Source: Bugula neritina (taxonomy: Eukaryota; Bryozoa; Gymnolaemata; Cheilostomatida; Bugulidae). Taken from it: a stretch of DNA of 64,000 nucleotides. The stretch lies in contig OZ037771.1 of assembly GCA_964035545.1 (NCBI GenBank), forward strand, positions 6,381,690 to 6,445,689, given 5' to 3'. This document shows, one piece after another, positions 1-64,000 of the stretch. The notes under the pieces are model-generated. The model was not told where the DNA came from and did not search any database. It saw nothing but the letters and a program-made list of their open reading frames with translations. The position numbers were made by a program, and so were the translations under genes. The first letter of the stretch is position 1. Each line of letters opens with the position of its first letter.

Positions 1-140
1 TATGGAATTTATATTGTTTTTGTAGACCTATACCTAGGACTGGTGTCAGTGGTCCTGTGTTCTTCCTGATAATTATCGTTATACTGCTGCTGTTATTCAT
101 TCAATTATCTTCATTGTGATTGTGTAAGCTACTGAATAGT

Positions 141-325
141 ATGTCTGCTACTGCTCAATGTATGAAGCCCAGCAAATCTGAAGTGGTAAGTTAGGTTTTC
201 TGGGTAATATAAGATAAAATATATTTGTTTTAATTTATGTTGATTTTTTATATATTTGTATTTGTTGTAAGCCAGGTTTTAGTTCTTATTCAAATTATAT
301 TACCATAAGGATCCAGGTCACAAAA

Positions 326-384
<59 letters not shown>

Positions 385-420
385 CACATGAAAACACACA
401 CACACACACACACGCTCACA

Positions 421-456
<36 letters not shown>

Positions 457-3400
457 CTCACATGAACACACACACACACACACACATGCTCACATGAACA
501 CACCCAGTCATTTAAAAGGTGTGGTGATTTGAGCCATTGAGCTGTAAAATAGCTTGATTATCAACATAGTATGCAGTTTAATATAAGAAAAATGTCTACG
601 TGGTGTATAAAATTGACTTTTTTCAAAACCACTTAACTCGCTCCTCTGATGAGGATTTATGCAATAGCATTTATTTGAATTTATCAGGCGACATGGACTA
701 CCTTGTTTGAAGATGTTGACACTTCTACAACAAAGTCTGTGCTGTTTATGAAAAAGTTGCTAGCTCTTGGCGTTTCTAATATTTTGTTTTGGCGTGGGCT
801 TTTACCAGAAGCAGCTTTTGGGGAGCGCATGATTGGAGGTACGCTGATTGGTTACAAATGATAACCTTTTGTGAACTTTGAACTTCTATACAAGAGCCAC
901 TTAAATAAGTTAAGAGTATATTCAGCATTTACTGTAAATATCTCATTTAATTTATTAAGCTTATGTATGTCTAAATATAAGTATAGTCTCAGAATTTCAA
1001 AACCTTATAGGGGAATGGACTATAGTATGCTGTACATTACTATTTTGTTGTGAAGGAGCAGGTAATGTATGTAGTTATAACTTTTATTATGAATTATGCT
1101 AGAGAATGCTTTAAAAATTCTGCGAAGTGAGAAGGATTGCCCAGCAGCTCTCAAGATTATCAGCTGGATAAAAGCCAGTTTTGAATTTATTGCCAAGCGT
1201 TGGTTGAGAAATTTCTATTTGGTGATTCGGGATGAGCAGAACGAAAACACCATAGAAACTTACACTTTCAAGTTTCAATACACTGACAAGGAGGTGGAGA
1301 CTGAAGTCTACAGGTAGTTTTTATGATTTTACAGTACTCTAGTACTATTTATTTACTAACTGTTACTCGTCTATACTCTTCACTATAATATATTACGAAA
1401 TGTAGAAAAGTATTAGGGCTCCCTCCATATCTCACTAAGCTGTGGGTCCTGGAACTTCAATTCATGACAAAGTAGAATACCAGATTTAACTCACGGATCT
1501 GTTAAATTCAGCTATTTTGTCCCTATACACACATATTTAACACAAAACAGGAGTCCAGGCCCTTCTGGTGACCTATGGAATTTTGTGATAAATGGATCCG
1601 TGAGATATGGAGTGAAAACATACATAATCACTTATAATTCCTTATAATGTTCTTTTCTAACATCACCAATGACTCTCGTTAGAAACTCTGTAGTTCAATG
1701 CTTACAGTACGTTGTAATAAAAGTTTCAGTTGAGCTGCTAAATCCAAATTTTTACTTCTATTTCAATCTAAAGAAATAACAAGAAGATCTTGGGGGTAGA
1801 AGGAAAGACAATGGCCATGTTATCAAATATATCAGCTGTGGTGAAACCCCTGGGTGCCGCACCCCTGCCTTGCATGATATCCGTGGACATGGACTTCAAC
1901 CGTTCAACACCAGAACGTAAGTGAATTAGCGTTTCATGATGTACCCTTATACCATATTACAATTTTATAATATACTCTCATATCATGTATATATTACAAT
2001 ATTGTAAACATATACACTTGTGTTTATATAATATTATAATAATATACATTTATATCTCTATTACGGCATTATAATATTAGTATATACTTAGAACATGCCT
2101 ATATTGCAGTAGTATAATAATATACACCGCCATATTATACCAATATATACCAGCATGTCTATATTACCATGATGCGAACTCTATTGCGTGTACATGCAAG
2201 TGTATAGTAGAATAAAGGTAATATACTGATTGTTTAGTGAAAGCATCAGGTGCAACTATCGCTTAAGTTTAATTTAGTGAGCTCATAGCTAGGAAAGTAT
2301 TCATGATGTATATACGCAGCCAAGCTGATCTAGCACAGAGTGTATACATAACAATTATACTCTGTGAATATGTATTGTAGTCGACATCCCCCTAGATGTC
2401 ACTGTTCCAGGGTTCATACCTATACCAGAACTTTCTCACAAGTTTGATGGTAAAAGACTTGCTGTAAACCTTGGAGACATCAATACGGCATATCATGAGT
2501 GTGTAATATATCATGTAGTATATGTGTGTACAGTAATATATTAGTAATATATCATGTCATATATGTGTACAGTAATATATTAGTAATATATCATGTCATA
2601 TGTGTACAGTAATATATTAGTAATATATCATGTCATATGTGTACAGTAATATATTAGTAATAAATCATGTAGTATATATGTGTACAGTAATATATTAGTA
2701 ATATGTCATGTCATATATGTGTTGAGTAATATATTAGTAATATGTTATGTCATATATGTGTTGAGTAACATATTAGTAATATGTCATGTGATATGTGTAC
2801 AGTAATATATTAGTAATATGTCATGTGATATGTGTACAGTAATATATTAGTAATAAATCATGTAGTATATATGTGTACAGTAATATATTAGTAATATGTC
2901 ATGTCATATATGTGTTGAGTAATATATTAGTAATATGTTATGTCATATATGTGTACAGTAATATATTAGTAATATGTCATGTGATATGTGTACAGTAATA
3001 TATTAGTAATATGTCATGTGATATGTGTACAGTAATATATTAGTAATATGTCATGTGATATGTGTGCAGTAATATATTAGTAATATGTCATGTGATATGT
3101 GTGCAGTAATATATCAGTAATCTAACCAGCAGCTTATATATAGCAACCACATGGATTAATTATAGTATGTAGCATGTGTTTACAGTGCAAGTCAGTATGT
3201 AATACTACTAGGTGAATACAAGCGTTCTTATGAATATATAGAACTATTTTGTTTTCATTTTGCTTATAGATTACTAGTTTGAAATATGCATAAACCTAGA
3301 TGCACATTCTTATATTCAAGTATTTGAGCATTTCCCTTTCGGTTGTTAGTATTTCTGTTGCTGCAGGTGTAAACTGCAGGTTAGAACTCTGTCATCTAGA

Positions 3401-6400
3401 ATGAACATAGATAGAGAGAGTCAGAGTCAGCAGGCTACTAATTTCAGCTCTCAAGATGGTCAGCTGGCTGTCAAAGGTCAGGATGAGGTCACAGACCCTC
3501 TGACCAGCACAGCTAATCAGAGACGGCCAATCAGTTCAGAACCGGACGGTGACGCAATTGTAAGTGTCATCTAGTAACTCCTCCTGCATATTTACTCTTG
3601 AGTAAATATAACTAGTCATGTGCTAGTGCTAATGTGCTTTTGTCTGGTATTTTATTTACTTTGCTTTTGTGGTTTTGTAAATTTTGTTTTTCTGAAAAGA
3701 TAGCTTTCAGCAACTTGAAAAAATTGTAACTATAATTTGTCATCAAAGTTGCATATTTTTTCTTAACAGCCTAATTTATTTCAAGTTCAAATTAACTTGT
3801 CTGTAGATTTTGTGATGTCTTAACCAATTGCACATTTATTCAACTATCATGTTTCGGTTAATTGCTACTTTTCTCATGTCAAATGCAATGCTAACTGTTT
3901 GGAAGATAGCATGAGTAATAGAAAGAGTTGTGAAAAACCTAATTTTTTCTCATCCAATGGCTAGTTACACTTTTTACCTTGGATATTGCAACCTCCCATT
4001 CAAGTAATAAAAGCACCAAATTAAGTTCAGCTATACCATGCAATGTCTAGTCGAAATGGCTCCGGTAATAATAAATGCCACAAATGGAAAGGTAGGTAAA
4101 AATGGCACATTTTCAATATTGGGGTGTGAGGGGTTTGGGCTTGGGCAAATCTAACATCAGTGTGCCATTTTTACCTACTTTTCCATTTGTGCCATTATTA
4201 TTTAAAATTGTGCCACGCTCCGGCACTGGTAAAGGGACAGCAACTCCGACATCTCATTACTATAGGAGGAGGGTAATGTGACAAGGAAAAGATTGAGAGC
4301 AGAGCCTGAGGGCTGCGTGTCACAGAATGAAGAAGGGGAAGAAATTGAATCTATGTGTATATGTGAAGTGGCTAATCCAGTAAGTCAAGTTTTTCTATAT
4401 TATACAGTATCAGTATACTATTAGACTATATTCTATAATCTATAGTATCAGTACACTATTAGACTATATTCTATAATCTATAGTATCAGTATACTATTAG
4501 ACTATATTCTATAGTATCAGTATACTATTAGACTATATTCTATAGTATCAGTATACTATTATAGACTATATTCTACAGTATCAGTACACTATCAGACTAT
4601 AATATTATATACAGTATATATGGTGTCACTGTCCACAGGATTTGGAGTGTGTCACATGCATAAAGTGTCGGGAAGCTCACCATCTCATCTGCTATGGATT
4701 CCCTCATTATATGAATACAAGTTTAGATCTCAAATCCATCCTGAAGTATTTCTGCTGCTTTGCTTGTTCTCCAGTAAGTGCTTCACAGAGGACTGCTTCT
4801 TACTCCTTCCTTACTCTGTACTTGCTCTTCATGCATAATACTTACTCCTTACAATTAATACTTACTTTACACTTATTACTTACTTTTTACTGTGTGCTTA
4901 CTCTTCACTCAATACTTACCTCTAACTCTACACTTATTACTTACTCCTCAGTCCTTACACTTACTCCTTGCACCAAATACTTACTCCTTACACTGAATAC
5001 TTACTTCTTACACCAAATACTCACTCTTTACACTGAATACTTCTTACACCAAATACTTACTCTTTACACTGAATACTCCTTACACCAAATAGTCACTCTT
5101 TGCACCAAATACCTACTTCTTACACCAAATACTTACTCCTTACACTAAATACTTCTTACACCAAATACTTACTCCTTACACTAAATACTTCTTACACCAA
5201 ATACTTACTCCTTACACCGACTACTTCTTTCACTACACTTATAATACTCTTACATATTGTTCTCCCTGGTCTATAGTATCTCCAAGAGCTTCATAACTTC
5301 AGTCACGCCAGCTTCAAGGAGGTGTGTCTCGTGAGACAGGTGCTTGTGTCTCTGGTTGACACTGACTTGGAGCAGTCTCACTCACAAAATATCATTTTGA
5401 AACAAAATATTTCTATTAAAAAGCGCCTGTTGACAGAGAAAATTCTTGTTCAAAAGTAAGTCTAATCCAAATAGTTACATAAGTGTGTTTATAGCAGGGT
5501 GACTACTGTCACCGTAATATTTTCTACAGATATACTGGATTACCTGGGTTACTTTTCAGTGGCTAACAAATTGTTGTTTCTTGAGATGCAATTGGTTGAT
5601 GGAATAAGTAAAATATTGTGTATTTATTTTAAATTTAGACTATGAATAAATTTTATAGCATTTAATGGGGCTTTTTCATATTATGACATGTGATGTTTGC
5701 TATTTTAACTGTATAGTTTGTGTTGAGAAGTTCTGAAGACTAAGGGATAGCTCAGTGTATTGGTTTTTACTTCTTCACTTACCCTGTGAAGATTGTTAAA
5801 TATACCAAACTTTAGTTTCCTGCTCTACAGACTATAATCTTGTCATTGTGGAGATTGCAGTTTCCCCCACAAATTTTCTATATATTTACTATTAGTTCTG
5901 TATATACTGTATTTACTGTATATACTATATGCTATATATATATATATGCTATATATATATATATATAATGCTGCTGTCTACCAGCCACTGCTTATGCTGT
6001 TGCAACTTGCAATGCATATTCACGTAGTGATCACAACTGCTGGTAACAGAACTAGGTTTCACCAGTTGTTATGAAACCCCCTGTAGGAAAGGTAAGGGGT
6101 TACTGCTGAATCCTCAGGGCTATGATAAAGCCGATGAGAAGTATTTCAACTCCATGGAGACTGTGACTAGCTGGGCTAGCACTGCTGCCAGCTCATTGTC
6201 CAACACTCCAGCTTCTGCTGACAGAAAGGTCAGTAACCGTATCTGCTTACAAGTGGGCTTCACTAAATAGCCTATCCAAATCCAGCAATGTATTTAGTAT
6301 CTAATGCTAGAACTGACTCCTACTACTAGTCACATAGCCAAGTCTACTATAATATTTGATGTAGCCATTGCTATGAAGGGACTGTGGAGAATCGCTCAAC

Positions 6401-6872
6401 TTGTGGGGTCTCAAACATGTGCAAATTGACTAGTTTACTGAACAAGCAGTATATCTGTATATAGTTAGGTCATCCTTGATAGATTATACTGCAGACCAGG
6501 GGTGTCCAATCTTTTCAGAGTGAGAGCCACTGAAAAGGAATATTCCAGTGGTGAGGGCCACAGGATCAACACTTTTCAAATTACTTTATTCCAAATTCTT
6601 TCGAATCATTATAAAATAAGTCCCAATAGTTACTGCAGGCTAGATATTTTATAGCATGTATGTAAAAAAGACGTTTAAAAGGTTGTCTTTCATTCTAATT
6701 TATTTATGTGTAAAACATAATTTTGCTCTTATGCCTTTGAGGGCCACGTAAATGTAGCCCTGGGGCCGCCTGTTGGACAGCCCTACTTTAGACATATCAA
6801 TTATTAGTTGGTCAAGTTATTTTGCAGAGAGATCGAAGGTTGAAGAGGAAGTACCCCAAAAGATCTGTGTAA
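141..6872 (+). CDS. HORMAD1-like: HORMA-domain meiotic chromosome-axis protein with PHD finger (HORMAD/Hop1 family)
   Basis: Coding exons read by eye: 141-185, 688-838, 1103-1313, 1774-1916, 2381-2498, 3367-3559, 4266-4379, 4639-4773, 5277-5455, 6087-6228, 6828-6872. All junctions are GT-AG and phases agree, giving 491 residues. The HORMA domain (about residues 16-235) has HORMAD hallmarks: LFMKKLLALGVSNILFWRG, LPEAAFGER, ALKILRSEKDCP and YTFKFQYT. A C4HC3 PHD finger follows: Cys318, Cys320, Cys332, Cys335, His340, Cys343, Cys365, Cys368. Exons 9-10 (about 371-477) sit where Hop1-type proteins carry winged-helix modules, but that assignment is inferred. The tail is strongly basic (RRLKRKYPKRSV) and may be the closure motif that HORMA domains bind. 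Known family role: meiotic axis assembly, double-strand-break control and synapsis checkpoint in germ-cell nuclei. The start at 141 is the first ATG of the exon preceding the HORMA exon; exon 1 is the least certain part. Confidence 0.85.
328..505. repeat. Interrupted (CA)n microsatellite
   Basis: Long runs of CA are broken four times by a CGCTCACATG- or TGCTCACATG-like block. It lies in HORMAD intron 1. The regular interruptions show that a larger unit was duplicated in addition to dinucleotide slippage. Confidence 0.95.
1418..1613. mobile_element. MITE copy A, TIR GCTCCCTCCATATCTCAC
   Basis: The left end reads GCTCCCTCCATATCTCAC and the right end GTGAGATATGGAG, which are inverted. The element is about 200 bp, non-coding, and lies in HORMAD intron 3. 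A second copy lies at 11262-11435 in the opposite internal orientation. The TIR style resembles Tigger/pogo ends, but the superfamily is inferred. Confidence 0.65.
2495..3125. repeat. AT-rich minisatellite, units of about 40-48 bp
   Basis: About 14 units built on GTACAGTAATATATTAGTAA followed by a variable TATGTCATGT-like half. Variants (TTGAGTAA, GTGCAGTAA) recur in blocks, which indicates higher-order duplication. The array begins at the donor of HORMAD exon 5 and fills the first part of intron 5. Confidence 0.9.
4066..4203. mobile_element. Hairpin MITE with TIRs of about 40 bp
   Basis: The left arm contains GGTAGGTAAAAATGGCACA and the right arm its near-perfect complement TGTGCCATTTTTACCTAC. 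Both extend outward through CACAAATGG/CCATTTGTG and a TAATAATAA-like end. Arms are about 40 bp around a 45-bp G-rich loop. It lies in HORMAD intron 6. No transposase and no clear target-site duplication were seen. Confidence 0.7.
4395..4620. repeat. Tandem repeat, units of about 27-32 bp
   Basis: Units of TATAGTATCAGTATACTATT followed by AGACTATATTC are repeated about seven times, ending 18 bases upstream of HORMAD exon 8. Units vary by deletion of a TCTATAA block. Confidence 0.85.
4840..5240. repeat. CT-rich tandem repeat, units of about 19-21 bp
   Basis: Repeats of ACTTACTCCTTACACCAAAT and variants (ACTGAATACT, TTCTTACACC) run for about 400 bp in HORMAD intron 8. The plus strand is pyrimidine-rich throughout. 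The long ORF across it is a by-product of the repeat. Confidence 0.85.
5736..5870 (+). repeat. Possible degenerate tRNA-derived SINE
   Basis: GGGATAGCTCAGTGTATTGG resembles a tRNA 5' end with an A box. The expected B box downstream is poorly kept. It lies in HORMAD intron 9, and this is a weak call. Confidence 0.3.
6497..6785. mobile_element. hAT-type MITE copy 1
   Basis: The left end is CAGGGGTGTCCAA and the right end TTGGACAGCCCTA. Interior GAGGGCCACGTAAATGTAGC matches the complement of the copy at 33154-33452. The flanks CTGCAGAC and CTTTAGAC match at 6 of 8 bases, consistent with an 8-bp hAT target-site duplication. The 289-bp element lies in HORMAD intron 10 and has no coding capacity. 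Confidence 0.8.
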
Positions 6873-7335
6873 AGAAGCTTGAGGTAAGCAGCATAATAAA
6901 CATGCAATCATTAATTTTTTACCTCCAAGTATCTGATTGAACAAACGATCACTTTATTCAGCTTATAGTCTGAATATTAGAGACAACTCTGACTAGGCTA
7001 ATGTCTCTTGTAACTAAAATAGTGTGTGATACATCATTTTAGTTGCTAGTGTGTAATAGTTATTAGATGGTAAGATTTTGCTCAAGAAATAAACTGAACT
7101 GTTGCTTCCATCATTTGTACTCGTCAACCAGTATTGGAGTTGTGTATCTTTCAGGTGCTCAAGTGTCCATAACTCCTGCCCAGACTACAGAAAACTGACT
7201 TATTCAACTTGAATTTAATTTGTCTTTTGTTTTTGTTACTTGTTATTTTGTTGGTTGTTAATGTTTGTTTACTAAACATTTGTAAAGTTTATGTTGTGGT
7301 TATCTAACTATGAATAAAACTATCTATTTCTTGAG
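6873..7335 (+). other. 3' UTR of HORMAD-like gene, with intron and poly(A) signal
   Basis: After the TAA at 6870-6872 the exon runs only to 6883, where a GTAAGC donor lies. A pyrimidine-rich acceptor precedes 7155. The terminal UTR exon then runs to an AATAAA at 7313-7318. The stop is within 15 bases of the last junction, so nonsense-mediated decay is not expected. The UTR intron is inferred from splice-site sequence only. Confidence 0.5.
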
Positions 7336-10300
7336 AGGTACTTTTCCAGCTGTTCTCCTGGAATTGTTGAAGAGTCTGATAGCAAAAGCTGGGTTATAAA
7401 TGTTTTACTTCAGAATATCCACATAGCTGATTTAATAACTCTGGGTACAAAGATGAACAATTGTGCAGTGAAGCTTACCAATCGGCAATCATAATTCTGA
7501 CAGTAGTATCAAAAATAATTTTACAATTTTATGAAATTCTATAATTTGTATTTACAATAATATTTTAGTTCATTTTAGTTTTGATGAGATGCTAGCAAAA
7601 GCTATCCCAAGTGGCCTTTTAAATATAAACAGAATAACTTTCTGCCAGAAGGCTATAATGTAAAGGCTCAATAATGATTGAAGTTGTAAAGCTCAACAAT
7701 AAGCTATCTTTCACCTCATTGAAATTAATTACTTGTAAATTTATGTTTTTCAATTTAAGATGTATTTGAAGAGAGGAAGAATTATACTTCCTGTGGAGCA
7801 CGAAAATGTAGGTCATCAATTAGCTATAACATATAATATTGTTCCGGTTTGGCATTTGGAGAGTAAATATTCTATTTTGCAGCCAGATAACTTTTCATAT
7901 TGAAAATATTCACAGTGCGAGAGCAGTTAAAAGATTTGCAGCTCATCTCCACTTACCTCAGTATCTTGCTGCTAAGAAGTTGTTTTACAAGGTTGGATAG
8001 TGGTATACAGCTCAAAGGACATATAACCACACAAGCCACCACATATATGCAATCAAATAACTGTTATCAATTCCAGCTATTGAACTTGTATTATGAAAAT
8101 AATCAACAATAATCTGTATTTTTCTCTGATAGCTAAAGGATGTTTTTACTCTCTACCATTTAATATTTGGGAAATAATGGGTTGGTTTCAGCAGTGTTTG
8201 TAGGTTACTAAGTGACAGGCTTACAAGTGTCTTTGGTGGATTAATTAGGAGAAGATAAAAGGAAGAGATTGTGATGAGAAGTCTGAATAACATCTGGTTA
8301 ACTTTCAACTGATAAGAAAGCTTTGATGTTAGTTTTGTTTGTGCACTTTACAAACAAAGTGTCCTTCCACAATTTCATATTCACTCATGGCTCACATCCA
8401 ACTATTGCAGACAATCTTGATGCCCGTTGCAGTCAGTGCCTATCTACAGAGCCTATACCATTATTAAATTTGAAACTAGAATAGTCTCACTTCAAACTGA
8501 GGTGTCTAGAATATATAGTTAACAACAAGATATACTTGTTCTATAACTCAGCAATGCTAAATGTCTGTTAGACAACTTAATCATGAACCTAAACTTGTCT
8601 ATAACAGATTACTTCCATTTGATCAATGATGAGTTCAACAACTTTAGTTTCTAGAGGACTTTAAACCTAAATAAAAATGCAGCAGATATATTTAATGAAT
8701 TCATTTAGAGTTTCTTTCTGTACTGACCGATGCTGTCGGATCTTTGAATCAAGAAAAGTTGTAGCTTTATGAAATGCCCCTAAGCCAGGGCAAGTCGAAA
8801 GAGAAGTTCATTTATGCATAAAGTATTAAATATTTGTTTTCCAAGTTGGGAGTTTTGGCTAGCTGCTTTATGTGGTGGGCAGATAACTTCTTTTGTTACA
8901 ACTATCTTTTGATTACTACCTTCTCTGTAACAGCTGCTTTACTATGAACCACATACTCCCAGCTATCTAAACATTAGGCCATCCACTCCTAAAATCAGCT
9001 TGAGATTGATGTTTTTTCAATCATCATTTGATTATATTATCATATCCCATTCATCATTATACAGTAAAAATGTTGAGTAGTTACTGATAAACTAAAAATC
9101 TCAATCCAATGATAAAAAACAAGGCCATTGTTGGGCTCAGTATCTTTTACTATAAGTATACCCAACAATAAAGAAAATCAAATCAACTTTTGATTAGCTA
9201 CAATCTGTACTGAAGGTTAGTAGGGAGTCTTAATGGAAACACAAAGGCTCTTTAATTCCTTAACCATGTTGACTGAGATAACTACTATTTACTTCCTGTA
9301 GGCTGTGGACTATATAATTATAGCTTATTTATAATCATAATGGTATCGTAATTCATACATGAATTGTTGCTATATATTCTACATTGAACTAGTTTTGCAT
9401 GCATGTGTCAAAATTCTAAATATAAACTTATCTCCTGCCTTTCGCCCGAAGGCATAACACCTTTTAGAATTAAAGTGTAAAACCCTTTCCTTTGGCTTCA
9501 TCTCACTTGAGAGTCATTGAAGCAATTTTCACCAATAATAATTTTCATAGGGCTTAAACCACTCGCCTAAATAGCTACATGAAAGAGCAACTTTGAAAAC
9601 TGAACTTTTTTTTATATTGTAAGTTGGGCACATGAGACGTAGAGGAATATTTTGTAAGTAGAGAGTTATTTTATATTGGATGCTTTTTGTAACAAGAAGG
9701 AATAGTGTCAATGGAATAAAATCATCATCTCTACAAACTGTACATCTCTGAATCCAACCAAATAAACTTTTCTTTCTATTCAATCAAACTGAATATGCAT
9801 ATTTTTGAAAAGACAGTAAAAGTTAAAAGGTTTTAGGCTTCCAAAATCTGAACTAATAGCATATTTAGTGTTGTAGTATGACAATACTATTATATCTTAT
9901 AATATAATAAAATGTGAAGAAATGTTAAACTATTGTTAATACAACTTTAAAGTACTAATTCAACAGTTGATCTAACTTGTTGATTTATTAATCAGTTGAC
10001 TGATATTACATATAACTGCTGCCATGACAGTGTGATGTTGTCATGAATGGCCTCAACTTATCCTATTACCAGTCCATTAGCGTCTTCTTTCATGCATCAC
10101 ACATACACTCACAGGTACAGCCTCTGATGAAAGTGGCTCCATCAACCGTGTGACATTCTCTGAATGGTTGGGAAATAGCACTCTTTAGTCACGTTGCCAA
10201 GGACATTTCCGGTTGGAGTATATGCATTATTTTCTGTTGGTGGCTTAGAAGCATAATGGGTTTGTTATGATTGATGAATAGAGGCAGTGTTTTAGCTTCA

Positions 10301-11039
10301 GCATTGAATGTTTACAATAATCTTTGTACCGCTACACTACATAGCATGCCTAAATAATGTTTTGATTGCAATTTAATAATATATATACAAGACATGTCAC
10401 CAACTAAAATTTGAATATAGGTGAAATAACAACAGCTATTGAAAATTATAAAGACAGTGTGTGAAGATGCGACTGAATGGGAAGCTCTACAGTATATTAA
10501 ACTTTTGCTCAATTCGAATGTTGCATTATCTCTATACTGTAGTTGGTAACCTAATACTTTTGCTGCCTGGCTCATAGCTGCTGCCTACGCAAACCAATTA
10601 TTTCCAGTATCCGGGGTTCATACATCAGCACCCAAAGCTAGCGCGCTAGCGGATGCAGTATAATTACCACTGCATTAGGTCTATCTTATAGCATTAATTT
10701 TATGATGATGATGTATCGTACTGTTGGCGGTTGCCAGTGCCACAGCCACTAACTGCAGTCTAATTTCATTCATGCGCTAGTTGAAAGCTGAATGTCAGAT
10801 GTTCTCTATAACATCCATAAGGAAGACGGCATATATACTAATTTGTAATGGCTGCAGAAGATTAACTGAAGCTTAATAAACAACCGCACCCATACGCCAT
10901 GCTGGCATAACCATCTATTATTACTCGATATTTCTATACCAAAGAGTGTAATATATACTGTATGCTGCATAAAATACAGGAAAATAATGCGGGAGGAAGT
11001 GGCGTTATCTTATCCATTTTTTTAATAAACTTCTGCATT

Positions 11040-11575
11040 GATGGCTATAAGTCTATACTACTATATAGCTATAAGTCTATCTCTACTATATAGTTATAAA
11101 TATATATATATATATATATCTATTATATCAATGTCTACTATTTTATAGTTATAAATCTATATCTACTGCATAATTATAAATAATATATATCTACTATAAT
11201 ATAGCTATAAGTCTTATATATCTATTATATAGCTATGAGTTTATTTCTAGTTTCTACTACAGTGCTCCCTCCATACCTCACTGATCCATTTCTCCCCTCA
11301 CTCTTGTTTTTGGCTAATGTATGTTTGTAGGGACAAAATGGCTGAAGTCAACTGACCTGCAAGTTAAATTTAGCATTCTACTGTCACAAATTGAGGTTTT
11401 GGGACCCTCAGCTTAGTGAGATATGGAGGAGCACTGGAGATAGATATAAATTTATATCTAATATAGAGTTATAAGTCTATATATCTATTATATAGCTATG
11501 AGTTTATACCTACTATAGAGCTATAAGTTTATATCTACTATATTATAGTTATAAGTCTATAAACGTGGAAAAGAA
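11040..11575. repeat. AT-rich minisatellite split by a MITE
   Basis: Units resembling TCTACTATATAGCTATAAGT occupy 11040-11260 and resume at about 11440-11570. A MITE (11262-11435) lies between the two halves, so the array predates the insertion. Confidence 0.85.
11262..11435. mobile_element. MITE copy B, TIR GTGCTCC(CT)CCATATCTCACT
   Basis: The left end GTGCTCCCTCCATACCTCAC and the right end GTGAGATATGGAGGAGCAC are inverted over about 20 bp. The interior (GGGACAAAATGGCTGAA, AGCTTAGTGAG) matches the complement of copy A at 1418-1613. The element is short, non-coding and mobilised in trans. A Tigger/pogo affinity is plausible but unproven, because a clean TA duplication is not kept on both sides. 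Confidence 0.75.
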
Positions 11576-14127
11576 GCTCAGCCAGAAGTGGCTGATGGAT
11601 GAAAGCAACTCCTAGGCTCAGTCAGACAATTCTAGTGAATTCACAATCAACACAACTCAGGGTTTCTCAACACAACCATCTAATCAGGCCAATTTGAAAT
11701 AATTGTAGAGTGGGTCTAAACAATAAACACTTGTGTTGGACTATTTGTAATAGAGATGATATTCGTAGTCACATTAATTAAACAATGGTACAACCCTCCC
11801 CACAAATCACTAGATAATTCTTATGGGTAAAGACAGGGGTCATCGAGTACATTTACTTGATTACTGTTTGTATGGAGATTGCTCGCTAGAATACAGGGGA
11901 TACGGCTTTGTACCCAAACACCTCCTCAAACTCAAGTTTCACACTCTTTAAACCATTTGCAATGTAATTACCTGGACTATGTGAATTGATAATAGTACAG
12001 CCATACGTAACCGGAAGTTGAATGAACTGCTTTGCTATAGATTTTCCTGTTGGAAATTGTTAAATTTTCTTCATAAAAACTCTGCCACTATTAAAAGGTA
12101 ACATTGGTTTTGTGGAGGAACTGCAGCCTGACAGGCATCTAAAGCTGCGCCTCATTCAAGTGCCAAAAGCAAGATAAAGCATCTTCAACCACCACTTTTT
12201 GGCATTTGAAAAACATGTCAATAATATATTCAATATAGCTGTGACAGTGGCCAAATACAAGGTGGTGGCTGCACATGTAATGCAAATAGCATACGGCTTT
12301 ACTAGTTTCGTGCTAGGCACTGTTTACAGATAGCTAAGGTTACTTGGGCCATATTCAACAGCCTCTACCAGCTGTCAGTTTAAAATTAAAAAAAACTTGT
12401 GGGGATTAAAGGTACTAATCTTGCCATTTCAAATATAATTTAGAGCAGCTAGTGTAGTTGCCACGATGTGGAGGCTATAAGTAGGTAGAAGAGCTCTACT
12501 GAATGCCTTCATAGGTAACCAACCATTTGCTGATTCATCAAAACATACAATAATGAATGAGCTTTATTAATACACTTTGTTATGGTTGGAACGACTTGTG
12601 TGCAATGAGTGTGGACTAGATTGTATTGGCTCAGTCAGTTCAAATATTCACAACACTTGCATAGAATATACACCAATAACCTACACAATGCCAATGTTTA
12701 GTGAATGATTTTGCTGGTATGGTCTTTTCTAACCATCATGGGCTAATAATTGTGCTAATTTCCAGTTTGAATTGCAGTTGAGATGTACACCAGTCCTAGT
12801 AGAAACAGCCCCGACTTACTACGGCATTACTGTAGCATACTCCGTTATTTATAGATATTTGAACAAGAGGTAGCTGCAGTAGCTTCCTAACATCCAGATA
12901 TGATGCTAATGCAATTACTCTCTCTCCTCAACTTATTACCTCTTCACAGAATACTTGTGGGTAATTATAGAGGCAGCCATTACCCTATTTCATATAACAA
13001 TCATCATGGCTGCTCTCTCTTTCTATCCCTGCTATTCTCCATTCTGCTCATTACTCAAATATTTCAAATAATATGGTTGAGAGAGCATCCTGTGGCTTAC
13101 TGCATCCTTCCTGTCTCCAAAGAATGATTAATTACCTTAGCTGCTTAGCAGCTCTAGGCTTTCCATTCACTATCAGTTGGGACTGCATGTGGCAATGAAG
13201 CTTTCACCATGGCGATACTTCACTGTGTGGATACAGTTCCGGAGCTCTTCATTCCTCCCTCCCACACCAATTATTGGAAGCAAATGAAATTTGGTAATTC
13301 CATTGATTCAATTTAATGAAGTTTTAGGGCAGTGAAGCTCTTAATGGTGGACAAATGGAAGAGCTATGACCATACCATCGTTCTACATGATCACACAGGT
13401 TGTTTGTACTGGCATTATAGGTATTTGAAATTGGCTGTAAGTGACTGAATGGGTGTGTTTGGTTTTCCTGCTGGGATATTGCAATAACTGAAGTTCACAG
13501 GAAGCTGAAATGCCAGCAACAGGAAACAATTAGTAAATTGATAAAAGGTAGATTTCCAAAAGTTGTATTTGAATATACCAAGGAGAGAGCTGTACGCCAT
13601 AAATACAATACTTATATTATAACTATCAAGAACAGTTGTCAGCCGAGCTTTGGTGACAATGATTCAGAACATGTATACAAAAGAGATGAAAGCCCTTCAT
13701 CATTATAAAGAAGACGTATGTAGGTTTCAACACTGGCTCAGCATCACAAAAAGTTACCAGTTCAATTTCAAAGTCCACAATCTCTGTTCAAAAAATAGGG
13801 TGGCACTGCTGATTGTGATACCGAATGAGAATAATTAAAATAAAATGGTGGAGTGAAAAATAGATAATACAAAAGTCAGAAAAGTTAACAGCAGCAGAAG
13901 CAGAGTGTGATGGTGTCAGTATATCCATCAATGAAAGAAGTAATAATCCTGAGGATATAATATAACCACAGAGCATGGAGAGTGTGTGCTGTGTTCAGTG
14001 AGCGCAACTAGTTTTTACAGCTGTCTCAACTCTGAGATGATGAATGATGTAGGTTAGCTGAATGATAAATAATCATAACATCACTGAATTGAAAAGAAGA
14101 GACAAATAATCTCCCAAGTGTCTATCA

Positions 14128-15177
14128 CTACTTCTCACAGTTACATCCTCGTTTTCGAAAACAAGAGCTATTGTAACAAGCAGTCGTGGCTGCCACGCCA
14201 AGCTTCATTGGCACATAGCAGCACAGGCAGGGAAGACAAAGACTCAACGCTGTCAGAGCTGACCATCTCAGCACACAATGAGGTGTTTCCGTACAGGAGC
14301 ACGGCTCTACTCGGCTGCCGTCTGCGTTATCCATGCAAGTCTTAAAGCAGCTCTTCACGCAGCACATGCAAGTTAATGTGTTGACTACACTGTCGGCACT
14401 GCAGTAACAGTTGCCTTCACACAGCCACCTCTCCGGCAGCTTCCTGTAGCCCGAGCACTGGGCACACCTGCACTGGCCACACTCCTGACATATTATGGTG
14501 TTGGCTACACCACCCCCCTCATCTACAGTCAATGTGATGTCACAGGATTCCGGCTGCCTCCTCACCGCCTGAGACGACGTCACCAAGTCGGTGGCAGAGA
14601 CGTGGTGACGATTCAGACGTGATGCACGGAATTGTGAGGACTTGGGCTGGTCTGTGATGATTAGGACAACCGGCTGAAGTTTATTGTTAGACACACTTCT
14701 ACGGCTTAATTGTTGGTCAGTTGAGCCGGGCTTCCTAGGATGGTGATGCTCAGAGTGACTGGCAGCTTTCTGTGCTGCTGGCAAAGAGTTCGTAAGTGAT
14801 GCCTTAGGTGTTGCCTTAGCCTCACGAGGCGGTAGCGGTGGTGGCCTGTCCTTTCGAGGAGGAATATCAGGTGGCCTTGAGTCACTATAGTTTGATTGTA
14901 AACTTTCACGAAGTTCATTTTTTGCATTCTCGTGCTGCTCTAGTATATCCTTGGAGTAGATAGGTTTGGTGGGAATACTAAGCTTAGCTTTAGATGTGCA
15001 CAGTTTAGGAGGTAGTTTTGGAGTTGAAGTTGCAATACTACTAGCATCCACATACTCGTTCTGCCTGGTTTCTGGTCTAGCAGATAAAATATTTTGCAAG
15101 GAGATGGCCCTCCCAGGTCTTGGTATACTTCTAGACGGTAAAGGGGGTGGTGAAGGGTGCGATGTACTATTCTCCAT
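14128..15177 (-). CDS. SPRY: Sprouty-family receptor tyrosine kinase signalling inhibitor
   Basis: A single coding exon of 349 residues. The C-terminal cysteine-rich Sprouty domain (about 230-349) is clear: CQECGQCRCAQC, CEGNCYC, CMCCVKSCFKTC, a hydrophobic LCLPCLCCY stretch and a final CNCEK. The N-terminal half is proline-rich, with SH3-ligand-like PPRKDRPPPLPPR at 107-119. It also has NEYV (Tyr42), which matches the conserved phospho-tyrosine motif of Sprouty proteins (NEY in vertebrate SPRY) that recruits CBL-type SH2 proteins. No EVH1 or KIT-binding domain is present, so it is Sprouty and not SPRED. Family role: membrane-associated feedback inhibitor of FGF/EGF-Ras-MAPK signalling. The start context (A at -3, G at +4) is strong. 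A coding region without introns is usual for Sprouty genes. Confidence 0.95.
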   Translation of the reverse strand: MENSTSHPSPPPLPSRSIPRPGRAISLQNILSARPETRQNEYVDASSIATSTPKLPPKLCTSKAKLSIPTKPIYSKDILEQHENAKNELRESLQSNYSDSRPPDIPPRKDRPPPLPPREAKATPKASLTNSLPAAQKAASHSEHHHPRKPGSTDQQLSRRSVSNNKLQPVVLIITDQPKSSQFRASRLNRHHVSATDLVTSSQAVRRQPESCDITLTVDEGGGVANTIICQECGQCRCAQCSGYRKLPERWLCEGNCYCSADSVVNTLTCMCCVKSCFKTCMDNADGSRVEPCSCTETPHCVLRWSALTALSLCLPCLCCYVPMKLGVAATTACYNSSCFRKRGCNCEK

Positions 15178-15228
15178 TTACTGGGTTCTAGCATATATCT
15201 GTTAATGCTATTTCTGCCGAAAGCATGT
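15178..15228 (-). promoter_or_regulatory. Sprouty 5' leader with acceptor site and overlapping upstream ORF
   Basis: On the minus strand a T-rich tract ending TTTTTGTAG lies just above 15228 and looks like the acceptor of a leader intron. An upstream ATG at 15192-15194, in weak context, opens an 84-codon frame ending at 14940. This frame overlaps the Sprouty start in another phase. It could lower Sprouty translation through leaky scanning. This is inference from sequence only. Confidence 0.45.
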
Positions 15229-17274
15229 CTACAAAAATAAGTAATTAATAAGAATTAATTGTCAATATATATTACATGTTTGCTAGGAGACAATACTGAA
15301 AGGAGATGCAAGGTGCTCTAACTGTAATAAAACTAATTGATAATGAGATACCTTACTGGGAGCTAACAGCAAAACAAGTTATGGGACATTCCATGAAGAC
15401 TACACCGGTTGGGATGGTTACAACGTATTGGACAACATCATAATGACTATAACTGACAGAGTAGATAGCATATCCACACATGGTGGGTTTAGGTTAGTGA
15501 CAGCACTTTACAGGAGAGGTGGGAGACAGCTGCGATTAGAACAGAAAAAGTTTCAGCTTTCTACTCCATAACACCTAAATTGAATACATAGTTTGTGTGT
15601 GAGACTAAACTATGAGTGAGACTAAGATGTGAGTGAGATTTAATTGTGAGTGAAGTTAGAACACTGGTTAGCATTGACCTGAACCGCTGATTTGTCTAAA
15701 ATCTAAATGAAAAGATACAAGAACCAAGTGACCAAACTGAGGGAAGCCTTTTTCAATACCACCAGTCATCAGTTTAGTGTCCGAGTTAGTATTGTTGACT
15801 TTATCCTACTCAATTATGTAGGGCACCTAACTTAAGAACAGTAGCAGGGTAGAACCTCAATATCTATTTTTATGAATTAAAAAATAATTAGCAAAGGTAG
15901 AAATTAGTATGAAGGTAACCACACATAATTTCTACACCCTGAATGTAGTCTAAATCTCATCTAAATTTCTGGAGCCCTATTTATTTATCAAGATGTCTAT
16001 TAGAGCTAAATAGCTGGAAGAAAAGCTCAAACCAATTAGCTAGAGTAGATGATTAGAATCTGACAATGGAGCCCTGCGCTCACAATAGGAGCACAGCTTG
16101 TCAACTATTGCAGTTAGCATCTTAGCAGACGATACCGTGCCGACAGCTCATCAACAAACAAGTATCTCTACACTACACAAGTAGTTTTACACCAGACAAG
16201 TATCTCTACATCGAACTAAAGAGGCCAAGGGAATTGGTTTACTAAGTCAGTTACAATGACTGCACCAGCTCTGTTTTCTAGTTAGTCATTACATTGTCAG
16301 AAAATCTAATTATCAGGACTAGAAAGTAGATTATAAATAGTTTGCTGAAATCGTAGATACGAGAAAATCAGCATTTGGCAGGTGCAGCCCAATGCATAAA
16401 TACACTTAGGCTTTCTGCCAACATACAAATTGCATTAGACAATAAATAAAATTATAGTGTCAACACTTTTCCTTTCAATTTTTCTAAAAATAATAGAGGC
16501 GTGATTGAATACTAGGGATAGAGGAGTAGCATGCATTTACACAGCTGCGAAGTATACATCAGTATAAAATTTCTTTTCATCTTTGACCAGTTACCGATGG
16601 CGCACAAGGCACCATCATGTTGACTGCACAACTAGATGTCCGCCGAGATGCGTGCATGTATTTGATATTCTGTCCCGTGTCCTCCCAACGACTGGAATGC
16701 CAAAAGGCTTTTCATCGCAGGGCCGCCCTTTCATTGACTGTAGATGGCACAAGTTATATACAGGGAATTAATTTTAGCTATTAGCCAGTCGCACTGGCTA
16801 CTCAGCACGATTTGCTGGTTCAATCACGCGCAACATTAAATCAATTTATTATAGAAGTGGTGAAGTGGATTAAAACAACAGTCATTGTAGCAGCTGTCGA
16901 TAGACTTTATTAATGGGATCCTTGTTCTCAGCTTTCCAGAGCAATGCTGGACTACCGCCAAATCAATGCATTGTGGGTAAAACGAATGACTGAAGTGTAA
17001 GTAGAGCTAGAATATGACTTGAATATAGGGTGGTCCAGTGTTATAATCCATTGAACAGCGCTGCCCATTAGCTGTAGCAGCAGCAGCGATTTGCTTAGTA
17101 GAGGGTTGTTTATCTCTAATGTGGTTTCAATTAAATTCTATTTCTGATACTGACATATTGTATTTAATTATATAGCAAGAGAGTTACAGTTTCTATTAGT
17201 TGCTATTCTATTGGCAGAATAAATTTTGAACCTTTTTTACCTTAAATTCTAGTAAACCCAGTCACTTGAAGTAG

Positions 17275-17405
17275 GGGTAGAAGGTAGGGTAGTAGAGGTA
17301 GGGTAGTAGAGGTAGAGTAGTAGAGGTAGAGTAGTAGAGGTAGAGTAGTAAAGGGGTAGAGTAGTAAAGGGGTAGAGTAGTAAAGGGGTAGAGTAGTAAC
17401 GGGGT
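17275..17405. repeat. Tandem repeat, units of about 14-16 bp
   Basis: Units of GTAGAGTAGTAGAG and AGGGGTAGAGTAGTAA are repeated about nine times. Purine-rich on the plus strand. Confidence 0.9.
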
Positions 17406-17695
17406 GGCAGCTATTGAGACTAATTGATATCCTCTGAAGTCTAAACTCTAATTAGTGCAAATATATTGCCAGTTTGAAAAGTCTTGCTCACACAGCTGAC
17501 TGACATGGCACTCCAGTATGCTGCCAACTGCAATGTGCAGGGTAGCATTAACATGCCTTACCGTCAAGAAGGAGAAATTTCAATGTCCGAGTTGAGAAAA
17601 TTCCATAATTAAATCTTACTTCCAAGTTTTCAAATTTGTCAAATGCTATCTTAGTTCCTAATTCCTAATAAATTTATACTAGGACTGTCCCTCTT

Positions 17696-18125
17696 TTAGA
17701 GTGAGTGACTGTGACATAGTAGCTGTACTACATAGTGAGTGACTGTGACATAGTAGCTGTACTACATAGTGAGTGACTGTGACATAGTAACTGTACTACA
17801 TAGTGAGTGACTGTGACATAGTAACTGTACTACATAGTGAGTGACTGTGACATAGTAGCTGTACTACATAGTGAGTGACTGAAATAGTAGCTGTACTACA
17901 TAGTGAGTGACTGAAATAGTAGCTGTACTACATAGTGAGTGACTGAAATAGTAGCTGTACTACATAGTGAGTGACTGTGACATAGTAACTGTACTACATA
18001 GTGAGTGACTGTGACATAGTAACTGTACTGCATAGTGAGTGACTGTGACATAGTAACTGTACTACATAGTGAGTGACTGTGAAATAGTAGCTGTACTATA
18101 TAGTGAGTGACCGACATAGTAAGAG
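17696..18125. repeat. 35-bp minisatellite
   Basis: About 12 units of AGTGAGTGACTGTGACATAG then TAGCTGTACTACAT. Three consecutive units share a deletion (GACTGAAATAG), which shows local block duplication. Minus-strand frames through it are repetitive and judged non-coding. Confidence 0.95.
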
Positions 18126-20859
18126 GTATTACTAAACAAATAGACATTTCGAAATGTTAATCTATATTATGTTAATAGATATTTAATAACTTTAAAAGTA
18201 GAGCATTTCTTCTAGTTAAAGATTAGTTGATTTAAATATGATCTTGTTGTAAACAGATGCTTAGGCTTAGTGAAAGAAATTCGAGTGTATAGTGCCGAGA
18301 TAAGATAAGTAGACTAGTATTCTGAAGCAGTGATAGTGTCTACACATAAATAGATGGTCAGTTGGAACAGACTTCCCTTGGCAGGCTTCTATAAGTTGAA
18401 GACAAAGATTTTATTCAAATAGTATTCTGGGTGAATTGAAGATGCACAATAAACCTCTAGCCTACTAGCTCTACGCCTAGTTTGATAAAGCTGCCCGACT
18501 TATACGGCTTGGAGTATACTGAATGGAAAACATCCATTGTTCAAATTTATGCCACTGGCATAGCTGGGTCAGACTTGCAAGTATAGGTAAGCCGAAGCCA
18601 ATGGCTCACAATGATAAGTGTAGGGCAGAGCTTTCAGCGGATTGCAGTAACTTGGGAGCAAGATAAAAGGCTGCAATAGCTAGCTGAAGAAGGCCATCGT
18701 ATTTTCAGCAGCTTCGAGTCAGCAATTAGCTGCTCATGCTCTGTATTTGTTTAATCAATTGCAGCCACCAGTTGAGGAGTATATCAGAGTTGTAGCTTAT
18801 TACAATAGAGGGTGGTAGTAGTAGTAAGACAGATTATCTCAACAAATGCTATAAACCCGACTGCCGCTACTACTACTATTATGAGCCATGTACAGCTATC
18901 ATTTGTTTTGACCACAAATATTAACAATAGATTAATTTATTCCAAGCATTCTATATACATCATAATGGAAACTAACTAGCCCAAAGCTTATTATGGGGTA
19001 AGCTAGTAGCTACTATTGCAGTGGCAGGGGGTGTTTCCTGTAGATGTACAAGTTCTCTCTACCAGTATGTTATGCATTAGCCAACATAAATGTAGAGAAT
19101 GGCTGCCTTTACTCAAAAATTAAACTTATCAATGCTTCAAAGAACATCAAACTGAACTGTTGAAGATGCCATCAGAAGTAATTTAAAACTAGTGATAAAG
19201 CTGGGCCCTCCGAACCAGTGAAAGTACTGCCCTAAAACCAGTGAAACAGAGTTCTTGTAAATATGTTGCTTTTGAGAGAAATAGATTCTTTGTAAGAATC
19301 CAAGACAATTGAAGTTTAAGGTGATCACCATTTTTGAATAATAACAAAAACAGAGGTCTTACAAGCTAACATAGAAAATACAGAATATTTAGAAGTAAGG
19401 CTGCATTATGGCTGGACAAGACCTAGAGAGTATAGCTACAGGAAAGTGTCTGAAATAAGTAGAATTTAATCTCAGTGATGAAGAATGTCTCAGCTGCCTT
19501 ACAAATGTAACACAAAACCTCTTAGCCGTTTGTGTAAATGTATGAGCCGTGTGTATATAAATAAACATGTTTACGCATTATTACATGGCTGCCTGCCTTC
19601 AATCAATGAACCAAGTATTCGAGGTATGTGGGCCATGCTGGTCTCCATGCTCAACTAACCCAACAGCAGTCATTCATGAAATCTATACCCACCCGTGTCA
19701 GTGAAGGAGGGGGCAATGTCACCTATATATATATCTTGCATGTCATTTTACACAAAACTGAAGTTGGCTACTATACTATTAACTAATGCTGCCAGCTTCT
19801 CCAATACCCCAAATCACTCAATGAACTAGATTTACTCTTATTTCTCATCCAGCAGCAAAGATTGATATCTATTCAACAGTAGTGCCTAATGCATTTTCAA
19901 GAGGCAAACTAAAAGGTTTTATTATTATTACAGCTTAGATTATAGTCACATTTGTGGTCTGCAGCTGATGAGGAATACAGAGCTGCCAACATGATGTCTT
20001 CAATAAACAGTTATTGTCTTCTTACAGCCACTGGCAGCTGGAGCGTTAGTACTAAGTAGCCCAACATAATCTCCATACCGAGTTGAAAAAAGTTGTAAGC
20101 GAGAGGAAAAACAAAAATTGGCTGTAGAAATTATCATGTTCAGAGAGCTCTAACTTAATCCATGATTATTTGAATTCAGGCCCTTCTAACGAATAATTTC
20201 GAAATAATATACTAGTGAATTTGATTATATAAAACCATTCAAGTTATTTTAAATATCAACACTGCAAGTGGTCAGCAATAACCCACCAGATGGCAAACAG
20301 AAGGCCGGTCATCTTTCAATAAAACAGTTTTGTTGAGGCCTATTGGGTTTGAAAATCATGAAAACCACTTAGTGTGGTTTTTATCTTGAGTTAGTTTCAA
20401 AGACAAGAGAATAAAACTCAGTGACAGCTAAGATGATGATGGGAAAAACTGTTGATAAAATATGGTCATTAAGGATAGAGAGGATTTTTATTTCATAGTT
20501 TTCACTACACACAGTGCCATCTGAACACAACTCAACAATAATAAATTTAATTACTTCAAGTTGCCTACAATAATAGTAATACTCTACTATTCATCAATCC
20601 CACTTAATTAAAATTTTATTTGGTGTCAACAATTTAACTGAGTGCCATTTTTACTGTTGGTATACCAATCACTATAAACCATCAAATTTAGTTGAATATT
20701 TTTATTGGTCTTAATGACTGACTGCTTTTAGTTTAAGGCAATTCCTACCTTGTAAAACCAAGTACTCTAACCAAATAAAATAGCAATATAGCAAAAATCA
20801 ATTTTAGTAAAAAATTACATTAAAATGGGAAATATAAATATACAAATTGAAAGTATAAC

Positions 20860-22480
20860 AAATAGGAATAGTTATACTATAATAAGGATCGTCTTAATAG
20901 CTAAGAGTTCAAGTATAACGTAAAACTTAATGTAATATTTGAATGAGCACAATCAAGTGGCCAAAGCAAGAGATAGGTGCGGGCAGTAATGGAGTAAAAG
21001 CACAATGCTAATCATAATGACAATTGGAGTGTGTAACTGTATAGTCAAACCCAGAACACTAAAAAGGATAATAAATATTCATATTGAAAAAAAGAAAGAT
21101 AAAACTGATCAACTAACAAGTAATATCAAAGACAATGAGGTGTAATGAGTAATACTAATATCAATTTTATAGAATTAAAATTAACTCCCGAAACTGTTAA
21201 TGTTGCAACCATATAAATAGGCCATCAGTTGCAACAACTATAAGACTGCGAAAAAGATGGAGACTTAGAGTCGGACTGAAACTGTGATGAGCAACTACGA
21301 GTCATCAAGTGTGAAATTGTATAACCACTGCAACTGTTACTTATCTTTTAGGCTGTGAGATACCAGAATCAGAATGATATCAACGATCACTACGGCTATT
21401 ACAAATTAATTTAATTAACTTAGACTTGTCACTGTCTTATCAGTATCCCTACTAGTAAATTTCAATTTGAGATACACAACGACAATGTTAAAATGTAGGT
21501 CCTGGGTGAAAGACAGATGACTTATAGTTATAGTTATGATAATTATAATAATATTGAAGATTTGAACAATTTCAATTTGGTTTCAATATAAATATTTACT
21601 ATAACTATCAGCATAAGTATAACATTTATCATAATAATGTCATAATAATAATATAAGTAATAGTATTATCCGATAAGTATAATTATTGAAATGAGATTAA
21701 TACAAATAAATTTAAAATGTTAATGAAAAAAACTGTACCATAATACGCTTGATAATGATATAATTAAAATCATTTCTATCCAATATTTACAGCAAATACA
21801 GTATAAATTAGTATCACTATAAGTATTCATAACTAACAAGTAATAACTATAAGTATAAGTAATAAGCATAAGTCTGATAAGATTTACTTCTAGTATATGA
21901 TGATCACAATGATAATGATTCAGCGATACCACTACCAGGTATGAGGTACGAACGGCTATGCCTACGATTATATTTATTGTAAGTGCAACCTCACTGCTAT
22001 TCAGTCTCACGCTAACATGATGATAATGATAATATTAAATTTAATGTTCATGCTCATCATGCTTATGATACTAGTAATACTAATAGTAATAATGATACTA
22101 AGTTTAGTGAAGTAAGGATGTGTTTTTCTTTTTACTGGCTTACTTTACGCTTAGCTTACCTTGGCTTTAGGCGTGTAATTCAACTTCCAGTTGATTAAAT
22201 TTAATCCCAAAAATCCAATTAGCAGGCTAACTTTCACACGAGATATACAGCTACAGCTTTAACTTCAAGTTCAACTAATAGTAATACAAATTAAAACCGG
22301 AGGGAAAGTCAAAGCGTTGTACTAGTAGTAGTTGTACTAGTGGTGGTAGTAGTATCTGCACTGTAACTCTGAGACTAAGAGTGAGTGTACAATTAAACTT
22401 TAACTTGAAACTTCCAAGTACAATTTAAATTACAATCAAGCTCAATGTGAAGTTGAAAATGAATGATCTGTCTTCTTGAG
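20860..22480. repeat. Cryptically simple region of a dispersed family
   Basis: Low-complexity DNA dominated by TAAT, TATAAGTA and AGTAATA words. It ends near 22340-22400 with GTAACTCTGAGACTAAGAG, GAGTGTACAATTAAA and ACTTGAAAC blocks. Similar word order recurs near 34.1-34.4 kb and 62.4-62.9 kb. Confidence 0.5.
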
Positions 22481-25400
22481 GTCTTTAATCGGAGCAAAAT
22501 GTTTACTGGCAACTTGATTTCAGGTATTTGAAAATATATTACAATTATTAGACTTGGTAATAATAATATCCGATAACAGTGTAAATTCCCTGACGTCGAA
22601 AGCTGTCATTCACAGAAATGCAAGTAACAACAATACGGCTGCACTACAACATCGCGTTAGAGGGTTTTCGTTCAACAAGAAGTACTTATGCCATATATGG
22701 AATGATTAAAATAGACTAAGCTCCAGAACATTGGCTTATTCTGCAAGCACTGTAGACGGCTTCTAGTTTTAAAAAAGGGGAAGCATTTTTACAAATTAAA
22801 AAAAATATAATGTATTATATAAATATTAATGTCACAAATAAATTTATAAACATTTTTAAACAATTTATCATGTAATGCAAAAATTTATCATGCAATTTTT
22901 AATAGATTTAAAGAATAAAAGTTTAACTGCTAGTAGCTACTACCTTTATAATAAGTGTTTGCGATTTATAGGACAGATAACTCTGTATTGCAATGACTAT
23001 GATTGCAATGTCTCCATCACAATGTTATTATTTCCAAATAAGCTTTAATAAAACTGCCAAGTGGATTATATCATTTTTGCTCAGTGAACTATAATATAAA
23101 TTGTAAATTATTAAATAATTGCATCTTATGTAATATTAAAGAAATTGGTTATTTCATTATATATAGCAATTTTATGCAGATTGGGGAATATAAACATACA
23201 CTATTTATCTTTTTTCCCTCAGGACAATTTTCTAGCAGAAAAACCACATTATTATACACAGCAGTTCAAGAAGAATCCCACCATAAAGCTTATATGCAAA
23301 AAAGAGCTCTTCTCTAAACTGAATAAGTTAGCATAGTTTACTAGGCAGTCAATTCTCTATAAAACTGACACTTACCATCATGCAATGCCAGCTTGTTCTC
23401 TATAATTTTAGCTGCAAGTTGATTTGCTCTACCAGGTAAAAGATGAAATAGCATGAATGGAATAAAAACTGCCCATTCACTGTATAATTCACTACTTGCA
23501 TTACGAAGCATACTTGTTTCTACTAATATATAAATCTTTAAAATATAATACAGACTGGATAGTGGTGATTTTTTGCTCTGCCAAACAATTAAAAAAAATA
23601 TTTAAAGAAAATGGCGATGAAAATAGTTACCCCAGTAGTGGCTTCGCTGGAGAGACTTTAACCGGCAGATATTATGTTGGTGCAGCACCAGAATGGTAGC
23701 GCATGACGTACTGAAATATTGCATAGGTCACCACTATGGATATGAATTTTCTAAAAGCTATCGAGTACTTGCATTTCATACAGCAATGAGAGGTGAATAT
23801 AATACTTGGGTATAGGTCTAAATTCACCTACAGCAAGACACATTTTAGCTATGTTGGAATTAGCGACTTTAGCATTGCTATATTTCTCATGTTGGACTTG
23901 TATCTGGCTAAGAAAGTTGATGTGAAAACCCGAACTTTCATAAATTTACATGTGTGAACTTATGGCTATATTTTGGTAAAGAATTTATTGCCATCTTATG
24001 CAGTTGCAAGTATTTTTGTAGGTATATTTGTTGCCATATGATGCAGGCTGTTAAGCGTCATTACACGCTATTAAATCTCCAATACTGCTGACATGCAAGC
24101 AGGTAGAAGTTGCTCAAAATCCTTCTCTAAATGTCGAATACCAAAATTCAAGACTGGCTCCTAGTGTTTCCTGATATGGACTCCTTGAAGAATGAAAATA
24201 TTCTGAACTTGATATAATTACTTTGATATATAGAAAATTGATGAGAAATAACTGTTGGAATAGTATTTCATTATATGCAGTAGAGCGCATGCAGGCAGCC
24301 TACATTTACTGTATTTTGTTAGTTTGAATTCCTCAGCAGTAAAAGTCTTCAGTAACTTGAGGAGTTGACAGGTTCTCTTAGCTCCCAGCTGAGACCACAA
24401 GCTATACTGACACATAATTACAATTATTACTGTATTTCAATATTGAAAGCATAACAAAAAATTACCATTAGCGAATTTAATAAGTAACATTTAGGAATAA
24501 AGACAGAGTATATAGAAAAGAGTTGACCGGAATCACCATAATCATAATGAGACTGATATACTGCCTTCTATTTCCGACAATAGTGTACTAAAATACCAGC
24601 ATGTGGGAAACATGACTGTCACCCAACAATCACTACAACCGAATAAGTTACACCAGATATTGTTGGCCAATTACATGACTGCAAGCAACAAACACACAAC
24701 AGTACTTTAAAAAATAAATCAAATTAAACTGAATATAATAAAACAGATAAAATATTATACAACTTTCATTTATTATGTATACTTGACTTTAATAAATTTT
24801 TTTTCTTATTTCATCTAAAAATAAAGTTTAATAAAATAACTGCTCCGTAGATAACTGTTTCCAGATCTTAACTCTGCTCTGCAACCTGCAATACCAAAAT
24901 ATTATGCTTAGTTTTGGAAAACACGCTACTCAATAAAAGTTATGGGAAAATAAAAAGATGCGCAAGAAAATTATTTCAGGGATCGTCCCCTCTCCAGCAA
25001 ATAACAGGGTGTCATGACCAACATGTTCATGATGGAGGAACTAGCATTTCTACCAAAACATATTGTTAAATTGTAAGAAAACATTTATTCAATTTATTAT
25101 TCTATGTCATCCATTTATTACAAAAGTTATTACAGCTGCAGTACACATTGGTAGCAACCATCACATCAAATGACAGAGATAAGTGGTAGATGAAGATAAT
25201 AATGTGACACCATTAAAAGACTCAGCAGCAGTGTCACACTTTTGAGATAAGCCGACAGGAAATACAAATAAAGTGAATGTTGACACAGTTGGCTATATAA
25301 TGAGGAATTATGATGAGATACAAGATAAATACTGTATTGCAGTGCTGGGCATTATAAACTACTTATGCTTCAGCTTTATTACACACTACACTTGAGTTGC

Positions 25401-25642
25401 ATTGGCAGATTTTACATTAGCACTTCATTCTCATCTAGTTCCATTCAGATTAACCGCTTCATTCAGTCTAGCTCATTCACCCAGCATTGTAAGAATCTTA
25501 TCTTGTACAACTTAATAAACACACAGACACATTTAATTTATAACCTCTACACTTTTTGCCTACAGAAGTCTAAATTGCAGGTTCTTTGCGGTCATCACGT
25601 AATTATTTTTCATGTAGCAACATTTTAATCTCATTTACATTA

Positions 25643-25648
25643 TTTATT
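25643..25648 (-). promoter_or_regulatory. Candidate NDFIP poly(A) signal
   Basis: Plus-strand TTTATT is AATAAA on the minus strand, about 690 bases past the NDFIP stop. If it is used, the trinucleotide array at 25.79-26.30 kb is transcribed in the 3' UTR. Confidence 0.45.
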
Positions 25649-25789
25649 AAAATATAGCCTTACATTTATAATTACCAGTTATAATCACAAATTAAATATT
25701 TACTAATATTGCCCTTAGCTAACTTAAGCAAAGATGGAGTAGCAAAAGCAGTACGAATTGGGAGGGTTAATCATAACAGAGGAAAAAGT

Positions 25790-26228
25790 AGCAGTGGCAA
25801 TAGTAGTAATGGTAATAGTATCAGTAGTAGAGGTAATAATAATAGTAATAGTATCAGTAGTAGAGGTAATAGTAATAATGGTAATAGTATCAGTAGTAGA
25901 GGTTATAGTAATGGTAATAGTATCAGTAGTAGAGGTAATAGTAATAGTAATAGTAGCAGTACTAATGATAATAGCAGTAGGCTAATAGTAATAGTAAAAG
26001 TAGCAATAGTAACAGAAGTAATAGTAATAGTAGTTACAGCAATAGTAAGTTATATAGTATTAGTATTAATAGTATTAGTATTAGTATTAGTATTAATAGT
26101 ATTAATAGTATTAGTATTAGTAGTAGTAGTAGTAGTAGTAGTAGCAGCAGCAGTAGTAGAGGTACTACTAGTAGTAGTAGTAGAGGTACTACTAGTAGTA
26201 GTAGTAGAGGTACTAGTAGTAGAGGTAC

Positions 26229-26291
<63 letters not shown>

Positions 26292-26300
26292 AGGTGATTA
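25790..26300. repeat. AGT/TAG trinucleotide-rich array
   Basis: About 500 bp of AGT, AAT, AGC and AGG triplets. It includes a nearly pure (AGT)n run around 26226-26291 and a tandem unit (GTACTACTAGTAGTAGTAG) around 26160-26220. It lies immediately downstream of the NDFIP stop, probably in its 3' UTR. The long plus-strand frame across it is an artefact of the repeat. Confidence 0.95.
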
Positions 26301-26338
26301 CAGTAAAGTTAGCAGTCACCTTAGCAAATTATTCTCTA

Positions 26339-29300
26339 TTAAAATGGCTGGGCTTGGTAACGTTGTCTCAACCAGTTGTAGTCCCTGGCGCACCTCTTGG
26401 CTCTAACGTAGTGCATTATACCTTGGAGGAAGCAAAGAAAACCTGCAACACAAAATATAAAAACAAATCTTCTTTGAGGAATCCCTGGCACACACTAAAA
26501 TATCTATATATGTTTTACAGCCTGTTGGAGCATTGCATGCTCAACCAATTTTGTTTTATAATAAATTTTGTGCAAATATGGCTTGGATTAATTTGGGATT
26601 TCTGATCACTTGCCAATGACATTTCCAGTTGGCTTTCAAAGCTTCCAATACTTCTCAAATCAATCAGGTTACGTACTGTGATGGGAGTATAGGTGAGAAT
26701 AGCATGCTAAGCAAAATTATACTTCAAGTGCAAGTGGCTAATTTTATATATTCAATATGTTTTGGCTGGAAGTCCAAAAATTACGATGCCATCAATTGGA
26801 ACTGTCTTTGATCTACATTAATATATTTATGTGCTATTTTTATATGCATTTCATTTCATTCATGGCAATTATAAGTTGGTAAAATGCCAATGTTTATGCT
26901 GATATTAGGTTGAAAGCCCCTACTTGAAGCTGAACTAAGAGAAAAGGCAGGAATATCTGGCATTATATTCAAAGTCAGCATGCATTACAAGCAACAGAAA
27001 TAATTTTGTAATGGCTGAGAATTTGGCCTTGATGCTCCGTACCTCATCAGCTCTACGAACCACATTCACTATCAGATTAGGAGATGGCAATGCCATATAA
27101 TGATAAGCCATACTCAACAATGGTAGGAAGCTCCATTTCCAGCAGACTGGATAACTTATCCATTATTTATACAATTTAGAAATAAACAATGCTTGGCAAA
27201 ACTTGATAAAATACTTTTGAAACTTTTCCAAATTACAAAAAAGTTATTTACACAGAGCTGATGCTTCAGCAAAGTGTAGATTCGTGGCTTCCTGCCGACA
27301 TTGAAATATATGTATATAATGTAAATATATGTAAATAGTGAATTCACAAGATGGATTTGAGTGTTTGGTGAGCAAGTTCTCAGGGTCTATTGGCCGGTTG
27401 TGCTGGTGACTGCAGTTAATGTGATGCAAATAAAATGTGAATGATGACTTTAATGCCAACATTGGCGTGGATACTAATGCAGCCGTAGTCATGGAGAAAC
27501 CTCCTATCACTATGGTATACTCCAGCAATGCTCATCACTGTTTCCAATCTTGTCACCTGCTTCCTTTGTGTATTTTTAAGAAATAATTAAGTATGATTAT
27601 CTTAAAGATTTGGGACTGAAAGTGAGACAGTGAAAATCTAGGACTATCTGTTTAAAGGTAGCCAACTCTAAACTCATGAGATAAAAGAAAACAGTTTACA
27701 GACATTTTGCATACAGCCTAAGACAAGTGATGAATTGACAAACAAGATCAAATAAAAATCCTATTTTCTTACAGAACAAATAAATTTATATGGGAATATG
27801 TAACTGATTATGTTTGTTAAATGCTATATTTGAATGGATTGTAGTGCAGATGATGGTGGGTGAATGAATATAGGTGAAGACACAATGTAATGCTATTATC
27901 TACCAGACAGTGGCTGTATGGGAATTACTTGCAGCACCAACTAGGCATAAAATAGAACAGGATTAAAGAGTCCTGCCAAAATGAAAATAATATTCTGATA
28001 TTTATAGACTACTAAATTATCATTTTTTGTCAGGTTTTGATACGATACAGGTATAAATTTACATACTAAACATGAAAAACTCATTCATATATTATAACAC
28101 AGCAACGGCTGGTGAAGAAAAGCCGAACTAAGAAGAGAAAGAGGTGGAGTTGGACAGCAAACATACTCTCCATTGATATGCTACCATAATATTGTTACAG
28201 AGTCAATGTACTGGATCATATATAGTACACTATATATGATATTATTTAATATATAGTATACTATATATTATATAATACAATATACTTATAATATATAGTG
28301 TAAAGTTTTCATTATGATTGTTTATAAAATCTAAAGCTAAAATCAGTATAACCAACTGTAATCTATAATTTCCTGGGTAAAAGCTAAAGAAAATATTTTA
28401 ATGAATTTTAAAAGTTTGAGCCAAACAAATGTGTCTGATGACTTCCTACCGAGTCCAACGATGAGCCAGCAGGAGATGCTGAACCACTTGTTGTCTTTCA
28501 GAGTCATCGCTGTCGGGTCAGTTGAAGTCTTAGAGGTGAAAAAACTGAGTGAAGTCTCTGTGGTGTTGAGTCCCCAGGAGGAGTGGGTAATATAAGACTG
28601 GTGCTAGAAAGAGAAAACACCAAATGGAACATAATGCTAACTTACAATGCATACTTACAATGCATACTTACAATGCATACTTACAATGCATACTTACAAT
28701 GCATACTTACAATGCTTACTTACACTACCATACTTACACTACCATACTTACATTGCCTTACTTACAATGCATATTTACAATGCTCAACTATATCATTTAC
28801 AACTTGAACTGTGCAGTTACCAATAGGCAATAAAGCAGTTTTGCTAGTGGAGTTTCAGGTCTTTATAAGTGACACATGAAACTTATTCTATTACTTTAGA
28901 AAAACCCAGCCTATTCATATTAACATTAGAATTAACAGGTGGAAGTAAAATAAATAGGTTCATAATCTTTTTTCGGGTATAATAATTAGAAATTGACTTC
29001 TTTTAAAATGTTATATAGAAATATAAAACAACACGATTTTTATATAATTTCAAGCAGTTGTTGCAATTTTGAGAAAAATGCTTGCAAGTTCATCTATTGT
29101 CTTCAGTTGGCCAAAAGCTTTATAGCTTAGGACTAGTGGCATAGTAGTAGCAGTACTAGTAGTGGCAAAACTAGTAGTACTAGTAGTAGTGGTGGTGGCA
29201 GTAGTGGTGGTAGTAGTAGCAATAATAGTAGTAGTGGTGGTAGTAGTAGCAGCAGTAGTAATGGTGTTGGTGGTGGTGGTGGTGGTGGTAGCAGTAGTAG

Positions 29301-29908
29301 TAGCAGTAATAGTAGTAGTAGAAGCAGTAGCAGTAGTAATAGTGGTAGCAGTAATAGTAATAGTTGGAGGTGATTTGTGAACACTATTGGCTGTAGTACT
29401 TTAGCCAGTGTAGAGTTCAGCTTGGGGGTTGGCAAAAGCCTAGCATATAAACCTCTATGGAATGTCACTAATTATAGACTAAGATACTCATTATATTATC
29501 ATTACTTATACTAATGTGGTGAGCATTGTGGGCTATAACTATAATCCTCTCTAGTTGGCAACGATTTTACAGTAAAATCTAGAAAAAAAATTGGGGTTGC
29601 ATGGCAAATACTTTCTACCAGCATTGCTAACCAACTCCTAGTAGCAGAAAATAGATGGCATAAAGTATAAATAATACAACTAGTGGAGTGGTAGACAAGC
29701 AGTAGTGTTATAATGGGAGCTCTTGGATCATTAACATGATGCATCTGCTTCAAATATTTCTCAGATTTTCAATTTGTAAACAATACTAGTTGAGAATCCA
29801 TGGAACAGCGCATCAGTATAACAGAGATGTAAATCATCAAGTGGGATTAAATAATTTAGATTGTAAAAGAAAGTGGGGAGACAACTCCGGAATAATAAAC
29901 CCAAACAT

Positions 29909-29964
<56 letters not shown>

Positions 29965-32621
29965 CATTCGATGATGGCTTAAATTCCTAAATGCAAGTAT
30001 AACTTAGTACATATATGGTTGTCTACCAAACTTAGATGACTCATAATTATGACTTAGTATGATATCTATAGCCCACAATGATATCTCTCTTTTCCTGGTA
30101 TTACTGCACTTTTTATACACCGATTGTTGTCGCAAATTATGCAATAATAAATATTCAAATATAAAACATACAAATTATCACAATTACACAAATTCTGATC
30201 TCTTCAGTTTTTGCCAAATGCTTTTCCATTAAATGCTATTGCAAAGGTGACACAACTCTTTATCCATGCAATCAACATATACTCAAAACATCAATGTTAT
30301 CAACCGTCTTTGACAGGCTTTACTTCTACAACCGCTGAGTATATTTCAAGAATTAATACAACAGTCAATTCTCAATGCATATCGCTCTTAAGCTTATAAT
30401 ACCTATCTATATATGTATATGTTTCCTGTTGCATGAATTCGCTGTACACAATACCCCTTTCCCTTGCCTTCCATGGTATCAACTGTAACGTACTTTGTTC
30501 TGAAGTAGACAACTCCAAACACAAGGCAATGTCTGAGCTTCAAAACTGTGCGCTCGGCATAGAAGCAATAAATTAGGTAAACAGGAAATAACTTACCATA
30601 ACCAGAAACGACCACTTGACCACCGAGAGTCCAAATCCAGAAACAGCGCCAGCTCGTCCAGCAATGGTGACAGTGAGGCAGCAGAGAGCAGCAAACAATC
30701 CAATCCAGTTGAAGAGCAGAGCAACTGCAGGGAATAATACAAACTGAAATCTGCTTCATTACACAGCCCTCTGTGATCAGGCAGTGAGAAGTGCTCTTAA
30801 GCTATTCACTATTATTTAGTAAAAGTAACACAACCTAAGTTGAAATTTAAACTGTTAAAAGTGCAGTGGCAAGATTAATCGAGTCAAAACATCTCGCATT
30901 ATAAACATGACATTTAGTTCTTCAGCACAAATTAAATTCTTATAAGACAGTATTGACAAAATACTAGCAAGTTTGCTACAGATCAATAAACTATTAGAAG
31001 CTAAACTCGTATCATAGACAGTGGCCGGAGAAAGGTGTATGGCATATACACAGTTCTATACGACAGTTGTTTATACCAGCAAATGACTTCACATGGCATA
31101 TAGCTGTAGTACACGCACAATCACCATTAACCAAGTCTAAAGAACAACACAAGCTGTAGCAGTGGGCAAGAAAACTCTAGTCCACAAAAATAAGTTTAGG
31201 TGGCAATATAATGAAGTGTACTCAAACACACAACTCATGAGCTAGACTGCGCAACCAGCTTGTCTAACAAAGTGCTGGATTTGAAATGATAAAATATTGA
31301 TGTTCAAAAGTAACAAAATTAGCTCAGAGAGAGACTTTTCTTGCAAAAAAGTTCTATTAAATACGTATATGTGTGTTAATAACAGCTGCAGGTAAAGGCC
31401 ATTACTTAAAGGAAACTGTAAGTTCATTTAAAACTGTCAGAAAAAAAAGTTTAGGATTGGTGAGGAGAGATATTACAGTAGCTACTGACCAAGGAAACAA
31501 CAGAGATACTCCAGCTCTGTGCCAAGCACCTGTTGCCTCAGCTGAGCATGACTAATGGTGTCAGGGTTGACATCCTGGTCCTGCCTCCCATCTGAGAAGA
31601 GTAAGCCAGGACCTGCCTGCAACCAACAATCACCTGCTGTATAATTATTCACTGCTTTACTTTTATTTTTTGTTTTATTTTTCTAAAGGCACAAGTTTCT
31701 ACAAAAAACTAAAATATAGAATTTTCATTCAGGTACAGATAGCTTGAAAATTTTATTTTTGACTGCTTAACAGTAATTTTAATCCTGAAACTCTTAGAGC
31801 AGGAATTCCAATACTTTTACACAATATTAAACCCATCAATTTGGAACTAGGTTACATGTGGCTTTATTACTAGTGCATGTATTCTACCCATAGGAAGACA
31901 CGCTGCTGACGCTGTCGTCTAGCCTCTCTCGCTGCTCTGTCAGGACACTCCGACTCTTGACCAATCAGAGGGACTCCTGCCTCATCAGCTTTACACTTCT
32001 CAGCCTCGTCATAGGAAGGAAGTTTGGTAGCGACATCGTACGCAGGAGGAGAGGGGTTGGTGGCTGCCAAGTCAGCACTGTTTGCTCCAGCATATGCTAC
32101 GACATAGATAAGTTTAGTAATTCACACTCGTCGAAGAGTCTAATCACATCTTATACTTGCTATTGAACAATAAACAACTTACCAGGTGGTGGTCCTACTT
32201 CTTCAGATGGGTTTGAAGCATTACCAGATTCTGCGTCTCTTTGAGGCTACATTAAACAGAATATTCAAATTCTAAAATCTAAGCTATGCTAGAATAACAG
32301 CTTTAGTAGTGATAAAAACTGTATATAATAGAGGAGTGTTTCAATCCATGTCAGGATATGTAACCCAAGAGTCGCCTTCTCTTTATGATCAACAAATTTC
32401 TCTTCACAATTTATCTCAACACTCTGATACAGATTAAACAGCTATGTAACAGTTGAAACCTGAGTGGTAATCACAACGCACTGAACATGTCATGGTTAAA
32501 TTAATTTACATAATATTTATTTATAACATTGAGCTTAGCTTTTTTTTCTTAATGTAGGCAAACAAATTGAAAAGCACCATAGCTACTACAGATATTTTAT
32601 GTTTACAAGTCTTACCTCCAT
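26339..32621 (-). CDS. NDFIP: NEDD4-family-interacting protein (NDFIP) adaptor
   Basis: Minus-strand exons, 5' to 3': 32621-32616 (codes Met-Glu), 32246-32183, 32096-31888, 31616-31490, 30724-30597, 28555-28450, 26442-26339. Phases agree and give about 247 residues. Three PY motifs are visible: PPAY across the exon 2/3 junction, SPPAYDVATK, and LPSYDEAEK, the typical PPxY, PPxY, LPxY order. Three membrane segments follow: LEYLCCFLVALLFNWIGLF; AGAVSGFGLSVVKWSFLVM; WFSISCWLIVGLGFLCFLQG, then MHYVRAKR. Family role: endosomal/Golgi membrane adaptor that recruits and activates NEDD4-type HECT ubiquitin ligases through the PY motifs. The donor ending exon 3 is ambiguous (31888, 31902 or 31911); the first pairs with the acceptor at 31616, the others with the one at 31612. 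Exon 1 carries only two codons. Confidence 0.88.
28630..28795. repeat. 13-bp tandem repeat
   Basis: Units of CTTACAATGCATA are repeated about ten times, decaying to CTTACACTACCATA. It lies in an NDFIP intron, 75 bases 5' (in gene sense) of the third membrane-segment exon. Confidence 0.9.
29140..29370. repeat. Second AGT/GGT trinucleotide-rich array
   Basis: Triplets AGT, GGT, AGC and AAT over about 230 bp, in the same NDFIP intron as the 13-bp repeat. It is similar in style to the array at 25.79-26.30 kb. Confidence 0.95.
29909..29961. repeat. (TA)n microsatellite
   Basis: About 26 uninterrupted TA dinucleotides in an NDFIP intron. Confidence 0.95.
31863..31868 (-). promoter_or_regulatory. 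Candidate intronic poly(A) signal in NDFIP
   Basis: If the donor at 31887 is not used, the PY-motif exon reads on to a TAG at 31870-31872, followed at once by AATAAA on the minus strand. Use of this signal would make a soluble, PY-only NDFIP without membrane segments. Confidence 0.35.
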
Positions 32622-33153
32622 ATGTTTTTGAATCGATTTTTAGACTTTAAGTGAGGATGTGTTGTACCAGTTTAGGCTAAAAAAATCCATAATAGAAAAA
32701 AGTTACATTTCTACGAATAGTCATACTTGGCTGTTCAAATTGGAAAAATTTTTTTTAGTGGCTTTTGGCTTTAACTTTTAGCACAGGTTTTCAAAGGCAT
32801 GATTGAATATGACAGTTGTCTTATTTATAGATATACCGAAACTTGAGGTACTAATTAAGTTATGCACACTTGAACTATAACTCTCAGACTAAATGATTAA
32901 TAAGTCACTAACTAATTATAATAATATTTTTGACAATGATGGCTTTATAATTATGTATAATCACAATTAAAACAAAAAGTGATAATTTATACTTGCTGCA
33001 TAATTGATTTACCAAAATAATTATTTGGTCAACTTTAATTTATTTGCAAAAAAATTTCGATTGTTCTGTTATAATTGATTTTCATTATAGTTATTACTAA
33101 TCACATTTACTTATATTAGCTAAAGCTGTGTACAAGTCATGTTTGCTTTAGTT

Positions 33154-33452
33154 CAGGGTTGTCCAACAGATAGCCCCAGGGCCGGATGCGGCCCCCCCAG
33201 CCTACATTTATGTGGCCCTCAAAGGCATAACATTTATAAAAAAATTTCTTACACATATGAATTAGAGTGAAAAACATCTTTTAACTGTCCTATTTATATA
33301 TATGCTACGAAACATGAAGCCTGCAATTTGAAATAAAGTATTTTGGAAATTACTGATACAGTGGCCCCCCAGCTCAAACTAAACTTTACAATGTGGCCCT
33401 CGCCACTGGAATATTTCCTTTCAGTGACCCTCAGTTAGGTTGGACACCCCTG
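33154..33452. mobile_element. hAT-type MITE copy 2
   Basis: The left end is CAGGGTTGTCCAAC and the right end GTTGGACACCCCTG. Flanking octamers CTTTAGTT and CTCTAGTT match at 7 of 8 bases, as expected for hAT target-site duplication. The interior is the reverse complement of copy 1 at 6497-6785. Non-coding. Confidence 0.88.
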
Positions 33453-34029
33453 CTCTAGTTGATTGATTAAATAATTGACTGGCTAAAACTTTTTGAAAAT
33501 TGAGCAAATCAAAGTAACTATTTGCTTTTCTCATTTATAATAACTGCAAGCTTTAAAACAAAACTGTGAAATAATGACAATGAGATCAGCCACTATATAT
33601 TCATATTAATATTGACCTAAATTGCTGTATTGCCTATATTGCCACCATTAATTTAATTATCTATTAACTAAAGTGAAGAAAGTTTTAAAATTAGTTGGAG
33701 CTAAAACTACTAGCATAAAGTTATCTTATTTAAAATGCATGCGTGACGTAAGATAATATTAAAAATAAACACAGGTAAATGTTCAAGTAAACATGATATA
33801 TTTGACTGCATTATAACCAATAAGTATAACTTACAAGTTGATTGAAATTGACTTTAAATTCAATAAATTTAAGTGGTGAGCTACGCATATTGCAATTTGT
33901 TTTAACTTATATTCTGATCTGGACTTGGTTATTCATCCAATTTGATCTAAATCAAAATGTGACTTGAGTCTCAAGTTGATCCAACTCTGTTTCTAACAAA
34001 AGCTTAAAGCAAGTGTTCTTGAGTGTTCG

Positions 34030-35620
34030 ATATTTTCAAAGACAAAGATGTTCAAAATTAAATTTAATGTTAATTTTGCAACTTTAAGCTAAAGTTGAAC
34101 TTTGGCATAACAAGTTCAACTTCAAGTTGAAGCTTAACGTTAAGTTTAAGCTTAACTTAAAGTTGAACTTAAGGTTGGTGTTGCTCATATCCATATTGAC
34201 ATTTCATATTCATTTTGATTGATATACAAAATCAACATTATAATACTTAAACTTATACTTATAGTTATAGTCTCAGCTGAGTTATACTTATACTTATAGT
34301 CATACTCATAGTCATAGTGAAACTGAATATCAATATGATACAATATGAATATGACAGTCACACTCACTGTCACTGTCAGTGTCAGTCACAGTGTGAGTGT
34401 GTAATTAAATTTATTATTATACATTCATTATCACATATTAGTATGAGTAGCACTGTATCAAAAGTGACATTGTATTAAACTACTCCAACTCCTTATCAGA
34501 CATTTTAACTTACATATAAAATAATCTGATAATTATTGCTATTAGAGATGAGCTGTGATTGTTATTATTTACGACACAAGATGGCCGAAATTGCCTACAT
34601 TTTAGCTATAGTTTTGGAATAAATACGTCTGTCTAACGTGTACACCCATAAACTAAATTTTTAAGCGCAGGAGCAATGATGCAAAACTAGACCGATTAAA
34701 AACATTGACTCAGCTCGGAATTATTCAGTGTCAGATTAGAGCTTCAGGCTGGCTTAAACCCAAATACGTCAATGTATACATTTTTATTTGGCAAGTTTCT
34801 TAAATGTCAAGGCTCTTGGTAACTTCCGTTGTATCTGACCCATCAACTACTTTTGTAGTCAAACTATGAGCATGTTCATGTTGATTGTTATAAATATTAT
34901 AATTATTAATATAAATATTATAAACTTGTAGACTATCATGATAATCATATTTTATGATATTTGTGTATGTAATTTATGTTTATTTTATTATGATGGTATG
35001 CGTCTCTTTTTCTTGAATTCCGAAGATAATTTTAATAATAATGATACAATCAATATGAATATGAATATCAATATCAATATGAATCACTATCAGAATATAA
35101 ATATGAGAATTCCAAATTGAAATTCAATATCAATATGGATTGTTTGAATATGGATACGAAACTCAATTTGGACTGTTATTCATTATTGTAAAACTGAACA
35201 GAAGATAAAAACTAAAAATAAAAGTGAAACTAAAAGTAAAAGAGGTTTCAAAAAAATAAAAATTTGGATATTCAATTTCATATAGTTACATTATTATATT
35301 TAGTATTTTGTAATTATTTTAATTTAATAATTTAGTTTACTTATGTTATTAACAAATTCAAATGGTATCAAATCAATTTTGAGTAATTTTATTTATTAAA
35401 TATTACTACAAGTATAACAGTTAATAAGTATGATAATGATAATTATTAATCATGATAATAACAAATAATACTAGCACTGTAAGCATAATTATTGTCATTG
35501 CTACGGCTTACTTGAACTTGAAGGCTTTGGAACAGAGCTGAATTAAATTCACAATAACTCTAAGTCAATAGCTCAACTTCAAACCAATTTAATGGCAGTC
35601 AACTGATGATTAACGCATAA
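34030..35620. repeat. Cryptically simple region of a dispersed family
   Basis: Begins with inverted AACTTCAAGTTGAAGCTTAA-type words at 34105-34180. It then passes through TATACTTATAGTTATAGTC words to a GTCACTGTCAGTGTCAGTCA block and GAGTGTGTAATTAAATT near 34400, and AT-rich words beyond. Shares word order with the 20.9-22.5 and 62.4-62.9 kb regions. Confidence 0.5.
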
Positions 35621-36098
35621 TTTAAATGTGTAGTCAAGGGTTTGAGCTGCCTTCAGTCTATTTTAGTTGAAATTATGTTTATAGAGATAACTACCTACTA
35701 CTACATTTCTCTCAGCAGCAGAATTTTTAGTGCAGCATAATAAATTGATGCCAACTGCCAACTGAAATACTTTTTAATGGTGTTGAATAGCAATGTATGG
35801 TGTGGTTGTATATATTAAATTGTATGATTTTCATACTACTACTTGAAACTTGATTCGGATTTTTGTGAAAGATTGTAATTTCATTTTAATATTTGAATAA
35901 TTTTATATTCTACCACTGTGTTTTTGCTGCAAAAAAGTTTTGTTATTTTCTCTACCTTAGCTTACTTATTTTGTGGTGTGGTGTTTAATTGTACACATGC
36001 TTATTGTAACTGTAGGCTGGATGGTTGTAGAATTTTCTGTCTAAAAGAAGGCCCTTTGATACTAATGAAAACTAGTAGTAAAGTAGCTGATATAGACA

Positions 36099-37280
36099 AT
36101 GAATCATTGGAGAAGTTCAAGTCGAATTCAACTGACCTCTTATATAAGAGCTGTGGTAGGAAAGTTGGATGTGCTTCATGATGACCACATATTTCATAGT
36201 ACAACTTTAGGAAGGTTGAGATATTCTAGATCCCATGTACTCACTCAACAATATAGCTCTTCAGCCAAAGATGGCTCAGTATGTTGGAACACAGCTGTAT
36301 CGGTTGCAGAAAAGGTTGTTGGATATCCAACAAGCTTTATGAATCTGAGGTTTTGGCTGAGTGATGAAATGTCAAATGTTGCTGTTAACATGCGAAAGCT
36401 AATTGGAACTAAACATCCCTTAATGAAAACTGCAAAGGGATTGCTTTTTGACAATAAAGAAAATATGCAAACTAGGGGGTTAGTTGTACTACTTATCGCT
36501 AAAGCAGCTGCCATGCCTGAAAATGCTAGAAAATTTGAGCATCACACTCTAGATAAAGAATACGTATCATTGCAAAATACTGAAGTTGGCAATCTTCATA
36601 GTAACGGTATTCTTAGCACACAAAGATCTCTAGCAGAAATTACAGAAATGATAAATACAGCATTTGTTTTACATAGAGGGGTAATGGACATTGACTTATC
36701 AGATAAGGAAAGACCTTTTGATTCTGAGACTGAAGACCTACTATATGGTAATAAAATGTCCTTACTCAGCGGGGATTACCTTTTAGCAAAAGCATCAGCT
36801 GGCTTAGCAGCTCTAGGTAACACATATGTCGTAGAGATAATGGCCAGTGCTATCTCTGATCTAATGGAGTCTAGATTCTTTCTTGATGATCTCTTGTCAA
36901 GTGAAGTGGCGAAATTAAGTCTTTCTCAATGGGAGGAGTTAGCTTACAAGACTGGAGCATGTTTGTACGCCAAATCATGTCAGTCAGCGCTTATGTTAAG
37001 AGAACATCCGGAGAATGTGACTAACGCAGCATTTGAATTTGGGAAATATTTTGGTCTACTTCGTCAAATAAAATCTGAACTAGATGCTGAGAAGGGTTCA
37101 GAAAGGAACCAAAGTTCCATCCTTAGTATTCTTAGCACTGACGAATTGAAGGATGTGCAGAATAATTATGTTGAGAATGCCATAGACAATATGACAGTAT
37201 TAACCAATGTGGAAGCTAGAGAGGCGTTAAAAGACATAGTCCTTGCTCTCTCTAGTAGTATCTCATATGAGGTACTTTAA
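36099..37280 (+). CDS. PDSS2: Decaprenyl diphosphate synthase subunit 2 (PDSS2/DLP1-like)
   Basis: A single uninterrupted ORF of 393 residues. An in-frame TAG at 36093-36095 just before the ATG fixes the start. The first 60 residues are rich in Arg/Ser/Tyr and suit a mitochondrial presequence. PDSS2 signatures: AEKVVGYPTSFMNLRF (70-85), LSDEMSNVAVNMRKLIGT (87-104), RGLVVLLIAKAA (126-137), RSLAEITEMI (176-185), LLSGDYLLAKA (222-232) and YAKSCQSAL (290-298). Both aspartate-rich prenyltransferase motifs are absent, as expected for the non-catalytic partner of PDSS1 in ubiquinone side-chain synthesis. The region between KYFGLLRQIKSEL and NVEAREALKDIVLAL is several tens of residues shorter than I expect for vertebrate PDSS2. 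Every other multi-exon family here is split by introns, so the lack of introns is notable. The frame is intact and could well be functional. Confidence 0.88.
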   Translation: MNHWRSSSRIQLTSYIRAVVGKLDVLHDDHIFHSTTLGRLRYSRSHVLTQQYSSSAKDGSVCWNTAVSVAEKVVGYPTSFMNLRFWLSDEMSNVAVNMRKLIGTKHPLMKTAKGLLFDNKENMQTRGLVVLLIAKAAAMPENARKFEHHTLDKEYVSLQNTEVGNLHSNGILSTQRSLAEITEMINTAFVLHRGVMDIDLSDKERPFDSETEDLLYGNKMSLLSGDYLLAKASAGLAALGNTYVVEIMASAISDLMESRFFLDDLLSSEVAKLSLSQWEELAYKTGACLYAKSCQSALMLREHPENVTNAAFEFGKYFGLLRQIKSELDAEKGSERNQSSILSILSTDELKDVQNNYVENAIDNMTVLTNVEAREALKDIVLALSSSISYEVL

Positions 37281-37307
37281 CCAGCCCCTTATTTGTAATT
37301 TCCTACT

Positions 37308-37313
37308 AATAAA
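37308..37313 (+). promoter_or_regulatory. Candidate PDSS2 poly(A) signal
   Basis: AATAAA 28 bases after the TAA at 37278-37280, implying a very short 3' UTR. Confidence 0.45.
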
Positions 37314-37854
37314 TTTGCTTTTTCTTGAAATACTGTTATTAGTTTCATTACATGTACATGCACATAGATTTTATACAAAAGCTGGTTTTGTAAAGATATT
37401 ATTTTTATACCATCAATTACAAGACGAAATATTTAAAAATGTTGCAGACTTCAATTATGAAAGCTGGCAATACAATCATCGCTTATTCACTGAGTTTTAT
37501 TCTGTGTTTAAATCAAAAAGTTATGTTAAATTGTGTCAAGACGAAAATATTCACAGTGCAAAAATTTTTGCTGGCTTCTCTAATAATAGGTAATCACTCA
37601 GTATATAAAAAATTAGCCATATCTATTGGTAATCTTTCCGAGGAAGTAATAGGTAACGGTGCAATTATGGATGTTGGTCTGCTTAATTATATTGCATGCT
37701 CAGGTTTTTTGTAGTTTTATCACAATTAACTCATTCCGTCATATAATATTCTGTATTAATGTAACACATCACACTCACCTGCCTATCATTGAAATTCGAA
37801 TAGATGCTGTATTTGTGTATATTGCACAAATAGTGAGACATTTAATGTAGGATG
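37314..37854 (+). other. Unassigned sequence downstream of PDSS2
   Basis: Two overlapping plus-strand frames (to 37593 and 37439-37714) encode unrecognised peptides. A single frameshift near 37560-37590 would join them. No domain or splice support is visible. It may be 3' flank or a decayed fragment. Confidence 0.3.
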
Positions 37855-38529
37855 ACCCCTCATTCACACTTACCGTATCGTACGCCGTAACAGCAAAAAT
37901 AAAATGGCCACGCTGTTGCATTTTGTCGACGGGTGTTCACACATTGCCGTCAAAGTACAATGCATGACGTTGAGCTGTGACCAATCATAATAAAGCCAAC
38001 TCTTGTCTGCGGTGATTTGAACGCCTTTGAATATTATTTACAAATTATTCGCAACATTCTTATCAAAAGATGTTATATAAATGCTATTTACTAAATAAAA
38101 GCGATTACATGGAAAGAATCTTTTTTTAAATATATTCGTTTTTAAAATAATTGTGCAAACTAATTTAAATAATGAATATTTAAGCCGTCCAAATCATTTT
38201 TAAGTTTTTGGTTTGCTTGATTTTGTGATTAGGGAAAGCTAGATTTTTAAGCTGAGTTTAATTCAAACAAGCCGGATAAAATTTTTTTAATCTCTTGAAT
38301 TGATTAAATTAAATCAAAAATAAGCGATTAAAATAAACTAGCGAAAACGTTCTTTAAGTTTTAGTACCAGATCAAATCTACCCAATAGGAGCCCGCCGTG
38401 ATTTTTTGAATCAAGCACTGCTTGATCAACGCCGCAACGTATACCGGAGTACGATTTAGCCCGGATGTTGACAAAAATCGCTAAAATTTGCTGTTACGGC
38501 GTACGGTACGGTAAGTGTGAATAGGGGGT
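37855..38529. mobile_element. TIR element, tandem copy 1
   Basis: The left end contains TTCACACTTACCGTATCGTA and CGCCGTAACAG. The right end contains CTGTTACGGCGTACGGTACG and GTAAGTGTGAATAGGGGG. The TIRs are about 40 bp. The interior is AT-rich with no transposase. Adjacent copy 2 matches it along its whole length in the same orientation. Superfamily unknown; a PIF/Harbinger-like nonautonomous element is possible. Confidence 0.75.
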
Positions 38530-38544
38530 GAGGGGTAAAAAGGC

Positions 38545-39236
38545 TACCCCCCTGTTCACACATTACCGCATCGTACGCCGTAACAGAACAAACAAAATGG
38601 CGCCACTGTTACATTTTGTCAACGGGCGTTCACACATTGCCGTAGTAAGTACAACGCATGACGATGAGCTATGTCTAATCATAATTAAGCCAACTCTTGT
38701 CTGCGGTGACTTGTACGCTTTTGGATAGTATTTACAAATTATTCGCAACATTCTCATTAAAAGATGTTATATAAATGCTATTGACTAGATAAAAGCAATC
38801 ACATAAAAATAATCTCTCTTTTAAATATAATCGTTTTTAAAATAATTGCGCCAACTAAATCAAATAATGAATATTTAAGCCGTCCAAATCAATTTTAAGT
38901 TTTTGGTTTTCGTGCTTTTGTGATTAGGGAAAGCTAGATTTCTAAGCTGATTTTAATTCAAACAAGCCTGATGAAAGATTTTTTAATCTTTTAAAATTTT
39001 TGAATTAGTTAAATTAAATCAAAAATAAGCGATTACAATAAACTAGCGGAAACGTTCTTTAAATTTTAGTACCAGATCAACTCTACCCAATGGGAGCCCG
39101 CCGTAATTTTTTGAATCAAGCACTGCTTGATCAACGCCGCAGCGTATACCGGAGTACTATTCAACCCGGATGTTATCAAAGATGGCGCAAATTTGCTGTT
39201 GCGGCGTACGGTGCGGCAATGTGTGAACAGGGGGTA
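38545..39236. mobile_element. TIR element, tandem copy 2
   Basis: The left end contains CCCCCTGTTCACACATTACC, and the right end contains GCGGCGTACGGTGCGGC then AATGTGTGAACAGGGGG. It is similar to copy 1 throughout (shared CAAGCACTGCTTGATCAACG, ATTAGGGAAAGCTAGATTT). Short ORFs at 38528-38728 and 39090-39293 look non-coding. It lies about 540 bp upstream of the LRCH start. Confidence 0.78.
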
Positions 39237-39776
39237 CACCTTACATCCACCCTGAATGCACTAAGATCAGAAAGATTTTTGAAATCCGGCTAGAGCCTAT
39301 TTTATAGTGTAGACTCCGGATAGCATGCACTTCATTGACCTGCAGGAGTAGAGAAAGGAGGAACAGGAAGATTTGATAATGTAGGGGTGAAAAACTCAAC
39401 TTTTGCTGGTGTTTAATCTGTAAAGTTCATGAGCTTTTTGTAAAGTTTTCAGTTACTATAAAATCTCTCTTTGGAAGATGTCAGCCTTTTTAGAAAGAGG
39501 AGTTGTGTGATGTAAATAATGTTGTCTGCAAATATACCATTAAAGTCATTTTTGTTAAGTGGAGTTATTTTCTTTTGCCATGAGGACAAATTTAGCTAAC
39601 TGGTAGCCCACTCTACCAATATTGATTTCTGTAGTACTGTAGTATGTAATCGTTGCGCTTGATGAGAAATAATATTGTGTTAGAGATGCCAATTTGAATA
39701 AAGAAAAGACAACTCTGTTTGCTTGCGATAATTTAAATAGACCGGAAATTAAGTTTTGCAACTCAAAATAGAAAAA

Positions 39777-42700
39777 ATGGCTGCCGGGCTCAGAAACAAT
39801 ATTCACTCATCAAATACTCGCACTGTTGATAAGAATTTAGAAGATTCACAAAGTACAGGCAGTTTGGATTTGAGTAGCAGAAAACTTAGTGATTTTCCTA
39901 AGACTGCAGAGAGTTATGATCTTGCAGACACCGTCGAAGCTAGTAAGTATTAGTATAAGCTGAGGTGAAGTTTAAGTTTTAGTATTTGAATTTTGAATTC
40001 AATTGGTATTACGATTTACTCACTCTCAGTTTCAGTTTGAGTTTGGGCTTGACTTTGAGAGTGATTTTTATGAAATTCAATTATGATGATTAAGTGGGAT
40101 CTCTTTCAATCTTTTGGTAAATTAGATACACTCGCTGGTGAGCATGGTGGTAATCACTAATACTAATACTCAGAATTAGAATAGTAATACAATAACTATA
40201 AGTATAAGATTAATAAATATAATAATTCATAATTCATTAATTGTAATACTAATAATAATACTAATACTTAAATTTGAAGTTAATATTAATACTATTATTT
40301 TATTTAATCTTATGATTTTAATTTAAGTTGTAAATTATTATGAATAATATAAATTATTATAAAATTGAAATTAAATAATAAAATATGATAATTACAATAA
40401 AAATAATCATAATAATAATATTATTAGTATTAATATAACTGTAGTTATAGTATTAAATAAATAATCTTATAATTATTTAATCATAATCATTAGTCTTGTA
40501 AATAGATTAGGCGTAACTATAAGGATTATTATAATTATATTTATTGATCTTTTATGAATTATTATAGTTATGATTATCACATTCACCGACAGTGATTATC
40601 AATATGATTTTGATAATTAGCATTGGTAATAAATAAAACCGACAACTGTATTTACTTTTCTTTTCTCTGTAATAGGAAATCATAGTAATTAGACACAGTT
40701 GCGTTTTTATAATAATAATTTCCAGTGTGGGGACCATGTAATACTGCTGTTAGTAATACTGTATTAGTATAAATATAAGTATAACTGTTAGTTATTAGTA
40801 TAAATATAACAAATGGGAATAATAACTCCAGTTGTCTTGAAGATAATTAAAAGTTAAAAGATAAGGACTTGCATCAGTAAAGCAATCATAGTAATTGTAG
40901 TGCCAGTACTATATCTAATAGTAATGCCTATGTTGATTCTAGTGCTCATTCTCATACTTATGATGGGTCTGCTAGTTACACTACTCGTACTGCCACTGTT
41001 GGTGTGCTAATTAGTATGTATATGTTGAGTGTAGCGGATAGTAGGCTTTTGCATGTTGAACAGTTTAGCAATTTGCTTATAACTTGTCAGAATATGCATC
41101 ACTGTTTTTGAAGTTCATACATGTTAAGAACGATTCAAAAATTAGTTATAAACTATATATGTTGATCAAATTTCAACAATTCAAAATTGAGTAGCAGATT
41201 GATAGTTGTCATAGTTTAAGATAGATAGTTATACAGGGTGAAGGTTCATTCTCTATTGTGTGCAGTCTGATTCAGGAAGTGTTCAAGCCCCACTGCTGAC
41301 ATACTAGTAACATTGAAAATTCAGTTTATTCAAATTATTCCAATATTTTAAATGTCAAAATCAATAATATAAATAATATATTACGTAGCTATTCTGTCCA
41401 ATAGTAGTATAGGTCTTCAAACAATTTCACTGCTTGTGTTTCGCAGCGAAAATATCTTGTCATAAGACATTTATGTCTCACATTTAACTCAACTTTTTAA
41501 TTATATTGCTTTTCGAGTTTGATCCTTATAGTCATTGTACATGTAATCACAAAGCACAGGTTAAAGTAATTATAATGCTATTAAGACAACTTTAACATAA
41601 TTTGAAAATTTATTTACTTGGTTAACTATGTCATATAGTAATTTCTAATAACTTGTTTTTGTGTTAATGTTATATTGATTAGGAATGCTTTCATTTGAAA
41701 GATAATTGGTGTGTGTATAGGTTTTTCAATTAGAGTCAGTAGCTGAAATCATAGCATCACTAGTGGGTTTGTTGAGTGATTTCGTCTCCTGACACATAGC
41801 GATTCATCTCCGCTATTAAACACAGTTGGGCTATCTTGAAAGATGATAAATTTTTCTTATACATGCTCTATCTGCATGTTTGCTATCGGCATGTTGGCAA
41901 GGATAAGTTATACCGACTAGGTGAATAAACTATGGTGAAAGGGACTATTTATTTTGATATAAATTTTAAATAGGCTGAAGCTTTATAGATAAATTCTTTT
42001 GATAAACTTATGCTGTCTTTTGAATTATAAAAATGTAGGTTATGGTCACAGTATAAAAAACATCAATGAATCAATGTTGAATAGGCTGTTGACAATCAAT
42101 TTTGTAGTTGAGTATTCACAGTGGTATACAATGTAGTTTGTTCCTGCTCAAGATACTGGACAGCAAGCAAAGTTTTATATATGTCAGACTATTTTAATGA
42201 AATACAACTCGTAACTTTCTTTTAAACTATACAATTTACTTTGTGGTCACAGTGTAATAACATCAATGGATAAATTCTGGGTAATAGTTCACAGATGACT
42301 GACTTTTTAATATTTTGGTAACTAATTTTGCAGATTTGTCCAAAAACAGATTCTCCGAGATTCCAGAAGAAGTCTGCCAGTTTGTGTTGCTGGAGAGATT
42401 GAATTGTTACCACAATGCAATTAGAGCTCTCCCAGATGCTATCACTAGGTTGCAGTACTTGGGCTTTCTCAATCTCAGGTTTGTAAAGCATTCAGTTGAG
42501 GGGCTGACTTTAACTTCTGTGAACTACTCAACAGTCAATCATCTCCTTTATTTTGAGTTGGATGTACTTGTACATGCAGCTTACATTTCTCGCTCATTTA
42601 AAGTTATCTATCTTTATGGGGGATGAGACTCTGTTAGTGTTTTTAATACAACTACTTTTGAACTGACATTTCACTGCCAACAGTTAAATTCATATAATTG

Positions 42701-45700
42701 TAGGATTGCGTTTTCATGTTTATTTATCTTCATGATATCACATGTGTGTTTTAGTTTCTTTGATTTCAGTTATTTGGCATGGACCAAGTCTTAAAGACTT
42801 GTGTGGAATTTGTAGTTCTTGTGGCGTGTTAAGTGTTATGATGCCTAGCAATATGCTAATACAATAATATAATAATATGATAGTATACTAATATAATGAT
42901 ATTTAATGATATACTAATATAATAATTTTTTCTGTAGCCGTAACCAGCTGAGTGTTCTCCCACCATTCCTCTCTCAATTAAAATGTTTAGAAGTCCTCAT
43001 AGTTTCTCATAACAGACTGGTCTCCATACCTGAGGAAATATCTCAGCTCGGGCTCCTGATGGAACTGGTAATTCACATAGTAGTCACCTAACTTTTGCAT
43101 TGAGTGTGGAATTGGCTAAACACTACATCTAATCGGATTGTTTTTCTGGGATTTGCCAAATACCAACACATGAACCATATAGTATATTTATGATGACTTT
43201 TGAACTACAGCAAAACCTGCTTGTTCATTTTGACAAATATGTATATTGGCTCACTGAAAATTATACATCTAAATCAACAGATGTAAGCCTTTTTACTGCT
43301 GTGCAACTCTGGTAAAGTTAAGGGTATCAATGGCAAGGGCATAGGATTCCTTATTTATTATGTCAAACGACTTGCTTTAGTTCTCTATTCTTAGTCTATC
43401 AGGAACAGTTTTTGCCTTACTCTGGTCAGCCAAAGCCCATAACAGCCCTGGGTCATGTGTTGTTTTAGGATGTTAGTAATAATGAGATATCTATGGTACC
43501 ATCCCAGATTGGCGACCTCGGCGAATTAAAGATTCTCAATCTAAGGAAGAATTTGCTGCTGGAGCTGCCTCCAGGTACTTGTCTCCTTTCCCTACCTGCT
43601 GCTTTTCAGTGTCCCGTGTTACGCTGTCGGCTCCAACACGGGACAGCTGATACAATTTCTTAATCATTGTGAATTTATGCCATGCAATGGCTGTTTGAGT
43701 TTTATATAAGAGTGACTAAGTAGTCAAGACTGCCCTCATAAAGGGAAACGTGCAGCAATGATTTGCTGGTAGGCCTTTAGATATTCTATACACTGTCCTC
43801 CTTCTCTAAACGCAGTGTGTGTACAGCTACCATGTTTGGATTTGTCCCTCACAGTGTCATAGTCCCGCACCTTTTCAATGGGGAAACTATTGATATCCCT
43901 TAAACATATTTAAGAGAATTAAAGTTAAGAGTGTTGCTGATCTCACTGTGTCTACGTATGCTCATGCTGTGATATCAACAGCAGCAATATAGTGTCTTAC
44001 CTCCTCATTAGACAGCTAGTACGCTCAGCTAACTGCTCCTTAGATGCATTCAATCAATTCTTTATCTATCATCACAGTTTGTATCGAATGCTAATGACTA
44101 TGGCGTAGTAATTGATGCGATAAAACGATTTTTCGTACACTGCGATCATATGAATCTAACTGCTGACTGATACCACTGACACCTTGCTGGTGGGAATACT
44201 CACTAATAACTGTGAAGTTTGGAGTTGCGAAAACTTGATTTATTGATATCTATTTTACAGAGATCAGCCGACTGAAATTAAAGTCGTTGGATTTTAGTTG
44301 TAATAAGATTCAGACTGTTCCGTTAGAGTACAGGTTTATGGAGACTCTGGAGGAACTGGTGCTGGAGAACAACCCCCTTGTGAGTCCCCCTGCCAGCGTA
44401 AGTACTACACTCCTGATAACTAATATATGTATTACTACCCCCAGTGTGTACTATCTACTAATATATATATTACTACGCCCAGTGTGCCCTAATAACTAAT
44501 ATATGTATTACTACCCCCAGTGTATCTTAACTAATATACTCGTATGATGTATCACTAGGCTAGTGTGTCCTAATAACTAATATATGTATTACTACGCCCA
44601 GTGTGTCCAAACAACTAGTAGAGTATGTATTGCTGTTCTAAGTACAACTACTACTAGCCAATATATATGACCTGTTGAATATGCTGTAGACATGCACCAA
44701 GGGAAGAGTACACATACTCAAGTATCTACAAATCCTAGCGGTCAAGGAAGACAAACGGCGGGGAGTTCTTTCTGAGACGGGATTCAATAGAAACACACTG
44801 AGAAGATCATACCAGAAAGAGTGAGTAGGACACTGCACTCTTGCCTACCAACATATCATCCTATAACTATGCATTGTGTTGCAGCGTACAATAACCCATA
44901 ATAACGTGTTATTGTAATAAGAGGCTTTGCTGTGTGCATTCCACACCATGTGTGTTCTGTTAGGAATTCTGCTCCCTGGTTATGAATGAATCTGTCATGT
45001 TTAACTAATCTGGTTATCAACATGGCAGTCAAACTTTACACCTACCTTGCACTCCACAGTTTAGTGTGATTTACTCAGTTTACAAAATCTTATATTTGCA
45101 TTCTACCCAGTGTTTTGTTTTGGTCCATCGCCTCTTTATTGTAGGATATTGGTTTTTTTTGTACTGTAGAGATGCAGAGGCTGTCAGACTGAGGCGCAAA
45201 GCAATACACAGTACAGACTCGGGCTACATCACCGACACCCTACACAGGTGGACCACAGGTGGCACTGAGGTATAGCCATGTCATCTGTTACTGGATCATG
45301 TTATGCAGACACTGTATACTGTGTTAGCTCCTTGTTGGCCATCCAGGCATACTTGAGTGGTTTTATGACCTAATCAGTGGATGTAAGTGCAGTAATGGAG
45401 AAATTGAGAAAAACCTGTGTTCTAGATTAGGAATGTAGCATAAGAAGTTATGTTCTTGTGAAAATTTCAACCTGCGTCCCAAACCAAAATCGGATAATAA
45501 CATTAAATAACTTAGACTATCTCAATTTCTCCACTACTGCTCCTAAGTGAGTGATACTAGTAGGTCATATATTTGATGAGTAAATACAAGTAGCAGTACA
45601 TCTACTCTCTGATTAACAGAACGGGTTTGACGGAGCCATTAAGGCTGCCGAGTCGCTGAAAGAGCAGCGTGCTGAGCGACATCTGGAGTTGCAGAAGAGG

Positions 45701-48700
45701 ATATGTAACGCGGAGCTGGTGAGTCCCAGTCGACCTCCGGCAGCGCTGTCGCCCTGCTCGCCGGATAGGGGAGACGGAGGCAGCATTTCTCCTCTCAAGT
45801 TTACACCCAGTGGCACAGACAATGGAGAGGATATGTTTGCTAGGGTGAGTGTCCTTCATGGTGTGTGTTGACCTTGACCGTATGTGTGTTGACCTTGACC
45901 TTACCTGTGTTGACCTTGACCTTACGTGTGTTGACCTTGACCGTATGTGTGTTGACCTTGCCATTACATGTGTTGACCTTCACTGTTATTGGTTTCCACG
46001 CCACACGTTGCTCACTCAACTATTTATATAATCTAAGCGGCATGTTATCATAATATGAAGAAAATAACATTTTATCAGGGGGTTTGAACCCTTACAGCAC
46101 CCGCTTCGCTGTCTAGAGTTTATCCACTTGACTAGCCTTAACCAAACACCGAATAGTGAGCTCACCCCATGCTAGCTTTTCATCTTTATAATGATTAACA
46201 ACTACAATGTGTTGTCTAACTGTGGAATCTTATGAGATGCAGTGTGATATGAGCTCTTACTTTCAACACTACTCTTATTCATTAGTTATCAACTTTAGAC
46301 TTCATCTATCATATTAAACGGTATATACTAGAGTCTGTAAACGAGAAAATTTTTAGCTCTAAGTAGAGTGTATAAAGTATATGACAGGGTGGAGTTCAAA
46401 TCAGGTTTACTCAAATACGTGTTGAGTTGAGTACTTGAAATTCTTAGACCTAGACTAATTGTTTGGCATCATGCATGTCTTAAATATATCAAAAAATAAC
46501 TTTGTAGCCATGTTTTGTAAAAATGTCCCTGTGAAGTTATGTCAGATCCAGATCAGATCATGTCTGCCGTCTTTGAAATTATAATTTCATTTATTTTGTC
46601 TAAAATGTCTGTTTCTATTGTTTTTCTCCTTTACTTTGTCATATAGACTGACTTGTCTGCACAGGTAAATTTATTTCATTTGTTTCGTGTTTACGTTAAC
46701 CTTCACTAGACTGTATACATGGTAGTGGTCTTTCAATCTTCTCTACAGCTTACTTTAATTTCAACCCTTACAGCTTCATGTTCTTATTCTATCCATCTGA
46801 TAGCTCTCACATGTAGCTAATCTGCTCCATCAGGTGAAGTGACCCTTTCTTTAGATGACATTAGTTTGTGTTTCTACTTTAAACTTACCTCTGCTGATTG
46901 TAAGCAACTATATATATTTTTACCTGCTAACATCATGTATAGATCAAGTCGCTATATACGCTGTTTCGTTATATGCCTGTTGTGGTGAAGACAATTACGG
47001 TTGCCATGGTTACATGTTGGGATTCGTTTAATTAGGAGTTACAAAAGCAGAAGTATGATTATGAGCAGAGAAAGAAGAAGGCAGAGCAAGCCAAGTTTGA
47101 AGTCGGGGTTAGGAAACCTTCAAGAGTTCAAACGGCGTCTCCGGTAGTTCCTGGATCTGCCCCTGTTAGTCAACTACCCCAGCCTCCAGTTAGGTCGGCT
47201 TCAGTCAATGTTGGAAAGTGAGTCAAAGGTTTAGTTACTCGGGCTGGGTGATAGTTAGAGTCTTGTTTGCTTAGCATGACCTGATGGACTAGCATGTCTA
47301 GTAGATGTATTTGTGCACCTATCAACCCTCATTTTCCAGTTGACTGTTGAATTTACTTTGCTGTAGAGGTTTTGTTGTGTCATTAAACTTGTGAAGTGTG
47401 ATAGAGGCATAGAAATGATACGTTATATTATCATAATTGTTTTACTACAAAGGGACTGATACATGAGTGTATTTTTTGTCCAATGTATAAGTTCCATTAG
47501 CAGAAAAATGCTACCCCTGATATATACAGCAACAGCCATATGAACAGGTACTGACACATATAGACAAGTATTGACACCTATAGTCAAGTACTGACACATA
47601 TAGACTAGTATTGACACATATAGACAAGTACTGACACATATGGACAACTACTGACACATATGGAAAAGTACTAACACATATAGACTAGTATTGACACATA
47701 TAGCCAAGTACTGACACATATAGACAAGTGCTGACACATATAGACTAGTATTGACACATATAGACTAGTATTGACACATATACAGATATATGTTGGCATA
47801 TACAGACCTGCTGGTAATTAATGTTGACAAGCTATTATAATTTCTAATAGAAAGAGCATGCTCTATGAGGAGCGTGGGACTGCTCGGCCCACTAGATTGT
47901 CATTATCAAGGCAACATAGCCTCACTCTCCCTAACCATTTCCAGTTGGAGGGTACTAGGTAACAAGTGAAGCTTACAGCCAAATGTTGTGTGTAGCTTTC
48001 TTGAAACATCTTAAATAAATAACATCCACTACAGCTTCAGGCTTTTGACATGCGCACTGTTGCTGTGCTCAACTCTATGATATTGTGACAGTGGTGTACC
48101 CCTCTCCATTTTATTGGGGGTGCACCTAAATACAGCTTTGCAGCCATATTTCAGTCTTACACATTAAGAATTTAGCTGGATTAATTGTGTTAATTCTTTT
48201 CTTTGTTGTATGTTGTTTGTTTGTTTATATATTCACATTAGATGTAATATTTAGCTCAGAAGTGCAGTAAAAAGCCTTAAAATCACACAATACTGTGTTA
48301 CCAGATTTAAACTGAGACTTTGCAGTCCCTAGTTTTGCCCTCCCCTCCTCACCCCTTAGGGTGTAGCAATTGACTGTGGGGATCTATCCGTAGAATTCAG
48401 TGTCTGTTCCCAAAAGCAAGCTAGGGTGACTAACATGTATATATAGAAGGCTAAACGTATAGCACTAGTAAATGTTACATATGTATGTAAAAGGCACACT
48501 TGCTAAGCACTGTGTTGCATATTTGCTAATGTGTGCAATATTTCATCTATATTTTAATGCCTGCTGCATATAAAGAAATGCTTACTGCACCTACTCCTTG
48601 GTGTGTTGCATCATATTCTACTCTGCTATGTGTTGCATCATTATCTTCTCTTATCAGTTGCCTGGCTATATCTTGTAGCAGCAGCAGTATATTGCATGGC

Positions 48701-51700
48701 TATAATAATGGTAGTGTGCTGAAAAACCCCTCCCTCTTCAGTCACCACTACTTCCATCCAAAACAGTAAGTGCCGTGAGACATTTGCATGCCCTACAAGT
48801 ATGTGCCTTATATCTGCTAGGCTCAGCAAAGTTTACAGTTACAGTTACAGATTTTGCAGATTAAACTCTCTGTTTTATATATCAATCTCATTTTTATTCT
48901 TGTGCTTCATTTTTCGAGAAATATTTCAGTATTTGCACTTTACTCCTAAAGCATATTTATTTTATTATTTCAAATAATATGTTTTTATCTGTCATGCCTT
49001 GTTAAGTATGCCTGTCTCACATTTCACGCTGTATTTAAACTATTTATACTTTTTTTGTATTTCATGCGAATTATTTTGTATTTTAGAGAAGGAGTTGAAT
49101 CAGAATTAAAACACACGTAAGTTGAGCAACAAAATACTTCCTATTATAAGAGTTGTCTACCCATTTGTAATACCTTTATACCAGTAATAATAGTTCATTA
49201 ATTATTATAGCAGTAAGAATACATATATGAATATCTAATGATGGACAAATTGCTTTATAGTAAACTACAACACCTGGTAATTTAAGATATATATAGATAT
49301 AGAAGGTCATTTAATTTTTTACTACCATCACTTGTTGTTCAGGGTCTGTGCTCTAGACTATAGCATAGAGCCATAGACTACAGAGTATATTGCAGACTAT
49401 GCAATGCACTATGCTATAGACTATAGAGTATAGACTATGCTATATAGTATAGACCGTGCTATACACTATGTTATGCTTACGCTATAGAATATAGACTATA
49501 TTATATGCTATACTTATTCTTGTAGGTTTGAGCAGAACCTGGACAGGTCTACAGATAGTCACAGGAGTTCTCCCAGCAGCCTTACGTCACAAGTTAGTAA
49601 TTCACAAACTACTAGACATGCTTCAATATGCTTAACATTTCTACCTATCTTTTTAAGAGTCAACCTACATTGTTCACAATTAGTTAGGAAACAACTCTGG
49701 AACTTTGAGTAATTTTTAGTACTAAGTTTACACTTGCTTGTATAACTAAGCTTTAAAATTGACAATTTTTATAATAGGAGTTTTTCTGTAATCACTGGGA
49801 ATTGTCTTCTTTTTCAAATTCATTAAGATAGATATAATTCCGAATCTATGGCTATAGCTAAATTGTTTGGTGCACTAGTAGTAGTGCTAAATAGTTTATA
49901 GTTATCTATATTACACAGTATAAAATGTTTACAAACCCGATTGTTGATTTTTTTAGTTTCATTAGCTCTGTGCTTCATAATAATGGGTGTTTTTCACACA
50001 CTGTTGACACTACAGTTCCATGCAACTTGTTACCCTGTACCTCTGTAACAAAAGTTTTTGAGCAGAACTTGGAGTTATCTCTCTCTGTGTAGTGGTTGTC
50101 TTCTCTCTTTCCTAAAATAGTAGCCTATTCTTACAGGAGAGTGATCACAGGGTGTCAAGTTTGTCTTCTCGTGTATCTTCCGGGACTCCTGAACCTCATA
50201 TTACGAGTAAGCCTCCGTTAGCGCACTCGACACAGGACAACTCCACTCACAAACTACCCACTCGAAACTCACACAAGGTAAGTTATCTTTACAGTCATGT
50301 GTAGCTTCAATACTGGCTGTGGTGTATTGTTGGCGAATGTGAAAAGTGTTATGAAATTTTGCCGTTGATTTTTGTTTAAGATTGTAAAGCCACGAACTAG
50401 GGTGTCATTGAGAGACAAACTTGCGGTGAGTTTAATGTATTGTGGAGGATATGCTGTGTGTAGAAATATGACCTTGACCTTGCTGCAGTCTACTAGTCCT
50501 TGTGTGTGTAATTCTAGTAGTCCAGGCAAACCATTGTTGTGACTTGCCGTGTTGAACAGTTTAATCCTTGTGTTTGTTAGTGTGTCTGTTGTTTGCTTAT
50601 AGTCTGCTGCTGCCGCTCCCAAGGACAGTGTTGATGCTGCCGCCTCCCGCCACACCTCAACCAAAGTCACGTCAGCTGTCGGTAAGACTGGCCTTAGACT
50701 TCCTAAGTCTCTCAAGTCTCAGGGTCGAAGTAAAACGGCACCGCTGCCGCACAGCACCTCATCTGCTGCTGACGCTGCCACCACTGTTGTCCTCTCAATC
50801 TCCACCCGCTCACAGACTAGTCAACTCTCTTCCTCCACCACTAAGCTGCCAGTCAAGGCAGCTCTTAATGTCGGAATGCGCTCATCTCTTGGTTCTCCAA
50901 CTCATGGTAATTCTGCTGCTGCCGCTGCCTCCAAGTCTAAGTTTGGTATGTGACACGGCGGTGCTGGCCAATAGCCTTGCATGCCCTGACCAGCTAGTGG
51001 CACAGTTCTGCTGACTCCCGGCAGCGAAAGGCACGGCGTTGCATGTCTCCAGATCTGTGGCCTTCGACTCGCGTGGCTCAGCTTCGTAGTTCAGATGTCT
51101 TTTATAGCCTCCACCCTCAAGTATTTCACTCGTGTTTCGGGTTATGTGGCTTTTTAATATTTCCTTTTTACCTTAAAGATTGTGGTGGTAGTTTGAAGTT
51201 GTGTTCAGTTGTGTTGAATAATGTTAGTGGAACGTTTGATTCACTTGGTTATCAACTTGAAATGTATAGGTTTCAGTCAGCTGTATTACGTGTGTTGGTT
51301 GTAGTTTGGTGTTTACTAGCCGATCTACTCACAGATGGGTTGTTTGTTAACTGGTGAATGGTTATTCAGCTCTTCCTGCATCTCTACATACTTCACAAGA
51401 CAGGTCTTGCATGCTGAAGGCCCAATCCTATTTCACCTTCTCTCTAAACCCTCACGACTCATATTGAAAACCTCCACTTTCCATATCAAAGTAGCACACT
51501 TATTACTTTTTGTAATGATATAATTATCACTGAAGTCTATGTATTTTATACATACCTTTCTCAACCATAGCTTCTTTTCTGCTTCTAAATTACATTCAAA
51601 TCTGGCTGTATGTAGGCATAGATGGCTGACCATATGCTTAAAAGTACCCCTGATTATGCTACTCAAAATTTTACCTTACACACCATTCTGTAATGAAAAC

Positions 51701-54700
51701 ACTGTTGATGTGCAGCTTTTTATAACCTTGCGTATTCCGAATTACATATAATTTGCTTGTGTTTTCTTGTATATGTATTGTGTTTTGGTGATAGTATAAC
51801 TTCATGATTTTAAGTGTATTTACTAATTGCTTTAATTCACTTAATGTGTGTTTTGGCATGTAGAATGTAGGGTATAGGAGAGTGAATGTAAAGTGTAGAA
51901 TTTAGGAATACGCAAGGAATAATATATTACAATATATAAATAGAAGGTAGAATATATCTTTTAAAAATAGAAGGTAGAATATGCAATATAAAAAGTAGAG
52001 TGTATAATGTATAAATAGCAGGTAGAATATATAATATAGAAATAGAAAGTAGAATATATTATAATGTAGAAATCGAAGGTTGAATATATTATAATATAGA
52101 AATAGAAAGTAGAATATATAATGTAGAAATCGAAGGTTGAATATAGAACATAGTGTATCTTGTAGGTTTTCAATCGACTAGCTCATTAGGTCGAGGAGTA
52201 AAGTTACCCTCTCGCTCTGTAAATGGAAATGAACACTCCACAGCTGACTCCTCCCCACAGAGTGGTAAATCCAGCACCAAGCCAGTTGGTGAAGCCTCAC
52301 ATATATCTGATATTAAAGAAGTTAGTTGTCTCCTCACTCTGCTCTCATGTTCCACATTTAATAGATTATGTATAGTTGGCATTAGACCTGAACTCCAACT
52401 CGAGATCTTTGAATTCTGAATATGTTAATAGTAGTAGAATTTTACCAGAACTGTTAACTCGTGCCTCAGCGTAATGTTGACTTCTAACGTTAGACAAGTA
52501 ATGTAAGATGACAAATGGGAGCAGCCATCTGTAGGGGTTAGAGTGCTAGCTTAGTAAATCAGTAGTCAGTGGTTTGATCCCCAGTAAAGGCCATTGGTGA
52601 TGTTAGGAAAAGCATCCAGTCATAATTGCTCCTGTGTCACTTATGAATAAGTCCTTAGCCCACTTTTAAAAGAACCTTTTCCAGCAGGAGTTCCCACAGG
52701 GATAGTGACTATAAACTTGCATGAGTTTTGTAAGGTGACATCTGCAGTAGACACAGTACAAGTTGCCATGTAATACGGGGTGTCTACTGTTTCACCACTC
52801 AGTGCAGTAGACACAGTACAAGTTGCCATGTAATACGGGGTGTCTACTGTTTCACCACTCAGTGCAGTAGACACAGTACAAGTTGCCATGTAATACGGGG
52901 TGTCATCACTCAGTTGACTGAGCTGCTACGCGCTGTGTTATGTAGATAATAGAATCTCGACTGAAAGTAACTCTGCCTAAGGATGTGATGGGAGAGCTGA
53001 AGGACGGGGTGATACTTTGTCATCTTGCTAACCACATCAAACCTAGGACAGTGTCACAGATACATGTGAAGAGCAGTGCAGTGGTGAGAGATAGTCTCTA
53101 TATAATGTGTATATAGAGTGCCTATATAGAGTGTATATAGTGTCTATATAATGTGTATATTAAGTATATAGTCTGTATATAGTATGTGTATAATGTGTAT
53201 ATAGTGTCTATATAATGTGTATATAGAGTGTCTATATAGAGTGTATATAGTGTCTATATAGAGTGTATAGTATACGTATGTAGTATGTATATAGTCTCTA
53301 TATACTATATAGTCTCTATATACTATATAGTCTCTATATACTATATAGTCTCTATATACTATATAGTCTCTATATACTATATAGTATCATGTATATAGTA
53401 TGTATATAGTATCGTGTATATAGTCTCAGTAGACTACAACATTGCTCCCTCCATTAACTGGCAAACCTTTTGTCCTTCAGTTGAAGAGGTCAACATCTAC
53501 TCAGTGACTGTAGTATATTTTCATTGCAATTTGTCTTCGGATTTAGCCCAAGTTGACGATGGCAAAGTGTAAAAGAAATGTAGAGAATTTCTTGGAAGCC
53601 TGCAGGCGCCTGGGTGTGCCACAGGTGAGTGACACGGCTGTACTAGTCTCCCTCCCTCACATGCTGCCTGCTGAAACTGTTGGAACTTCAGCTAGAATTA
53701 TTTACTTTAAAATGTTGTTAATGCAAGCAGTTCTACTCGAGAGTGTCTTGCCTCTGTAAAGGTTTATTCACACTTGGGTGATTCCGTGATGAAGATGTTA
53801 GTTTCTTGTATGTCGGTATCAGCTGTTAGAAAATGAAACCCTAAACAACAATAGTTATTGTCACAAATATTTTACTGCGTTTGTGTAGTTAATGAGAGCA
53901 GATGAATTCACTTGTTAACTAACTTTCATTGTAAGTTTAAACTTGTAAGAGTTGTTTGATAATTACACATATTTTCTAGACTAGTCAAATCAACCAGATT
54001 CATGTTCTTTTATTTTTCAAATGTCTAAAAAGATGTTAACCTCGCGACTGGTTAACTTAAGACTGATTAACAAAAATCAATTTGTTTTTACTCTATCTCC
54101 CACGTGTGGACTTACCTTACTTCTTTCTATCGTGCTTGTTATATATTTGACCTTCACCTAGTCTCTGCCTTTTGTTTCCTTGAGTCGTGTGTTGTGTTGT
54201 TGCTGAAAATGTCATCATTCTCTGCTGTGACGCAGCTTTCTAGCTGGGTTCAAAGGTCAAGGTCAGCTGACTATAGACTTCATTGACTACACCGTTGTGT
54301 CTCTCCATTCCTACCAACAGCTACTCTGTGTGTGCTCTGCATCTCTGCTCTATGGAGCATCTATCAGTTCGTGTTGTCAGAATAATGCATGTGTAGTTCT
54401 TTCTTTGCCTCTTCCTTCACACACTTTTTAACAACCTTTTCCCATTACATAGCTGTTTGATTCCAGAAACTGCTGCATATACATTACATCTACCATTTTC
54501 TGTTCTGGCCCAGATTTCGCTTGAATTTCAAAGCTTTCCATGTCTACTAATAGTAGATGACTTAGTGGGATGGTACCAGGACAGCCGTTGATTTGCACAA
54601 AAGTCTGAGTGTTTGTAGCATAAACTGTGGTGTTTCTGGCTGTGCTCGTTATTATCTTGTTCTTAAGTTAGTAGTTTCAAAACTTGATTGTGTTTTCTTT

Positions 54701-56194
54701 TTTTTTTGGTTTCCTGTGCCAAAATTTATGTAACAATCTATGGCTCAAGAGAGATAATTGGGCTGGAGTTGTCTACACTTTTTCCTCACTTGTAGCCCTC
54801 AAAGACCTTTGATTTTCAGTCTTACCGTTTGTCACACATTTTCTGTAGGCTGATATATGTACTGCTGATGACATTTTGGACGAAATTCGACCGAGAGTTG
54901 TCGCTACAACTGTAAAAGGGCTCTGTGTAGTGCCGTCTAGTTTGGATGTATTTCTGTCGTACTTCTGTATCTATTTGTTCTTGGCCATATGTGTTTATCT
55001 GTATTTGTTTCAAACCCCTTAATGCAAACCCTTTCCGTTTTCTTAAGATTCTTGAAGGCAATAACACTTGTGCGGCTTTATGTGTTCCAGCAGTATTGCA
55101 TTTTGCATGTAATGCCATTTCATTTCGAAGTTACGTTCTCTCTTTTAGATATAAGATAAATCTTAGTAAAGTCTGCTTGGCTTATCGTCATAGTAACTAT
55201 TTTGTGAGTGTAAATCCCCTACTTCATACTCTCGTAACATCCCCTGATTTTCCTTGTGCCTCCTCTGAAGATGAGACTCACTGTTACTCTAGTTTTTATG
55301 ATATCCAATTCCTAAATGCAATTTTTTGTTTTGTACAATCAGTCATTTCTCAAAAAACAGTCTTCTAGTACTTTCTCACTCTCTCCACACTCTGTAGCCA
55401 TTATGTGTCAACAGCAACTGTACTTTATTACTGTATAAGATGTAGTTACAGCTAGATCTAGGAGTTATCTTCTGCTTGTTAATGTTACATTTACATGAAC
55501 TAGAAAATAGCATATACAGGTTAACAAAAGTGTCATTTACTTGACTAATGTATTGTACTTTACTAGAAGAGGCAACTCAACTAAGTGGTTAGGTTTCCAG
55601 ACAAATAATTGGCCCTCACAGTAATATTGCTGCTGCACAGATTTCTGTTCATCTGCTTATATATCGGCTATGATTTGGCTTTGTACAGGAACAGCTGTGT
55701 AGTCAGGCAGACATTATAGATGAAAAGAGGCCAGCCCCTCTGCTGTGTACACTGCAGGCGCTAGTAGACCTAAAAACAGCCTTAGCTAAAAGTGCAACTT
55801 GTGCTCAAACAGCCCCCAACTCTGTCCATAGTAGACCTAACTCACGGTCTAAATCCAGTCAACCTGGTCCTTCGTCTAGGTCGCTGTCAAACAGAACCAC
55901 CGGCAGCAGTGGTAAACAGCGTTCTCATCCTCCTCTCCATTCTGTAGTCTGATCTTCAATTTTGTCACATCTTCATATTACTCATAAGGAAATATATATG
56001 TTATAATGAATTGTTTTTATTAACATGAGATCTGCCTGTAATTCTCATTTATTTAAGACCTTCTCATTTCTCATCTTTGTTATTTATTTATTTTTGCAGC
56101 AGCTTTTTCTATATTTTCTTGGCTGTTAATTAAACCGCAGTACCTTCACTACATACTATTACTTGTTGCTATGGTTTATTACTTTGAACTGTAA
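39777..56194 (+). CDS. LRCH: Leucine-rich repeat and calponin-homology protein (LRCH)
   Basis: Core exons: 39777-39942, 42334-42478, 42938-43067, 43469-43574, 44261-44397, 44690-44820, 45170-45269, 45620-45844, 47036-47217, 47851-47958, 49087-49116, 49526-49592, 50137-50277, 50381-50425, 50603-50945, 52166-52320, 52946-53083, 53547-53624. All junctions are GT-AG with matching phases, giving 809 shared residues before a C-terminal choice (54849-55022, or 55689 onward). Residues about 25-230 carry leucine-rich repeats typical of LRCH (LDLSSRKLSDFP, NLSKNRFSEIPEEVC, DVSNNEISMVP, LVLENNPLVSPPA), then the TCTKGRVHILKYLQI segment. A long Ser/Pro/Ala-rich linker follows. The CH domain starts at about 738 (IIESRLKVTLPKDV, DGVILCHLANHIKPR, MAKCKRNVENFLEACRRLGV). 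Known family role: scaffolds that bind DOCK-type Rac/Cdc42 exchange factors and regulate the cytoskeleton. ATG context (AAAAAATGGC) is good. Confidence 0.93.
39960..40980. repeat. Cryptically simple region in LRCH intron 1
   Basis: About 1 kb of TAATA, ATAATTAT and TATAAGTA words directly after exon 1, related in style to the regions at 20.9, 34.1 and 62.4 kb. No coding signal. Confidence 0.5.
44400..44640. repeat. Tandem repeat, units of about 40-45 bp
   Basis: Units of AACTAATATATGTATTACTA followed by CGCCCAGTGTGTCC or CCCCCAGTGTG are repeated about five times. The array starts at the donor of LRCH exon 44261-44397. Confidence 0.85.
45845..45980. repeat. About 20-bp tandem repeat
   Basis: Units of TGTGTTGACCTTGACCTTAC are repeated about six times, starting within 20 bases of the donor of LRCH exon 45620-45844. 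GT-rich with embedded TGACCT half-sites. Confidence 0.9.
46070..46145 (-). repeat. tRNA-derived SINE head or tRNA pseudogene
   Basis: On the minus strand GGTTAAGGCTAGTCAAGTGG resembles a tRNA 5' end with A box, and GGGTTCAAACCCCC is a good B box at suitable spacing. No proper cloverleaf or anticodon arm was confirmed. Lies in an LRCH intron. Confidence 0.5.
46647..46664 (+). CDS. LRCH: Candidate 18-nt LRCH microexon
   Basis: A T-rich tract and ATATAG precede ACTGACTTGTCTGCACAG, which is followed by a GTAAAT donor. It adds six residues (TDLSAQ) in phase 0 between exons 45620-45844 and 47036-47217. Support is sequence only: both splice sites plus frame. Confidence 0.4.
47520..47795. repeat. 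20-bp minisatellite
   Basis: About 13 units of TATAGACAAGTACTGACACA with alternation of AAGTACT and TAGTATT. Lies in an LRCH intron, 55 bases before exon 47851. Confidence 0.95.
48679..48765 (+). CDS. LRCH: Candidate 87-nt LRCH cassette exon
   Basis: TCTTGTAG acceptor and GTAAGT donor surround an open 87-nt segment, phase 2 to 2, that adds 29 residues in frame (SSSILHGYNNGSVLKNPSLF, then SHHYFHP). It joins exons 47851-47958 and 49087-49116 whether included or skipped. Confidence 0.6.
49350..49515. repeat. CTATAG-rich simple repeat
   Basis: Overlapping words CTATAGACTATGC, GTATAGACTAT and TGCTATAT extend to the acceptor of LRCH exon 49526-49592. The many short palindromes come from CTATAG. 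Confidence 0.8.
51870..52150. repeat. About 26-bp AT-rich tandem repeat
   Basis: Units of ATAGAAATAGAAAGTAGAAT and AATCGAAGGTTGAATAT run up to 16 bases from the acceptor of LRCH exon 52166-52320. Confidence 0.85.
52519..52650 (+). repeat. tRNA-derived SINE
   Basis: GGGGTTAGAGTGCTAGC fits a degenerate A-box region and GGTTTGATCC (52571-52580) fits a B box. Next comes GTTAGGAAAAGCATCCAGTC, a GTTAGGAAGGGCATCC-like block of a kind I recall in some SINE bodies. Inserted in an LRCH intron. Confidence 0.55.
52741..52915. repeat. Nearly perfect 60-bp triplication with internal inverted repeat
   Basis: Three copies of a 60-bp unit, nearly identical, the third shortened. Each contains CAGTAGACAC and, 25 bases on, its complement GTGTCTACTG. 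It ends 30 bases before LRCH exon 52946-53083. The low divergence implies recent expansion. Confidence 0.95.
53090..53430. repeat. TATA-rich minisatellite
   Basis: Units of GTGTATATAGAGTGTCTATA shift to exact TAGTCTCTATATACTATA repeats and then to TATCGTGTATATAG. It fills the start of the LRCH intron between the two CH-domain exons. Confidence 0.9.
54849..55022 (+). CDS. LRCH: LRCH alternative terminal exon A (last CH helix + transmembrane tail)
   Basis: TTCTGTAG acceptor, phase 0 from exon 53547-53624, 57 residues to TAA. It starts ADICTADDILDEIRP, homologous to the start of exon B, and then has a strongly hydrophobic segment (VFLSYFCIYLFLAICVYLYL) and ends QTP. This layout matches vertebrate LRCH forms in which a transmembrane segment closely follows the CH domain. 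No clear AATAAA was found just downstream. Confidence 0.75.
   Translation, partial: ADICTADDILDEIRPRVVATTVKGLCVVPSSLDVFLSYFCIYLFLAICVYLYLFQTP
55689..55952 (+). CDS. LRCH: LRCH alternative terminal exon B (last CH helix + soluble tail)
   Basis: TTGTACAG acceptor, phase 0 from exon 53547-53624. It starts EQLCSQADIIDEKRP and continues ALVDLKTALAK into a Ser/Arg-rich tail. Read straight through, it stops at TGA 55950-55952 (87 residues), giving a cytosolic protein. An internal donor (GTAAAC at 55912) can instead splice to 56100. Confidence 0.75.
   Translation, partial: EQLCSQADIIDEKRPAPLLCTLQALVDLKTALAKSATCAQTAPNSVHSRPNSRSKSSQPGPSSRSLSNRTTGSSGKQRSHPPLHSVV
56100..56194 (+). CDS. LRCH: LRCH terminal exon C (second transmembrane tail)
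   Basis: TTTTTGCAG acceptor, phase 1 after the internal donor at 55911/55912. It encodes AAFSIFSWLLIKPQ, then YLHYILLLVAMVYYFEL and TAA at 56192-56194. The hydrophobic stretch suits a C-terminal tail anchor. A poly(A) signal follows at 56573. Confidence 0.65.
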
Positions 56195-56572
56195 GTACAG
56201 CATTTGCAGCACCTGTTAGCAACATTTTATTTATGCATGTGTAGGGCATCCCTGTCTATAATCTAAAGCTATGTAGGCAGTATTTGACTAAGTTGTGCTT
56301 ACAGCTCTAGATTTTTAGTACAGTGCATTTCTAGTCAATTTTGTTGTCACTGTTCATTTCACTTGCTTTTAGTACTCAATTTTTGCTACTGTTGAAATTA
56401 GTTTCTTAATATTTAGCTCTACATTTTTTTTCAAAATCTATGAAATTAAGTTTATGAAGAAGGCTACACACTAATGCAAAGTTTATTGTGATTTTTTTCT
56501 AAAGAATTTTCATGGAAATATGACTTTACAGCTTCTAAATCATTGGTGCTTTATTTTATTTAATATTTTTTT

Positions 56573-56578
56573 AATAAA
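56573..56578 (+). promoter_or_regulatory. LRCH poly(A) signal
   Basis: AATAAA in an AT-rich context, 379 bases after the exon C stop. It would serve both exon B and exon C transcripts. Confidence 0.55.
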
Positions 56579-57339
56579 CTCTGAATTGTTGCTTTTACCA
56601 ACTATATGTAATTTTCATAAATGTTTAAAGCATAAAAATTACAGGTAAAAGTGTGTTACACACCAGCAGCATTGTATATATAAAGCGTTATAAATACAAA
56701 CATAATATTATGTCATGAATGCTGGTACAGCATTATATGTACCGGACATAATATATGGTAATCTTTGATTATTTACTATAATACAATTGAAAATGCACCC
56801 TGGCTAAAGAGACCGTGATAACCACTATATAAAGTAACATTTAGCTCACTTGAGATATCTAACTAAACACAAGCACCAGACTATCACAGTATGCACCAGG
56901 CCATAAAGCAGAAAACTGCTCATCATGATTATTTATAGTTTATCTTTATAGAATTACTGTCAGGTGGGTACAACTGCACTAGAGTTGCTATAAATAATGC
57001 CTTGTAGTCACTGAAGGTTCGAGAGTACTGAGCACTAGTTGTTATTGATTATTAATTATAAGAAGTCTGAAACATTGTGATAATCCTGTTAGAATAACTT
57101 GTTGCAGCTTGGAAAGTAAAGCCAATGTTGGTGAAAAAAACCAAATCACCCTGATCTAAATTGATATGTTTATTATATCTATATACAGCTCTTACTGCAA
57201 TTCCTCATGTGCATGTAATTGTCTTTAAACGTTAAAACCAGAAATCATATACTAAATGAGCATACACTGTATATATGCATGCTTGAAAAGTTTGAATCTA
57301 CAATTAGGAAAAATAAAGTAGCCCTAGTATATTCTAGGG

Positions 57340-58716
57340 CAGTGGTTACCAACCTTTTTCATACCATTCCCCCCTTTCATGAACGATTACTATTATTTTC
57401 CCCTCTTTAGAAAATTGCAATTTATGTGCACTTTAAAAAGATTGACATAATATAATATGATACATACCTTTGTGCCAGCTTGCTAAAGTCTGGCTCTGTT
57501 TATGACAGGGCAGGACTTAAGTCACTCTGTGGTCAAAACAGTTTCTTTTCTCACTTTTAATGGCTAGCATCTAAAAAAATCATACCGCACACAGATAGGT
57601 GGTGCTGAATGACATCAACATTTTTTGTGCTTTGTCAGTTATGCATGGATATATTTTGCTTGTTGGTAAACATGGTAAAGATTTCATTGCAGAATTTTTA
57701 ATTATTTTAATGAAATCCTCGTGTAACTCATCTGGAATCTCTTCAACAGGGCGTTGGAATGGGTCATGTTAGAATAGGGTCACTGTTCAGTTAAAAATAT
57801 TTTCCTTTACTAAAGGTAGCTCAGGGAGATACTGTTCAAACTCTATCCAGAGAGATACTCAAAATGGTTTCTTTGCGTAAGATTCTGGAACATGTTCTTT
57901 TTCTAATGATTAGTTGAGTGTCAGGGGGAAAAACACAATATTTTTAATATGAATGTAAACTTCAGTTTAGCATTGAAAGCATCATGGTTGCTGCTATGAA
58001 AAGCAATGATGTGACTGTTCTGCTCACGTACGTTTAGAATCAAATTATCTAGTGCAGGAAACATGGTACTAGGTTTGGAGCAAATAGTTCATTGAGATCA
58101 GCTACATAGCTGCTAAAAGTTCCAGTTGGTTTTCTTTCAAGAAACTTTTGAAACTCATTCACAGTAGTACAGGTAGCAGTTAGGGTTAATAGACATCTGT
58201 ACAATATTAAGAGACATTGTAAAATATTGTATGGATGATGATGATAGATGAACTAAGATGAAGGTGTTATAAATGGAGATATACATTTGAAGTAGATTTT
58301 GGGAATTGTCTTTATTTTTCCCAGAGTAGAATTAGTCTACTGCTGGAGCTCAAAAATACTACTACTACTGCTACTGCTGCAGCTGCTGCTGCTGCTGCTG
58401 CTACTGCTGCTACTGCTGCTGCTACTGCTACTGCTACTACTACTGCTATCAAGACTGCCGTACTTTAGAAATGGACCTATAAAATTACTACACCTGGACA
58501 TTCATTGCCTTCTCTTTCTCTTGCAACACAAAAAGCTTATTTTCACTAGCTAGGTTCTAACAATAACCCACAAAATTATCACACATGTAACTTGGAAGGC
58601 AAGGCAAGAACTCAAAATCATTAACTAACTGCTCAAAATTTTTAGAAATGAAATTACCCCCTAAAGAGTCAAAATTCCTCCCCAGGAGGGTATCCCTCCC
58701 AGGTTGAGAACTAGTG
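57340..58716 (-). mobile_element. Decayed hAT transposon (1.38 kb)
   Basis: The left end is CAGTGGTTACCAACC, and the right end GGTTGAGAACTAGTG is its diverged complement. Flanks TTCTAGGG (57332-57339) and TTTTAGGG (58717-58724) match at 7 of 8 bases. Minus-strand frames, broken by many stops, show the style of hAT transposases of the ZBED5/FAM200 type, for example a DLSPALS-TEPDFSKLAQ-like stretch near the 57.47-57.53 kb end. It is non-functional as it stands. Confidence 0.7.
58355..58445. repeat. (CTG/CTA)n trinucleotide run
   Basis: About 30 CTG, CTA and CTC-type triplets inside the decayed hAT element. The leucine-rich frame it opens is an artefact. Confidence 0.95.
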
Positions 58717-60678
58717 TTTTAGGGCTATGAGAATGAACCAAGGTCAGATTTAGCAACATTAAAAAAGCAAATTGCCTGAGACTTGCAAAACTAATTAAAG
58801 CTAAATTACTATATTCACTGGCCGATAAACTAACTGACTGTATATTTTCATTCAACTATTTGAAGGTAATTTTCAAAGTCCAAGAAAGTAGGTACATGTA
58901 TACAGACTCGGCCTGCAGCTATGGATCAGTTAATATATTTAATTCATGCACCCCTATGACAATTGCATTACCTGCTTTAAAAAAATTGGTCATGCGTTTA
59001 ATATATCAAGTTTAAAAATATAAAAGCATATATAATGCTACTTTATAAACAATCAAAGAATATTAATAAGCTTAATAATTTGTTTATTAGTTGATGGAAT
59101 CCGGCAACTATTTTAGCCAAAGTCCACTTATAAAGAAGTCAAAAGAAGAAAATAATGTTACTCTCACTTAAATTGCAAATTAAAAAGCCACTAATTATTA
59201 GGACTCTGTCTTTGTATATAATTAATTACTTATTTTGCTTACATTGTTTTTTACAATAAATATGTTTTTATTGTGAAAATTGACAAACATTAATGTAAAA
59301 CAAGATTGATATTTTGTTGATGTTTTGTTGATATTAGTGCAGTACTGGTTTTTAAGACACTAGCTCTCCAAATCATAAAAAAAATAAAAACATCAAATGA
59401 CTTTAAATCACAAAGGTCTGATCATCTTTAAATCTGAATGTTACAGACCTAGTAACGACTGCACATATAATTTACACTGTATAGTGTATACCATCATACA
59501 ACTGCATGGTTTATTATAAAATCTATAAGTTTTAATTATCAGACACAGCTAAAAGTACGAATTTGACAATATATATTTTTCAGGTGTTGCTTTTGCTTGC
59601 AAGTAATGTAGAGCAAGTTATTAGAATTGGTCTGGTAAAGTAGTCACTTTGCAGACAGGAACATGTGAAGCATGCATACTTCTCTCATGGGTGCCTAGAA
59701 ACTTCCAGATCCTAATGATTTAGCAAAAATATTTGAAACCCTTTGCTCTAGAGACTAATTCAGAAGGCATACTTTAATCTATACTTGTAAATTGTGAAAA
59801 CTAATACTCTTACATAAGATGTTAGCTACATGTGAGGTGGTGAGTCGTATCAGTCTAAAATGTAAGAGTAAGTGTCGAATATAATATATTGTATTGTTTA
59901 AATAGAAAGTGAAATTGTATTTTTACATTTTAATTAGTAAACATGGTTTGTAAAGAGTAGAAATTTTTGTAAAAAATGCTATGTTTAGTGAGTTAATATA
60001 ATTTCTATTCTTATTCTAGACTTTTGGTGTGATTATATTATAGAGAAAGCAGGAATCTGTGTTTGTGTGCCAAATAGATTCAGGGCTTAGAAAGAGTTAG
60101 ATTTGTGGAGACTATCCGATTCATTTCCTGGAAACCACCTTGCATGGTAGAAGGTATTGGAACTTCAGGTAAAAAGTTGAAAGATTGTAATTGGAATGCA
60201 ATTTATTGGTGCAGCAAAATATTAGTGTTGACCGTTTAATTCTTAACAAGACTCCCATACCATTTCCTATGACATGTTTACTGTATTAGATGTTTATGAA
60301 ATTAGCTTTAAGTAGCTTAAATTAAAGCAAAACAATATACAATTATATGTAAAAAGTCTCACCTAGTCCTCTGAGACAAGCTCTTTTCGTAATATTTTAA
60401 CTATAAATTACCTATAATGATATTAAGTGGACAATTATAATATTAAGATGGGAGAAAATTGGCCTATATAAGAAGGTTGCTTGATTGATCAAACTGTGTT
60501 GTTTAGACAATATAACTTTGTAAGTGTTTCTAATACCAGAGTTCAAACAGTAAACTAGTTGACTGATATTAACATTCTTTAGACCAGGTAGATTGCATCA
60601 CTTTACAAAGTGTAGAAATAAATATTTTTTCTTGAGGACTATTACACACCCACGCACTCACGCACCCACACATTATAT

Positions 60679-60691
60679 ATATACACATTAC

Positions 60692-60774
<83 letters not shown>
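60679..60774. repeat. (TA)n microsatellite
   Basis: A long run of TA with a few CA or AA interruptions at its left end, preceded by ACACATTACATATA words. Confidence 0.95.
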
Positions 60775-60776
<2 letters not shown>

Positions 60777-61734
60777 AATGCTGTAGTTGAGTTGCGCAAA
60801 AAATGCTTAGCGTGTATCAGGTGTGAATTGCATAGAAAAGGTGATGTTTTTGAATGTTATCTTTTTATATATATATGCTTGATCATTACTAATCTAGTAA
60901 TTCCCTAAGCATTTCCCTAAGCATATTAAAATATTCTTATAATATTAAAACACTAAAAGATAATTACTAAATAAGTTTACAGATGAGTAGCATTGCCATA
61001 TTCACCTAAATTTAAAACAGGTTTCAAGTTTTAGCCATAACAATATTGTTTGGCTATAAATTCAAAGAGATCCAATGACAAGAGCAACTAGGCTGCATTT
61101 TTTTTTAATACGTATATTATAACTGTAGAGTTTCAAGTAAAAGCTAATTTGACTTTTCAATTAAACAGAGTTGAGAGCATCACCCCAGGAGTTGTACTAA
61201 ATGCACAACCTAATACCTGTTACACACATAAGGAAATTTATGTATTTTTGTAATTGAAACATTGCCAGTTCAAGAGTCATACAGCTTAATTGATATATAA
61301 CTTTGACAGTTTGGCTTCCCATTAAATTTAAAACTGCAAATTTGCTTTACATTGCAGCATCTTTTGAACTGTTAAACTTGACTAATCTAAAGTAGAAATT
61401 TTTTGGTACTAGAAAACTAGTTCATCGTTAAATTTTTAGCAAAACTCAAACTGCATGGCCATAAGTTATAAACAATAACTTTAAGTTATTATACCAATAG
61501 GCAATAACTAATAAAAATATCTATTGTAATGGTGTCTAAAATTAACAAATTTTGCAAGCAAATAATTAATGTGTACACGAGGTACTAGAAAAAATAACGT
61601 TGGGCTCGATCATTTTTTTTTATCACTAATTATTACATCTTCACCTACCTCGACTGCTAGAAAATACTGTTGGGGTGCAGTGCGTCCAGCGTAGGATGGC
61701 AGGGAGTTGCTCTTTCGTCACGGTGACACAGGGC

Positions 61735-61797
61735 GCGCGTGTTGCTCACACGCGCATTTGCATTTGCACTGACCCGAAAAATGTATTATATATAGGT
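61735..61797 (+). promoter_or_regulatory. CpG-rich hairpin with octamer and TATA-like motif
   Basis: GCGCGTGT-TGCTC-ACACGCGC is a perfect 8-bp inverted repeat (61735-61755). The octamer ATTTGCAT follows at 61756-61763, and about 30 bases on comes a TATTATATATAGG TATA-like box. The patch is GC-rich in an AT-rich region. No ORF follows, so it could be a promoter or enhancer of an unseen transcript, or part of a mobile element. Confidence 0.3.
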
Positions 61798-62439
61798 CAG
61801 GCTAGAGCGCTAATCAACTTTTAAGGTTTTAGCATTCGTAAGTTTATTTTGCACTTGCTGTTTTAAATTAATGTTTTTAACATTTTGATTAAAATACTAC
61901 ATTGCTATATTCAACACTCAATTGAAATGAAGAAAACTCAATCGTAAGTCAGAAGGCATTAGAGGCTATAGTTTTGTAGGTTAGTCAAGCGAACCGCTTG
62001 CGCTTTTTGTTGCATAACCAAACATATCCCGAAGTAACGCTCTTTTGTTAGTAGATGAGGCACTTTATGATTGTCTAACGCGCTCTCTTACAATTATGCT
62101 ATCATGGAGATAAGAACTTAGGCTTTTTGATAGCGCGTGTTGAAAATGTCATCTCGCATATATAACAATCATTAGCGTAGTAGGCTTCCTGTAGTAAGTA
62201 GAATTCAATCCCAAGACCAGGTATTTGTGGCTTATGTAACGATCGCGAAGTCGAACTCAAAGCTAGGGCAAGGACGATGAATTTGTTATAAAACCAGTTT
62301 TATTGAAACGCGAAACACTATAACTATAAGTTATACACACACTTGTGATTTAATGTTATTGCTTATTCTTCTGGAGTTGAGGTAACGTAAATTAAAGGTT
62401 GGCCATGGTTATACTTATTGACATTGTAAATGTTATTGT

Positions 62440-62960
62440 TAAACTTGAACAGTTGAACTTGAACTCAGTGGAACCTATAACTGTATAAGTATAAGTATAA
62501 CTATCACTATGAGTATGAGTATGAATATGATTAAGTTAAACTTAAAGTTAATCATAATCATAATGATAATGTCTCTAAGTATAAGTATATTCGTACTGTA
62601 ACTGTAAGACTAAGACTAAGTGTGTATTAATTTTAAATATTACTGATTAATATTATTTATAATTATACTTATACAGTATAACTTATAGTTTTAGTTTAAG
62701 TTATACCACTAGTATAAGTTAGTATAAGTATTACTATTAGTATTAGATTTAGTATTACCAATACCATTGGCATTAGTCTTAGAAATACTAATAGTAATAG
62801 TATACTAAGTCTAATAGTAATAGTATTATGAGTAATAGTGAATGTTATACTCACTCTCAGCCTTATAGTTAAAGTTATAGTGAAACTACATTTAATAATA
62901 TTATTATTATTTTATTAATAATATATCACTCATCTGTATCTCACTATGACTATCTGTCTT
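62440..62960. repeat. Cryptically simple region of a dispersed family
   Basis: Words GTATAAGTATAAGTATAACT, then GTAACTGTAAGACTAAGAC and TAAGTGTGTATTAATTTTAA, then AGTATTAGTATTAG. Similar in order to the 22.3 and 34.3 kb regions. Confidence 0.5.
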
Positions 62961-62977
62961 GAGTCTCTAAGTCTAGA

Positions 62978-62997
62978 CCCCCCCCCCCCCCCCCCCC
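62978..62997. repeat. (C)20 homopolymer
   Basis: Twenty consecutive C bases at the boundary between the simple region and the LINE remnant. Exact length is error-prone in sequencing. Confidence 0.9.
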
Positions 62998-63410
62998 AGA
63001 GGGAAGAGGAGACCTTCACGGAGGAGTGTTATGAAAGCATGAGTTCAGCGATTCTAAGGTCTCTGATTGTCCTGGGAAGGAAACTATTAAAGTATATCAC
63101 AATATGTTAGAATTTGTTGATAATGAACGAGGAATATGTCTGGACATGTTTTGTGTTAGGATAGATGGACAGTTAGTTAGTTCTTGAAAGGTAATAATAA
63201 TTTCAGGACAGACATCTTCATTAGCTAGGAATTAAAGTAGTCACTTTATACGGCTTGATTTTCCACGTGACTCCAAAGTTTTCTATATTGAACCGTTCTT
63301 GAGCCATGGCCATACTTTGAATTCTTTTTAAACTCGATATAATCCGCAGTACCTTGTTCTAGACTAGTTCTAGTTTGTATATATCTTTCAAATAATGGGG
63401 GTTCCATACT
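62998..63410 (-). mobile_element. LINE reverse-transcriptase C-terminal remnant
   Basis: Minus-strand frame near 63.40-63.33 kb reads EVWNPHYLKDIYKLELV, stop, NKVLRII. This matches the common LINE pattern W-x-P, then I-x-x-L-E-x-V-Q-x-[KR], just after the polymerase core. Near 63.08-63.05 kb another frame gives FLPRTIRDL, like the conserved block near LINE ORF2 C-termini. Several stops and frame changes make it inactive. Confidence 0.5.
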
Positions 63411-64000
63411 TCACTAATACTTATACTATTAGTATTAGGTTTACTAGTAACTATTACTATTACTATTACTGTTGCTATTAGTATTACTATTAGTATTACT
63501 ATTACTAATTTCAATTATATTGTGTTGGATATAATTTTTATATTTTATTTTATGTTAAGTTTAAGGATTTGAATAATAGAATATTAGGCTGAAATTGAAA
63601 TTAAAAGTGAGTACCAGAGCTAAGTCAAGTGCAAGTCACATGGATTTGAGTAATTGCTTACTTGATAAGTAGTCTCAAATAGCCTACTTGTATTTTTTAG
63701 ACTCCTGTCATTTTGATTTGCTCAACTATTATGATTTGCCTTAACTTTGAAACTTTGATTAACTTGCTGTAAAATCTCAAAATACTAATAAAAAAAATAG
63801 AACTCTGCTGTAAATTGAGAAATCTTACCTATAGGTTCTGGTAGATCTTAAAGTTGATGTTTCACATAAGACTGTAGTTTCTTTTATACAATTATACTGT
63901 ATATTTAATAACTATGAAATATTAGTAAGCTCTGTTTTTATTGAAGTTTTAACGATACCTAATTTTGGAAAATTTTTGTTGAGTGGCCTTGAATATGAAG

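What the first reader, a model, noticed from the sequence alone, without database searches (positions are those of the whole stretch)
54849..56194. LRCH has two paralogous, mutually exclusive 3' exons that swap the last CH helix and the membrane anchor
After the CH exon at 53547-53624 the frame can continue in phase 0 into exon A (54849) or exon B (55689). Their first 28 residues align without gaps and share 9 identities (C4, D8, I9, D11, E12, R14, P15, T21, L25), as expected after tandem exon duplication. Exon A ends in a hydrophobic tail; exon B ends in a soluble tail or splices to a different hydrophobic exon. From family knowledge, vertebrates hold comparable C-terminal variety across LRCH paralogues and isoforms. 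Here one locus could encode it. That A and B are used exclusively is inference.
Basis: partly seen in the sequence, partly recalled or inferred. Interest (0 to 1): 0.75.

Follow-up and report, generated by a model that had tools for sequence, protein, structure and literature searches.

The report
Ancient alternative tails of LRCH gene
A bryozoan gene for a cell-cortex scaffold protein carries two alternative final exons, one ending in a membrane anchor and one in a soluble tail; the same choice is seen in molluscs, arthropods and vertebrates, so it is an old animal feature and not a quirk of this genome.

Summary
The window carries an LRCH gene (19 shared exons, 39777-53624) of a bryozoan, Bugula neritina or a near relative. 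The last shared exon continues in phase 0 into exon A (54849-55022: last CH helix, then a hydrophobic segment near the C-terminus) or exon B (55689-55952: last CH helix, then a soluble tail). Exon A is real: a profile of nine non-bryozoan tails matches it at E=1.4e-15, and the Lingula tail alone finds it first in 216 Mb. A and B are ancient paralogues: 12 A-type and 16 B-type heads separate on one branch. Isoform pairs with the same junction exist in a clam, a lobster and a gar. New here: 19 of 29 distinct soluble tails end in a class I PDZ-ligand pattern, against 0 of 43 anchored ones, so the choice looks like membrane anchor versus PDZ ligand. No RNA was available, so use of both exons in this species is inferred, and the deposited Bugula and Watersipora proteins that I saw carry only B. 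Isoforms with and without a membrane segment are already known in mammals.

The parts
39777..53624 (+). LRCH gene, 19 exons shared by both isoforms (start codon to the last shared CH exon); the 18-base exon 46647-46664 is uncertain
   Evidence: GT-AG splice sites and consistent phases throughout; LRR and CH domains by Pfam
52946..53083 (+). first CH-domain exon
53547..53624 (+). last shared CH exon, with the 9/9 consensus donor that faces both acceptors
54849..55022 (+). exon A: last CH helix plus hydrophobic segment and stop (membrane-anchored isoform)
   Evidence: A-tail profile E=1.4e-15; first hit of the Lingula tail in the whole genome, E=3.8e-7; hydropathy 2.2
55689..55952 (+). exon B: last CH helix plus soluble tail ending in HSVV and stop (soluble isoform)
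   Evidence: same tail in Bugula P0001; only hit of the Watersipora tail in the genome, E=1.6e-7
   Evidence: no donor of 6/9 or better inside exon B; no profile match
56573..56578 (+). AATAAA, likely poly(A) signal of isoform B and perhaps of both
   Evidence: position only, no transcript data

Best explanation
This is an LRCH gene of a bryozoan with a pair of alternative last exons inherited from the common ancestor of protostomes and deuterostomes. The strong donor of the last shared CH exon joins either to exon A or, skipping A, to exon B. Both supply the last helix of the CH domain. A then adds a hydrophobic segment close to the C-terminus, and the protein has no hydrophobic stretch at its N-terminus, so isoform A should be a tail-anchored membrane protein with its LRR and CH domains in the cytosol. 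B instead adds a disordered linker that ends in a class I PDZ-ligand pattern, so isoform B should be a soluble scaffold that PDZ proteins can recruit. The choice of exon thus decides whether the same scaffold body is fixed in a membrane or docked on a PDZ partner. Shown: exon anatomy, homology of both exons, the same junction in other phyla, conservation of the anchor and of the PDZ-like end. Inferred: expression of both in this species, topology, PDZ binding, and how the choice is regulated.
For: Nine-tail A profile without bryozoans: exon A 53.8 bits, E=1.4e-15, over columns 1-57 of 59, next best exon B 17.6 bits and third 9.6 bits among 1976 reading frames. Lingula tail finds exon A first in the whole genome. 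A and B profiles align over 31 columns, probability 96. Heads split on one branch, 83/86 support, 86% of bootstrap trees. Isoform pairs that part at the same junction: Panulirus 725 of 725, Mya 1035 of 1036, gar LRCH3 613 of 622 identical before it. A Nucella gene model holds an A-type head and anchor followed by a B-type head, so A lies upstream of B there too. PDZ-like ends: 19 of 29 soluble tails against 0 of 43 anchored tails; shuffled ends give 2.4 on average and never 19 in 20,000 trials. The last six residues PLHSVV are the same in Bugula and Watersipora although the linker has diverged. Predicted structures give a last CH helix from both tails and a separate hydrophobic helix from A. 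The CH-plus-A query finds three matches in the genome, all in this gene.
Against: No transcript evidence. The deposited Bugula protein (P0001) and both listed Watersipora entries carry only B, though clustering at 90% identity may hide A forms. Exon B on its own scores only a little better on the B profile (19.3 bits) than on the A profile (17.6 bits); its B identity rests on the tree and on Watersipora. Ten of 29 soluble tails lack the class I pattern, among them Octopus, Tachypleus, a snake and several fish. Many species in the lists show only one tail type. Between the stop of A and exon B there is no AATAAA or ATTAAA. The LRCH review suggests that the transmembrane form puts LRR and CH outside the cell, opposite to the topology given here.
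Confidence: 0.75

Rival explanations
1. Exon A is real by descent but no longer used in this lineage, so bryozoans make only isoform B.
For: The deposited Bugula protein and the two listed Watersipora entries end in B. No canonical poly(A) signal lies between A and B.
Against: Exon A keeps an open frame, a good acceptor (12 of 17 pyrimidines), the conserved head and the hydrophobic segment, which an unused exon would be expected to lose. The Bugula protein is one gene model and skips other exons as well.
Confidence: 0.12
2. Transcripts that include A are not cleaved before B: they run on through B to the AATAAA at 56573, or splice from A's 3' region into B. The choice is then made at the acceptor only and the 3' end is shared.
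For: The first AATAAA or ATTAAA after the stop of A lies beyond B's acceptor. Five donor-like sites of 6/9 lie between A's stop and B, and 5 of 18 donors of the gene model score only 5 or 6.
Against: No donor of 7/9 or better there. Variant signals AGTAAA (55165) and GATAAA (55155) are present. Splicing on from those sites would leave A's stop 86 bases or more before a junction, which usually triggers nonsense-mediated decay (general knowledge). The encoded protein would be the same.
Confidence: 0.25
3. A and B arose by a recent tandem duplication in bryozoans and only resemble the vertebrate variety.
For: A and B of the window share R14-P15, which other B-type heads lack in the alignment.
Against: The tree puts each exon with its own type from other phyla; exon A matches the Lingula tail including the hydrophobic segment; the two shared residues use different codons in A and B.
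Confidence: 0.03

Closest known systems
Mammalian LRCH1, LRCH3 and LRCH4 isoforms with and without a C-terminal transmembrane segment (review PMC7536344, passages seen)
   Same: Same gene family; the same protein body with or without a C-terminal membrane segment. The review names two of three human LRCH1 isoforms, the longest LRCH4 isoforms and, by prediction, the longest human LRCH3 isoform.
   Different: The passages seen do not describe the exon pair, its age, the exchange of the last CH helix, or a PDZ-like end; the review has no occurrence of splic or exon in its main text.
A/B isoform pairs of LRCH in Panulirus, Mya and gar LRCH3 (deposited gene models)
   Same: Identical or nearly so up to the same junction, then an A-type anchored or a B-type soluble tail.
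   Different: Not bryozoan; models were not checked against RNA here. The Panulirus A tail has a longer linker before the anchor.
Hypoxia-induced skipping of LRCH3 exon 15 in human cells (PMC5481333, passages seen)
   Same: Alternative splicing of an LRCH gene.
   Different: It removes 24 residues between LRR and CH domains and does not touch the tail.

Membership tests
LRCH family | N-terminal leucine-rich repeats | tested here: met
   Pfam LRR_14 60.9 bits, LRR_8 56.8, LRR_4 56.1, over their cut-offs
LRCH family | single C-terminal CH domain | tested here: met
   Pfam CH 48.3 bits in the full isoform A, 50.2 and 52.2 in the CH parts with B and A
LRCH family | closest relatives are LRCH proteins | tested here: met
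   best hits Bugula LRCH3 and Watersipora LRCH3-like
LRCH alternative last-exon pair (A/B) | two homologous phase-0 exons after the shared CH exon | tested here: met
LRCH alternative last-exon pair (A/B) | both joined to the shared exon in transcripts of this species | not testable with these tools
   no RNA data; only B is present in the deposited Bugula protein
Tail-anchored membrane protein (isoform A) | single hydrophobic segment close to the C-terminus | tested here: met
   best window 849-867 of 872, hydropathy 2.2; helix 482-504 in the Lingula model
Tail-anchored membrane protein (isoform A) | no N-terminal signal sequence | tested here: inconclusive
   best window in the first 60 residues is -0.38; no dedicated signal-peptide predictor was run
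Tail-anchored membrane protein (isoform A) | inserted in a membrane with the N-terminus in the cytosol | not testable with these tools
   needs an experiment; the review suggests the opposite topology for the mammalian form
Class I PDZ ligand (isoform B) | C-terminus [S/T]-x-hydrophobic | tested here: met
   ends HSVV; conserved in Watersipora and in 19 of 29 soluble tails
Class I PDZ ligand (isoform B) | binding to a PDZ domain | not testable with these tools
   no binding data; listings for LRCH3 with PDZ (14 papers) and LRCH with PDZ-binding (2 papers) show no report of it

The most novel reading that the evidence does not exclude
LRCH genes carry a splicing switch older than the protostome-deuterostome split, built from one duplicated CH-terminal exon, that toggles a cortical LRR-CH scaffold between a membrane-anchored form and a PDZ-ligand form; vertebrate paralogues later kept one or both tails.
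Probability: 0.6. Interest if true: 0.65.

Novelty: new member of a known kind. Interest (0 to 1): 0.5.

Why it matters
The LRCH review asks how isoforms with and without a transmembrane domain differ in function (PMC7536344, passage seen). This locus shows, in one gene and at one junction, what is exchanged: a membrane anchor against a conserved PDZ-like end, with the CH domain completed either way. That makes the question testable with two short tails, and suggests that the choice has been kept across molluscs, arthropods and vertebrates instead of arising in mammals.

Tried and rejected
Exon A as intronic noise: rejected. Recent duplication: rejected. Third hydrophobic exon at 56100: judged unsupported. 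A second LRCH gene in the genome: the CH-plus-A query gave 3 matches, all in this gene; Pfam CH gave 48 matches, which I did not sort further.

Led nowhere: the third protein search, with the Lineus tail and aimed at wider phyla, returned only the query itself among 48 candidates, so nothing is said about sponges or cnidarians. Rfam gave no match in the window. Paper searches: one search gave one paper, and (LRCH3 with PDZ) 14 and (LRCH with PDZ-binding) two; I saw listings only, except the PDZ passages of PMC5891429, which concern other proteins. Searches asked for any two terms and their listed papers were nearly all without LRCH (one of 35 held it), so they are no evidence of absence. Searches were seen as listings only.

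Rows dropped or limited: the protein searches list only the best 120 of 3492 hits and of 1531 hits; all 234 distinct proteins so listed were classified, and the fused Nucella model was then left out of the anchored count (44 to 43). The A profile used 9 and the B profile 12 hand-picked tails. The tree used 28 hand-picked heads. Three same-species pairs were compared, chosen by species name and contig length; species were not screened systematically. The Fisher value and the shuffles treat related tails as independent.

Full report
What the window is. The window is one 64 kb piece of an assembly of 215.8 Mb in 295 contigs. The gene in question is LRCH. I rebuilt it from start codon to the last shared CH exon as 19 exons (39777-53624); the introns are GT-AG and the phases agree throughout. 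One 18-base exon (46647-46664) is uncertain and is absent from the Bugula protein. The spliced product has leucine-rich repeats and one CH domain. Its CH region is closest to Bugula neritina LRCH3 (P0001), and the full protein to Watersipora. The exons that P0001 shares are nearly identical with a few substitutions (the 447 of 494 identities there include stretches where different exons are forced together). I therefore take the source to be Bugula neritina or a close relative; that is inference.

The observation. After exon 53547-53624 the frame continues in phase 0 into exon A at 54849 or exon B at 55689, each with its own stop. The shared donor matches all nine consensus letters and ties for best among the 18 donors scored. 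Acceptor A has 12 of 17 pyrimidines and acceptor B 10. Of 30 acceptor-like sites in the scanned intron stretch and at B, nine open 28 codons or more in phase 0, so an open frame alone proves little; homology decides.

Exon A is real. A profile built from nine A-type tails (Lingula, Haliotis, Lineus, Gigantopelta, Mytilus, Mercenaria, Mya, Ruditapes and P0023, whose species name was cut off), with no bryozoan, scores exon A at 53.8 bits (E=1.4e-15) along columns 1-57 of 59, CH helix and hydrophobic segment together. Exon B is next at 17.6 bits, and the third of 1976 frames of the window has 9.6 bits. The Lingula tail searched alone against the whole genome finds exon A first (E=3.8e-7) and exon B second (E=1.03), with no third hit up to E=10. 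The Watersipora soluble tail finds only exon B (E=1.6e-7). On profiles alone exon B is hard to assign: 19.3 bits on the B profile and 17.6 on the A profile.

A and B are old paralogues. The two tail profiles align over 31 columns from their first residue, probability 96. In a tree of 28 heads the 12 A-type and 16 B-type heads lie on two sides of one branch (83/86 support; 86% of 200 bootstrap trees; no shuffle of 500 as clean), with each Bugula exon on its own side and exon B joined to Watersipora at 97/96. The heads are short and many inner forks are weak, so only this split should be read from the tree. Three same-species pairs that I compared part at this junction: Panulirus (725 of 725 residues identical before the tail), Mya (1035 of 1036) and gar LRCH3 (613 of 622). 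A Nucella gene model runs through an A-type head and anchor straight into a B-type head, which implies the genomic order A before B in a gastropod, as here. So the pair probably existed before protostomes and deuterostomes separated. Nothing can be said about sponges or cnidarians, because the search that might have reached them returned only its query.

What is exchanged. Both tails complete the CH domain. Pfam CH gives 47.0 bits with intron read-through in place of a tail exon, 50.2 with B and 52.2 with A, and a PDB sequence search aligns the exon A head with the end of the calponin CH domain. Predicted structures agree. In Bugula P0001 the B tail (from residue 409) gives helices 414-418 and 423-447, with block pLDDT 93, 93, 91 and then 71. 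In Lingula P0002 the A tail (from residue 450) gives helices 455-459 and 464-475 and then a separate helix 482-504 that is the hydrophobic segment, block pLDDT 81 to 85. Both models are otherwise largely of low confidence (mean pLDDT 55.5 and 60.6). The spliced Bugula A protein itself was not folded.

Anchor against PDZ ligand. I classified the tails of all 234 proteins listed: 73 distinct tails, 44 with a hydrophobic segment after the head and 29 without. One of the 44 is the fused Nucella model, which ends in a B-type tail and was set aside. Of the 29 soluble tails, 19 end in a class I PDZ-ligand pattern ([S/T]-x-hydrophobic; 17 of them with valine last); of the 43 other anchored tails none does. 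Shuffling the last 12 residues of the soluble tails gives 2.4 on average and never 19 in 20,000 trials. The pattern is present in bryozoan, mollusc, crustacean, hemichordate and vertebrate soluble tails. Ten soluble tails lack it: Octopus and four fish tails end in a class II pattern, and Tachypleus, a snake, Owenia (marked partial) and two fish models with long odd tails have neither. In Bugula and Watersipora the linker has diverged but the final PLHSVV is the same, as expected of a functional C-terminus. PDZ binding itself is inference, and these counts treat related tails as separate.

How it probably works. A single strong donor faces two acceptors 840 bases apart. Using A gives an anchor and a stop; skipping A gives B. 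Between the stop of A and exon B there is no donor of 7/9 or better and no AATAAA or ATTAAA, only the variants AGTAAA and GATAAA. A transcripts may use a variant signal or run on to the AATAAA at 56573. Either way the protein should be A, because its stop comes first and no donor-like site of 6/9 lies inside A's frame. Isoform A has no hydrophobic stretch in its first 60 residues, so a tail-anchored protein with cytosolic LRR and CH domains is the simplest topology. The review suggests instead that the transmembrane form exposes LRR and CH outside the cell.

The third exon. The hydrophobic frame at 56100 has a pyrimidine-rich acceptor (13 of 17), but exon B has no donor of 6/9 or better to join to it. 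The frame scores 5.3 bits on the A profile, and stronger hydrophobic short frames behind acceptor-like sites occur 63 times in the window. Joining to it would also remove the conserved PDZ-like end. I do not count it as an exon, though this does not exclude it.

What is known. The LRCH review (PMC7536344, passages seen) says that LRCH1, LRCH3 and LRCH4 isoforms have a putative transmembrane segment or lack it, and asks how the forms differ. The founding fly paper (PMC2923620: word search, abstract and two sections) has no occurrence of isoform, transmembrane or splic in its main text. Searches for LRCH3 with PDZ and LRCH with PDZ-binding list no paper about that link; the PDZ passages of PMC5891429 concern other proteins. 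So the kind of isoform choice is known. What I did not find in print, in these searches of an open-access library, is its depth in animals, its origin from a duplicated CH-terminal exon, and the PDZ-like end of the soluble form.

Verdict.

Noticed in passing
G000:C6:10161990-10162144 (L017), matching window 55651-55829: A degenerate DNA copy of exon B with its acceptor lies on another contig (69% identity, several gaps, frame broken), so a fragment of this exon was once copied elsewhere in the genome.
   Followed up: partly
window about 48680-48770: The Bugula protein P0001 contains SSSILHGYNNGSVLKNPSLFSHHYFHPKQ, which is readable here between exons of my model and is absent from it; it omits the exon 47851-47958 that my model includes. 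Probably alternative exons in the linker.
   Followed up: no
window 52743-52904 and 53288-53385: Perfect tandem arrays, 60 bases x 2.7 and 18 bases x 5.4 (100% matches), sit just before the first CH exon and in the intron between the CH exons.
   Followed up: no
window about 37850-38530 and 38555-39240: Two similar stretches of about 0.7 kb in a row upstream of the LRCH start, seen by eye; they look like copies of a mobile or repeated element.
   Followed up: no
protein P0027 (Nucella lapillus): The deposited gene model fuses an A-type anchored tail to a B-type tail in one protein, probably an annotation error made by joining two alternative exons.
   Followed up: no
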